Positions 1 through 64,000 of a DNA stretch of 64,000 nt are shown here, one piece after another (the first letter of the stretch is position 1; each line of letters starts with the position of its first letter). Position numbers and translations under genes: made by a program. The DNA is from Phycomyces nitens (lineage: Eukaryota; Mucoromycota; Mucoromycetes; Mucorales; Phycomycetaceae), in assembly GCA_022702545.1 (NCBI GenBank), contig JAHRBC010000002.1:5332001-5396000 (forward strand). The letters run 5' to 3'. Under the pieces are notes generated by a model that had not been told where the DNA came from, did not search any database, and saw only the letters and a list, made by a program, of their open reading frames with translations.

Positions 1-3000
1 ACTCTTTTCTTTTTTTTTTTATTATTATTAATAATATTATCCATTTGATAAATCTAAGACTAGAGCCAACACTGAGCAAGTATTCTTGTACCTAATGAGT
101 CTTGGGTTCAAAGCCAAACATAATCATGACCTACTCTGTAGATCCAGCAAGGACCTATTCATGGTGTGATTAACAATGTTTTATATAAAATGGCTCTGGT
201 GTCTTATATATTGTGTATCAACCAAGGACTATCGATACAACGTCAAAGGCTGAAGAGAATAGCCTATATTAATGTCTATACATTTGTAAGCTTATTTACA
301 AATCTTACCTTTTCGTCAACGTAGACCCTATACCAAATATTACTAGAAAGTTTTTACAAAGACTCTTAAAGAATCTTTATCTGTGTGAATCTCAGTTTGA
401 TCCAGTACCCATCCTATGGGACAAGTTTCCAATACCTCACTTGGCCTCAAAGAAACACTGCATAAGAACCACTTGGAAAAAATATATATATGAAAAGCAT
501 CGGAATCAATTTACACTGTTCAGGGTGTATGGCAATACTCTGGATCGAATGGTAAATACGAGTAATAGTATACGCCTTTTATTTCTTGGTATTCTTACTA
601 GCTGCCCTGACTAGTTTGAATTGACTCTGAAAGGTGCAGCCTGATCGCCTAGATATAGAGCGGTTACGATCAAAAGCAAGGTAGTCTGATTCTCTTATAT
701 GCTAGTCCCTTTATTCTATTAAAGATCTTGACCTCATATTTGAATATCCAGTTAACCAAATCATTTAATTATCTAAAAGTAAAACCATAAAGCATACAGT
801 GCAACCTGTCACTCAAGGTAGACAAGGTTTAGACTTTTGAATAGAAATGACAAGACTAGTGTCAAAGTACGTCTTTGATTGATCTACAAACAAATCAAGG
901 TTAGTATACAAAAACATCTGGCCTTGGTTCTTACCAGACATCTGAAATATGACTTGAGGTCCGGTGCCCAGGAATACTATCTGGTCCCAAGTCTTTATTA
1001 AACCCTTTATTAAAAAATATTTATTGTGAAAGCACCTTGCAAAAGAACGATCGAGCAATTTAACTTTAAAGAACAACCATTGCAAATACCAGCCAATCTT
1101 TTATTTGATCGAATAGAAAATATTTCTGGCAGAGATTAATAGTATTTTCAATCAAGTGAATTGATTTAGAGGATACCTTTTATTGGTCTATTCTAAACAC
1201 TCTATTAAGAAATGTCTTGGATCCTTTTGTACATTATTATGGATAATGTTTTGCGGAAGAACATTATAGCATAATCTTGATTTACCAAGACTGTATAATG
1301 CCATGTTAAATTGATTTTACCATTGAAAAGAATATTTTTTTTTGAAAATGTATATATCTATATTCGAATTCTCTATTTCACAGAACCATCTCTCATTTCA
1401 TTTTCTTATCCACCAACCTTTTTATATATAAAAAATCTCCAACTGAACTCTGAAACAAGCAAGGACTTGTATCCAAAGTCTTTCTAAAAAATATACAATC
1501 ACAAGGAAAAAATAAAGAGGTTCAGTTGCCAAATTATCTCTATAAACATCATTAATAAACATGAAAATGACATGTTTTTGGGTGATAAGTATCCTTGTTC
1601 TGTCTTTACTCTGTATTATGCATTGTATTTCTCTAGGATTTGCTGGATGTTATAATAGAAAATTCTTTATACAGCTCCATGTTTATATATTTTTACCAGT
1701 TGATATAATTTCACTCTCTTTTCTCCATTTACTAATAGACAAACCTCATTTTCTGGATTAACAACCTCGTTAAAGATCGTTCACCACGTATAATAATATT
1801 GTACCTATATTGAATAGTCTTTTTACCTTGTCGAGTCTACCCAAAACTACTTTTTGTAATATTCCTTTTCATCTCGAAACCATTTAGTCGTGACTGGTGT
1901 AAAGACACATTGGCTCGTTTTATCTTTCTTCAAGTCTCTATCTTATCCTTGAATTCTGATGCAATTTACGATACACTCGCTCCAGCTATTTCCACCAAAA
2001 ATATTAATAGTACTATATTTACAGCCAAAAAGAAAAAAAACAACCTTCTGCATGACATATACTTCATTTTGCCAAACTACTTGTGTTATAATCTTTGTCC
2101 AGCGAGCTTTTATTAGATACGCTATACTACTAGCTATTAGGTATTTCTGTAAGTAAAGTAATCTTATATATTGGCTTGACTTGACCTACTTTGTTTCTCA
2201 GTCATTACTCGGAACTTGGCTTTTGTATGTACTCTCTACTTTGAAGACTATCTACAAACTTACTCTCGATACGACTGAATATGTCCAAATGTCCAATAGA
2301 CCTTGACCCTTAACCTTGATAATCGCCACGAAATGTTTCGCTTGATACGCTTGATACTTTCCGGTGCCTTTTTGTGCATGCGATATCTAAAATTATCTAT
2401 ATAAAAAAACATTCCACAAACCATAAGACATGTAGATCGCACGAATCTTGCCAAGGATCTTCTCTGGTTTTTTGTTTGTAAATAGGTACTATGCCGTTTG
2501 CCTTTCTGTTTGTTTATAGTTGGACAATAGACCGACTGGAGACCAATATCGACATATAATCCTAAAATTGCTACACAACAAGTCATGAAAGTAAAAGGTA
2601 GGAGCTCTAGAGAAAGGATAAAAGCATAAAAGAGAGTGACCTAAATAATAAAGGGGAATATTCTGTACCAGTAAAATTATGACAAGTGTTATACTGCTTG
2701 AATCCAAACCTTTTTCTCAGGTACGATCCATTAAACAGTTTCAAGGGTGTGTTATTTTCTTAAAAAAGAAGTGTCTAATATTAACAGTGATAAGATATCT
2801 AGTATGCTTAGCAACGAGTGGAATATTATTGGGATCTCGGCAACGACCACCAAAAAGGTTCTTAATTAAAACAAAAAAGCACAAGGGCTGGCATTTGATG
2901 TCATATACCATTTTGTGGGATATACTTTTTAAAAAAAAGGCTCCCACAAACCTCTACATATAAACATTGTTTTTATTAAAAAAAAAGTATTGCAAGTGCC

Positions 3001-5835
3001 ATGTTAAAAGTAACACTGGTTACTAGGGAACTTTAGGTTCATAAATCGTTGGATAATATACGCTTAAAGAGGGAGACTAAAATAACAAATCCCTTGCCGA
3101 TTTTGCTGTTGGCCCTGATAAAGCTGGACAAGTCTTGATACATGAGAATGTGGACCAAGGCTATTCTAGGGATATCTTTTGATGCGAAAAACGTCAATTA
3201 TTCTGAATAACAGGAAACTTCGGAAATGTGAAAGGGGTGCTGAGAAAAAAAGTCATGCGATTAATGATCCAATCGGGTAGAAAAGTAGATTTATGAGGGG
3301 CAAAGTATTCTATTGAGTTTAGATTTATTCATAGTTGAGGATCAAGGTCTGTACAGTTTTTCAAAATATTACCGCCTAGGACTGCATACTACGACATAAT
3401 TGGATGTGTATGTATCTATGGATTTCAGTTCGCCACAAGAGATATGCATGTATATAGCGTGGGATAGCTTTATTGCTCAAGATTAACTATAAATCAATCA
3501 AGTAAAGGCAGAGGTTATTATGGGCCAGGAAAGATGATCAGTGGATACCAAAATCCTGTGATGCCTAACAACCGATATTCAAAAGGCTTTATACACCTAA
3601 ACCCATAGCTAGACTCACACTATTCACTGAGCTGATAAGCGTAGATTATGTCAATACAATGTAAAAGGGTAGAATCCAGGCCAAGAGGATCTATATTTTA
3701 AGAAAGGTATCAAGTTTGATCTGGTATTCAAGCCACTTTACATGATGCACATGAATACAAGCGTCAGAGGATACCAATAGATATCTATACTAAAATAAGC
3801 AGTTGACTACACATGAATATATTCTCCTACATTTATTTTGTTTACCGGAAATAACAGAAATATAATATCGTTTGTCACTTTTTCAAAATGTATACCTCTT
3901 CTGAACCGTTAAATGTACGTAGATATTTATGGATATTATGATCTAGGGCTTGGATATGACCAAAGAATTGGTGTATATGAGAGATCAAGCGCCATGAATA
4001 TTTTATCAGTTCATGTGAGGTGTGGATATTAGAATATACCCAAAACTTAGCTGTCAGAGTACTGAGGTTTCTGGGAAGAATTAAAAGTGTATGATCATTT
4101 TTGAAAGACTGACACTGTAAAGAGGGTAAACTTGCAAACTAAAATTTATATGTCAACTAAAACTTTACGTGTCAATAGCACTGAGGATATTTATGTGTTG
4201 TATTGTAGTATGTATTAAATATAAAAAATAAATAAATCAAGAATTCGACGTCCAAATTAATTGGAATAAGACCATGTAGACAAAACCAAATTCTACCCCT
4301 AGCCGTATTATCATAACCTAGTTATTATCCGTGCTTAAATATAGCTCACCTGGATTTACATACAAAAAAAAAGTATATCTAGACAATCAAAAGCTTGTAA
4401 AAAATATTCAAATAAAATATATTTTGTGCATTTTACCGAATACTGTAAAGATGGTCAAAATAGATTGGTTCAAACTAACACTTGGGATCTATACTTTTAA
4501 TATTGAATTCCTCTGAAAAGTAGGTTATAGTTTTTTTGAATAGTATGTGCGCTTGTATCAAATCATTTGTTGATGACCCATCGATCAAAAACCGTGCAAA
4601 TATTATCCAAACAGACCTCATCGAGCACACGACTATTAGGGTCTGGTTTATACTATTGATCAGTCTCCTTGTCAACACTATATACCTATTGAGGTTGTAT
4701 TATAGAGTAATGATCCAAAATTTGGTTTTTATTAAAAACCTAATGAAATTTTCTAATGATTGAATACAAGTAATGTACTAGTTTGTTATCTTTTGAAAAC
4801 TGTTTCTGTTGGCATGCAATCATAGTTACAAACTATATGACTACAGGCTCCAGAATTGTGCGGGATGTATTTCCAAATAGATCAGTATCTCCTGTGCAGG
4901 AGGTCATAGTTCCAACCAACATCAATCTCTTATTTCGGTTCCTGGTGTTACACCAGATTCCTAAAAAAAATATCCCGGAAATAGTACAGCTATTGATAAT
5001 TTAAAGAAACCGTTGGATATACTCTTTTGTAGATCCTTAAATAAAGGCAGAGGTATTTATTACAATACCAAGCTCAAAAATGCTACATTCTATCAAAATA
5101 TATCTTAATTTATTTTTACTCTACAATATACCGCATCATACACATTTTACTCTCAAATTATCTTGGATAATCATTTTAAAAGTATTGAATCATCAAAAGG
5201 TTCAAGCCAAGTATAATCTTGCGCTTACTTTGAGAAACTGACTTTCTGCAGGAGAATTATTTGTGGTATTGATATCAAAATAAAGATCGAGTTTTATAAA
5301 GTATGAAAGATACTCAAGTCTTACTTTATAAATCTACAGACATTTATCATGTCATATTCTAGGAGCAAAGTATGACAATCAAAAGGATCCTTTTACAATA
5401 GTGCACATCTTTTGCACTTTTTTAAAAAAAGACATCTAAACTTTTACTGCTTGCTTATATAGAAAGCAATACCAAAAAGCATACTGATTCAATGATTGCA
5501 TGCTGCAACTTTTGTCTTTTTCTATCGATTTCGAGTGTGTTCCATTTCATTCTTTATGCTGAAGAGTATAGAGGTCAGTTTAGATTTTATTTAAGAATTA
5601 GACGTGCTTTCTTATCTATTATATAAGAATACCAAAAGACACTCAAAGTTTTGTAGTTAAATTTATAGAGAGCGCATTAAAGAGTAAGAAATGATATGCA
5701 ATGTGTGTACGACCGATATAATAATAATATTATTATTAAGGTATCAATCTCGAGGGGCTCCAATGGAGTATGGATTATAAAAGAACTAATAATAATACTA
5801 TATGACTACCTTCAAAACTTATATCAATCCAATAC

Positions 5836-5867
<32 letters not shown>

Positions 5868-5982
5868 AATCCTCGAATACCCTTGAATCACTTGTACTTC
5901 TTTTCGTCCTTTCTACACTACACTTTCAAAAATAATTAATCCCCTAATTTTACAAGATACATCAGACTAATAATAATTATAC
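1..5982. other. gene-poor AT-rich intergenic region
   Basis: No convincing gene is seen in these six kilobases. Open frames are all under about 110 codons, rich in K, N, I, F and Y codons as expected by chance in AT-rich DNA, and none extends across plausible splice sites into a recognisable domain. The stretch holds poly-A/T tracts, an imperfect T/ATT-rich start (about 9-42) and a TA-rich run at about 5836-5868 just before the first transporter gene. It may contain unrecognised non-coding RNAs. Confidence 0.6.
5862..5870 (+). promoter_or_regulatory. possible TATA element of first PDR gene
   Basis: A TATATAAAT string lies about 115 bases upstream of the ATG at 5983, at the end of a TA/CA repeat. 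Position and sequence fit a fungal core promoter, but the surrounding TA-richness makes chance occurrence likely. Confidence 0.3.
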
Positions 5983-8900
5983 ATGAGTTCTGGATCACTA
6001 GATCATCACGGTCTCGAATTCGATAGCAACTCCCTTACGGCCGCGCCTGAAACTATAAAAAACTATCAAGATTCTGTCTCGGGGAGCTATGGTGAAACAG
6101 AGGTCAATGAAGTCAGTATTGGAGGTAACTAAAATATTCCAACATTTAGTAAGCTTAAAGACAAAAATCCTATTCTTGTATTTCCATATCTTTTATAGGC
6201 GCCATTGGTGAATATAAAAGTCTAAAGGCCAAACTATCACTTATCGGCCGTAAACACGCCAGCATTAAAAAACTCGAAGAAGGTCCTATCATATCAGACG
6301 ATTTTAACCTTGATGAATTCTTGAAAGGTGTCTCCTCTGGCTCCTCTGAGGCCGGTCATACAAAAAAGCATATCGGTGTTGTCTGGAAAGATATAACTGT
6401 AAAGGTAAGCATACAATACAGAAATAATTTATAATCTATTCCATCTTAACATCCCAACATTATCTTAATTCATTTTTAAGGGTGTTGCTGCCGAAGCTCA
6501 TACCATCTCCACAGTTTTAAGCTTTCCAATAGCAGTGTTTAGCATGTGGAAACTCTTGTTTAAGGAGCAAGATGTTCCTCAAAAGGTTATTCTTCGCAAC
6601 AATACTGGTTTCTGTAAAGACGGTGAAATGCTGCTTATCCTTGGGCGTCCTGGTGCCGGCTGTACTACCCTTCTCAAGATAATCTCAAACATGCGTGGAT
6701 CTTACACAAGCGTTGAAGGCGATGTGTCATACGGAGGTATCGATCCCAAAACATTTGCCAAATACTACCGCGGTCAAGTATGTTACAACGAAGAAGAAGA
6801 TCAGCATTATCCAACTCTCACTGCAAAACAAACTCTTCAGTTTGCCTTGCGTACAAAGACTCCTGGATCCCGTCTTCCGGATGAAACCAGAAGAGACTTT
6901 GTAAACCGTGTTCTTTACATGCTCGGAAACATGCTTGGTTTGACAAAGCAGATGGACACCATGGTTGGAAATGCATTTGTCCGTGGTCTCTCTGGTGGCG
7001 AACGCAAACGTCTCTCAATTGCAGAACAAATGACAACAGCTAGTTCTATTAACTGTTGGGATTGCTCTACTCGTGGTCTCGATGCCGCTTCTGCCCTTGA
7101 CTTTGTCCGCTCTCTTCGTATCATGACCAATGTTCTTCACAAGACTACCATTGCAACACTCTACCAGGCATCCAACAGTATCTTTAATCTTTTTGACAAA
7201 ATTATCCTTCTTGACGATGGCTACTGCCTTTACTTTGGCCCTGTCGAACAAGCCAAGCCATACTTTGAAAAGCTGGGATTCTTTTGCCCTCCTCGCAAGT
7301 CTACTCCAGACTTCTTGACTGGAATCTGTAACCCGCTAGAGAGAGAGTTTCAACCTGGTTGCGAGAATACTGTTCCACAGTTTGCCCATGAGTTCCAAGA
7401 AATCTATTTGGCTTCCGATATACATAAATCCATGATAGCCGAATTAAATGAGTATGAAAGCAAATTCCAAGCTGACAACCATGCCGAGGTCTTTATGCAG
7501 GCAATGGATGAAGAGCATCAAAAGCATGCACCAGTAAAAAGTCCATTTATCGCATCATTTTACCAGCAAGTCAGAGCACTCTTGATCCGTCAATACTTTT
7601 TAGTAATCAAGGATAAAAGTGCATTATTTTCTCGTTATGCTACTGTTATTATTCAATCCCTTATTACAGCATCATGTTTCTACAACCTCCCTTTGAATGG
7701 AACCGGCGCCTTTACCCGTTGTGGTGCTCTTTTCTTTGCCATTATGTTCAATGCCTTTGTTTGTCAAAGCGAGCTTGTTCAATTCCTTATGGGTCGCCCT
7801 GTTCTAAAGAAGCATAAACAGTACGCTCTCTATCGACCTTCTGCATTCTATATTGCCCAGGTTATAATCGATATCCCATATGCTCTAGTTCAAAGTAAGC
7901 AAAGTTAATGTTCTTTTGGTTAAACATCACTGATCCATTTGTTTGTATGATAGCTCTACTCTATGCTGTTTGTTCCTACTTCATGTCTGGTTTTAATCTA
8001 ACAACTGTGAATTTTTTTACTTTCTTCATCATACTATTTTTCATCAATATGGCGATGAATGGGTTTTTCCGTATATTTGGTGCAATCACCCCCAATTTCT
8101 TCCTTGCGACCCAGCTTTCTAGCCTTACACTTGTTGGCCTCATTGCTTATCTTGGATTTAGTAAGTATTCAGGTATTTTCCAACTAATACTAATTTTGTT
8201 CTGTACTTGATAGCCCTTCCGTACTCCAAGATGCACCCCTGGCTTTACTGGATCTACTGGGCTAATCCCCTGGCTTATGGATACAAGGCTCTTTTGGTTA
8301 ATGAAATGAATGGCCAAGAATACTCGTGCGATGGTCCTGGAAATTCTGTTCCTTTTGGTCTTGGCTATGTAAACTGGGACTATAGAATTTGCACCATGAC
8401 TGGAGGTCAGCCAGGTGAGAGGTTTGTCAAGGGTGAATCTTATCTTCTTCAAGCCTTGGATTACAAGCCTTGGGAGGCCTGGGCTCCAGATTTTGTTGCT
8501 CTTGTTGGATTTTTTCTTCTTTTTACTGCTGCGTGTGCTTTTTCAATGGAATACCTTGATTCTGACAATGGAGGAAACACCACCAAGTTTTATCTTCCTG
8601 GAAAGGCCCCAAAGCATCGTACTGATGAGGAAGAAAATGAGCGTCGCAAGCGACTGGCCAAGATTACCGAAGAAATGGATGACATCTCTACGGGTACTAC
8701 TTTTTCATGGCAGAATGTCAATTATACTGTCCCTGTCAAGGGTGGCCACCTTCAGCTGCTCACTGGAATTAATGGTATTGTCAAACCTGGTCATCTTACT
8801 GCTCTTATGGGTTCTTCGGGTGCTGGAAAGACCACTCTATTGGATGTCCTCGCTCTCCGCAAGACTACCGGTGTTGTTACAGGAGATGTCTTTCTTAATG

Positions 8901-10591
8901 GCGAGGCGCTTTTGAGCGATTTTGAACGCATTACAGGCTACTGTGAGCAAATGGATGTACATCAACCTGCCGTTACAGTCCGTGAAGCCCTCAAGTTCTC
9001 TGCCTATCTTCGTCAGGATGCATCTGTTCCCAAGGCTGAAAAGGATGAATATGTTGAAAAGATCATTCAGTTGCTCGAGATGGAAGACATATCTGATGCC
9101 CAGATTGGTATGGTTGATCAAGGAACTGGTATCTCTGTTGAAGAACGTAAACGTCTTACTATTGGAATGGAGCTGGTTGGTAAACCTCAATTGTTGTTCT
9201 TGGACGAGCCCACATCCGGTCTTGATGCCCAGAGTTCCTTCAACATCATTCGCTTTATCCGCAAACTCGCAGACGCTGGCTGGCCCGTTCTCTGCACAAT
9301 TCATCAACCTTCTGCAATTCTGTTTGGCCATTTTGATCATCTTTTGCTGCTTGTCCGTGGTGGAAAGACGGCTTATTATGGCGAGATTGGCCCTGATGCC
9401 CATACCATGATCAACTACTTTGAGTCCAACGGTGGTCCCACTTGTCATCCTGAAGCCAATCCTGCAGAGTACATTCTCGAGGTTGTTGGTGCTGGAACTT
9501 CTGGAAAGGCTACCCGCGATTGGGCTGAAATCTGGGCCGAATCAAAGGAATCTAGTGATCTGGAAGCTGAACTGACAGCAATCAAAAACAACGTCAGTAT
9601 ACACCCTAGCCGTGAGCCTCTCACCTATGCTACATCTTACTGGACTCAATTCAAGCTCGTATACATAAGAATGGCATTGTGTTACTGGCGCTCGCCCGAT
9701 TATAACCTTGGTCGTTTCTTGAACCTTTCCTTGTCTGCACTCACTTGTGGGTTCACCTATTGGAAGCTAGGATCATCATCATCAGACTTACAGAACAAAC
9801 TATTTGCTTTGTTCAGTACATTTATCATGGCCATGGCACTTGTTATTCTTGCCCAGCCAAAGTTTCTGAATGAACGGTTATTTTTTCGACGCGAATATGC
9901 ATCTCGTTACTACAGCTGGATTCCATGGAGTATATCAACTATCCTTGTTGAGGTTCCTTATGTTGTTGTATATTCTACTTCTATTGTATTCTGTTTTTAC
10001 TGGACTACTGGAATGACCAACACACCTGAAGCTGGTGGATACTTTTACCTCATGATTACCTTGTTTATCTTGTGGGCTATCACTCTTGGGTTTCTTATTG
10101 CCGCTGTTTCTGAGCATCCTACAGTCTCTGCCGTGTTAAATCCTTTGGTTGTTACCATGTTGGTTCTTTTCTGTGGACTGCTGCAACCCCCGGCTTTTAT
10201 GCCTACATTCTGGAGAAAATGGATGTACTGGCTTGACCCCTTCCATTATTACATTGAGGGTCTATCTGTCAATGAACTTGAGCATCTAAAAATTGTATGT
10301 ACACAAGACGATCTCCTTTGGTTTCCACCTCCTCCAGGCCAAACATGTGGGAAATACATGGCCAACTATTTCTCGTTTGGTGGTCCTGGATATATTTCCA
10401 ACCCCAATGCTACCCAGCCTGAACAATGTGGGTACTGCAATTACAAGTCTGGTGTTGAATACTATTCGACTATCTATGGTTGGGATGCTAGAAACAAATG
10501 GCGCAACTCTGGGATCCTGGCCGGCTACGTTATCTTTAATGTCATTGCGTTTCTTGGGCTGGTATATTGGAATAGAAAAGGCAGACGATAG
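5983..10591 (+). CDS. PDR-type ABC transporter (ABCG full-size), copy 1
   Basis: Five exons: 5983-6124, 6199-6404, 6481-7894, 7954-8160, 8214-10591, giving 1448 residues, the usual size of Pdr5/Cdr1 proteins. The order is NBD-TMD-NBD-TMD. NBD1 (about residues 130-400) has the PDR-typical degenerate Walker A GRPGAGCTT (Cys for Lys), signature LSGGERKR and Walker B region INCWDCSTRGLD. NBD2 (about 790-1050) has canonical Walker A GSSGAGKTTLL, Walker B LLFLDEPTSGLD and a degenerate signature ISVEERKR. Membrane segments follow each NBD, and the C-terminus ends in a basic K-G-R-R. Family knowledge: plasma-membrane ATP-driven efflux of azoles and other hydrophobic compounds; the substrate cannot be read from sequence. 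It lies in tandem with a near-copy 1.9 kb downstream with the same intron positions. The ATG chosen is the first in frame and is followed by a conserved splice pattern in both copies. Confidence 0.95.
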
Positions 10592-12535
10592 AACAGAACC
10601 GATCTCAAAAGTGTTTCATGTATTTTACTTTTTATGTTATAAATCTTATTAATGGTCTCTTCTATGCAAAGTGATCCACTGTATTTCGACCCATCAATCT
10701 TATTGATTTAAAAAAGACATGCCAATTTTAGAAGATAATTTACTACAATTGGCAACACTAATATTGAATAAGATATACCCAAATAAGGTATGCAATTTGT
10801 CTCACATAAAACCCTAAATTGTATAAACTCGGATTTTGCGTACATATTAAATCTCCGGCATATGCTTTTAGCAGACAGAAACATCGTGTTTGTTATCACT
10901 TCCATAAATGGAGATAAATGGACTTAAAGTTTCCGGGCTATAGAAATCACGGATTAACGGATTTACTAGGATGTAGTATTTCCGATTGGTATATTGATCT
11001 CTCTAGACCTCGCTTTTGTTCGCTAATATTGGTTTCAAGATTTTTGTTCATGATGTTATCCTCTATCAGCAAGAGTAATACTTGGCCAATTTTCCACCAC
11101 AGTAGACTCTTAAAGTACCCGATTGGAAGATATTCATAAAGGAAGTCGATGATGCCCAATTACGAATCTTGCTAGTATTTTCTATTTCATTTTTGATCCA
11201 TTTAAGCTTACAGGATGTAAGCTTTTTTAGGTCTTTAAATGTAAAAAGAAAAAGAAACCATTGTGGGTCCTCTATACTCATTCAACTGCAGCCAGATCTC
11301 AGCTGAAATTTTCGCCATCTTTTTGTCTTGATACCATAATATATAAGCAGCCATAGCATCTTAAACTCTTGAGCATTTTGTCTAATTGTTGTGTCCTGGT
11401 TATACTGTGCTGTCTATGTAATTCTGTTCACTTTAACGTCTTTTCTTCTTCTTCAAAAAGAACAAGAACAAATGTCGCCGAATTCAGATAGTGTAACATA
11501 CAATCACCATAATCCCACAACAAAAATATTGATCGATTGAGCCACTTGTTTAAGTTTGGCTCTTTGGATCAGGTATCATATGAAAGAACATTGGTGCCTA
11601 AATTATAACAATTCGTTTGTTAAAGATTCGTGTATATCACGTAAGTCATAATTGATCATATAGTATCTAGTCAAGCAACCAATGTGAAAAAATATATAAA
11701 AGAAATTGATATGGACCGAGAAAAAAAAACATTCTATAATGTATTTCGCCGTAATGCCAAATGCTTGGCTAGAACAGCTCAATTCTAATTCCAAGAGTTC
11801 TTGAGATTTTGATATCCAAAAAAAAAAGGTCCAATCTATCGCACATTTGTGTAATTGATACTCTCGACTTTCGTTGTGGACATATACTCATGGATAGATC
11901 TATAAATAATGTTAGATATTCTGAGATATGACATATTTGTAGTAATAATATATCAATAGAACTCCTCGAGACCTTTAAGAATATTGATAGTTCATGCTCA
12001 TGGTTTACCCTTTGTACTGTTTGGTTGATTAGAACACGGTACACACGGCTATTGTATACTGTTCAAGTTGTACGCCTATAAACATCGGCTTTCTATTCCC
12101 ACTCTCCTTCATTGGCTGAATTTTCTAGGCAGGTCAATTCCGGTATCCAATTTTTATTAGAGAATATCAGTGCTTTTACTTTCTATATACAATAATGCAA
12201 CAGGTCATCTCAGTGGTACTTGGTTTATTGTGGCTAGTATTATTAAAATATCGTGCAATTAATGCCAGATATACTCATCTATTGTGCGGTAAAATAACCA
12301 CAGTCTGACCGTAGTGCAAAAGGCGAATCTTGCGGCAACGGCATTTATTATCCCGCTCTGAAATGCCAAATAACAAAACACAAACGTGAAAAACAAGTAT
12401 CTCCAAAAGTGCCAAAAATAACGTTTATATAAAAGCCAATTCATTATCTCCGAATATTTTCAAAGTAGCTCTCTTTGTTCTTATTCTTTTATTTACAAAG
12501 ATCAAAACTCCATATATTCTTATTGTCATTGAGCT
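10592..12535. other. intergenic region between the PDR copies
   Basis: No gene is seen; all frames are short. The region shows no obvious similarity to the DNA upstream of copy 1, so the promoters of the two transporters appear different although their coding exons are very alike. Its downstream end serves as promoter of copy 2. Confidence 0.55.
12426..12435 (+). promoter_or_regulatory. TATA box of second PDR gene
   Basis: TATATAAAAG lies 101-110 bases upstream of the ATG at 12536 and stands out in a locally mixed sequence, unlike the simple TA repeats elsewhere. It is a good match to a eukaryotic TATA element. No pleiotropic-drug-response box (TCCGYGGA) was seen close by. Confidence 0.5.
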
Positions 12536-15500
12536 ATGGCCGAAAAACACCATATAGATTCGGTTCCGTCAAATCAGCATACCAATCGATACTCCTACAC
12601 CAACTCTGTAGATACCATTACCGATGGTAATGTTGGTTCTCTAGGCCACTATGGCGAAACCGAAGTAAATGTAGTGAACATTGAAGGTATATCAAATTAA
12701 TAGAGATAAATCAATGGTGTTTATTAACTATGGTTTATAGGTGCCATTGACGAGTACGAAACTCTCAAACGCGAATTAACCACACTTAGTCGCAAAACAA
12801 CAAATACCAGTAAACTTGAACAGGGAAATGCTCCATCAGAAGACTTTAACCTTGACGAATTCTTGAACGGTGTTTCCTCTGACTTTTCCAAGGCTGGCCA
12901 TACAAAGAAGCATATTGGTGTTGTCTGGAAGAATCTTACAGTAGAGGTAACCTATTATACCGAAATATTTTACATTATGTTCCATCTTAACATCTTATTA
13001 ACATCTTAATTGATCTTTTAGGGTGTTGCTGCCGAAGCTCATACTATCTCTACAGTAGCAACTTTTCCACTAAAGGCCTTGAAAATGTTAAAGGATTCCT
13101 TTAAGAAACAAGATATTCCTCAAAAGGTTATTCTTCGCAACAATACTGGTTTCTGTAAAGACGGTGAAATGCTGCTTGTCCTTGGGCGGCCTGGTGCTGG
13201 TTGTACTACCCTTCTCAAGATAATCTCAAACATGCGTGGATCTTACACAAGTGTTGAAGGCGATGTGTCATACGGAGGTATCGATCCCAAAACATTTGCC
13301 AAGTACTACCGCGGTCAAGTGTGTTACAACGAAGAAGAAGATCAGCATTATCCAACTCTCACTGCAAAACAAACTCTTCAGTTTGCCTTGCGTACAAAGA
13401 CTCCTGGATCTCGCCTTCCGGATGAAACCAGAAGAGACTTTGTAAGCCGTGTTCTTTACATGCTCGGAAACATGCTTGGTTTGACAAAGCAGATGGACAC
13501 CATGGTTGGAAATGCCTTTGTCCGTGGTCTCTCTGGTGGCGAACGCAAACGTCTCTCAATTGCAGAACAAATGACAACAGCTAGTTCTATCAACTGTTGG
13601 GATTGCTCTACTCGTGGTCTCGATGCCGCTTCTGCGCTTGACTTTGTCCGCTCCCTCCGTATCATGACCGATGTTCTTCACAAGACTACCATTGCAACAC
13701 TTTACCAGGCATCCAACAGCATCTTTAATCTTTTTGACAAAATTATCCTTCTTGACGATGGTTACTGCCTTTACTTTGGCCCTGTCGAACAAGCCAAGCC
13801 ATACTTTGAAAAGATGGGATTCTTTTGTCCTCCTCGCAAGTCTACTCCTGATTTCTTGACTGGAATCTGTAACCCGCTAGAGAGAGAGTTTCAACCTGGA
13901 TGCGAGAATACTGTACCACAGTTTGCCCATGAGTTCCAAGAAATCTATCTGGCTTCCGATATACATAAATCCATGATAGCCGAATTAAATGAGTATGAAA
14001 GCAAATTCCAAGCTGATAACCATGCCGAAGTCTTTATGCAGGCAATGGATGAAGAGCATCAAAAGCGTGCACCAGTAAAAAGTCCATATATTTCATCATT
14101 TTACCAACAAGTCAGAGCACTCTTGATCCGTCAATACTATCTCCTTATCAAAGACAAACCTGCGTTGATATCTCGCTATGGCACTATCCTCATTCAATCT
14201 CTGGTCACATCATCATGCTTCTACGCCCTTCCCTTGACGGGAGTCGGTGCCTTCTCTCGCGGAGGTGCCATTTTTTTTGCTATGCTCTTCAATTCTTTTA
14301 TTTCTCAAAGTGAACTTGTTCAATTTCTTATGGGCCGCCCAGTTCTTGAAAAACAAAAGCAATATGCTCTTTTTCACCCTTCTGCCTTTTATGCTGCCCA
14401 GGTTATTATGGATATTCCCTACGCTCTTGCGCAAGGTAAGCAAACAATAACTTGTCATTAGATGAAAAATCTAATCTCTTTTTATTATAGTCGCTCTATA
14501 CTCTGTCTGCTCTTACTTTATGACAGGCCTTAACCTAACGGCTGGAAAATTCTTTACTTTTTTTGTCATCCTATTCTTCCTCAACATGACTATGAATGGT
14601 GTTTTCCGTTTGTTTGGAGCTACGACTAGCAGTTTCTTTGTTGCCACTCAAGTTTCCAGTGTTATTCTTGTTGCTGCTGTTTCCTATGTTGGATATGGTG
14701 AGTTGGATATAGTTATACACATATTGCGATTTGCTTAACATTAATCGATTTCAATTAATAGCCCTTCCGTATCCTAAGATGCATCCCTGGCTTTACTGGA
14801 TTTACTGGGCTAATCCTGTATCTTATGCGTACAAGGCTCTTTTAGTTAACGAGATGGATGGCCAGAAATATTCGTGTGATGCTCCCGGAAACTCTGTTCC
14901 TTTTGGACCTGGCTATGACAATTGGGATCACAAGGTCTGCACAATGGTCGGTGGCGTTCCTGGCGAGAACTTTGTCAAGGGTGAATCTTACCTTCTCGAT
15001 GGACTTACTTACAGAACCTGGGAAGCTTGGGCGCCTGATTTCCTTGTTGTTGTTGCTTTCTTTATCTTGATATCTGTATCTTGTGCAATGGCAATGGAAT
15101 ACCTAAGCCCTCCAGAAGGAGGAAACGCCATCAAGTTTTATATTCCCGGAAAGGCTCCAAAGCATCGTACTGATGAGGAAGAGAATGAGCGTCGCAAGCG
15201 ACTGGCCAAGATTACCGAAGAAATGGACAGCATCTCTACTGGCACTACTTTTTCATGGCAGAATATCAACTATACTGTCCCTGTCAAGGGTGGTCACCTT
15301 CAGTTGCTTAACGGCATTGATGGTATTGTCAAACCTGGTCATCTTACTGCCCTCATGGGCTCTTCTGGTGCTGGAAAGACCACTCTATTGGATGTCCTCG
15401 CTCTCCGCAAGACTACCGGTGTTGTTACAGGAGATGTCTTTCTTAATGGCGAGGCGCTTTTGAGTGATTTCGAGCGTATTACAGGCTACTGTGAGCAAAT

Positions 15501-17139
15501 GGATGTACATCAACCTGCCGTTACAGTCCGCGAAGCCCTCAAGTTCTCTGCTTATCTTCGCCAAGATGCATCTGTCCCCAAGGCTGAAAAGGATGAATAT
15601 GTTGAAAAGATCATTCAGTTGCTCGAGATGGAAGATATATCTGATGCCCAGATTGGTATGGTTGATCGAGGAACTGGTATCTCTGTTGAAGAACGTAAAC
15701 GTCTTACTATTGGAATGGAGCTGGTTGGTAAACCTCAATTGTTGTTCTTGGATGAGCCCACATCTGGTCTTGATGCCCAGAGTTCCTTCAACATCATTCG
15801 CTTTATCCGCAAACTCGCAGACGCTGGCTGGCCCGTTCTCTGCACAATTCATCAACCTTCTGCAATTCTGTTTGGCCATTTTGATCATCTTTTGCTGCTT
15901 GTTCGCGGTGGAAAGACCGCTTATTATGGCGAGATTGGCCCTGATGCCCGTACCATGATCAACTACTTTGAGTCCAACGGTGGTCCCACTTGTCATCCTG
16001 AAGCCAATCCTGCAGAGTACATTCTCGAGGTTGTTGGTGCTGGAACTTCTGGAAAGGTTACCCGCGATTGGGCTGAAATCTGGACCGAATCAAAGGAAGC
16101 TAGTGACCTAGAAGCTGAACTCACAACTATCAAGAACAACGCCAACATACACCCTAGCCGTAAACCTCTTACCTATGCTACATCTTACTGGACTCAATTC
16201 AAGCTCGTATACAGCAGAATGGCATTGGCTTACTGGCGTGACACCGAGTACAACTTTGGTCGTTTCATAAACATTATTATAACTGCTCTTATCACTGGCT
16301 TTACCTATTGGAAACTTGGATCTTCTTCCTCTGATTTACAGTACAAGATCTTTGCTTTATTCAGTACATTTATCATGGCCATGACCCTTATTATTCTCGC
16401 TCAACCCAAGTTTATGACCGAACGCCTTTTCTTCCGCCGTGAATATGCATCTCGCTACTATAGTTGGTTCCCATGGACTGTTTCTAGCATCTTGGTCGAA
16501 ATTCCTTACGTGTTTGTGTTCGCAGCCTTCTTTATGTTCTGCTTTTACTGGACGACTGGCATGAGCACCGACTCTGAGGCGTGTGGCTACTTTTACATAA
16601 ACTTCATTTTCATTGTTATCTGGGCTGTCACTCTTGGTTTTGTTATTGCTGCTGTCTCTGAGCTCCCGACTATGGCGGCCATGATCAACCCTCTGGTTAT
16701 TTCTATCTTGATTCTTTTCTGTGGTCTTATGCAACCTGAATCTGCTATGCCTACTTTTTGGAGAAGATGGATGTACTGGATCGATCCGTTCCATTATTAC
16801 ATTGAAGGAATGGCAGTAAACGAACTTGAACATGTCACCGTTACATGTACAGATTCTGATCTTCTCAAGTTCTCTCCTCCTCCTAACCAGACCTGCGGCG
16901 AGTATATGGCCAACTATTTCTCTTATGGTGGATTTGGCTACGTTGCCAACCCTGATGCTATGCAGCCTGAAATGTGTGGTTACTGCAATTACAAATCCGG
17001 AACAGAGTATTTCTCTGGAGTTTATGGCTGGGATGCAGGCCACAAGTGGCGTAACGTTGGTATCCTTGCTGCCTTCTTCATCTTTAATATCATTGTTTTC
17101 CACATTCTTGTCTTTTTGAACAGAAAGGGCAGACGATAG
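12536..17139 (+). CDS. PDR-type ABC transporter (ABCG full-size), copy 2
   Basis: Five exons: 12536-12686, 12741-12946, 13022-14435, 14491-14697, 14762-17139, giving 1451 residues. Exons 2 to 5 have exactly the same lengths as in the upstream copy (206, 1414, 207 and 2378 nt); only the first differs (151 against 142). Motifs match copy 1: NBD1 GRPGAGCTT, LSGGERKR and WDCSTRGLD, NBD2 GSSGAGKTTLL, ISVEERKR and LDEPTSGLD. One NBD2 residue before the signature differs (V-D-R-G against V-D-Q-G). The NBD regions are almost identical to copy 1, while the N-terminal leader and both membrane domains differ clearly, especially the external loops and helices. This suggests separate substrates with homogenised ATPase parts. 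The expected role is drug or lipid efflux at the plasma membrane. Confidence 0.95.
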
Positions 17140-19448
17140 ATATATAATTTATTTTAATTTTATTATACTTGTTCGCTACACTTTACAATATACATATATC
17201 CACTCAACCTTTATTATATTATTCAGTTTCTTTGGTTCACAGCAAAGTTACGTATTTCTTTTTAAACATACCACCCCAAGTTAGTTCCCAAATCCAATAG
17301 AAATAAAAAATATTCTGACTTGGCAAAAAAAAAACTTGAAAGGCTGTTCTGCACCTATCCAGTGCACCTAGTTTCTGTAAGCGTGTATTAAGTTTATTTT
17401 TATCTTTATACTTGAGAGTAAAATCAAATCTATATATCTTTATGAATTATATGCTTTGATATCACTTTACAAGCTTTTGATACCAATATCTTTCTTTAAA
17501 AAAAAATAAAGACTTGAACCATTTATTGGCTATAAAGATAGCAGTAAAGAAGCATTCTTAAAGTATTCGTAAATATATGCCTGTCCTTTTTATTTATTAT
17601 AAATTATTTCAATAAAGCCCTCGTACTCTCTCCACATAGTCTCTTTAAAACATCTTCCCCTCTTCCCCTTGCATCAGTACCTTTACTTTCTCTTCTTCTT
17701 CTTCTTCTTCTTCTTATCCTTATTCTTATGTATATATACTAAAGTAAATCTCCTCATCTTTATAAACACAACATACTTTAAAAGCATTCATTCCCAAGAA
17801 CCAATAAGCAAACCATGGTCTCTCCCTTTTTTTAAGCAACTTTCGCATGTTTCCATATTAACTGAAAGAGAACTTTATATGCGCAAAATATCTATTCCAA
17901 CGCTTATTTTTACTTTTATTTTTGCAGATTGAACTTGTCCCTATTTTTATTTTTTATTTTTTGGATCTAGAAATGAGAATTGTCGATTGAAAATATTGGT
18001 TTCTAGAATCTTGGATCATAAGCTCGGTGCTATGCACAGTATTCAAGAACATTTTTTTTGAAAGCCTTGATAGCTTGAAATTATGGATTTTTTTTAAAAA
18101 AAAAGGAATATATATATATATATATTGACACCAATTGATATATCTTTGACAAAGCCAGTATATAAAGACATAAAAGGTGCTAAGAATTAGGTCTAAATCC
18201 TATGGAGTTCCCCGTTTTCAAATCCATTTAATCCTGTCAATAAAAAGAGAGAAACATGAGTATATGACATATCCCTTGTTGTTTAAACATGTGTGCCAAG
18301 AAGAAAAAGGGCGGAAGATTGAGTATGTCGTTCTCGTGTTAATAAGAATGCAAATATGAGTTAAGGAGAGCGTATCTTATTATTCTTATTAACAATCTTG
18401 TCGGTGTTCTTCTACTGCGATTAATGTTCTCAGTCATCAAGACCAGAATAAAGAATATATATTCTCAAGTTGATCCAAACCAAACAATGTATCTTGCAAA
18501 AAGACTAGTCTAAATAGAGTTTTTTTAGGAAAATATGCGCAAAATGCTCTTATTAAATATACTATAACTACTATTAGGAGAACAGAAAAAAATATAAAGA
18601 ATGGCGACGAGCCAATAACAATACCTTAACCTTGAACTGACTATTAAAGGTCACTAAAGACCCTGTAACCTTGTGGTTGCAACGGAAATATTAGTTTCGT
18701 TTGTTCAATTACCTTTACCCCCTTTCTTAATATTGCCTTTTCATAACAACCAATTCCTTCTGCTGTCATCGGCAGAGATGGTTGTTGCTTTTAAAATTGG
18801 TCCTTTACTAGCATACAGATGCTCGTTCTTGGGTGGGTAGTTTATGTATTTGTGGCATATGCTTTGTAAAATCCTTTGTCTGATTTATCAAAACCCCAAA
18901 AAATATTTTACCAACAAGGTGGGTATTTATAAGAAATTCCAGGAATAATTGTAACAGTAGAGGAATAAAGAATAGAAAGCACTTGTTCTATAGTTAGAAA
19001 GAACCCTGCATATTAAACCGATCAAAGGTATTTTATTTGTGCATATTTAAGGAGAGATAAAGAACTATATTGACATTAAATGTTATTATTATTATTTTGT
19101 TAGAGCAAAGAAGATCGAGCTCATCGTATAATAAAGACAAACCTTATCGATACCATTAAACATACTACAGTGTGGCGGATTGCGATCAAATTGGCCAGCA
19201 AGGGGATTTCGATATTGTCATGACCATCGTCAAGAAAATAAAATGAGGAATATATACAAAAACATCCAACCGATCCCCTATGCTGTATGCTAATGATGCC
19301 TAGCCCTTGTTTTCTATTTGGATCAACCCTGTCTTTCAAGGACACATATTGCTCGCATGTATAAGAGCGACGGCCTGAAAACATTATCAGCGCGCTCTTC
19401 ACTCTCACAAAAAACCACTAGAGAATTTCCCTTTAAAATAAGTTTCAA
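17140..19448. other. AT-rich intergenic region
   Basis: No gene is supported. The stretch holds a CTT/TTC microsatellite at about 17690-17715, a TA run at about 18111-18126 and several homopolymer tracts. The longest frame (about 17669-17932) is built on the microsatellite and is mostly F, L and S, so I treat it as spurious. The end of the region should carry the promoter of the RGS gene. Confidence 0.55.
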
Positions 19449-20619
19449 ATGACAAAAAAATATCTCTTTGGTTGGGACACAGCATTTTCCAGATGGTTTG
19501 GTGGGGCAAAAACAGAAATTAATGATGTCCACCTTGGTAAGCCCATTTACTCTCATCGCCCACCGTACAGACCATTTATCTTGACTATATTTTATAGATC
19601 ACATCCTGACAGGAAGTACATGCTCTCCTATCTCTCTCCAAGACTTTCGCTCGTTTCTTCAATTGAAAGAACACACTGCAGAGAATCTTGACTTTTACTA
19701 TTGGTACATTGGTTACTGTGAAAGGTTCAAGCAACTTTCTGATGAAGAAAAGGAAATGTCACCACCTCCAACCGAGAAGCCTCACCCAAAGAATACCAAG
19801 CAGCTGCCTGCAATGGAAGAAAAGCAGAACAAGTGCAACATGTTTGGTGAACCAGATGGAAACAACCCAGAAAACCTTTCATCTTTTGTCACTGCACCCG
19901 GAGCAGAGAAGCAGCCCTTTAGAGATGAAGTTAATACAGTCCTAAGAACATTCTTCCACCCAGACTCCTTTAAAGAGCTCAATGTAATCGGCTATCAGAA
20001 CAGATACACAGTCTACTGGGGTACTCGTACCACCAATCCAGAAGTGTTTGAAGATGCTCATCAGCACATTCGACAATTGATGGAGAAGTCCAGTCTAAAG
20101 AACTTTGTCCACCACGCAGTACAGAATATTCGTTACAGCTGGATCATGCTTCATTACATCGGTACCTTTGTCAACTTCATGCATGTTGTTTCTGTATTCT
20201 ATTACACGTACACCCATCACATGTGTCGGTGGTATCGAATACCAATCTTTCCGTTTACCTTTTTGTTCCTCATGTCTCTCTTATCTGGCCGATCAGGGTT
20301 CTGTACAATTCGAGGCTCGATGAAATTTAGACAGACACCATTGTATGAACTAGACTTGCGTAAATCGGACGGTATGAAGAAGGCTGATATTGAGAGTATT
20401 TCGGATTTGACTTCTATTATTGATTCCAATGTAATCCGAAAGCAACGGGTAAATATTTTATAAATCGTAAAGTATACCTGTTAAACTAATATTACTCTAT
20501 AGACTATGATCTTTCACATTTGGACATCTTCACTTTTATTAGCCATATGTACAACCATTCCTGCTCTAGTAATCACAAATGAGAATGACCCCTTGCCATT
20601 ACCATTACCACAAGCCTAA
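19449..20619 (+). CDS. Rax1-like RGS-domain membrane protein
   Basis: Three exons: 19449-19536, 19598-20448, 20503-20619, giving 351 residues. The N-terminal part reads as an RGS fold: P-I-S-L-Q-D-F-R-S-F-L around residue 40, then the RGS hallmark E-H-T-A-E-N-L-D-F-Y-Y-W, and later F-F-H-P-D-S-F-K-E-L-N and a helix ending N-F-V-H-H-A. An unstructured P/K/N-rich stretch (about residues 75-125) splits the RGS helices. Three hydrophobic segments follow at about 210-233, 243-262 and 313-335. RGS followed by C-terminal membrane helices is the layout of fungal Rax1 proteins, which in yeast mark bud sites for polarity. In a hyphal fungus a role in polarity or cell-cycle/G-protein signalling is inferred. 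The short P-L-P-L-P-L-P tail is unremarkable. It is shorter than yeast Rax1 (about 435 residues). Confidence 0.8.
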
Positions 20620-21010
20620 AACAGGCTATTCTCAAAGAGCTCTCGAAAGAGCATGTAGAGGCCATACCAGGTCATTATTCATTTATTCCCTATTATTTTT
20701 CTCTCTTTTTTTTAATATAATTTATCACAATAACTAGTACTTTTTTAATAAATATATACAACATTACATTTAACCGAAAACTACACTATTACATGTATAT
20801 ATATATATATATATATACTTATAATACTTTTTATGTAGAAGCTTCCGTACCCTCTGCCATGAGAAAAACTCCAATAGAACTGCGGGAAATCTTTGTTTTT
20901 GAAGTAATAATCACATTATACAATCGTCATTTGTTAATAAGCACAAATTAAAAAGGAAAATAGCGGAAGTATTGGCCGAGACAACCATGACACATTTGGT
21001 TTGTAAGAAG
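20620..21010. other. short spacer between the RGS gene and the inverted repeat
   Basis: The 391 bases include the presumed 3' untranslated region of the RGS gene and a TA dinucleotide run at about 20796-20817. Nothing else is recognisable. Confidence 0.5.
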
Positions 21011-22789
21011 AGATGAAATGTTTGGGATCAATAGAGATACCACAATATCTTATCAGATTCTAAACATGGCCAATAGTGCTTATTTGATATCTATCGAGGT
21101 CAAAGAGTGTTCCAGAGATGGGAATATATGCAGGTTATTATTATCAGATTCTAGACAAATCACTGTTTTTTTACAAACAAGCTACACATTGACAGTTGGA
21201 ATTGATATTTATTCCGAACAAAAAGGAACAACATTCAATAGCTGGTAAACTGGTTCAAGATGAGGCTTATTAGATATAGATATATACAGGTCATCTTTTT
21301 TTATCATTCCAGACAATGATCTATTCACAATTTATAAAGCTGAATAGAATTCTGTCATATAAAAATTGTTGCTTTTTATGGGGTAGAAACTGCAAATAAA
21401 AACAAAATAAAATAAAGGTTTCTTTATATGTATTTTGACAATTTGGTTTAAATATTGTTATCAGATTGAATGGTGGTACTACAGACTAGACCTTTTGTTT
21501 TTTTTTGTCAATCACCATCGTCTTGATAGGACAAGTACCAATAAAGACCTGGGCACTTTTGTTGTTGACAATAGACAATATTCATAGAATATTATTATAG
21601 TTCCACTTAGTATTTTTTAGGAGCCAGTGCAAATATTCAAAAAGATAGACAGTTTGGTTGCCATGACAAACCCTTAATTTTTATTTTTATCCTTGGCCTT
21701 GGGCTTGGTTTTGACCTTGGTCTTTGTGGGTAAAATAAACACCCATTCATGTTATTGTTACTATTGTGGCCAGGGTCAAAGTCCCATGTTACCATATCTT
21801 ATTTATTTTCATGACTAGGCATCACTTGCTGGTTTATTAGAGTGATCAAAATGCAATAAAATCCTCATTGTTCTTTATAAACCTTTCTTTTAAAAACCTT
21901 GCCTTTTTCCATCCACCTTATGACCCAGTAATACAGAAAAACTAGTGATAGTAGTTACTGAATACCCTGTTTTATATATATATAAAAATAACAAGGAAAT
22001 AACAGTACCTGGATGACTAGAGACCTACAGGAAAATATATCGAGTCGGTCAGGTCCGGACTGGTTCTTATTGGTCTCTGCCAAAGATAGTTATCAGATCT
22101 ATAAAGAATATAAAAAAGAATAATATTCTTTAAAAGCACATTTTACCCCAGGGTTGTTTTTTATTATTCTGTTGAATACCTCGCTTATTCTTGGCTTGCT
22201 AGTGTGCCAAAACAAAAAACAAAACAAAAAAATATGTTGTTTAATTATTGTATGTTTGAGTAGTGATTCAGAATTAATTATCAGATTGAATAATAAATAG
22301 TGCTACCAAAGTAAATATTCCCACAAAATGTCAAATAATGATATTTGAACAAGCAAGATCTTTATAGTTGGAGTATCAAGTAAATGGATTCTAGATACAT
22401 TTAAGAGATTCTACTTGATGCTTTTGTATATTTTAAAAATATGCAAGAGATTCTCGTGTAGTTGGTGTTTGGCAAGATGATTTACAAGTGAAAAATATGC
22501 TTAGCAGATCGATATTGTTTCAAAATTTGAAACACTTTGTGGATATAACCATCGATTTACTACAAATTGAGATTGATGCTCTTCTTTTGGGCTACATTCT
22601 AGTTATCACACACACATTTATTATAGTATTACAGACTTTTTTACATCTCAAGCATGGTAGCACATGTTTACAAAAAAAGTGCAACCGATATGGTGACACT
22701 ACCAAAGGCCTCTAATAGAAATATAATAAAAAGTATAAATAAAATAGTGATAGTCTACAAGATTAAATTAAATGGGGGGTTTCATAAGT
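21011..22789 (+). repeat. left arm of 1.78-kb inverted repeat
   Basis: This segment is repeated in reverse-complement at 23199-24978. By eye I found five substitutions (near 21017, 21098, 21546, 22420 and 22760) and one poly-T length difference (9 T at about 21498-21506 against 10 A in the other arm), roughly 99.7% identity. It has no long reading frame; its two longest frames (76 codons at 21018 and 75 at 22488) reappear identically on the minus strand of the other arm simply because the DNA is duplicated. Five copies of TTATCAGAT lie in it. No transposase, reverse transcriptase or terminal target duplication was seen. Confidence 0.95.
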
Positions 22790-23041
22790 ATATATTTTTA
22801 ACTTTTAAACTAACTTTTTTGAAAATATCACTATTAGACATTAGCTTGGCAAAAAGGTTTTTTGGTTTTCTTTTATGAATAATGATATCAAGTTAGTGAG
22901 TTGGGAGCACGTAATTAACAAAAGGTTTTTATTCAAATTATTTTGTCAAGGCCAATCTATTTCATAAATTCAAATATTTGAAATTCACCTGTTGATCAAG
23001 TCATTATGAGAACAGTTGGCGAGCCCTCTGTCAAGATGGTC

Positions 23042-23088
<47 letters not shown>

Positions 23089-23198
23089 TCTATTAACTGC
23101 TCAAATACTATGAATTAATATTTATGAATTTTATTTTATTTTTTTGCAGATAAATATAAGCTAATCATTACAATTGAATTCAAACCAATTAATGATGA
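22790..23198. other. spacer (loop) of the inverted repeat
   Basis: This is 409 bases of unique AT-rich sequence between the two arms. It contains a TTA/ATT microsatellite at about 23043-23087. If the locus is transcribed through, this would be the loop of a hairpin with a stem near 1.78 kb. Confidence 0.9.
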
Positions 23199-24978
23199 AC
23201 TTATGAAACCCCCCATTTAATTTAATCGTGTAGACTATCACTATTTTATTTATACTTTTTATTATATTTCTATTAGAGGCCTTTGGTAGTGTCACCATAT
23301 CGGTTGCACTTTTTTTGTAAACATGTGCTACCATGCTTGAGATGTAAAAAAGTCTGTAATACTATAATAAATGTGTGTGTGATAACTAGAATGTAGCCCA
23401 AAAGAAGAGCATCAATCTCAATTTGTAGTAAATCGATGGTTATATCCACAAAGTGTTTCAAATTTTGAAACAATATCGATCTGCTAAGCATATTTTTCAC
23501 TTGTAAATCATCTTGCCAAACACCAACTACACGAGAATCTCTTGCATATTTTTAAAATATACAAAATCATCAAGTAGAATCTCTTAAATGTATCTAGAAT
23601 CCATTTACTTGATACTCCAACTATAAAGATCTTGCTTGTTCAAATATCATTATTTGACATTTTGTGGGAATATTTACTTTGGTAGCACTATTTATTATTC
23701 AATCTGATAATTAATTCTGAATCACTACTCAAACATACAATAATTAAACAACATATTTTTTTGTTTTGTTTTTTGTTTTGGCACACTAGCAAGCCAAGAA
23801 TAAGCGAGGTATTCAACAGAATAATAAAAAACAACCCTGGGGTAAAATGTGCTTTTAAAGAATATTATTCTTTTTTATATTCTTTATAGATCTGATAACT
23901 ATCTTTGGCAGAGACCAATAAGAACCAGTCCGGACCTGACCGACTCGATATATTTTCCTGTAGGTCTCTAGTCATCCAGGTACTGTTATTTCCTTGTTAT
24001 TTTTATATATATATAAAACAGGGTATTCAGTAACTACTATCACTAGTTTTTCTGTATTACTGGGTCATAAGGTGGATGGAAAAAGGCAAGGTTTTTAAAA
24101 GAAAGGTTTATAAAGAACAATGAGGATTTTATTGCATTTTGATCACTCTAATAAACCAGCAAGTGATGCCTAGTCATGAAAATAAATAAGATATGGTAAC
24201 ATGGGACTTTGACCCTGGCCACAATAGTAACAATAACATGAATGGGTGTTTATTTTACCCACAAAGACCAAGGTCAAAACCAAGCCCAAGGCCAAGGATA
24301 AAAATAAAAATTAAGGGTTTGTCATGGCAACCAAACTGTCTATCTTTTTGAATATTTGCACTGGCTCCTAAAAAATACTAAGTGGAACTATAATAATATT
24401 CTATGAATATTGTCTATTGTCAACAACAAAAGTACCCAGGTCTTTATTGGTACTTGTCCTATCAAGACGATGGTGATTGACAAAAAAAAAACAAAAGGTC
24501 TAGTCTGTAGTACCACCATTCAATCTGATAACAATATTTAAACCAAATTGTCAAAATACATATAAAGAAACCTTTATTTTATTTTGTTTTTATTTGCAGT
24601 TTCTACCCCATAAAAAGCAACAATTTTTATATGACAGAATTCTATTCAGCTTTATAAATTGTGAATAGATCATTGTCTGGAATGATAAAAAAAGATGACC
24701 TGTATATATCTATATCTAATAAGCCTCATCTTGAACCAGTTTACCAGCTATTGAATGTTGTTCCTTTTTGTTCGGAATAAATATCAATTCCAACTGTCAA
24801 TGTGTAGCTTGTTTGTAAAAAAACAGTGATTTGTCTAGAATCTGATAATAATAACCTGCATATATTCCCATCTCTGGAACACTCTTTGACCTCAATAGAT
24901 ATCAAATAAGCACTATTGGCCATGTTTAGAATCTGATAAGATATTGTGGTATCTCTATTGATCCCAAACATCTCATCT
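23199..24978 (-). repeat. right arm of 1.78-kb inverted repeat
   Basis: Reverse-complement copy of 21011-22789. The outer boundary is near 24978, where similarity to the left flank falls away (a few bases of weak similarity continue). The inner boundary is at 23199, just before ATGAAACC-type sequence shared with the left arm. No coding capacity is recognised. Confidence 0.95.
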
Positions 24979-26292
24979 ATTCTTTAACCCGAGCATTTCT
25001 TTCTCCATCGGACTCACAGGCACATTGTGGTCCGGCACCAGTTGAATTGAGTACAAAAAAAAGAAAAAAAAATTAAGTGACATGAAAAGAGTGTCCATAA
25101 AGAATGCCATTTGGATAAATTGTAGAAATCAATAGTGTGTTACTAGGGACCAGATGTAATTCAGGGGCGCACACATCATACTCTCTCTTTTTATTTTTTG
25201 ACTGTCCGGCAAGATAATATATAGTTGATTTAGATATCAATATATCAAGATCCATTGTACTTTCAATATATTATTTTTTCATTTGAATATATTTTTTTTA
25301 TCTTTAGATGGTACAACTCAATCGGTGTAATTTGTATGAACGATCTTAATAGGAGCAGTGCTTGTAGGTTATCGACCAATGATCTCCCAAAGATCTCATT
25401 CTGTTATCAGCGGAGATGGTCCTTGTCTTTTTGGGACACCTCTGATAAAGGGCTGAATAATTTTCCCATCACAAGCGTGGTTCACAGGCTTTTTATTCTA
25501 TTTAGGAAATTATGGGATTCAGACAAGGAATTCAACAGAAAAAAAAAAGAGTACAAGGTAGCAATTTAATACATGGAAAACGTGTTCAAGTAGTACCAAT
25601 AGCACTTGTTCTCGTCACAGGTATTCATCGAGGATTGAGGGTCTAGCGGTAGATACAGGTCCCTTTATATACCAATGTGTATTTTTTATATATTTTGATT
25701 TCTCCATGTGCACTATAAGGCAAACCCAGCAACGGAGCTCCGTAATACGTTACACCTTCATGTCACTATATTCTCGATGGCCATTCAGCTAGCCAAAACC
25801 AAAAAAAGAAAAAGAAAAGATGATGATATATAATAAAAAGCTATAAAGAGTAGTTATAATAGAACCAGTCTACACAGCCGACAAACCATCTGGTCCAAAG
25901 TAAGCACCACCAGAGTGCCACTGAGCTGCAAGACAGTGTGAAGAAGGGATTATTTGAAATAAATTCAAGATATCAGATCTTCCATACTAGGTAAGCTGGC
26001 AGGCCTCGGGGAGCTTCGGTGAAAATAGAGGCTTTGATTATCAGATCCACAGTCATTGGCCAACTTGGCTTGCTTACGAACAAGTGGGGGAGCACATTGA
26101 TCTTTTTTTATTTATTTTTATTTCTATTATTATTTGGGATTTTTCATCTTTCTTATCAGATTGGCCAGGATATTATTATTTTTTTTAAAAAATAAAAATA
26201 AAAAAAAACAGTATAAATATCTTGTTCCTGAAAAAACCAACTTGGCTCCCCCCCTTTTCACCCCCCCTTTTCCCCACACAACACATCTTGCA
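24979..26292. other. intergenic region upstream of mitoferrin-like gene
   Basis: No gene is supported. A 104-codon frame at 25255-25569 is rich in F, I and Y and has no recognisable motif. Two more TTATCAGAT words occur at 26038 and 26153, like those in the inverted repeat. Short homopolymer C and A tracts lie just before the coding start at 26293. Confidence 0.5.
26211..26220 (+). promoter_or_regulatory. possible TATA element of the mitochondrial carrier gene
   Basis: GTATAAATAT lies 73-82 bases before the ATG at 26293, directly after an A-rich tract and before a C/T-rich leader. This is a reasonable fungal core promoter arrangement. Confidence 0.4.
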
Positions 26293-27390
26293 ATGGACGC
26301 AGAATACGACTACGAGTCTCTCGGTAACAACTCCACCCTGACCCAAAACGCTCTTGCCGGTGCTCTTGCCGGTATTGCTGAGCACTGTGCCATGTACCCA
26401 GTCGACAGCATAAAGGTAAATAATGACATCCCAAAGACATCACCAAACTCATCATCCTCATTATCATTATTGCCTCTAGACTCGTATGCAGGTCATCCAG
26501 ACCGTCAGAGCACCCACTCTCGCAGCCGCTCTTCCTCACGCATCTGTCTTGGTCCAATCTGGCCCTGGCCCAATCCCATACAAAGCTGTCAGTTCAGCTG
26601 CCTCTCTCTGGAGAGGTGTAAATTCAGTTGTTGTTGGCGCAGGTCCAGCCCATGCCCTCCATTTTGCAACCTATGAAGTGTGCAAAGAGGCATTTGGAGC
26701 AAACCAGCCTGGCCACCACCTCTTGGCTGCTGCTGCTGCCGGTGCCTGTGCCACTCTTGCCCACGACAGCCTCATGAATCCATTTGATGGTAAGGATCTG
26801 TCTCGATAGATAAATTATCTGAAATGAATTTCGCTGACCAATGCTTTGTGGCAATTATGTTAGTCATCAAGCAGCGCATGCAGCTCCGTGATTCGACCTA
26901 TCAGACTGTGCGTGAATGTGCACGCAAGGTGTACGCCAAGGAAGGCCTCAAGGCTTTCTACATTTCACTCCCAACCACCTTTACAATGTCTGTTCCCTTT
27001 CAATCGATCCAGTTCGCCACCTACGAATACTTTCGCAAGACCCTCAACCCTGCTGGCGACTATGATCCAAAGACACACGCCATGGCAGGTGGCTTGGCTG
27101 GCATGGTAGCCTCTTCAATCACCACACCGCTGGATGTGGCAAAGACGCTTCTGCAGACACGCGGCCAGAGTCACGATCCCCGCATAAGAGCTGCAACAGG
27201 ACTGCGAGATGCAGCAAAGATCATCAAAGAGCGATATGGTGTGTGGGGCTTCTTCCGTGGTTTCAAACCTAGAGTCCTGACACACATGCCCAGTGCAGCA
27301 ATCAGCTGGAGTGTCTATGAGTACTTTAAGTGGTTCGTCACCAGAAACGAAGCCACGACCGCCAAGGACACCAACCTTCTCCATCTCTAA
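26293..27390 (+). CDS. mitochondrial carrier, mitoferrin (Mrs3/Mrs4) type
   Basis: Three exons: 26293-26415, 26480-26789, 26864-27390, giving 319 residues, normal for SLC25 carriers. The three repeat signatures are P-V-D-S-I-K (residues 36-41, with intron 1 directly after the K), P-F-D-V-I-K-Q-R-M-Q (about 142) and P-L-D-V-A-K (about 232). Mitoferrin-like traits are [14 protein letters not shown] in repeat 1, [16 protein letters not shown] at the start of repeat 2 and [12 protein letters not shown] in its second half. The known role of this subfamily is ferrous iron import across the inner mitochondrial membrane for heme and iron-sulfur cluster synthesis. The coding sequence is clearly richer in GC than its surroundings. 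It is on the same strand as the Mcm10-like gene, 314 bp upstream of it. Confidence 0.9.
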
Positions 27391-27704
27391 AAAGGGAAAA
27401 GCAGACAGACAAACTGTCAAAGACTATATAGTTCTTCTTCTTCTTCTTCCATGTATTATATTCTGCCTTTTTCTTGAAAAGCTTGATTTCAAAGAGAGAA
27501 AAAATGGGCATGTAAGCATATCTCTTGTACATAATATACATACCAAATACACATCAAAATAAAAATCCACACACACATATATATACAATATATTTACAAT
27601 ATATATATATGAAGTATCAATAAACACACTCTCTCTATTTTTTTTTGAATCAATTATATAAATAATCTGGGCTCCAACAGTCACTCTTTATTGTTTCTCT
27701 TGTT
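27391..27704. other. intergenic spacer, mitoferrin to Mcm10-like gene
   Basis: The 314-base spacer contains a CTT run (about 27434-27448), CA/TA repeats (about 27569-27612) and an AT-rich end before the next ATG. It probably holds the 3' end of one transcript and the promoter of the next. Confidence 0.5.
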
Positions 27705-27917
27705 ATGTCAAGCTCATCATCAGCCAACAATGATCACGATCAATCATCAAATGAACAAGATCCAGAGAATCGTAATCAGTCATTTGACTTTAATTCAGAA
27801 ATGAAGCAGCTTTATGGCAGCCAAGATAAAGAATTTCATTGGGAGACTCCGAGTGCCAAGCAAGAGCCAAGAGACGCATGGGTGGACACAGACATGGTGT
27901 CTGGCCTAAGACTAAAG

Positions 27918-27948
<31 letters not shown>

Positions 27949-29306
27949 AAAAACATATATATTGAACCTTGATATACAGGTATCGAACAAGTTCAGTAGT
28001 CGACCAAGAAATGAAGCTCTTGAACTGCGAATATATCCCTGTCCATTCTCTTGACGCACACGCATCCTTGTTCTATTCAACCAGGATTGGAACCAAACCC
28101 CTGTCAGAATGGGCCACAAAGGGAGTGGTCGAACGTATCATTTGTCGGGAAAAGTTCTCTGTGCTCAAGGTCACCAATCTACGAGGCCATTATTTCCATC
28201 TATTTCTATTTGGAAATGCGTTTAGGAAGCACAGGCAGCTCAAGATTGGCAATGTCTTGTGTATCTGTAATCCTGTGGTGACTCGGCCTACACAAGTAAG
28301 ATGGTACAAGACCTTCAAGACATTCATCGTCTAGTGTTTCCTTTTTATTAATTTTTTTTTAGCTGGAGTCTGCGGTAGGATTGTATGTGTCGGATCCAAG
28401 CCAGCTGTCTATTGTGGGAACAAGCATGGATCTAGCCCAATGTGTTGCATTTGTGGGCGAGACCAAACAATGTGATGCAATGATTGATAGGTAAAATGGT
28501 AAAGGATATTTATACGTGTAAATAGGGTTAATCTATAATCTATAATCTATATACATACCAAACCTAGTCGTGCCGGAGAGTTCTGTGATGCACACATCAA
28601 AAGAGCGTTTGGTCTTTCGCGTAACACTCGCATGGAATTGGCGTCTGGGTAAGAAACAAATGTTGTGTCCAGACATCTTAATAATCATAGGACGACTGGA
28701 CTAGATGTCTGCTGGATCCAGAAGCAACAGACTGCTCAAGGCACCCTGTTTAAGGCCACGTCTAGAAAGAAGAAGAGTCGCAAGGAAGATAGTTATATTA
28801 TTGAGAACAAGGGCACCTTTACTTCGGATGGGATCGAAACCAAAATCAAATTGACGCCTACAGAGCAGCTAAAGCCAAAAAACGAGGCAGAATTACGGTG
28901 GGTTTTGTTTGATCCTTTGGATTCCCTAAACATACCCTTTTTTTTCAATAGAGAATTCCTAAAGGGCAAATCGGATCCTGGTGCAGAAATGATTCGAAGA
29001 CTCAGAGGGATAGAGGAAACAACGACAGGTTAGACTATATATACGCACAACATCGTTCTAAACCAATCGTAGCATCGGCCTTGTCCAAAGAGGCCATGGC
29101 TAAAATGGGCATGAGTCGTAGGGATGCAGTCACAAAAGAAGACAATGCAGCAAAGGTAAACCATACCAAGATGAGCATTAAGCCCCCCATTGACCTTTTT
29201 GTTTTGTTTTGTTTTGTTATAGAAACGGTCCATTGACGCCCTCTTGGCAGCACAATCAAAGGCCATCAACAAAGATTCAAAGAAGCCTCGTTACATTGAT
29301 CTTTAA
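27705..29306 (+). CDS. Mcm10-like DNA replication factor
   Basis: Eight exons: 27705-27916, 27980-28295, 28363-28490, 28568-28648, 28691-28897, 28952-29028, 29073-29155, 29223-29306, giving 395 residues. An acidic S/N/Q-rich start leads to S-G-L-R-L-K-Y-R at the edge of an OB fold (about 70-175; W-A-T-K-G-V-V-E-R-I, then H-L-F-L-F-G-N-A-F). A CCCH zinc finger follows with spacing C203-x9-C213-x11-C225-x2-H228. This OB-fold plus zinc-finger core is diagnostic of Mcm10, which binds single-stranded DNA and polymerase alpha-primase and activates the CMG helicase. The rest is basic and alanine-rich, without a long C-terminal domain. The protein is shorter than yeast Mcm10 (571 residues). Intron 1 contains a TA microsatellite. 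The gene ends only 160 bases from the end of the opposing ABCC gene. Confidence 0.88.
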
Positions 29307-29466
29307 TTTTATTTTATTTTTTAATTTTATTTTTTATTTTTTATCTTTAATTTTAATCTAATGGGCTTGATAATAATAATATGCAAGGTGTGCAACATGA
29401 AGGATAGATATACAGAAAATGTTATGAAATGGCGGCTATCGTGAAAGAAATACGGTTTTTTGCTTT

Positions 29467-32400
29467 TTAGGCTTCATGCTTGGCTTTTGCAATGGCCAAA
29501 AGCTCGGCGTACTCGCCACTACGGTTGCACATGCTCTGGAACACGCCTCCTTCGCGGATCATCAACTTGTAAGGAGTATCGTACTCAACAACCTTTCCAT
29601 GATCAAGCACAAGAATACGGTCATAATCTGCCACTGTACGAATACGATGGGCAATACAGAGCAGAGCAGAGTTGACAAACTCGGTACGAATGGTCTCTTG
29701 GATCTTGTGGTCCGTGTCAAAATCAACCGACGAAGTAGCCTCGTCCAGAACAATCAACGACGACTTTTTAACCAAGGCACGCGCAAGAGCAATCAACTGG
29801 CGCTGTCCTTGGGACCAATTGTTGCCGTTCTCAGTAACAGGAGCATCAAGAGTGATTGCATTCTCGGTCTGGCTATCGTCAGCAAGATGGGCGCGCTTGA
29901 TGGCGGCCCAGAGTTCGATATCGGTGTGCTGGCCAAATGGATCCAGGTTGCTGCGTAGGGTGCCAGAGAACAAGACGGGATCCTGGGGAATAATGGTAAG
30001 ACGGGAACGAAGATCTTCAAGGCCAATGGTGTGAATATCAACACCATCGATCAAGATACGTCCCGAGGTGGGTTCCATAAACCTAAACAGGGACAGAGCA
30101 AGAGTGGACTTTCCGGAACCAGTACGACCAACAATTCCAACCTTTTCCATTGGCTTGACATTGAAGGAGATGTCTCGGAGGACCGGGGGGTTCTCGGGGC
30201 TGTACTGCATAACCAGGTTCTCAACCTTGACAGAGCCAGTGGCTGGCCAGTTTGGAGGAGGAGTGGTCTCGGGGATATGGATCGCAGGTTCTTCTTCAAT
30301 GCTCATGTACTCATCAACACGCTCAATGGCATTCATGTTCATCTCATTGACAGCGTACATTCTAACAACCCACAGAACATGAACCGTAAAGGTCAAGGCA
30401 TAACTAAGCGAAAGACCAGCCAGACCAGGGTCAATCCAAGATCTGGACATCACCAGGACAAATCCAGTGCAGAAACTGACAAAGGCACCCAGAGTATCAA
30501 CGCGGCAGTGCAGCCAGCGGTTGGTGGCCCACATCCACAAGAACGGGCGGTTGTTGCTGTCAATCTTGTTAAAGTTCTCTTGGATAAATCGGTTCTGGCC
30601 ACCAAAGGCACGGATGGTAGCCACACCGTTCACGGCCTCACCAAACTGGACGTAGATGGGACTACGGGAAACAGAGTTGAGACGCTTCAAGTCGCGAGAG
30701 GTTTTTAGGTAGTAAGAACCAATCAGCCAGAACAAGATCGTAATGACTGTTCCGGGAATCAAGAAGGCTGGTGTGATGCAAGACACAAGGATCACAACAC
30801 ACAGGGTGGCAGCAACCGCAAACAAAAGGTAGGACAGCGAAGGACCGACTTCTTGATCAATTGTGGCCAGATCAGAAGAGAATCGGTTCACAATGCGACC
30901 CATGGGTGTGGTGTCAAAGAAACGGACCTTGGCACGCAGAATACGGTCCAAGAGTTGCGAGTGGATATTGCGAGATGCACTGAGAGATCCTTGGTAGAGA
31001 ATATAGGTACGGAGAGAGCTGACAACAAGAGCAACGATACCAATCAAAAAGTAGATACCGAGATAGTACTTGACATCGACCTTGTTGTCTTGATCGTCGG
31101 AAACAAGGGTGCCAAAGGGATGGCTATTATAGCTGGTGGTCATCATTGTGGTCTCCATCGATCCAAATCTTGCAATAGAAAACGAGCCGACCAAAGAAGC
31201 GTTGGCAGGGCTGCCGTCAATAGGTTCAGAAGTACCATACGCACTGGCCCAGACCTTGATCCAGTAGTCCTGGCCAAGAACACATGCCTGTGCAAGACAG
31301 AACAAAAAGAGAACCATGATCCAAAAGAAGAATCCACCAGAAGCATAAAAGTAAGATGCATACACAGACAGGGCAACACTGCCAGTCGCGCGTGCTTCTT
31401 CCTGAGTGAGTTTACCGGCACCATTCTTCTTTTCCTTCTTTTCCAGTTCATGGACACTGCGAATCGGTCCATCCAGAGCAGCCTCTTCTTCTTCAATGAC
31501 ATGTTCTTCTTCAGCATGAGCAAGTTCTTCACCAAGAACACCGCTCTTGAGCACTACAGCCGGATCGCCTGCTTCAGCAACCTCGCCGTCCTTGAGAGCA
31601 ACAATATAGGCAGCAGCCTTGAGACACAATCCTACGTGGTGAGTGACCAAGATCACAGTTCGGTCCTTCATCAAGCGGCCAGTCAAACAATGATCAAACA
31701 GGTGCTTGGCAGTATGGGCATCCACTGCGCTCAGACAATCGTCCAAGATTACGGTTGTAGCCTGGGAATATACGGCACGAGCAATTGCCACACGCTGCTT
31801 TTGTCCACCACTGAGCGTGATGCCCTTTTCACCAACCTCGGTCGAATCGCCAAACTCAAGGATATCGATATCACGGGTCAAGGCAGTCATGTAGAGAACA
31901 TCCTGGTAACGCTGCTCATCAAGAGGCAGACCAAACAGAATGTTGTCTTTGATGCTGCAGTTCTGGAGCCATGCGGTCTGGGCTACATAGGCAATTCCCG
32001 AGACAGCACCACCAAGGGTGTTTGAGTGAGAGACACGCTGACGGGGAAGAATCGCAGATCCACTCTGGCAATGGGTCTCACCAAGCAGACTGGCCAAGAG
32101 GGTGGTCTTTCCGGAACCAGTAGGGCCACAGACGATCGAGAGCTTGTTGGGGGGGAAAGAGAGGTTGAGGTTGCGCAGGGCTGGCTTGTCTACCACCTGG
32201 GTTGATTTATCCCAGCTAAACGAAGCATTGTCGACAAATCCAGCATAGACACCCTTGCTAGACTCGGTCTCGACTGTCTCGACCTCTTCCTCGGCCAAAA
32301 ATGCCTCAATGCGACGAAGGGAGACGTTTGCCTGGAGAGAAAAGGTGATGATCATGGGCAATTCGTCCATTGCAGAACGGAAGCTGTTGAAAAGGGCCAG

Positions 32401-34334
32401 GGCAGTAAAGGCCACTGATGCGGTAAGGATAGAGGTCTGGGTGTAGACGTAGAATACGGTGACCATGATCAGGATAGGGATAAAGAACCAAATGTTGCTC
32501 ATCCACATAAACGCCATGAGTCTGCCACGAATAGCCTTGAGTTCAACTTCACGCGCCTCAACCACACGGTTCTTAAACTGCTTTTCCCAGGCAAAGAACT
32601 TTACGATACGAATGGCAGCCAAGAGTTCGTTCATTAGCTTTAGACGCCTGTCCGTTGCAGTCATGACAGTGTCCTGGAGCTTCTCAAAATGGTTGCTGAT
32701 CAAATAGGTAAAAGGCTGGGTGACCACCATGACCAATACACCCCACAAACTGGCATTACCCAAAAGCTTATACAGACCCCAGACACTGATGATGATCTGG
32801 ATAGGATAAGAGTAGACGTAAAAAATGTATGCAGAGAACTCGGCCAGCTTTTGGGCATCGACAGACAGCAGGTTGTTGACGTTTCCCTTTTTGTCGTCAG
32901 CACCAACATCTTGGCTACCCGTCTGGTCTCTGCGACGAAGGGACTTTGCGAATACTTCTCCAATGGCGATTGCCTGGATACGGATTCCAATGGTGCGGCC
33001 AATGTAGAGGGCCTGCTGAAGAGCAAGCGATTGAATGGTAGATGCGGCAAAGAGACCAAACACATACAAGAATGCAGTCAATGTAGGGACCTGGTAAGCA
33101 GGATCAACGTACTCAATGTACTTGATGATCTTGTTGAGAAAGTAAGGTGGGCCAAACATGATCACGGACCAGAACATGCAGTAGATGAATTGATGAATAA
33201 TGAGCCACTTGAAGTTCTTCAAGAGAGCAATGGCCATCTTTGGAGACTTGTGCTTGCGGAAGTCAGCCAGGGTATTCTTGGCGCGGTTCTCGGCAGGAAG
33301 TTCGACAAGATCCTTGTCATCCAATGTACGTCTGTAGCCTTCCTTCATCATCACATTGACCCAACCAAACATGAACTGGGAGTAGACAGATGCCCAGTTC
33401 TCGCTGGACATGGTACGTCCTGAATCAGACACGATTGGCGAGACTGGAGCAAGAGGTTCTTCGTTGAATGCACACATGATAAGAACGAGACTCAACAGGG
33501 AGCTATAGAGTGATACTGTGTATCCCACACCAATGTCATCAATCCCATGGCCAATGTAAAATGAGCGTAGGTCAGCCATGCCAAGCAGAAATGCACCACA
33601 ATAGAGTACATTCATTTGACTGCATAGACGAGGAGTAAGATCATTAGGGGTTCCAGAGATGACAATGTTCCCGACGGCAATAAGGAATGCAATTGACTAT
33701 GGAGGGTAAATAATAATACGTGAGTTGTCCCGTCCGTCTGTGATGGGTACAATTATCAAAAAAAAAACTTACCCAAAACACAGACATGGAGCTATAAGAA
33801 ATGATGAGCTGGGACTTTGTACCCTCTACAACATCAATAGGATAGGTGTCCTGGACCAACTGGATTAAAGAGGTGATATACAACGCAGCCTGGAATCCCG
33901 ACAAGAGTCTAGTCCAGCTAATAACAGTCCAACGAAGAGATTTTCGCTCATATTCAGGGGCAATAGTACTTGCGGATGAGGAGGCATCGTTATCATGATC
34001 TATAGATCTGTTGGTAGGAGTGGTACCATATGAGAATGTTGGGAGACTGTCTTTGAGGGGGGTGTAGAGAGAGGAGTTTGACTTGTGATAGTCCAGCCAG
34101 GCTTTTGAGATTCCAAAGAGACAAATGATCAAGAGGCCAAGAGGAAGTGCTGAATCGAGTACACTAGAATTTGGTTTTTGTGTGAGTAATGTGCAAGCGG
34201 TCGGTTGGAATCTTACATTTCACGGAAGCATGGGGAGAAATCAGAGTCTGTCCAGGGATCCTACACATGATCTGTCATTAAGAGATTCGGAATAATAGGA
34301 TAATATTTACTGTAATGATACAGGAGAGGCTCAT
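29467..34334 (-). CDS. ABCC/MRP-family ABC transporter
   Basis: Four exons on the minus strand: 34334-34311, 34260-34217, 34163-33773, 33696-29467, giving 1562 residues. The first two exons are only 24 and 44 nt; they add an N-terminus ending W-T-D-S-D-F-S-P-C-F, the motif typical of the TMD0 start in Ycf1-like proteins, which supports the splice choices. TMD0 and linker are followed by TMD1, NBD1 (Walker A GPTGSGKTTLL near residue 674, signature LSGGQKQR near 780, Walker B VILDDCLSAVD with Asp in place of the catalytic Glu, normal for ABCC), TMD2, and NBD2 (GRTGSGKSTL near 1342, WSQGQRQL near 1447, LIVLDEATSSVD near 1470). Related fungal proteins move glutathione conjugates, bile acids or metals, mostly into the vacuole; which applies here is unknown. 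The 4.2-kb last exon has no introns. Confidence 0.93.
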
Positions 34335-35070
34335 ATTTTTTGTCTAAGAGGAGTGTTAATCTCTCCAAAGATACTTTTTTTTTATATAGCAAGATTGCAA
34401 ATAAAGAATAAATAGAGAAAGAAAGAAAGAGAGAGAGAGGAAGGGGAAAATTGATTATTTATATGGTTATCCAACAAGAAGTCCAATTGGTATGCCAAAG
34501 TAGAAGACGACTACGAAGAATAAGAAAAAAAATTATTTAGACGGCGCATCAACATCCCAAAGCGACCGATGATTAAGCCAGTTTTGTTCGTAATTACTCT
34601 ATTTGTACATTTTACGTATCCATGTTTATAACTTCCGTTTGCTCGGAGATCAGCTAGGACCACCAGGATTTATTGGATTGGAGCCCTGGGATTTGACAGG
34701 CCAGGCATAATTACACAGAGAAAGGAGAATTGTGGAAGAATAATGAAGACATATATATATATTATATATTTATATTGATAGGGGCGGCCTTTGAGTTTAT
34801 TGCCGCAGTAAATTATATATGAATAAGATGATGATATTTCAACATTGTTGTTGAGAACAATCTGCCGCAGCAACCATATGAATATACACTACAAAGATAA
34901 AAAGGATCTTGATACTGCCAAATATGTGTACATACACATTTATATATAAAAAGTACAAAAATAAACGTATATTTCCTTTTCTAGTCTCCAGAAACTACAA
35001 ACACGGTTCATGGTCCGTGTTCATGTTTCATGGTACATGGTACATGGTACATGCTAGTTATATATATCTA

Positions 35071-35104
<34 letters not shown>

Positions 35105-36005
35105 CTCAAGAGAACGTTGTTTTACATAATACAAACCTAGAGGGATTTAAATTGTCAGACATTTATTTAGTGGAAAAAGGAATCTAATTGAAAGAGATCT
35201 AGTGGACAATGGTTAGGCCCTATAAATACATATATATATATAAATATATAATATTGATACTTTGCCAAACAGGAAATAATTGATAAAAGATGTTAAAGAG
35301 ACACGCTGTTTATCAAAGGCTCAATCTTTTTTATCTCTATTGTAGGCTATAAATTGCCCAATTGAGAATATTGTAAAACATTAGGATTTCAATCTATGAA
35401 TATACTCGAGAATTTCTTTCTTTCTTTTCTGTTCTTTATATTTTATTCATACATTAATAATCATGAAAGTCACCGAGACAATGGGTGGGATACCCTGTCC
35501 CAGATTTTATTTCTATTTTTCAACACTCTACAGACCAGCCTTCTTTAATAGAAGTTCAAAGTGTATTGACCCAAAGTCTGGTTACTTATTATTAATATTG
35601 TAGAGATCCCTAATTTTGGTAAAACTTTATCGTATTTGTATGTCGTACAAATTCAGTGCAATTTTTAGTGTCTGGATGTGAATCAAGTAATTGTTCTAAA
35701 AAAAAACAAGTACAAAAAAAACACAAAAAAAAAGGTACAATATAGTATTTTGTATATTTTTAAAAAATACAAAAAATGACCCCTTGAACTTGCTATTAAT
35801 AATCTACCTTTATTTCTTTTTCTTGTATATTATATATATATATAGCATATATACACACATTACTTGAAAATAAGCAGCCATTGTATCCAATGCTTTAAAG
35901 ATCGTCAATTACCTCTTCCAATCAAACTCCGCTCAATTCAATATGAACAAGGAACACCATTGTTAAAAAAAAAGAGAGAGGCAAAGAAAAGCCTGTTTCC
36001 TCATC
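34335..36005. other. divergent intergenic region (ABCC / Afi1-like)
   Basis: This region separates two divergent genes, so both promoters should lie here. It holds three tandem copies of GGTACAT around 35031-35052, an AAT microsatellite at about 35070-35103, GA-rich and TA-rich runs and no supported reading frame. Confidence 0.5.
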
Positions 36006-38597
36006 ATGTCCAGTTATGATCATGTACAATATATTCTTCTCGCAGAGTTTGATATCGACAAGGGTGCATCCCTAAAATACCAGTATCCAAATGAGACCGG
36101 CACTGATGAACAGTAATTGGCCTGCCCCTCTAAATGCAATCTACCCATCACTAACATCAACCCACAGCATCCTGTCCGAACTAATGCTCCCCGATGGAGC
36201 CCATCTACGAGCAGAAGATTGGACAATCTTTTGTCTCAATCAGATGATTCCCGATCCAGAAACAGAGCAAGACGTCCTTCGTAGCGACAATGAAAAGCCT
36301 CTTCTCTATGTCCTAAACCTGGTGCGAACAAAGCACGATGTGACAGCCCGAAGGTTCGTTGTTTTTTTGTTTTAAATGGTGTTCTGGAACCTAACAGCAA
36401 AATCTTAAAGAGGTGCTCGGGTAAAGGCCATGGCGATCTGCACACACCATCAATTCCTCCACATCTACAAGGTATATATATATATATATACATATACCCA
36501 CCAAACAGAACTCTCCCAAGAAAAAAAAAGGCATCGTATTCATTTCATTCTTCTTAGCCAGTATTGCTGTTGGCCATGGAAAAGTATTTTGAGAATCCGT
36601 CCCGAGAGATCCTCGAGTCTCTTCACAAGGCTGTCAATTCAATGGATCTCTCAAACATGCCACGCCTCAACTGGCATGAGCGCCAGATCCTAAGGGCCTC
36701 TGACAACAAGTCAATGTTTGAAGAGATGTTTGTTGGAGACGATCTGGATAAGCTGGCCCTCTCGCCAGTAACCTCTCCACTGATCGAAAAGACTGAAAAT
36801 CGCACGATGGATGATGAGGATGGAAAGATCAGGAGAGGAACTTATATTGACCTGGCGTCTGGCCAGATGCGAGAGATATCGGCAGCCCTGGGTAAAGACA
36901 GACGGTTCTTTGATACAAAGATTGAATACGAAGGCATCAAGTTGCCTATCCGTATCCCATTGACTGTGAATCCAGAGGAAGTAGGAGATGTATGTATATA
37001 ATCCCCCATCATCATCATCATCATCATCATCATCATTGTGTGCCCTTTTCATCTATATTCACACCTCTTTTTATAGTTCTCGCTGATTAAACTCATCGCC
37101 ACCTTTTCGCCACCTTCTCACAATGGCTCCCCAAACCCCCACCATCCCCATCTCGATAGCCCTGGTGCATATACCCATCCCATAATGATCCTCTTGAATG
37201 CTCTCTTGACCCAAAAGAGAATCGTATTCTTGGGCTATGGACATCCTTCAGGCGAAGTAGCCAATTATGTATTGGCCGCATGTGCACTCGGCAGTGGATG
37301 TGGTACAGTCCTCAGGGGCTTCACGGAACGAGCATTCCCCTACACAAACCTGACAAGTGTCGATGACCTCTTGAAGTGGTAAATTCTAGGGTGTTTTGAC
37401 CTAAGCCATGCGAGTTTTTCTTTTTTTTCTAATAGATGGCTTGGTTTTAGCCCAGGCTTTGTGGCGGGTGTAACGAACCCTACATATGAAGAGCACACTG
37501 GTTGGTGGGATGTGCTCTGTAACATAAGCACTGGAAAGATTACAGTCAGCAAAGACATGGTTCCAGCCACTGTTCGGAGGAACATCCATACGGATGAGCC
37601 TTCCTTTTCCGCCCTTTCCATCAACCGGGCCTCGACTGCAGCCACCCTGAATCTGCGGGCGGACGACAAGAGCAACCGTGAGAGGGAGATGGACAATGAT
37701 TTCATGGCAGAAGCAAGTAATCTTTTCGCCCTTGTACTGCTGCGGATAATAATAATAATAATATTAATAATAATAACCTGTCAAACCAACTAGGTTCTTG
37801 CTGCCATTCACGCACACTATGGCGAGACATCGATTCGCTCCAAGTTCCAAGAGTATGTCATGCGCTTCGTGCGTCTGGCTGGCCTGTATGAAGAAGAAGT
37901 ATACCATACTACAAAAATAGGAGGTTCTCGTCGGGAAGATGCCTTTGATCCAACCGGGCTACTGGGCTATGGACCCGTCTTCCCTGACGAGGCTACCAAA
38001 CAGCGCGAGTTTGCTGCAAATGGACACCGTATCGAGGGTTGGAGACAGACCATCTCATACAAATACTATCAAAAGGACTTTTTGGCCTTGTCACAAAAGA
38101 GTAGCCTCAAGAATATTGATGTCTATAGACAGATCTATAAACTGCGACAGCTGCGCAACCTTCCAGACACAGAAATCATTGCAATTTACGAGGCCTTTTT
38201 GGACACCACCACTACCGACCGGCAGATGATTGAGGTAAAAGGTCTAGGGGGGGTGCTTATGGGAGGGGAGGTACTAATTAGCCAGCAGTTCTTGTCCTTT
38301 TTGCCACAACATCAAGGCGGACTTGCACCTCTTGGACTCGGATTCTTCCATTCCTCTCCTACTGTACGACGATGCACTATCGAGCTCTTCAAACGCTTAC
38401 AGAAAAACCCGGTAAGGCTTCTGTGTATTTTTAAATTTTTTTTTTTTATTCTTGGCGTGTCTTGCTCACAGTTGAGCTTAATTTAGACGGGCGATAAGTT
38501 TATTCAAGGGCTGTCAAGATTTCAAAGACTTGCTTATGAAAGGCTTTGTCGATCTACGGCCGATGAACCAGAGAATACGCCAGTGCCTATAGTATAG
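36006..38597 (+). CDS. Afi1/SPA-type DENN-domain protein
   Basis: Nine exons: 36006-36112, 36168-36353, 36411-36471, 36558-36989, 37077-37378, 37451-37712, 37794-38234, 38289-38411, 38487-38597, giving 674 residues. The N-terminus [12 protein letters not shown] and [18 protein letters not shown] matches the Afi1 docking domain. The middle ([19 protein letters not shown] and [10 protein letters not shown]) is the conserved core of the SPA/DENN region. Yeast Afi1 binds the GTPase Arf3, and the filamentous homologue MesA helps hold polarity at the hyphal tip, so a role in polarised traffic is inferred. Intron 6 appears to begin with GC instead of GT (37713). Acceptor choice for exon 8 (38289, or six bases earlier) is ambiguous but keeps the frame. 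Confidence 0.88.
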
Positions 38598-39199
38598 AGT
38601 CAAACTTTACAGCAATAGTATCAGTATAATATATATTGGCCACCATGAAGAGAGAGGGAGAGAAAAAAAAGACAAAATTGCGCAGTAAAATGAAATATAT
38701 TTCTAGGCCCAAAAGCCCCAGCTTTTTTCCCTCTTTTTCTTCCTGACAAGTCTATCAAGGCCAACCAATCACACCAATCTCCATAAATAAAATAAATAAA
38801 GGAAAAAAAAACCTCGTGAGTAACCATAGAGCTCTCTCTCTCTGTGACTCTATTATGACTATCATTTCCCCGCTCTACGCAGCACTCTTCTTGGGGCCAA
38901 AAGTAAGAAGAAGATATATAAATATATATGGCTGTGCAGGCCGGATGAGCTATATATTATCGTACCTTGCAGCATCATAATCATCACAAAGAGAAAGTGG
39001 AGTTATTTGGTATAATTGGACGTCACATATACCAGAATGATCCTTCATTTGACCAAAAAGAGAATATCAAGTCTACGTCATTCAATAGCACAATGGCTAT
39101 AGTTAAGTTATTTATTCTACTCATCTTTCATCTTTTTCCCTCCTTTCTTTACCCTTTTTTTTTTTATAAAAAAAATATAAAATATAAAATTACTATACA
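38598..39199. other. intergenic region, Afi1-like gene to Skp1
   Basis: About 600 bases of AT-rich DNA with short A and T tracts. A TATAAAA-type string about 30 bases before the Skp1 ATG sits in a long T/A tract. No gene is seen. Confidence 0.45.
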
Positions 39200-39978
39200 A
39201 TGAGCGTCCAACTCCTCAGTTCTGACAATGACTCCTTTACCGTTGACAAGGAAGTCGCTGAGCGCTCTGTGCTCATCAAGAATATGTTGGAAGGTAATTC
39301 AATACAGGAACTTTGCAGATTGACTAGAGATCCCTATTTTGTGTGTATGTTTTATTAGACATTGGAGAGAGAGATGCACCCATCCCTCTTCCCAACGTCA
39401 CCGCAAAGGTCTTGAAAAAGGTATGCAGACACCTTGTGCCTTTATTTAAAAATGAATAAGAAAGGTCTAACAACAATTATATATAAAAAGGTTATCGAAT
39501 GGTGTGAACATCATCGTGAGGACCCCGTCACTCAGGATGATCAAGAGAGACGCAACACTGACATTGAGGAGTGGGACCAGAAATACATGGAGGTTGACCA
39601 GGAGACCCTCTTTGATATCATTCTGGTGAGCCAAAGAATGAAACACACGCGTAAAGCGGAATATTGTGTACTGATTCTCTTATTATTCCATTCCATTCCA
39701 TCCTATTCCATCTACTTTGTAGGCCGCAAATTACCTCGATATCAAACCTCTTCTTGATGTCGGTTGCAAGACAGTTGCAAACATGATCAAGGGCAAGAGT
39801 GCCGAAGATATCAGAAAGACCTTTAACATCGTCAATGACTTTACACCCGAAGAAGCAGCCCAGATCAAGAAGGAGAACGTAAGCAGCCTTGAAGTAGTAC
39901 TAGTATGTTTGTTCAAGTGTGTGTGTTTAACATGGATTCTTGTTTTGATTGATTTAGGAATGGGCTGAGGATCGATAA
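39200..39978 (+). CDS. skp1: Skp1, SCF ubiquitin ligase adaptor
   Basis: Five exons: 39200-39293, 39359-39420, 39491-39625, 39723-39878, 39958-39978, giving 155 residues, close to the usual Skp1 length. The BTB/POZ half ([13 protein letters not shown] through V-I-E-W-C-E-H-H) contacts Cul1. The C-terminal Skp1 dimerisation domain ([15 protein letters not shown], then [15 protein letters not shown]) ends with the near-invariant [13 protein letters not shown], the F-box protein contact region. It acts in cytosol and nucleus as the bridge between Cul1 and F-box proteins. The last exon encodes only six residues plus stop, and the final intron falls inside the conserved tail, supporting the model. 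Confidence 0.97.
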
Positions 39979-40527
39979 AGTGGTATAAGTTGTAGGTTAC
40001 TCGAGCATGCCTTTGGGTTCTGTAGGACCAAACATGCAAGAGTGTCATTGTCGTTAGGGTTCTCTTCCTTTATAAATATACATATTATATATCAATCAAT
40101 CAAACCACAAACAAAGAGTTTCCTGTGTGTGTACCTTGTCTAAAGACCTTTTTTTGGAGAGAGAGGGGCTCATTTGTGTCTCGAATCATATGTGTGTGTG
40201 TGTGTGTGTGCACTGTGAAAAAATATGGAGGAATTTAAAGATGTCGGTTCAAATCAAAGGATTTTCAAAGCATCTCCAAGCCTAATGTATTATATTGATA
40301 TATATGTATATATCAAGCTTGACGGGCACTGTCTTGACCTGCTTTCCAAAACCCCCCCCCTTCGTTGCCCTGTACACTCTGTCAAAAACCACTTGTATTT
40401 ATTTATTTATATATATTTAACACACTAGACTAGAGTCCGGAGTGACTGTTCAATCTACGGACAAGAAAACAGTTGATTTTTTGATAATGCATGAATTTTT
40501 TAATACACTCAACTACCTGCCTCAATA
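39979..40527. other. intergenic region, Skp1 to WD40 gene
   Basis: Contains a GT dinucleotide run at about 40192-40210, a C tract near 40350-40361 and the presumed promoter of the downstream gene. No reading frame is supported. Confidence 0.45.
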
Positions 40528-43500
40528 ATGGTAGATGAACCATTGGAACAACCTGTCAATCATGTTCTCAAGCAATATGAATTGCTAGAGGTAGCTAGTC
40601 TGCCAAATTAGCCATCCATTAACTGCAAATGATAGATTACAGGATTACAAGACGCCTGTACAATCAAAATGACAAACACGACTCCTTGGGTAATTTCATG
40701 CCAAAGTCGAATTGATTAACAATGTTTCTTTACGATTGATTAGCGCATGAACCTCTGTGCTGCAAGTCAGGTTGACACTTGTATTTTCTATGTTGGTAAA
40801 TAGGTTTCTATCTTTTTTTTAAATATATATGTTCCAACTGTATTGACAAGCTCTTTATAGCAATGGATAGTTCTGTGTACGTCTATAGACGAAACTATCG
40901 TAAAGGCTCCTTGGGACAGCCTATCAAAAAAATCGAGACAAAGGGTGCAAGTTCTCAAGAGAGAGACCCAGTAAGGCTTCAAAATACAGAGGGGGGGTTT
41001 TTTTTGCAGACATTTAACAAGTGGGTGCCTCAAAAGGAATACACCATCAATTCAATAAAAGTCGGCCAACTGTTGGATAAGGAAGTGCTTGCGACAGTAG
41101 CTGAAAATGGCCATGTCAGTGTCTGGCTTACCGAGGACCTGGACAAGGACCCACTGGTACTCCAGTAAGTTATCACGACAATTGACACGTATAAACCAAT
41201 CCACACCTCGTTCTAGACATGAAGTGGCCTCGACATGGGGGCTGGCTATACACCGAGATGGTCTTTTGGCCGTGGCCACAAACAACAAGAAGATTACAGT
41301 GTTTAATGTCCTGCAGTTGACAAAGTCTACCAGGATGTTTGAGGACAAGGATCAAAAGAGAGAACGAAGAAACGTCCTCAAGGAAAAGGAGTCTATTGAT
41401 CTTATTGGCCATGAGCACAATATACCCACCATTGATTTTAGTGATTCAGGAAAATACATCGCAAGCTGTTCTATTGATCGCTCATGTAGAATCTGGGATC
41501 TCGCTAAAGAAAAGACCATTGCCAAACGCAAGACTCCTATTACTTTACCCGAAAGTCTCTCTTGGTAAGACAAATTATTCCAGGATACCCATCAATTGGA
41601 TTCTATTCACCCACCCATTAATGCCCAACATAAACCAAAAAAAAAAGGGGCTGGTGTGTCAAGTTTATTCCCAAAGGCAACTTCAAACACATAGTATGCG
41701 ATAATGCAGAGATCTGTCAGACAGTTCGCCAAAAGATCTTGAAAGGACGGTCTGTTCACCTGTCTTCGCTTGGAATGAGACACTCGGCCGCATTACCAGT
41801 ATACCGCTTCAATGCGGCTGGGCTAGAGTCTGATTTGGAAGGGTAGGGTATTCGGTTGATCAAGTTTTTTGTTTTTGTTTTTTTGCTCTGAAATCCGGGT
41901 CCAGAGTATTCACGTCAAATGCGCCTTTTAGTGATGATGAACCACTTTTTACAGGATCGGATTATATGCTAGATTATGACCCGGATGATATTTATGATCA
42001 TGGTACGTATACGTATTAAACAAAACAGACGATGAATAAACCGTTTATTCCTAACAACAACAACAAACCCTCCTATGCTTTGGGGTATATAACACAGACC
42101 CAGAGAACGGTGAGTTGAATGGGGAGGGTGTCTAGTCTGCATAAAAACCTAATGATTATCACCCACAAAGACTTTGATAACCAGTTTTGGCCAGATCATG
42201 AAGAACTGCTAGATGGTAAAGTATAAAAAAAGTGCTGATTTGGTATAATAAGCTTATAGTAATAATAATATATACAAATATATATCTATTTGTATGACTC
42301 TCGACCTGTTCAGAGCCTGAATACTTGCCACAAGGTAACAAATATTGATGGTTTGCATACAAGAAACTTATACCCAAATGTTTAAATGATCCAACATGGC
42401 CAGAGTCTGGCGATTTACAAGGCTGTAAGGATACTGATGGTTTGGTTACAAGAGACTTATACCAAAGTGTTTAGATGATCATACATGGCAAGGAAGTGAT
42501 GGTGGGCCAGATGGTAACAATATTAATTATTTGAATACAAGAGACTTATACCAAATTGTTAGATGATCCGACATGGCAGGGAGATGATGGTGGGCCAGAT
42601 GGTAATGATACTAATTGGTTGACTACAAGAGACTTATACCAAATTGGTTAGATGATCCGACATGGCAAGGAGATGATGGTGGGCCAGATGGTAACAATAT
42701 TGATTCTTTGAATACAAGAGACTTATACCAAATGGTTAGATGATCCAACATGGCAGGGAGATGATGGTGGGCCAGATGGTAATGGTACTAATTGGTTGAC
42801 TACAAGAGACTTATACCAAATGGTTAGATGATTCGACATGGCAAGGAGATGATGATGGGCCAGATGGTAACAATATTGATGATTTGAATACAAGAGACTT
42901 ATACCAGATGGTTAGATGATCCAACATGGGGAGAGTCTGACGTTATATCAGGCTGTAAGGATACTAATGGTTTGGCTACAAGAGACTTAATACCAAATGT
43001 TTAGTTGATCCGACATGGCAAGGATATGATAGTGACCCAGATGGTAACAATAATAATTGGCTTGAATACAAGATACTTATACCAAATGTTTAGATGATCC
43101 AATATGGCAAGGAAGTGATGGTGGTCCAGATGGTAACAATAATGATTGGCTTGAATACAAGAGACTTATACCAAATGGTTAGATGATCCAATATGGCGAT
43201 ATTATGGTGCTGGTGGTGTAGGTCCAGATGGTAACAATATTAATTGGCTTGAATACAAGAAACTTATACCAAATGTTTAGCTGATCCAACATGGCCAGAG
43301 TCTGACAGCCCACCATCTGGTAATGATACTAAATGGCTTGAATACAAGAGACTTATACCAAGCTCTCTTTTTTTAAAGAGGATCCAACATGGCCAGAGTC
43401 TAACAATCCACCAGATGGTAAAGATACTGGATTGGTTTAATACAAGATACTTAAACAAAAAGTGCCTAGATGATCCAACATGGCAATATTCTAATGCAGC

Positions 43501-44825
43501 ACCCGATGGTAAGGTATTTGGGAAACCAATAAAGAGACTAAAGATTTTCAAGATGGCTGGCCAGCCTCTCCAGATCATCATCAGATTGCTGAATGGAATA
43601 TCGAAAACCAATCCATGGGCCCACCCAGTGAGACTTCAGGAGGAGTGCCGCTTGTCTCATACACTGATGACCATAGTATTGGGTCCGAGTATGACCTTGA
43701 CCCAACCCTTCAACGCCCAGAGCAAATGCCTTTAGGATTCTCTGACTGGGGAGATACCGATAGATCAAGTGTAGCAAGTGAATATACGCCCAACAATTTG
43801 AATTGGGAACAACCTCAGTCGCGTACATTCCGTCAAACTGATTCAGACAACCTGGTTTATCAAGAGTATCGGCGGATGAGAAACAGAACCCTGGGCGCAA
43901 TTCGATCCACACAAGGCGAAAGTAGCGAAACCAATATAGACTCTAATGATGAAAGAGTGTCCCCAACCCAAGAACCATTACGGCTTTTGGAACAACTCTT
44001 TCGACAATCGGATATGGAGGATACAAACACCCCAAGACCCGCAGAAGATGGAGATACCTCCCTGTCCAATCCATGGAATGAAGAAACGAGTGGAATTGTT
44101 ACTGGACCAGATGTGGATAACATATTTCGATCTGGATTAATCAATAGTGAAAATATCCGTATCCAAGAGATATTGGATATAGCCTTTGGGAGCCATATGA
44201 CCCGACGGAACGCACAACTCCATGACAGATTATTTCATAGCAGTACAGGAGGAAACTGGGACAATAATTATTCACCCGAGGCACTGCAGAACCTCCAAGA
44301 GGATAGTGAAAGTGAAAGTGAAGAAGAGGCCAGCATAGACCATGAGATATCTGATCGCCGTGTTCCAAATGTCGTACGCTCTACCAACCCAACTCGATCA
44401 GACACCACTAGAGGATTGGTTGGGAAACAAAAGAGACGGGAAATTGGAGAATATCTTGTGTTTACTACAGCCAAGGATGTCTACCTCTTGAACCCAACCA
44501 GGCCGCGCATAACTACCATCAGAGTTGAGCACGAGGCGATTGCAAAAATTGATGTGCGGTCAGATAGGATGCTGCAGGCCATGGATAGAATAAATATGGT
44601 GGAATGGATCCCTGAGATTGAGCTCTTGGTAGTAGCAAGCCAAAAGGGTGTAGTCGCATTGACTCGTGTATTACAAGTTGAATTAGACGATGGACGCCAG
44701 ACTTGTCTTTTTAACAACGAATGCTATCTCCCACTCGATGGACTTCAACCCAACCCGCTCTATGGTAATTAGACAAATATATATATATATAGATGCTTGA
44801 TTGCTTGTATTGATCATCTTGTATA

Positions 44826-44866
<41 letters not shown>

Positions 44867-45013
44867 GTAGGAATGACTGTCCAGCGGATAGTCCAGGATC
44901 ATATAGCGTCGCCTATATTCCACCTGTATCTCTTTTACTACGACGGCACGGTCCTTGGCTATAAGCTATCTCGCAACAAGACTGTAGTTGATGTCAATTC
45001 ATTTATTGTTTAA
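40528..45013 (+). CDS. WD40-repeat protein with mini-exon repeat array (Crt10-like, provisional)
   Basis: I reconstruct 25 exons and 1020 residues: 40528-40590, 40636-40689, 40744-40795, 40861-41164, 41217-41564, 41648-41842, 41905-42002, 42098-42109, 42171-42215, 42314-42334, thirteen mini-exons (42386-43508, listed in the array entry), 43553-44764 and 44871-45013. The N-terminal half folds as WD40 blades, clearest at about residues 220-250 (G-H-E-H-N-I-P-T-I-D-F-S, then S-I-D-R-S-C-R-I-W-D-L). Residues about 398-569 are acidic repeats D-D-P-T-W-Q-G-D-D-G-G-P-D from the mini-exons. The large exon 24 is acidic and disordered, then returns to a blade-like end (F-H-L-Y-L-F-Y-Y-D-G-T-V-L-G-Y). 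The layout resembles the fungal Crt10 family (regulator of ribonucleotide reductase genes), but I am not certain. The last intron carries a TCTA microsatellite. All frames join without a break. Confidence 0.75.
42335..43552 (+). repeat. tandem array of 13 exon-plus-intron units
   Basis: Mini-exons: A 42386-42424, B 42475-42513, C 42563-42601, D 42652-42690, E 42740-42778, F 42828-42866, G 42916-42954, H 43005-43043, I 43094-43132, J 43183-43230, K 43281-43319, L 43379-43417, M 43470-43508. All are 39 nt except J (48), and all start and end in phase 1. The introns between them are 49-50 nt (59, 52 and 44 at the 3' end), begin GTAAC, GTAAT, GTAAG or GTAAA, share ACAAGAGACTTATACCAAAT in the middle and end in TTAG (the acceptors before L and M differ; unit A lacks an AG). 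Reading through an intron shifts frame or meets the stop formed across TTAGATGATCC, so the introns must be removed. Confidence 0.88.
44825..44867. repeat. TCTA tetranucleotide microsatellite in the last intron of the WD40 gene
   Basis: About ten copies of ATCT/TCTA occupy the 3' part of the intron 44765-44870 and serve as its pyrimidine-rich stretch before the acceptor CTGTAG. Length variation here could alter splicing of the last exon. Confidence 0.9.
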
Positions 45014-46098
45014 TTGCTGCTTTATTTTTTATTATTTTTTGAATTTCTTTAATACTTTGTGATAATTAAGATTTGCTTTTTATTGATTTTTGCTTATTGC
45101 ACATATTAATGTGTATTGATAAATGGTCAATTCAGGAACGATTATAAAAAAAAGAAAGATTTAATGCTTGCTACCATTTTATGCCTATCCCATGTCCAAT
45201 TAACCATAAAGAACAAACGGTTTGGTATTCCACAAAGGGGCTCGATCTTGGCTTATATATTTTACAAGAAATATAATATGAGACCCAAAAGCTTATTCTT
45301 GAGAAATATATAGAGAGAGGCCATTGACATGTTGATTTAGTGGGTGTGGTGGTTGGTAGCCGCCACCTTGAAGCAGAAGGCCAGGCGAAGTTGAGCGGAG
45401 TGTGAAGTAGTAGAAGTAGCAGAGTAGTATGAAGGCAGAGGAGGCCATAAGTGAGGAAGTTTGGTGAAGTTAATAAAGGATCTCTTTTTACCTCATTAAA
45501 AACACTTTTCCTATTTTCTATATTTTGACAGCTGATTCTCATCCCCATACGCCTAGTCATAAATATTATTTGACGCATCCCAACCCTTACAGGGTGCAGC
45601 TCTATTGTCTTGAGAACGCATCCTCTTAGCAGTAGTTTATTGTCCCTCGTTACCACGCCTCCAATTGGAATAAGAACCATTACTAGCTAGTAACCCGGCT
45701 ATAAACACTAGATAACTTGAGCGTCCTTCCTCATGATATTCTCGTAACTAGTTACTTTAACCCACTCAAGTACCCTACGTGTCAATGTACAGTTGCATGT
45801 CTATTACCAAAAAACAAAAAATGACTATAAAAGGGAATTTACAGAATTTGACAGCTTTTTTTTTAATGGAAAAAAACAAAAAACAAAATAAGTCTGGATA
45901 AGCTTGTTTTTGCTGAAATCTGTCCTTTCTCTCTCTCTTTCTTGTTCTCGTTCAAGGATTCAAAAAAAAGGAGTAGAGTCATGCTTAGATACTCATTAGC
46001 ATTAAGTATGCAGAGTCCATGTGTGTGTGTGTGTGTGGGAGGGGATTGCGTAGAATGACCTATTCGTTCCACAAGACATTCATTAGATTGATCATGAA
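45014..46098. other. intergenic region with possible dispersed-repeat fragment
   Basis: On the minus strand a 169-codon ATG frame (45680-45171) has a balanced composition that differs from the AT-rich neighbourhood, with an L-L-L-L-L-L-H-T-P-L-N-F-A-W-P segment and a P-T-T-T-P-T-K-S-T segment. Its ATG overlaps the 14-bp palindrome TTACTAGCTAGTAA (45680-45693), and a second palindrome, GTAACTAGTTAC, lies at 45744-45755. I do not recognise a protein family. It may be a piece of a dispersed element. A TG run lies at about 46019-46038. Confidence 0.35.
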
Positions 46099-48398
46099 AT
46101 GTTATTGATTACATCATGTACTTGCACACACCTCCCCCCAACAGGATCTGCTGCATCAAGCGCAGTCAATCTTGTTCCTGCAGAGGCAGCTCTTCTAGAG
46201 ACTTCTGCATCTATACATCGTGTAAAAGTACTCGGGCTTCCTACCAAAGACATGAATTCTGTTTCGACCCTTTTCAGGTCCTTGGGAGTAAGACAGTTCA
46301 AAAAGTCCCCAAGATGGGATTATGCTTATATCAACTTCAAGGTAAAGTTTCCATGAAAATGGAGTAGACGATCATCAGAAACCTGTTTGGCAAAGTTTAT
46401 CTAGTAATAATCATCATAATTGTGATCACGATAGACTGAAGAGGCTGCAAAGGAAGCCATGCAAAAGTTAGAGGGCGCTCAGTTGAGAAAGAATACGATC
46501 ACGACCGAGTATTCTAGTATTTCTGAAAAAGAGTTTAACAAACGCCACGAGGAAAAGAGAAAAGAGACCATGGAAATACTTTCGAATGACTTGCGTACAC
46601 CAGCAGAGAGACTTGCTGACCAGATAACTCCTCTGCACAAGTAAACCAGCCATCAAACCATCTTTACGCTTGTTTATGAAATATACTTTTAACTATAGAA
46701 TTCCCTATGACGAACAGCTAAAGTCAAAGAACAAGGCTGGAATCAAGCAGATCTTTAAATTAAAAAAGGAACTCGCCAAGATCAAGGATGTCAGTGAGGA
46801 GGGAAAGGTCCAGATTGCATGGGCATCTGATCAGTAAGCTCCCAGCCTATTGCTGCCGAGTTGACTCTAGATAAGTAATTTGTATTTGTAGTGAAAACAA
46901 GCCTTGCAAGTTCCTGGATCCTATTGGGTCTCCAGAGATCGATGGATACCGCACAAAATGCGACTTTAGTATCGGAACTGATGTGGAAGGCAATAAGAAC
47001 ATTGGATTTCAACTTGGACTCTATCGTGATGGACATTTGTCTGTCCTCGAGGCAAGTGAAAGTCTCAATGTTCCCGATACAGCAAAGACCATCTTGAAGG
47101 CCATGCAAGTAAGTATCGGTTCATAAAAATAAATGGGTAAAGAGTCTCTGATGTGTGCGTTTGTTTTCAAAAGGATTATATAAGATCATCTGAATATGAT
47201 GTCTATGATAAAATCTCAAAACAAGGTGTCTGGAGAGCACTCACAACCAAGACACAGCGATCTGGGGATGGTAATATATTGACAGCAGAGACTTCTTTAG
47301 ATGATTCCTGTTGAATGCTCATCATGGTTTGGCTAGTTATGGTTGTCGTTCAGATGAACACAGAGACACTGACAGAAAATCAGATATCCAAAGAAAAGAC
47401 CAAATTGGCAAACTATCTGACTAGCTTTGAAGGCCCTGACAGCCAAAAGGTCGATGTCAAGACAGTCTTGCTTCAAACATGGAACGGTGTTTCCAATGGA
47501 ATGAATGAAAAGGCCTCGACAGAAGTATTGACTGGTGATGGTTATGTATACGAAGATATTTTGGGTTCAAGGTAAGAAAAGAGCATCTTTTTGGGCAAAA
47601 CTGGATTAGATTATATGTGTTTATTCCATGCTCTGTACAAAGATTCCGTATATCCAGCAATGCATTCTTTCAAATCAATACACCTGCTACAGAACTCTTG
47701 TACTCAAAATGCGCAGAGTGGTGTGAAGTAGACTCGACAAAAAAGACTACTCTTATCGATGTTTGCTGTGGTACTGGTACCATTGGCATTTCCATGGCCA
47801 AACATGTGGATCGTGTTATTGGTATCGACATGGTTCCAGAGGCCATTGTTGATGCCAAATTCAATGCTGAGATGAATGGTAACTACGCGATTGATAGAAT
47901 GGTGTGCTAATACGATTGAATAGGTATTTCTAATGCAGAATATTATGCCAGCAAGATAGAGGATAAAATTGATCTCTTTGCAAAAGCACAAAACGAACAA
48001 GTGGTGGCTGTACTGGATCCTCCAAGGTAACCTTGGTTTTCAACGAAATATAATCAGATTCTAATGGACTTTTTTTATTTATTTAAAAAACAGAAACGGT
48101 GTCCATTCGTCTGTCATTCGCGCTTTACGTGAGTCTAAACAGATCAACAAGGTCATCTTTATCAGTTGTGATCCCAAGCAGGCCCTGCCAAACTTTGTTG
48201 GGTAAATATAACAATTCACAATCCAAATTATTCAGGGTGATATTCATTAAAACTGTTTAATAATGCATCTTTAGCTTGTGTCGGCCGACATCCAAGCGAT
48301 ACCTGGGAGTCCCATTTAAACCTTCACGGGCCATCTCTGTAGACTTGTTCCCTCACACAGAGCATTGTGAATTAATGGTTGAATTTGTAAGAGAATAA
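46099..48398 (+). CDS. tRNA (uracil-5-)-methyltransferase, Trm2/TRMT2A type
   Basis: Ten exons: 46099-46341, 46435-46640, 46699-46833, 46892-47108, 47174-47270, 47337-47571, 47643-47878, 47924-48026, 48094-48201, 48275-48398, giving 567 residues. An RRM-like N-terminal domain (H-R-V-K-V-L-G-L-P near residue 40; W-D-Y-A-Y-I-N-F-K) is the TRMT2A layout. The catalytic part has F-F-Q-I-N-T, the SAM motif D-V-C-C-G-T-G-T-I-G near residue 416, V-L-D-P-P-R-N-G, and the catalytic cysteine in I-S-C-D-P-K-Q-A near residue 515, where Asp replaces the usual Asn of S-C-N-P. Known reaction: SAM-dependent C5 methylation of uridine 54 in tRNA. The start ATG is the first after an in-frame stop; an upstream exon joined at the CAACAG acceptor (ending 46141) cannot be excluded, so the first 15 residues are uncertain. 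Confidence 0.9.
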
Positions 48399-51300
48399 GG
48401 AGAATATACAGCTTATAGAACAATCTGTACTTTTCTATAAAAACAAAACAAAAACCAGCCGTGATGAATTGCATACTTGATATTTAATATATGTACAGCT
48501 TATGTTGAATTATTATTATTATTCGCTCCATTCTAGAGAATGGATTATAATCAAGAGGGGATATACAGTATGCCTTTTTTCTTTTATTTTAATTGCACAA
48601 AGATCTTGACATGTTGAACAATGGTTTATAATTAAGATTGCAAAAATGATCAACTGTATCGAAAACCATGTAGAATATAAATCTCAGGAACCGTGGGGGT
48701 AGAATCCACGCATATACATTTTGAAACTAAAGGAATGCCTTGAAGAAAGCAGAAAAAAAGAGAGAAAGAGAGTATCTTTGTAGGTTAAATATACAAAATT
48801 ACTCCTAAAAACGCCCATGCTTCTAAACCTTAAAAGAAGGCTTTTTTTTATTAAGATCCAAAAGATATTAAGAAAGAATCGCGTACATATAATATCTATA
48901 TGCACATATCTTTTAGGAGTATATGATGCCAGCTATTGAAAATAAACAAGCCGGTGGTTTGTTGGCATTGGGATAAACTCAAAATAATTCCATCGAGTGG
49001 AAATGACAAACCTCTATAATTTGTTTCAGTATGCCAAAAAACATGTACAAAAAAAATAAGGGTAGAATTATGGCTAGAATTGTTTACAGAAATGAATCAA
49101 AAAAGGAGAACGATGAACAAGAGTGGGGTTTGCTGGCATTACAAGTGAATCTTGTAAGCCCTAGAAAATATACTCACATATTAAAGTAGACACAGAGCCA
49201 TATGTTTACTACTGTCCAACTTGGAAGGAATCTTACTAACCCTGGAGAACAGCATGTATCTGGCCCTGTAAAATCCGCAAGATTTTGAACATTATTATAT
49301 TTTATTTATACCTTGTCAATGCAATTAGTTGATCTCTATTATTATTATTATTTCTTTGCAATACAAGGCTTAGGGATTCCAATGCACGATTGATTGTAGG
49401 CAATATCCGGCTGGGATACATAAATAAAAACGATGATTTATTTGAATATTATATCGGCACCTAGTTAATACTTGGAAGAATTCAAGCCGTTTGTTCTTTC
49501 CAAGAGCATTTAAATATACATATAATACATTTAATATATATAAAAGTTTTTTTTATTTTATCTGGTCGATACGATCGGTTTTTGTGTGTAATTTATGTTC
49601 ATTTCATCGATGTACTACACTGTGTTCCCAAATGACACAAGCATGCAGAAGGATCGAGAAACCAAAAGGATCGCCCATAATGTAAATAATGAATAAAAAT
49701 GCGATACGAGTAACAGGACTTAAAAACAGGAACTTCTCCGCTTCAGCCTATTTTAATTCATTGGAACCTTGTATTCCAGCCCATGATGAAGCAGGAGAAT
49801 ATATATATATTTATATATTTATATATGTGTGTGTGTGCCCTAACTGGAATAAACTGGATTCATTTAATATTGTTCTTTTGTAGGATTGAAATGATTATGT
49901 AAGAGGTAAATTACTTGTATATTATATATTTAGATTCATTACATTGTTCCAATAGGTCTAGTGAATAGTCTCACCAATAATAATAATAATAATAAAAGAA
50001 GGCATTGTAAACACTGCCAGGGTACGTTGAATACAAGGCTCCAAAGTACTCGTGCCAAATAAAGTCCGGCTATTTTCAATTAGATCTATAAAATCTCTAA
50101 AAAAGCCATTTAAATGTATAAAATATTATCCAAAGACTTGGAAAAATTATTAAGAATAAAATCTAATTAATTCAAGATATGTGCTGGGTGCATCAATTTA
50201 TACCATACAAAATATTCATTTCATTGCAACAACAACAAAAAAACTAATCGGTAGATAGACAAATGGTTAGCTTTCCAGTCAAGCCAAGATCTGTGTTTTC
50301 CTTTCATTAAATATATCATCCGGCGATAATTGGACCAAAAGATTTAGAGTGTATTTTCCAATACATTTTTTTTAAGTGACTAGGGTAGACTAGCTGCGGT
50401 TATTGTGTACAAAGATTCAAAATACTTGATATCTCTTGTGGTAGGCAACCTTTTGTAAAACGTGGCAGAGATACGAGACAGCTACCAATTGGTTCTAGTG
50501 CCCAATAAAACGATTTTTTTTATTAAAAAAATATGGTACTAATGGGTTCCAAACAGCTTTGGTCTATGTATGTTGAGACTCAAAAGTCATTGGTAATTCA
50601 TATGCGTGAAGAATTGGGTTGGAATGCTCATTGGTTTAGAGGTCTTTTTACTTTTTAAACCTCGAATTGGATCGATCAGACAAACACTGGGTGTGTTGTA
50701 TCAATCGTGATGTATGGTACAATCGATCATGACATATATATATAAAGGTTGTAAAAAGATATGTATGCATAAGGTCTGCAAGATGCCTGTCAAATATTGC
50801 TTGCTAAATTGTACCGATTTATATGTATATATATATATATTTTAAAACAATAGTATATTTGCGAATTAATGCAATTGATATCGGACAGTCTGTTGGTACA
50901 CTAGCATTTACACTTTTGAATAATGCAAGATACAAGGCTTTAGAAAATGGTATCTTACCTGTCAGCCTTGGTTTATTTATACATATACATATATAGTGGT
51001 CATAAGTGGGCAGCACTATAGGAAGTTTAGGAGTGTTGTTTTCATGCATACAATACAGAAATCCTTTTTATTTATATATTCTTGGCTGTCGTTGTGTGCT
51101 CGTTCCAACAACAGCCTCTCCCGATATTTCATCTTTTATTTCCCCTTTTTCTTGGCATATTATTCCCATCTCATCTTGACATTACAATACCTCACTTTTA
51201 ATATACACATATATCTTGCATGTTGATTAAACAAAAAGGACGATTGCAAACTTTTATTTATTTATTCAAAACAATCTGACATGTTTTCCAATCGGTAGAA

Positions 51301-52606
51301 TTCAATACATATATATATGGGGGCCTTAATTGCTTAGAAGGAATATAATTCCGTATAAGCAAAAAGGTCTACTCTTGTGTATCTAAAGAGACTCATAATG
51401 ATGCATCGACCCATGTATTTCTCGATTGCCCGATTCTATTTACAAGAACCTTAATTGATACCCCATTTACCGCCTTATTTTACAAAGAGCGGCAATAAGA
51501 ACCTATAGAAAGGAGCCAAGGCTTTTTTTCTTCTTCTTCACTATATTACACAATCAAGAACTGACAAGCATCCTCTCTCTTTTTTTGTTGTTGGATTTTT
51601 GGTGCAATTTTAATATATTCTAAAACAAACATATTTTGCATTCCAATCGGTTCCTTTCTCTCTTGTACAAACTTTGTAACACATCCTTGATAGTCTATAT
51701 ATATATATATAAAGTATTCCCTTTTTCTTTCTTTCTTTCTATAATGATTCCTGGTTGGTCTGCTAGATTAAAAAAGAATAGTACTTGTAGACAATGTCAA
51801 TAGCCAATATATTAATAAGAAACTGATTAGCCCCGTATAATGATATTTCGTGTTATATATATATATATTTATCCTTAATAAATCAAGACTGATGTGCTAT
51901 CAAGAACCAATCGATCTACTTGGGTGGATGATCTTGGTAATAATGCCTTTTTAGAGTACATTCAAACAAGGAAATCGGCAAGGAGAAAAGTGCCATTTGA
52001 GACTAAGCATGTCTGTGATATTCAGAGTATATTGCTAGACGCAGCTATTTTTTCTTCTTCCATTAATTGGCTTTTATGCCATGGTAAGCTCGGCAATAAA
52101 TGTGCTGTCCCATGGGTAAATCTCGATAGCTATACTGACATCCAAGCACTAGACAATGCGGCACATGGAGGGGGGGGGCATCAAAGCCTTCTCCGGCTCA
52201 ATCAGCGGTCCGTGCCTTTTGACAGGGTAATGATATCGAGTCGTCTTTATCCATCCAAATTGCCCTTTTTTTTAAAACAATCAATACACCATTCATTCAT
52301 TGTAGAATGCTTGGTTCATGCTCTCTGCTCTACAGATATATGCATATCTACCCTTGCTAACAAGAAATCATAATCACCATGACAACGTTTGACAATTTGC
52401 CATGGAAACAAATTGAAAACTTGATAATAATCATAATGATAATGATAATGACGCAGAAAGTGTATATACAGCTTGGCGGTATTTGTGTATTTCAGAATCC
52501 GGCATTCTGCCACGCGTGAATAGTCTTTATTCGCGTGGGATCATTTGTATTTTATATTTTATATTTTATTTTATTTTTATTTTTATTTCTCGATCAATAG
52601 CTCATC
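48399..52606. other. gene-poor AT-rich region
   Basis: No gene is supported across about 4.2 kb. There are TA/TG runs (49800-49836, 50822-50840, 51700-51711, 51855-51869), an AAT run at about 49977-49996 and short frames. An open stretch at 51894-52373 lacks an ATG start and has a G-rich run; I consider it non-coding. A 42-codon ATG frame at 50533-50661 has a plausible protein composition but no recognisable motif. Confidence 0.5.
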
Positions 52607-54157
52607 ATGGCCATGTTCATCAACCCACGGCGGCGAATAGCTGCCATTGTGGTTGCTCTTGGCTTAGGACTGACATATTTTCTAGTGATCAATTACCAAA
52701 CCCCTGTCAATCTATCCCTGGGTTCCACACATCAGCAAAAGTTCAAGACAACAAAGTCTGAGCCTATTCCTGTAGATTATCCAAAACCATTCGAGACCCA
52801 TCAACCCACACCCGATGAAAAATATATTGCCTATCTGCCTCATTCTGGATTCCACAATCAGCGCATCGAATTAGAGAATGCATTGCTATTGGCTGCATAT
52901 CTCAACCGCACATTACTGCTCCCGCCTGTGTTTCTGGGTAATCCTGCCATGCCCTGGCTACGGTTCGAGAAGCTCTACGAACGCTTGCTTCTGCAGACAA
53001 AGCGGGGATTAGAGCATTGCATTGACTTGAAGGATGATGATCCGTTTCCAAGCGAATGCCTCAACTACTTTACCTGGACAAGTGTGCCCTGGTCGTTTTT
53101 CTATGACATGAAGGAAATTGAACGGTATGTCCGTATCGTGTACCGAGATGACCTGAGTCTTGACTGGGTACATTCGACGCTGAATGTTACGAGTGAAGAT
53201 GTTCATATCATCAAGGACACTTCTGCCTATGAATTCCGAGTGTTTGATGATCCCACTTCGGTAACCGGTCTGGCAAAGTATGTACACCGGATCGATGTGT
53301 CGGACCTGCTGGCGATCGAGCAGCCGGTTCTGCACTTTAGTTCAGTATTTGGAACGTACCGCGTACTGGCCCAAACTCCCGAACATGCCGAGCTATTGAG
53401 ACATTTCAGAACACACATGATATTCCGTAACCCAGTGCTGGTCGATACAACCAAACGGATTGTCGATCGACTGGGTGGAATTGAGGAGTATGTTGGTCTG
53501 CACATCAGGGTTGGAGATGGCCTCTTCAAGGTTCGGGCCACCATCAACATCGACAACATCTTCCACCAGCTGGCCGACGAGTTCACCGACCTGGACCTCG
53601 AGCAGGTCAAGGGATTTGATCCCCAGCACGATCGTGACCGGATAGAGAATACAGAGTATGAAGTCAAGCAGCTCCGCGAATTCCAAACTATCGCCGATAA
53701 GCCCAAGCCGATCGCCGTCAGCCATCCACCCGGAATCGAACAGAGACTTGGTAACCGGCCAGCTGGACTGCAGTCCCAGTTGAGGTGTGGGGAGAGCAAT
53801 GAGGTCACAAAGCATTTCTGTAAAACGGTAGTCTACATAGCAACCGATTGCCCTAACCCGCGCAAACACCCTCTCCTGCAAAAGATCTTTAAGCTCTTCC
53901 CATGCACCTTTGTCCTCGATGACTTTGCGGATGAGCTAGAAGACTTGCGCAGAGTAGAGGTTGTGGAGGAAAAGGTGCGTCTGGAGTCCTATCTGATTCC
54001 AATGGTCGATGCCATGATCTCTGCCCAGGGACACACCTTTATTGGCACCAGCGACAGCACATTCACGAGCTACATTGAACGCCAACTCCACCCGGTCTAT
54101 CGACACAAGGAGGTCAAGCTCATGAAGGGTTCCAAGCCGGCCCAGTCCGCCATCTAG
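52607..54157 (+). CDS. membrane-anchored O-fucosyltransferase-like glycosyltransferase
   Basis: Single exon, 516 residues. A short basic N-terminus (R-R-R at residues 8-10) is followed by one hydrophobic segment (about 11-28), a type II signal anchor. The luminal part begins with Y-L-P-H-S-G-F-H-N-Q-R-I-E-L-E-N-A-L and a run of aliphatic residues with R-T-L-L-L-P-P-V, the pattern of the N-terminal Rossmann-like unit of the O-FucT superfamily (G-x-x-N-Q-R). Further landmarks are G-L-H-I-R-V-G-D-G (about 300) and a late G-T-S-D-S-T-F-T (about 482), matching the H-x-R and terminal S/T-rich donor-binding motifs. Expected location is Golgi or ER. Donor and acceptor are unknown; fucose transfer is inferred only from the fold. 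The gene is markedly more GC-rich than its flanks and lacks introns. Confidence 0.75.
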   Translation: MAMFINPRRRIAAIVVALGLGLTYFLVINYQTPVNLSLGSTHQQKFKTTKSEPIPVDYPKPFETHQPTPDEKYIAYLPHSGFHNQRIELENALLLAAYLNRTLLLPPVFLGNPAMPWLRFEKLYERLLLQTKRGLEHCIDLKDDDPFPSECLNYFTWTSVPWSFFYDMKEIERYVRIVYRDDLSLDWVHSTLNVTSEDVHIIKDTSAYEFRVFDDPTSVTGLAKYVHRIDVSDLLAIEQPVLHFSSVFGTYRVLAQTPEHAELLRHFRTHMIFRNPVLVDTTKRIVDRLGGIEEYVGLHIRVGDGLFKVRATINIDNIFHQLADEFTDLDLEQVKGFDPQHDRDRIENTEYEVKQLREFQTIADKPKPIAVSHPPGIEQRLGNRPAGLQSQLRCGESNEVTKHFCKTVVYIATDCPNPRKHPLLQKIFKLFPCTFVLDDFADELEDLRRVEVVEEKVRLESYLIPMVDAMISAQGHTFIGTSDSTFTSYIERQLHPVYRHKEVKLMKGSKPAQSAI

Positions 54158-54442
54158 AAAAATATAAAATATAAAGTGTCGGCAATAAACAATGAAATAA
54201 AGATATGTAATGTTGGACATCTTTTCAAGAGTGCTTCGATCGATCCAAAGGGATGAAAGGGGAAAGACGGGAATCCGAGCCTTGAATAGGAACAGAAAGA
54301 GAGATCGATCGAGATGTAGGAATTTCAGAAAATGCAATATAAAAAAAGGCCATTTTCTGTCATTGTTTGAAATCCCAAATTCAAAACGGTTATCAATCCA
54401 TGTCTCTTTATGACCTCTTGAACCCTCTTTGTTCCCTTGAAG
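54158..54442. other. short spacer between glycosyltransferase and RING-LON genes
   Basis: A 285-base interval between stop and next proposed ATG. It must include the 3' end of the glycosyltransferase transcript and the promoter of the next gene. No motif is recognised. Confidence 0.4.
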
Positions 54443-56619
54443 ATGATCAAACAAGCCTACGATCATAGTGCCGTAAGTTTTTCTTTTTTTCTTTCGGCTT
54501 TTAAAATAGATGTATAAAACGACAAGCAACTGAGGTTAAGGTTGGTTCCACTCATCGGCCATTCCTTTTCAATTTCGCCTTGATTTTGCAAATTTTCACA
54601 TCAAATAAGATATTACATATTTAAATAAATAAAAAAGAACTATATAGAAGCAAGAATCAACCTTTTTCTGCCAACCCTTTTTCACCCATACAATTCTCTT
54701 TCTTTACCCTTTAGCCACCCTGGCACCCCATATCAGCAACATTGGAGGCCTTCCCTAGAAGCACCAAGCGATCCCACAACGATGTGGATAGCGACGACGA
54801 GGACGAACGCCTTACTCCAAAACGCACAAAACTCGTCCCCATTACTCCCGAGTCTCTCATTCTCCAACTGCACAAATGTCCCTCATGCCAATCAAATCTT
54901 GATCGACCAACGACCCTGCCATGCGGCTATACAGTCTGTCAGTCTTGCGCCAACAAATCAAGCCGTAAATGCGTTTCTCCCGAATGCACACGATCCCACA
55001 CCACTCCCTCCCTTATTAACGTTACCCTCAAGCAAATGCAGGACATCGTGCTCACAATCTTGACGATTGATGAGTTGCGCACAAAACTGGAAAATGAAAT
55101 GGAATGCATTATTTGCTGTATTCAGTTCACCCAGCCTGCAACTACCTCATGCGGCCATACATTCTGCCATTCATGTCTTGTACGATCCCTCGATCATCAT
55201 CGCAACTGTCCAGTCTGCAGAGAACCCATTGCCTCTGCCCCACCTGTCACTAAAATATTATGTGACTGGGTTTCTCTCCTCTACAGTGACGCCAGTCACG
55301 AAGACGTTCAAATGGAAGAAGACAACACCATTCCTATCCTTGCAGGCGCCCTTGCCTTTCCTCACAACCGCTGTGTGATCCATATCTTTGAACCACGTTA
55401 TAAGCTCATGTTGCGTCGAATCATGGATTCACAGCGCCGTCGCTTTGCCATGTGCCTCAGTCGGCGCAGAAATGCCGCTATTTCTAGTGTCACTCAGGCA
55501 CCATTTTTTGAATACGGCACAATGCTCGAGCTTACTCATGTCCAGACCCTTCCTGACGGACGTTCGGTTGTAGAAGCCATTGGCTCACATCGATTTCGAG
55601 TCCTGGAACATCAATTGGTCGATGGCTACCATGTAGGCCAAGTTGAACGTGTAGACGATATTGATGCCGAGCAGGAGCAGGCCAGAGAGCGACGCCAGAT
55701 CATGACAGCAGGCGCCACTCGAGCACGCCAGCAGAGAGAAGCGCAGATAAATCAACAAAGGGAAGCCCAGTTGCTCCAACAGCAGCAGCTACAGCAGCAA
55801 ATGCAACAGCACCAGGCAACCCAGGAATTACAGCCATCTCAACAGCTCGCACAACTCGCACAGCCTGCCACACCTCGTCCTGCACAGCCATATCGCCCCA
55901 ATATACCCCAGAAGCGCCCAGTACCGTTTTCCCCAATGGCACGCCCACAATCTGCTGCGACTGGGGCTCCTGCTGCCGCCCGCCCTTATTCCCCCATTGC
56001 CCGCCCCGCCCAACCCAACAGCAGGGCTCCTTCCGCTTCCGCTTCCGCTTCCGGAGCACGTCCCGGAGTGTCTCCAATGGGTATTGGACAGCGTCAATCA
56101 TGGGCCTCGCGCGCTCACCCCCAAACACAGGCCACTTCCAAGGCCCCATGGCTCCAGGTCCATCTTCAAGGCGTCACTGCAGCGCAGCCCAAGCCTCAGC
56201 GAGCTACTCCAACCCTGGTGGTTGTTCCCGCTACAATATCAACAAAATCAAAAGAAGAAGAAACGACCGAAGACTTGCTGGACCAACTTGCTTCGTTTGT
56301 CGAATCTTTGCTGGAACACCAACGGGCAACGCCAAATGACCGGTTCTCACAGTGGTTGGCAGCTCTTGGAGAGCCACCCGTGGTCCGAGGCCCCAATCGA
56401 GACCGAGTGGTGTTCACCTGGTGGGTGGCCAACATGATGCCTTTGGACGAAGAAGAAAAGTCAAGGCTGCTGGCCATGACCTCGGTGCGTGAACGAGTGC
56501 TCACTATTGCCGAATGGATTGAAAAGTTTAAAGATCAATGGACAACGCGCCTACATACAGACCAGACATCCCAACCCTCAATGGCAGGTGCAGGGCCAGC
56601 CTCGTGTACTATTTCTTGA
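54443..56619 (+). CDS. RING-finger and LON-domain protein (LONRF-like)
   Basis: Proposed exons 54443-54472 and 54715-56619, giving 644 residues. No in-frame ATG exists between the stop at 54712 and the conserved part. However, a strong acceptor (pyrimidine tract ending CCCTTTAG) and an upstream ten-codon exon with ATG and GTAAGT donor join in frame; its 242-nt intron is long for this window. The first RING-like domain spans about 65-103 and the second, canonical C3HC4 RING about 141-178 (C-I-I-C, C-G-H-T-F-C-H-S-C, C-P-V-C-R). The LON substrate-binding fold starts near 216 (I-P-I-L-A-G-A-L-A-F-P, H-I-F-E-P-R-Y). A Q/P/A-rich insert of about 200 residues (about 330-530) interrupts it before its helical end. 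RING proteins of this layout are E3 ubiquitin ligases; targets are unknown. Confidence 0.85.
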
Positions 56620-56989
56620 ACATGATCACCACAACGGGACAGGCAACAAGTGATGGTCTTGGTCCTTTATCCTATGTTACTCTCCTTTGCTCTCTTTATG
56701 TCTATGCTCTTTATATTTCTATTTATCCGGTTCCATGGTTTCTTTTCTTCTGCTTTTGCTTGTAACACATCTGTGTGAAGTGTTTACATTTTACATACAC
56801 CCACACTTCTTTTATATATATATATATTTATAATTCTTAATATCCAACTTTTTTTCATATAGACTATTTACTAATATCAATACTTTTATTGCCTTGCTTG
56901 GCAGCAACAAAAAAAAAAGAAAGGAATGCTTTACATATCAAAATACTTGTTTATCGCTCTTGATACTCCAAAAAAAGGGGGGGAAATAT

Positions 56990-57335
56990 ATATATTCCAT
57001 TGTATTTTAACAATCATAAACTGTCAAATGAAGCGTGTTGGTCCATGGCCTTGCCTAGTTATAATCAAGACAAAAACCGTTTACATGTTCCAAGACTTTA
57101 GTAATCTCATCCGGATCGACTTGTTGAACATTCGGTAACCCATACCATTTGTTTACACTATATTTGAACTTGAGCTGGCAAAAGAGATACCCAAGGAATT
57201 GGTGGTTTAACCAATACTGAGCTCTCGTATAAATGTAAATATATAATATTCCCTGCGGTAAGAACGAAAAACTGGAATCCCAAAACTTTATAAACAAGAC
57301 TCTCTTTTTGTTCCTAATATTCTGCTGCTGCTGGT
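56990..57335 (-). repeat. dispersed repeat, copy 1 (inverted relative to copy 2)
   Basis: Read on the minus strand this segment aligns with 61632-61985 on the plus strand. Shared blocks include GCAGCAGAATATTAGG, TACATTTATACGAGAG, CAGTATTGGTTAAACCACC and AAATGGTATGGG. Identity is perhaps 75% overall, with indels. Neither copy has an intact long frame. The minus-strand frame 57297-57055 resembles a frame of the other copy (N-K-W-Y-G-L-P-N-V-Q-Q against D-K-W-Y-G-L-L-N-V-Q-Q), so the source could have been coding. Confidence 0.8.
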
Positions 57336-57340
57336 GTTTT

Positions 57341-57428
57341 TGTTGTTTCTGTTGTTTCTGTTGTTTCTGTTGTTTCTGTTGTTTCTGTTGTTTCTGTTGT
57401 TTCTGTTGTTTCTGTTGTTTCTGTTGCT
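57341..57428. repeat. 9-bp minisatellite, about ten copies
   Basis: The unit TGTTGTTTC is repeated nearly perfectly about ten times, then degenerates to GTT/TTG triplets up to 57468. On the minus strand it reads as N-N-R repeats in a frame of 63 codons, a by-product of the unit length and not a gene in itself. Confidence 0.95.
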
Positions 57429-58639
57429 GTTGTTGTAGTTGTTGTAGTTGTTGCTGTTGTTGTTGTCAATGGTATTCAAGGGAATCCAGTATATTGCACC
57501 AAGTAAGCCGAAATAATAAATCTACTCTTGGGTATTCTAAACGATCGTGATTGATGGATCCCTTTACTAGTCCGCAAAGGTAAAGAATGTTTGTGGATTT
57601 CTGCAAGTATTTGTAATATAATTTTTACAGTATACTGGGATACAGTATCCAATACATATTTTGTAAATACATTAATGATTTACAAGTTGGTCAAGATGGA
57701 ATCCTTGCAATATGATTGTTACCAAAAAGAAAGAAAGAAAGAGCCAAAAGTTTACAAGGAAAACATATTAGACGTGTTTGATTTCTTGACTTTATGGAGA
57801 CATGTTTATTCTAAACAGAATCTCTAGATATAAAAGCGAATTGATATTAGAGCACAGGGTGACTTTGGTTGGTTGTGAGATTTGTATAAATCAAGATAGA
57901 TATTGAAAGGATAAAGATGGCATGAATGGCCAATGGTACATTTAATACTCTGACAAGCTATTAAAAGTATAAAAAAGGATATCATATGTAGAATTATCAA
58001 GAGATTCTCATTCATTGATTTCTCGATTGCTGTTCAGGACTAGGTTCAGGTTGGATTTAGAATAAATGTAAAATGCTCAAGGGCATACAGGGCCAAAAAG
58101 GGAGAGAGAAAGAAAAAGAAAATAACCAAGTTGATGGATGGTGAATGATTGATCATCACTGACTTTTCTACACATCACTTTATACAACAAGAGACTTCCA
58201 TGCCACACAGGATAGTTTTCAGCAGATTATCAAGGTTGGGCATTTCTTGTGGCCGTCAGTTGGCCAATGTGAGAATGTGAGGTCGCCCTAGATATTGCCG
58301 ATAATAAGCAAAAGATAATCAATTGTGAATATATATATATATATATATATATTGGTTATTAATGTCAAGATGGCCTTGATTTGTTTGCAGTAGACCTTGG
58401 CCAATATCTGGCCACTTGAACGACACTTTGGTATGTATCATCAAATATAAACATAATAATAAAATACCCAACTCAAAAATAGGTTTATACAAATATTTTC
58501 AAAATTCAGAATGACAAGGTGAGACAGAGGATTATAGTGTGGGATTCCGAATGTCTTGGATATCAAAAAGACTGTTTTTATGAGTCTGTTATCATCATCT
58601 CACTAGGGTTTGACTAGAGCGCACCCATGAAAGAGGGTA

Positions 58640-58640
<1 letters not shown>

Positions 58641-58673
<33 letters not shown>
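58641..58673. repeat. ATT microsatellite
   Basis: About eleven uninterrupted copies of TTA/ATT on the plus strand within gene-poor DNA. Confidence 0.95.
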
Positions 58674-59508
58674 TGGAGGAGTCTATTGCCTGAAAAAAGT
58701 TCTTTTTATTATTATTCATAATAGGCCAAATTCCAGAACAATGTTTAGAGACAATTATTAAAAGGAAACACTATATATATATTTTTCATATGTTGGGGTT
58801 GTACTTGTGCAATATATATATATAGAGAAAGTTCAGGAGAGATATATATATAAAAAAAAAGTGCGTTTTATGGTAAATGTCTCCAAGAATGCGGGAGTCG
58901 GTACTAGATTACCTAGAGTGATTGCACCGATGAAACGGTTGTGGAATGAGCTATTGTTAGATAGGGAGAGTTGGATAACAAAAGTGTAGATTCCAATGTA
59001 AATATTCATGTATTATGACGGGGTCATTGAAACCAATCGATGCTGGTTCAGTGCCAGAAAAAAAAAGGGCGCCAAGTGTGGGAGATTGTTGAATCTGGTG
59101 AGATTTTGGCTACTATTGCAAGCAGGCATATATTCCTTGATACCAAAGAGATCCTTTGACCAATTCATTACCACAAAAGCATTCAGGATCTTTCAGATTA
59201 GGGTAATAAAAGACTATATGCTATTCATTAGATGGGTCTCTGTTCAAGTCGCCACCAAGAAATCTATCTGGACTGTCATGAGATGGGAGATCTATCAATA
59301 TTTTCATTCATCATTTTATCAATGCTGAGTACTTGCAGCCAGGGCTACTTTGGTTTATAATAATAATAAAAAACAGCTAATAATATTATCAGCTTAGCTT
59401 CTCGTCACTACCAATTCACTTTTGGGGATTATACTTTGGGGCTGAATATTGGCAGACCCAGTCTTGGTTGGGTTGTACATGTCGGTGTCAATGGAGGGTA
59501 TGAATCCC

Positions 59509-59593
<85 letters not shown>
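59509..59593. repeat. long ATT microsatellite
   Basis: About 28 uninterrupted copies of ATT on the plus strand, the longest simple repeat in the window. The leucine-rich frame that crosses it (59449-59673) is an artefact of TTA codons. Confidence 0.95.
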
Positions 59594-61414
59594 CTAGGTT
59601 AAGATTGCTATATTCCCTAATGAATCAATATTCTGGCCTTTTGTGGGTCAAGAGAATGATACTCTTGTTTTGACTGATGATCAGTTTCACCAAAATTTGT
59701 CACACTTTGAAATCTTGGTCAGATTGGGTGTCCTAATAAATTATCAAGAGGGTATCCTTTGGTGATTAGCTTGAGCACTCGACTCAGAATATCAATAGCA
59801 ATATCGATATCAATATCAATTGACTGGTGGTAGTAGTAGTGGTGGTGGTGGGGCGCTTATTGTGGCTACCTGAACCAAGTGGCCAGTGAGCTTAATAACT
59901 CCAGCCAAATTTCCAAAGCAAGCCTGTTTATAGTTGATCATGATATGTGAAAATAGAAAATTATACCAAACTGGCAAATGGCTGAAGATTACCTCTAGGT
60001 TTTGCCTCTTTGTTGTACATGTGTTCTCTTGAGCTTGGGTCTAATAAACCAGACTGTCTTGCAAGATCCCGGTAGATTCCCAAGATCACTTTATATATTT
60101 CATGACGATTCTCTGGGTCAACTATCTCTATTCAGGACTGGAATTCATGGTGTCCAGGAATTGGGATATTGATCACTCTCTAGGTCCATGGAGGAGGAGG
60201 AGGAGGGGTAGTAGTAGTCCAAAGAGGGTTAAAAACTATTCATCAAAAGGCGAATAAAGACAACAAAAGGGCAAAGGGTATGGTGTTTTACAAGTGCTTC
60301 GTATCCAGGAACCATAAATAGCCAATCCGATGCACCTTTTTGATAGATATATATCTATTAAGGTTGTAATTATAGGTACCACTCTACGGCTCCTATAATA
60401 ACGGAATGGACACCACACAGTTGGAATGAGTGGGATAAAGAAAGATTTTCTTGTGCTCCCATCTTATAAATTATTATTTGAGGCTAAGTTGGTCAAAGGA
60501 CAAGATGTATATATGAAATGACTTTTTATTTTATTTTGGAAAGGTCACCAAACATTTGATGTCAAATCTCTCGTGCGCCGTTTCCCTTGTACTTTGTCTT
60601 GCCTTGATACCTTTTTATTTTATTTTTGACAAAGTACAACCAATATTAATATATATGTGTGTGTGTTTTAGAGTTTAGACTTGGGCTTATATTCCCAGAC
60701 TTTGTCTCTTGACAATTGATAGTCTTATTCTTAGGGGTACATTTTAGTTTATCATGTATGCTGAGAAATTAAAACACAATAACCCAAGTTTATAGGCCAT
60801 GAAACTAATACTAATTAAATAAGCACATTAGACCGGGTTTCCTTGTACAGATTATAACCCCCTGTTTATTTTTGTAAAAGTGCAAGAGACTCTATAGTTT
60901 ATGAAAAATAAAGATGATTAATAAGCCATTAGCCAATTTACCATCTATATATTATATATATACATATATCCAGTCGATTAAATGCATCGATAGATAGACA
61001 AGTGGCAAGACGTTAATAAAGTATTAAGCAGATATATATATATATATATCCTAGATTCTCTAAAGATAGGCATGGATTATTTGTACTAATTTGGGATAAA
61101 ACAAAAAGAAAAAACCCGTTCTGCAACGTTACGCAGGTGTTGCAGATGTGTGATGCATAATTTCTGCCTCTAAAAGTGAAAAGGCTTGGTTCCATAATGG
61201 CTTTGACTAGAATATCTTGAGCACACTTTTCAACATCATCAGTTATTTGGACTAGGTAAAAAAATTAATTTGGAAATATTAAAAAAAAAGTTTATTTTCA
61301 AAACTGCACAAATTTGTTTTCCAACGCTAGTCTCTCTAAAAAGAGAGATGTATAATAAAGAAGTTGTATCAGTGTTGCCTTTACAGTTGTATATTGAATG
61401 GCAAATAAGCAGAC

Positions 61415-61442
61415 TTTATTATTATTATTATTATTATTATTA
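61415..61442. repeat. ATT microsatellite
   Basis: About nine copies of ATT on the plus strand, about 190 bases upstream of the second dispersed-repeat copy. Confidence 0.9.
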
Positions 61443-61631
61443 GTAAGAGATCATATTCTGGTAGAGTGTGTATATACACATATTTGCCACCATTCTTTAT
61501 CCTCTCTTGATCATCATCTACCAATCACAGTCGATTGGGGATACACAATAGACTACAAGTACCTTTTATATATATATGCCTAATTGTTGTAATAGATTGG
61601 ATCCCTTTAAAAACAGCACAAGCATCATCAT

Positions 61632-61985
61632 CAGCAGCAGCAGAATATTAGGAGCAAGAGGAGAGAGTTCTATTTTCATAAAGTCTTGGCATTTCAATTG
61701 TTCATTCTTACCACGGGGAATATTATTATATATTTACATTTATACGAGAGTTCAGTATTGGTTAAACCACCGATCCCTTGCCCTCTTTCTCTTTCTCTTT
61801 CTCAGCTCAAGTTCAAATAGGATGTATAGACAAATGGTATGGGCTATTGAATGTCCAGCAAGACAATCCTGATGAGACTAGCTTGTCTGGAGCGACACAG
61901 ACGGTATCTGTCCTGATTGTATCCGGACAAAGCCATGGATCAATCACTTCATTTGTCGATTTATAATGATAAAGAATCCATGGAA
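61632..61985 (+). repeat. dispersed repeat, copy 2
   Basis: Plus-strand partner of 56990-57335. It differs by substitutions, a CTTTCT-type expansion at about 61781-61803 in place of a shorter pyrimidine block, and other small indels. The shared 3' part continues through C-A-T-G-G-A-T-C-A-A-type sequence to about 61985. Confidence 0.8.
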
Positions 61986-62115
61986 TATATCAAAAAAGCT
62001 TTTTTTATTTTATTTTGAGATGGGATTCTATTTAGATGTAGGCAATAAACCATGTAATTGCAGTGTCTATTTGTGGTGGGATTCATAAACCCATATTCTA
62101 TGATTTTCATATGGC

Positions 62116-62153
<38 letters not shown>
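62116..62153. repeat. ATT microsatellite
   Basis: About twelve copies of TTA/ATT on the plus strand. Confidence 0.95.
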
Positions 62154-62159
<6 letters not shown>

Positions 62160-62524
62160 TTTCCAAAGGTGTAAAAAAAAAAAGGAGTATATATATATTC
62201 ATTTATTTTAAAGTGTTTCTGTCTCTCTCTCTCTCGTACTCCTAACATCTCCAATGTGATTTTTAGAAACAATAAATACAATACCTTGGTCTGAAACCAT
62301 ATTGTTCTCTATTGTGTTTCTTAATTGGCATTGATAATAAGAGAGTGTCTTGCCACTTTGGTCTTTTTTTATTTTATAAATAAATAATTCAAAAATACCC
62401 ACCTATTTTACTTTGTATTTCTTAATATGTATATATGTATATATATCCATCTATTTATTGCAACCAAATTCCAATAATAATAATACAACAACAAAATCTA
62501 TTAAAAGTATGCTACAGATAATAG

Positions 62525-62568
<44 letters not shown>

Positions 62569-63130
62569 CTATTGAGAATATGGGTTTCTGAATATAAATA
62601 TATAAATATATATATTTATATCTTCCTGTTCTTGTCCGACCTACACCCACACATATATTTTGTGCACAAAAAAAGGCAGTCTGGACAAAAAGGTCAACCC
62701 AACCCAACCCATATCAGAACCTTTTAATTTTCCATCTCCCTAAGCCAATATTCATTTTCATTCTTTTTTGTCATATTTGCCATGCCATCCTGATCCTTTA
62801 TTGGTGAGTGTAGATTGGAGCCTAAAAGGCTTGGAATAGAGTAGATGGGCGACCAAGTTCCATAAATGGAAATAATGGTGCCTGCAATTGACTTACTGAT
62901 CTTCAAAACAGAACGTCAAATTTAACCTTGGATATATATATAAATATAAATATATTTATATTTATATAAATATATATTTTTATAAGGCCGACTGTTATTT
63001 CTATTTTTATCTATATATATTTTTATATATTTTATCTATAAAATCACTTTAGTATAAATACCTTTCTGTTCTGTTCTGTTCTTTATAACCAGTCGAAACC
63101 AATACGCTCCCAATAATAATCACTCTAAAG

Positions 63131-63601
63131 ATGACCCACAAACGCCAATTGTCTACACACGATACCATTCAAAAGAAACAACGGTCAAATAAATCAGTCC
63201 GGTTCATTGATCAACCAGCGATATTTTATACCTATTCAGCAACTGATTACAACCGAGGATCTGAATCACACGTACTATACAAACTTAACCCTCGTCTTCT
63301 TCCTCAACTATCGGTCGATATCCCAACCTACACTCCCAATGACCAAAGCCCTAGTCCAGATAGCCTGGCCAGTCCAGAGACACCAAGCGACTCCCTTCCC
63401 ACCAATTGCGAACTATTACCCCATAGAAACTCCAAAAAGGACCGTCCAAGGCTCTCAATCAACACAGCCATGTGTGCAGGTCCCTTATTTTTCACTCGAT
63501 TATCAACCCACCCATCACAAAGAACCATCTGCGCAACCAATACTCCAGACGACGAGGACGACACAAGTTTCCTTGTGCCCATGTCAGCCACAGTCCTTTA
63601 A
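63131..63601 (+). CDS. small basic-to-neutral protein of unknown function with RVxF-like motif
   Basis: Single exon, 156 residues, starting at an ATG about 80 bases downstream of a TATAAATA string (63053-63060) and a CTGTT run. Near residues 20-30 it reads S-N-K-S-V-R-F-I-D-Q-P, followed by Y-T-Y-S-A-T-D-Y-N-R. The K-S-V-R-F part fits the K/R-x-V-x-F docking motif used by protein phosphatase 1 regulators, and V-R-F followed by a Y-S-x-x-D-Y block is seen in assorted fungal regulatory proteins. The remainder is rich in S, P and T with S-P sites and an acidic D-D-E-D-D near the end, so probably disordered and phosphorylated. I do not recognise a defined family. Composition and start context make it a likely real gene. 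Confidence 0.6.
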   Translation: MTHKRQLSTHDTIQKKQRSNKSVRFIDQPAIFYTYSATDYNRGSESHVLYKLNPRLLPQLSVDIPTYTPNDQSPSPDSLASPETPSDSLPTNCELLPHRNSKKDRPRLSINTAMCAGPLFFTRLSTHPSQRTICATNTPDDEDDTSFLVPMSATVL

Positions 63602-63955
63602 AAAAAATATACACTTTGTATATATATATTTAACAAATTCCCATTAATACTGCATCTAACAGACCTCTTAATATCCTTGTTGTTGTCTACCCTCACATCC
63701 TGTACATTTCCCTTAATAAATTCCAGATTAATTATTCTACAACTCTAAATATCTTGATGACAATGTAACACGAATACATATATGTATATCTGTACATGTG
63801 TGTGCATTATATAAAGCGATTCTTCTTGTCTTTGAGGTATATATTTATATATGTTTATATATATTCAATATAAATATATATATTCATACAATTATTAATA
63901 TCCAATTCGATCCAATCGTCAAGTTTTTTTGTCTCTTTTTTAGAATTACAAGACA
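63602..63955. other. intergenic region
   Basis: AT-rich spacer with TA-rich strings (63837-63882) and no reading frame. Its end should be the promoter and leader of the gene starting at 63956. Confidence 0.45.
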
Positions 63956-64000
63956 ATGTTTAAAATTTCATTTTTATTCTTGTTATCCCTTGTCTTTCAA
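63956..64000 (+). CDS. start of a probable secreted or membrane protein, cut by the window end
   Basis: An ATG at 63956 opens fifteen codons reading M-F-K-I-S-F-L-F-L-L-S-L-V-F-Q, a short basic start followed by a hydrophobic core, the form of a signal peptide. The preceding leader has a TTTTTTAG tract. Everything beyond the window is unseen, so the product is unknown. Confidence 0.45.
   Translation, partial: MFKISFLFLLSLVFQ

Follow-up and report, generated by a model that had tools for sequence, protein, structure and literature searches.

A gene of the CRT10/WD40 family in the fungus Phycomyces nitens carries, within a window of 64,000 nucleotides (the whole stretch of DNA analysed here), a tandem array in which an exon-like block is repeated 13 times together with the intron-like block that comes after it. 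The array is real and unusual. With a probability of about two thirds, we consider that a symmetric exon-intron module was multiplied head-to-tail, likely by unequal exchange, and that its copies are spliced mostly constitutively into an acidic, disordered, tryptophan-bearing loop of the CRT10/WD40 protein. Arrays of this kind are known from silk genes, and neutrality of the reading frame achieved through splicing would be the point that the fungal gene adds.

If this reading is true, a repeat that would otherwise wreck the frame can persist in a gene, with splicing taking out the portion whose length is not divisible by three. The gene would further represent a compact fungal counterpart of silk-gene architecture in which exchange driven by repeated introns becomes testable, and it would carry a warning for annotation, as runs of 39-nt exons may escape gene finders. 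A more far-reaching proposal, which we offer tentatively and think somewhat more probably wrong than right, is that the array acts as a splice-buffered coding minisatellite: recombination between similar introns would change the number of acidic tryptophan repeats of the WD40 protein, to any extent and free of frameshifts, the number would vary among strains and perhaps among transcripts as a tunable trait, and the gene would be the first such case in fungi and the second, independent one with alternating introns.

Architecture of the array

A unit is defined here as an exon block plus the intron that comes after. Across positions 42386-43552 the exon-like block measures 39 nt in 12 of the 13 units and 48 nt in the other, the introns span 44-59 nt (49-52 nt in 11 of 13; Table 1), and all units are of phase 1-1, with exon and intron blocks repeating in register. 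Exon blocks differ in length only by 9 nt, introns by single bases in two places. TRF placed the array at 42327-43361, with a period of 89 and 11.6 copies or, alternatively, a period of 177 and 5.8 copies. The block formed by the acceptor and the exon start (family D5) occurs in 13 copies, whose 12 spacings range from 88 to 98 nt and are never a multiple of three. A 21-nt intron core is common to 12 of the 13 introns, the 44-nt intron of unit 13 being the one without it; because this core matches 12 times within the window, where shuffled sequence gives an expectation of 0.02, the array is not a product of chance. The number of units may include an assembly error.

The preliminary description of a 13-fold exon-plus-intron repeat inside a WD40 gene is thus borne out by TRF, by the 13 blocks and by the Pfam WD40 match reported below, and the phase 1-1 symmetry that it gave the mini-exons is right. 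Its sizes of 39 or 48 nt for exons and 44-59 nt for introns also hold, except at unit 1, whose in-register acceptor position (42382-42385) reads TTAA and not AG, which makes a 21-nt exon the likelier one there. The CAG at 42401-42403, which lies 18 nt inside the block, contains the first AG past the CTTAT word before this unit, and the 21-nt reading stays in frame. Farther upstream, the degenerate unit is entered at a CAG equivalent to that proposed for unit 1.

Table 1. Predicted features of the host gene and its array (window positions)
Feature	Position	Strand	Size and remarks	Intron that follows	Intron length (nt)
CRT10/WD40-family gene	40528..45013	+	predicted 26 exons, 3006 nt, 1001 aa		
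Upstream small exon	42098..42109	+	12 nt, phase 1-1; predicted (gene model)		
Upstream small exon	42171..42215	+	45 nt, phase 1-1; 3' part unit-like (family D6)		
Upstream degenerate unit	42314..42334	+	21-nt exon (family D6, gene model)		
Unit 1 exon	42404..42424	+	predicted 21 nt; in-register 39-nt block 42386-42424		50
Unit 2 exon	42475..42513	+	39 nt	42514-42562	49
Unit 3 exon	42563..42601	+	39 nt	42602-42651	50
Unit 4 exon	42652..42690	+	39 nt	42691-42739	49
Unit 5 exon	42740..42778	+	39 nt	42779-42827	49
Unit 6 exon	42828..42866	+	39 nt	42867-42915	49
Unit 7 exon	42916..42954	+	39 nt	42955-43004	50
Unit 8 exon	43005..43043	+	39 nt	43044-43093	50
Unit 9 exon	43094..43132	+	39 nt	43133-43182	50
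Unit 10 exon	43183..43230	+	48 nt	43231-43280	50
Unit 11 exon	43281..43319	+	39 nt	43320-43378	59
Unit 12 exon	43379..43417	+	39 nt	43418-43469	52
Unit 13 exon	43470..43508	+	39 nt; intron without shared core	43509-43552	44
Long exon 3' of array	43553..44764	+	from spliced model, Pfam and orthologue comparison		

The host gene

In budding yeast, CRT10 has a role in the expression of ribonucleotide reductase genes. The product of the P. nitens gene reaches 46.6 bits with the Pfam CRT10 family (PF08728; curated cut-off 23.6), the best stretch being residues 789-987, and 35 bits with Pfam WD40 (cut-off 27); its best protein relatives come from Mucor and Radiomyces. The long exon 3' of the array begins by coding a further D-G-W stretch and ends by coding the conserved C-terminal part. 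The spliced model closes in frame with one terminal stop, and its introns outside the array measure 39-106 nt. The 25 exons and 3063 nt of the preliminary description equal our 3006 nt plus 18 nt (unit 1 read as 39 nt) plus 39 nt (40971-41009 read as exon). The latter segment, a putative 39-nt intron, holds no in-frame stop and could be an exon, so that the intron call is uncertain.

In the 49-Mb genome (11 contigs), the first 326 residues of the product had eight matches, five of which are the gene's own exons (23.5-249 bits). The other three lie elsewhere and are all weak (22.9-25.8 bits), and we therefore call the gene single-copy. The complete array is likewise present once in the genome.

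Splice signals and the case for mostly constitutive splicing

Donor GT is present in all 13 units and the in-register acceptor AG in 12 of them. Among the 12 core-type introns, nine carry a CTTAT word, possibly a branch word, 15-16 nt before the acceptor, and one more carries it at 24 nt. If any single intron of units 1-10 were retained, the reading frame would meet a stop at nt 48-51 from the intron start, and at nt 21 if it were the unit 12 intron; a retained intron of unit 11 or 13 meets none early, the stop lying far downstream (nt 318 and 225, respectively), which we count against the main reading. Most array introns within 42425-43280 are open to their end in the upstream frame, and the in-frame stop of the six 50-nt introns is the acceptor TAG itself. 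The openness of these introns is perhaps a trace of an origin from coding sequence.

Mostly constitutive splicing must be weighed against regulated skipping, in which varying subsets of the symmetric mini-exons would be left out and one gene would yield many linker lengths, as the preliminary description suggested with its range of zero to 13 units. We regard this as unlikely. In its favour, any subset of units joins in frame, every unit being of phase 1-1, and the array donors fall slightly below the others of the gene in their match to CAG/GTAAGT (mean 5.15 of 9 for 13 array donors vs 5.92 of 9 for 12 others), which we count against mostly constitutive splicing into protein. The acceptor already lost at unit 1 also fits skipping and is counted against our main reading. 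Symmetry, however, is the outcome of copying one symmetric unit and not a sign of regulation. At introns of about 50 nt the nearest splice sites tend to pair, and the array introns, being of about this length, favour such pairing. No regulatory structure was found, the array folding no better than its shuffles (42386-43280, z -0.39; matched or bettered by 7 of 20 shuffles). Finally, exon skipping is described as comparatively low in fungi (PMC6142364) and, in fission yeast, as rare (~0.24%), stochastic and degraded (PMC4448684); as far as the cited passages go, this speaks against skipping and leads us to rank mostly constitutive splicing above a combinatorial scheme.

Two other readings of the region were rejected. 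A structural RNA was set aside on the folding result just given and because comparison of 41800-43800 with Rfam, at E values of up to 1, gave no match; eight of the 12 core-type introns, folded one by one, gave z from -1.83 to 0.78. An unspliced or opposite-strand reading was also discarded, as none of the nine ORFs of at least 40 aa overlapping 42003-43552 runs through the array.

Proposed inclusion of the array in the protein

Across the 13 exon blocks the used frame contains no stop, and the other two frames contain 1 and 26. Such an open frame is only mildly unusual, since 247 of 4000 runs of a random-substitution trial (12 units of 39 nt, with shared changes counted apart) were equally free of stops. 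Departures at codon positions 1, 2 and 3 were 0.135, 0.237 and 0.173, without the third-position excess that would have been a sign of purifying selection on the array peptide. Closure of the model in frame, which the preliminary description took as strong internal support, was confirmed as a fact and lends weak support to inclusion, because symmetric units close at any number; nor can closure demonstrate that the blocks are included, since an in-frame junction of exon 8 (41905-42002) with exon 25 (from 43553) is possible as well.

This last junction agrees with a second alternative, that the array is a minisatellite within one long intron (42003-43552) and that exon 8 is joined straight to exon 25. 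The absence of a selection signature in the blocks and of the repeat from orthologue proteins (see below) would agree with such an arrangement. It would, however, require an intron of 1550 nt, far outside the size range of the model's other introns beyond the array, and it would leave aside the preservation, across the array, of splice-site letters, of exon length modulo three and of the word that may mark the branch site, as well as an encoded peptide that is acidic and tryptophan-bearing, as are the linkers of orthologues. On this evidence we hold the long intron to be improbable.

Divergence, order and multiplication of the units

When units 1-12 are compared in pairs, introns differ on average by 0.168 (a mean identity of ~83%) and exons by 0.284, and in 57 of the 66 pairs it is the introns that are more alike. 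For units 2-6, 8 and 9, the seven of X type, the values are 0.117 for introns and 0.123 for exons, and introns are closer in 14 of 21 pairs. The earlier claim that exon and intron parts are equally conserved thus applies to the X-type units and fails over units 1-12. Departures from the column majority are distributed unevenly: in exons they amount to 0.072 over the first 15 bases and 0.25 over the other 24, and in introns to 0.170 in the 5' part, 0.048 in the core (the least variable stretch) and 0.119 at the 3' end.

The greater likeness of the introns and the uniformity of their core might suggest that introns were added singly, in the manner of introners, to an exonic tandem repeat, which we judge highly improbable: introners are dispersed across many genes as near-identical introns, which the array introns are not, 12 of the 15 matches to the intron core in the 49-Mb genome fall inside the array, the three outside have three mismatches each (vs six matches for a reversed control), and the uniformity of the core is nearly equalled by that of the first 15 exon bases, exon and intron keeping register. 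The in-register blocks and the confinement of the core support duplication of whole modules, as the preliminary description had proposed, and the single copy of the gene together with the non-dispersed core supports our main reading.

Whole-unit identity reaches 97% between units 3 and 5, 94% between 4 and 6, 92% between 2 and 4 and 88% between 1 and 7. The introns of units 2, 4 and 6 form one type (0.06-0.08 apart) and those of units 3 and 5 another (0.02), the two types being 0.14-0.20 apart. Introns 1 and 7 are alike (0.14); intron 7 is nearer the 3/5 type (0.20 vs 0.27), and intron 1 is about equidistant from both. Over introns 1-7 the mean difference at lag 2 is 0.085 vs 0.173 at lag 1; of 5040 possible orders, 92 give a contrast at least this strong, and for introns 2-6 the next-but-one contrast is reached by 8 of 120 orders. 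Among introns 8-12 it is absent (84 of 120 orders), and alternation of the exons is less clear (2476 of 5040 orders for units 1-7; 18 of 120 for units 2-6). These relationships fit a stepwise exchange of monomers and dimers, a mechanism that we infer from unit likeness. The 177-nt dimer period, the stepwise likeness of units and the degenerate units upstream all support the main reading.

Under the mechanism that we propose, a whole symmetric exon-intron module would have been copied head-to-tail by unequal exchange, the similar introns offering homology for mispairing. Removal of the introns by splicing would leave only exon blocks that are multiples of three and of phase 1-1. As the spacings are never a multiple of three, an added unit would shift the frame if it were unspliced; with the intron removed, one unit more or fewer would alter the protein by about 13 residues only. 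That a unit would be frame-neutral only through splicing is the strongest new point. The array itself, its phase and splice-site letters, the kinship of its units, the single copy of the gene and the acidity of orthologue linkers can be read from sequence, whereas splicing, translation and unequal exchange at this array are inferred.

The linker and its orthologues

The array would encode part of an acidic linker that orthologues have as well. In 29 Mucorales-type protein rows the linker is 130-497 aa long, with 20-33% D+E and 2-9 W, and is acidic in every one; that of the P. nitens protein has 532 aa and 19 W. The CRT10-family proteins of Mucorales, such as P0001 of Mucor circinelloides, therefore resemble the P. 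nitens protein in family and in bearing an acidic linker at the same place, and differ in that the DDPTW-type repeat, sought also as the motif D-P-[TIS]-W, is absent from all 39 orthologue rows compared. Protein searches for an orthologue with the array found none: in one, the 7994 candidates sharing most words were scored, another used residues 560-960 alone, and a further one was likewise negative. An occurrence of the array in related species, which the preliminary description suggested looking for, was thus not met with in protein sequences. A conserved acidic-tryptophan binding motif was considered and rejected: the 29 rows hold 69 W in acidic context, within the shuffled range (mean 61.9, largest 76), so that composition is all that the linkers have in common.

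In an AlphaFold2 model of P0001 (42 sequences), most of the stretch 303-528 scores below pLDDT 50, a helix spans 332-362, and strands flank the stretch on both sides. The acidic linker of the Mucor orthologue is accordingly predicted to be disordered, and the loop encoded by the array would, judging by this model, be placed in the WD40 propeller. Foldseek with the same model retrieved WD40 proteins; of the 50 matches listed, none exceeded a query TM-score of 0.36.

Other repeats were noticed by eye in this linker of further proteins. That of P0029 (Apophysomyces) has E-A-A-H-L-A-E-L-E-R-Q-E-like repeats whose sequence is unrelated to the array, and those of P0043 (Rhizophagus clarus) and P0045 (Funneliformis geosporum) have Y-S-P-T-S-P-like repeats, which we take to resemble the RNA polymerase II tail. 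On account of these repeats, the loop seems to tolerate repetition.

Comparison with known systems

The closest counterparts are spider silk genes. The flagelliform and Argiope MaSp2 genes are built of iterated exons and introns, two intron types alternate in some MaSp2 genes, and repeated introns have been proposed to channel unequal crossing over; in the passages cited, the authors know of no further eukaryotic example of such alternation (PMC9779670; PMC1885213). The mechanism proposed for Argiope MaSp2 provides a precedent for our main reading. As in silk genes, to the extent that these sources describe them, the units stand head-to-tail in one gene, with homologous exons and homologous introns in register (here 13 exon blocks, and the core in 12 of 13 introns). 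The order of array introns 2-6 may resemble the alternation of types in MaSp2. Introns are homogenised within silk genes, and those of Argiope MaSp2 are reported as 94.3-99.7% alike (PMC9779670), a near-identity that the array introns do not show. The fungal array further differs in its 39-nt exon, in its WD40 host gene and in belonging to a fungus, and we do not claim common descent.

Schistosome micro-exon genes, which encode secreted products and give exon-skipping isoforms, likewise consist of long series of very small symmetric exons; unlike them, the array repeats a single exon, and its introns are copies too. Within fungi, SP7-like effectors of arbuscular mycorrhizal species, relatives of P. 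nitens, share with the array the presence of tandem repeats; theirs are hydrophilic and variable in number, and a conserved intron lies ahead of the first one (PMC11333574). We rejected them as a fungal precedent, since they are secreted effectors and one exon plus intron per repeat is not described in the parts of that source considered (PMC11333574). No fungal gene with iterated exon-intron modules was found in the open-licence literature. The earlier statement that no fungal example has been described therefore stands within that literature, and the novelty that it implied is reduced by the silk genes, as far as the cited accounts of these extend. A potato study (PMC4974935) reportedly deals with introns gained through tandem duplication, which may point to the origin of the array's first intron.

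Other repeats and neighbouring features

When TRF was applied to the window and to 20 stretches, each of 10 kb, taken from contig C1, no unit of at least 60 nt in at least five copies was found besides the array; three other places, in stretches L025 and L029, had a period of at least 30 and at least 2.5 copies. L029 contains a 31-nt tandem repeat of 8.0 copies (6294-6537, contig C1) and a 2.5-copy relative of it at 3047-3121, seemingly on the opposite strand. Within the window, TRF reported an array at 57320-57461, with a 9-nt unit, TTCTGTTGT, in 11.9 copies at 57320-57426 and also a 27-nt period, and a perfect TTA repeat of 28.3 copies lies at 59509-59593. The host gene is adjoined by an intron-bearing gene at 39201-39979, which we presume from its reading to be Skp1-like.
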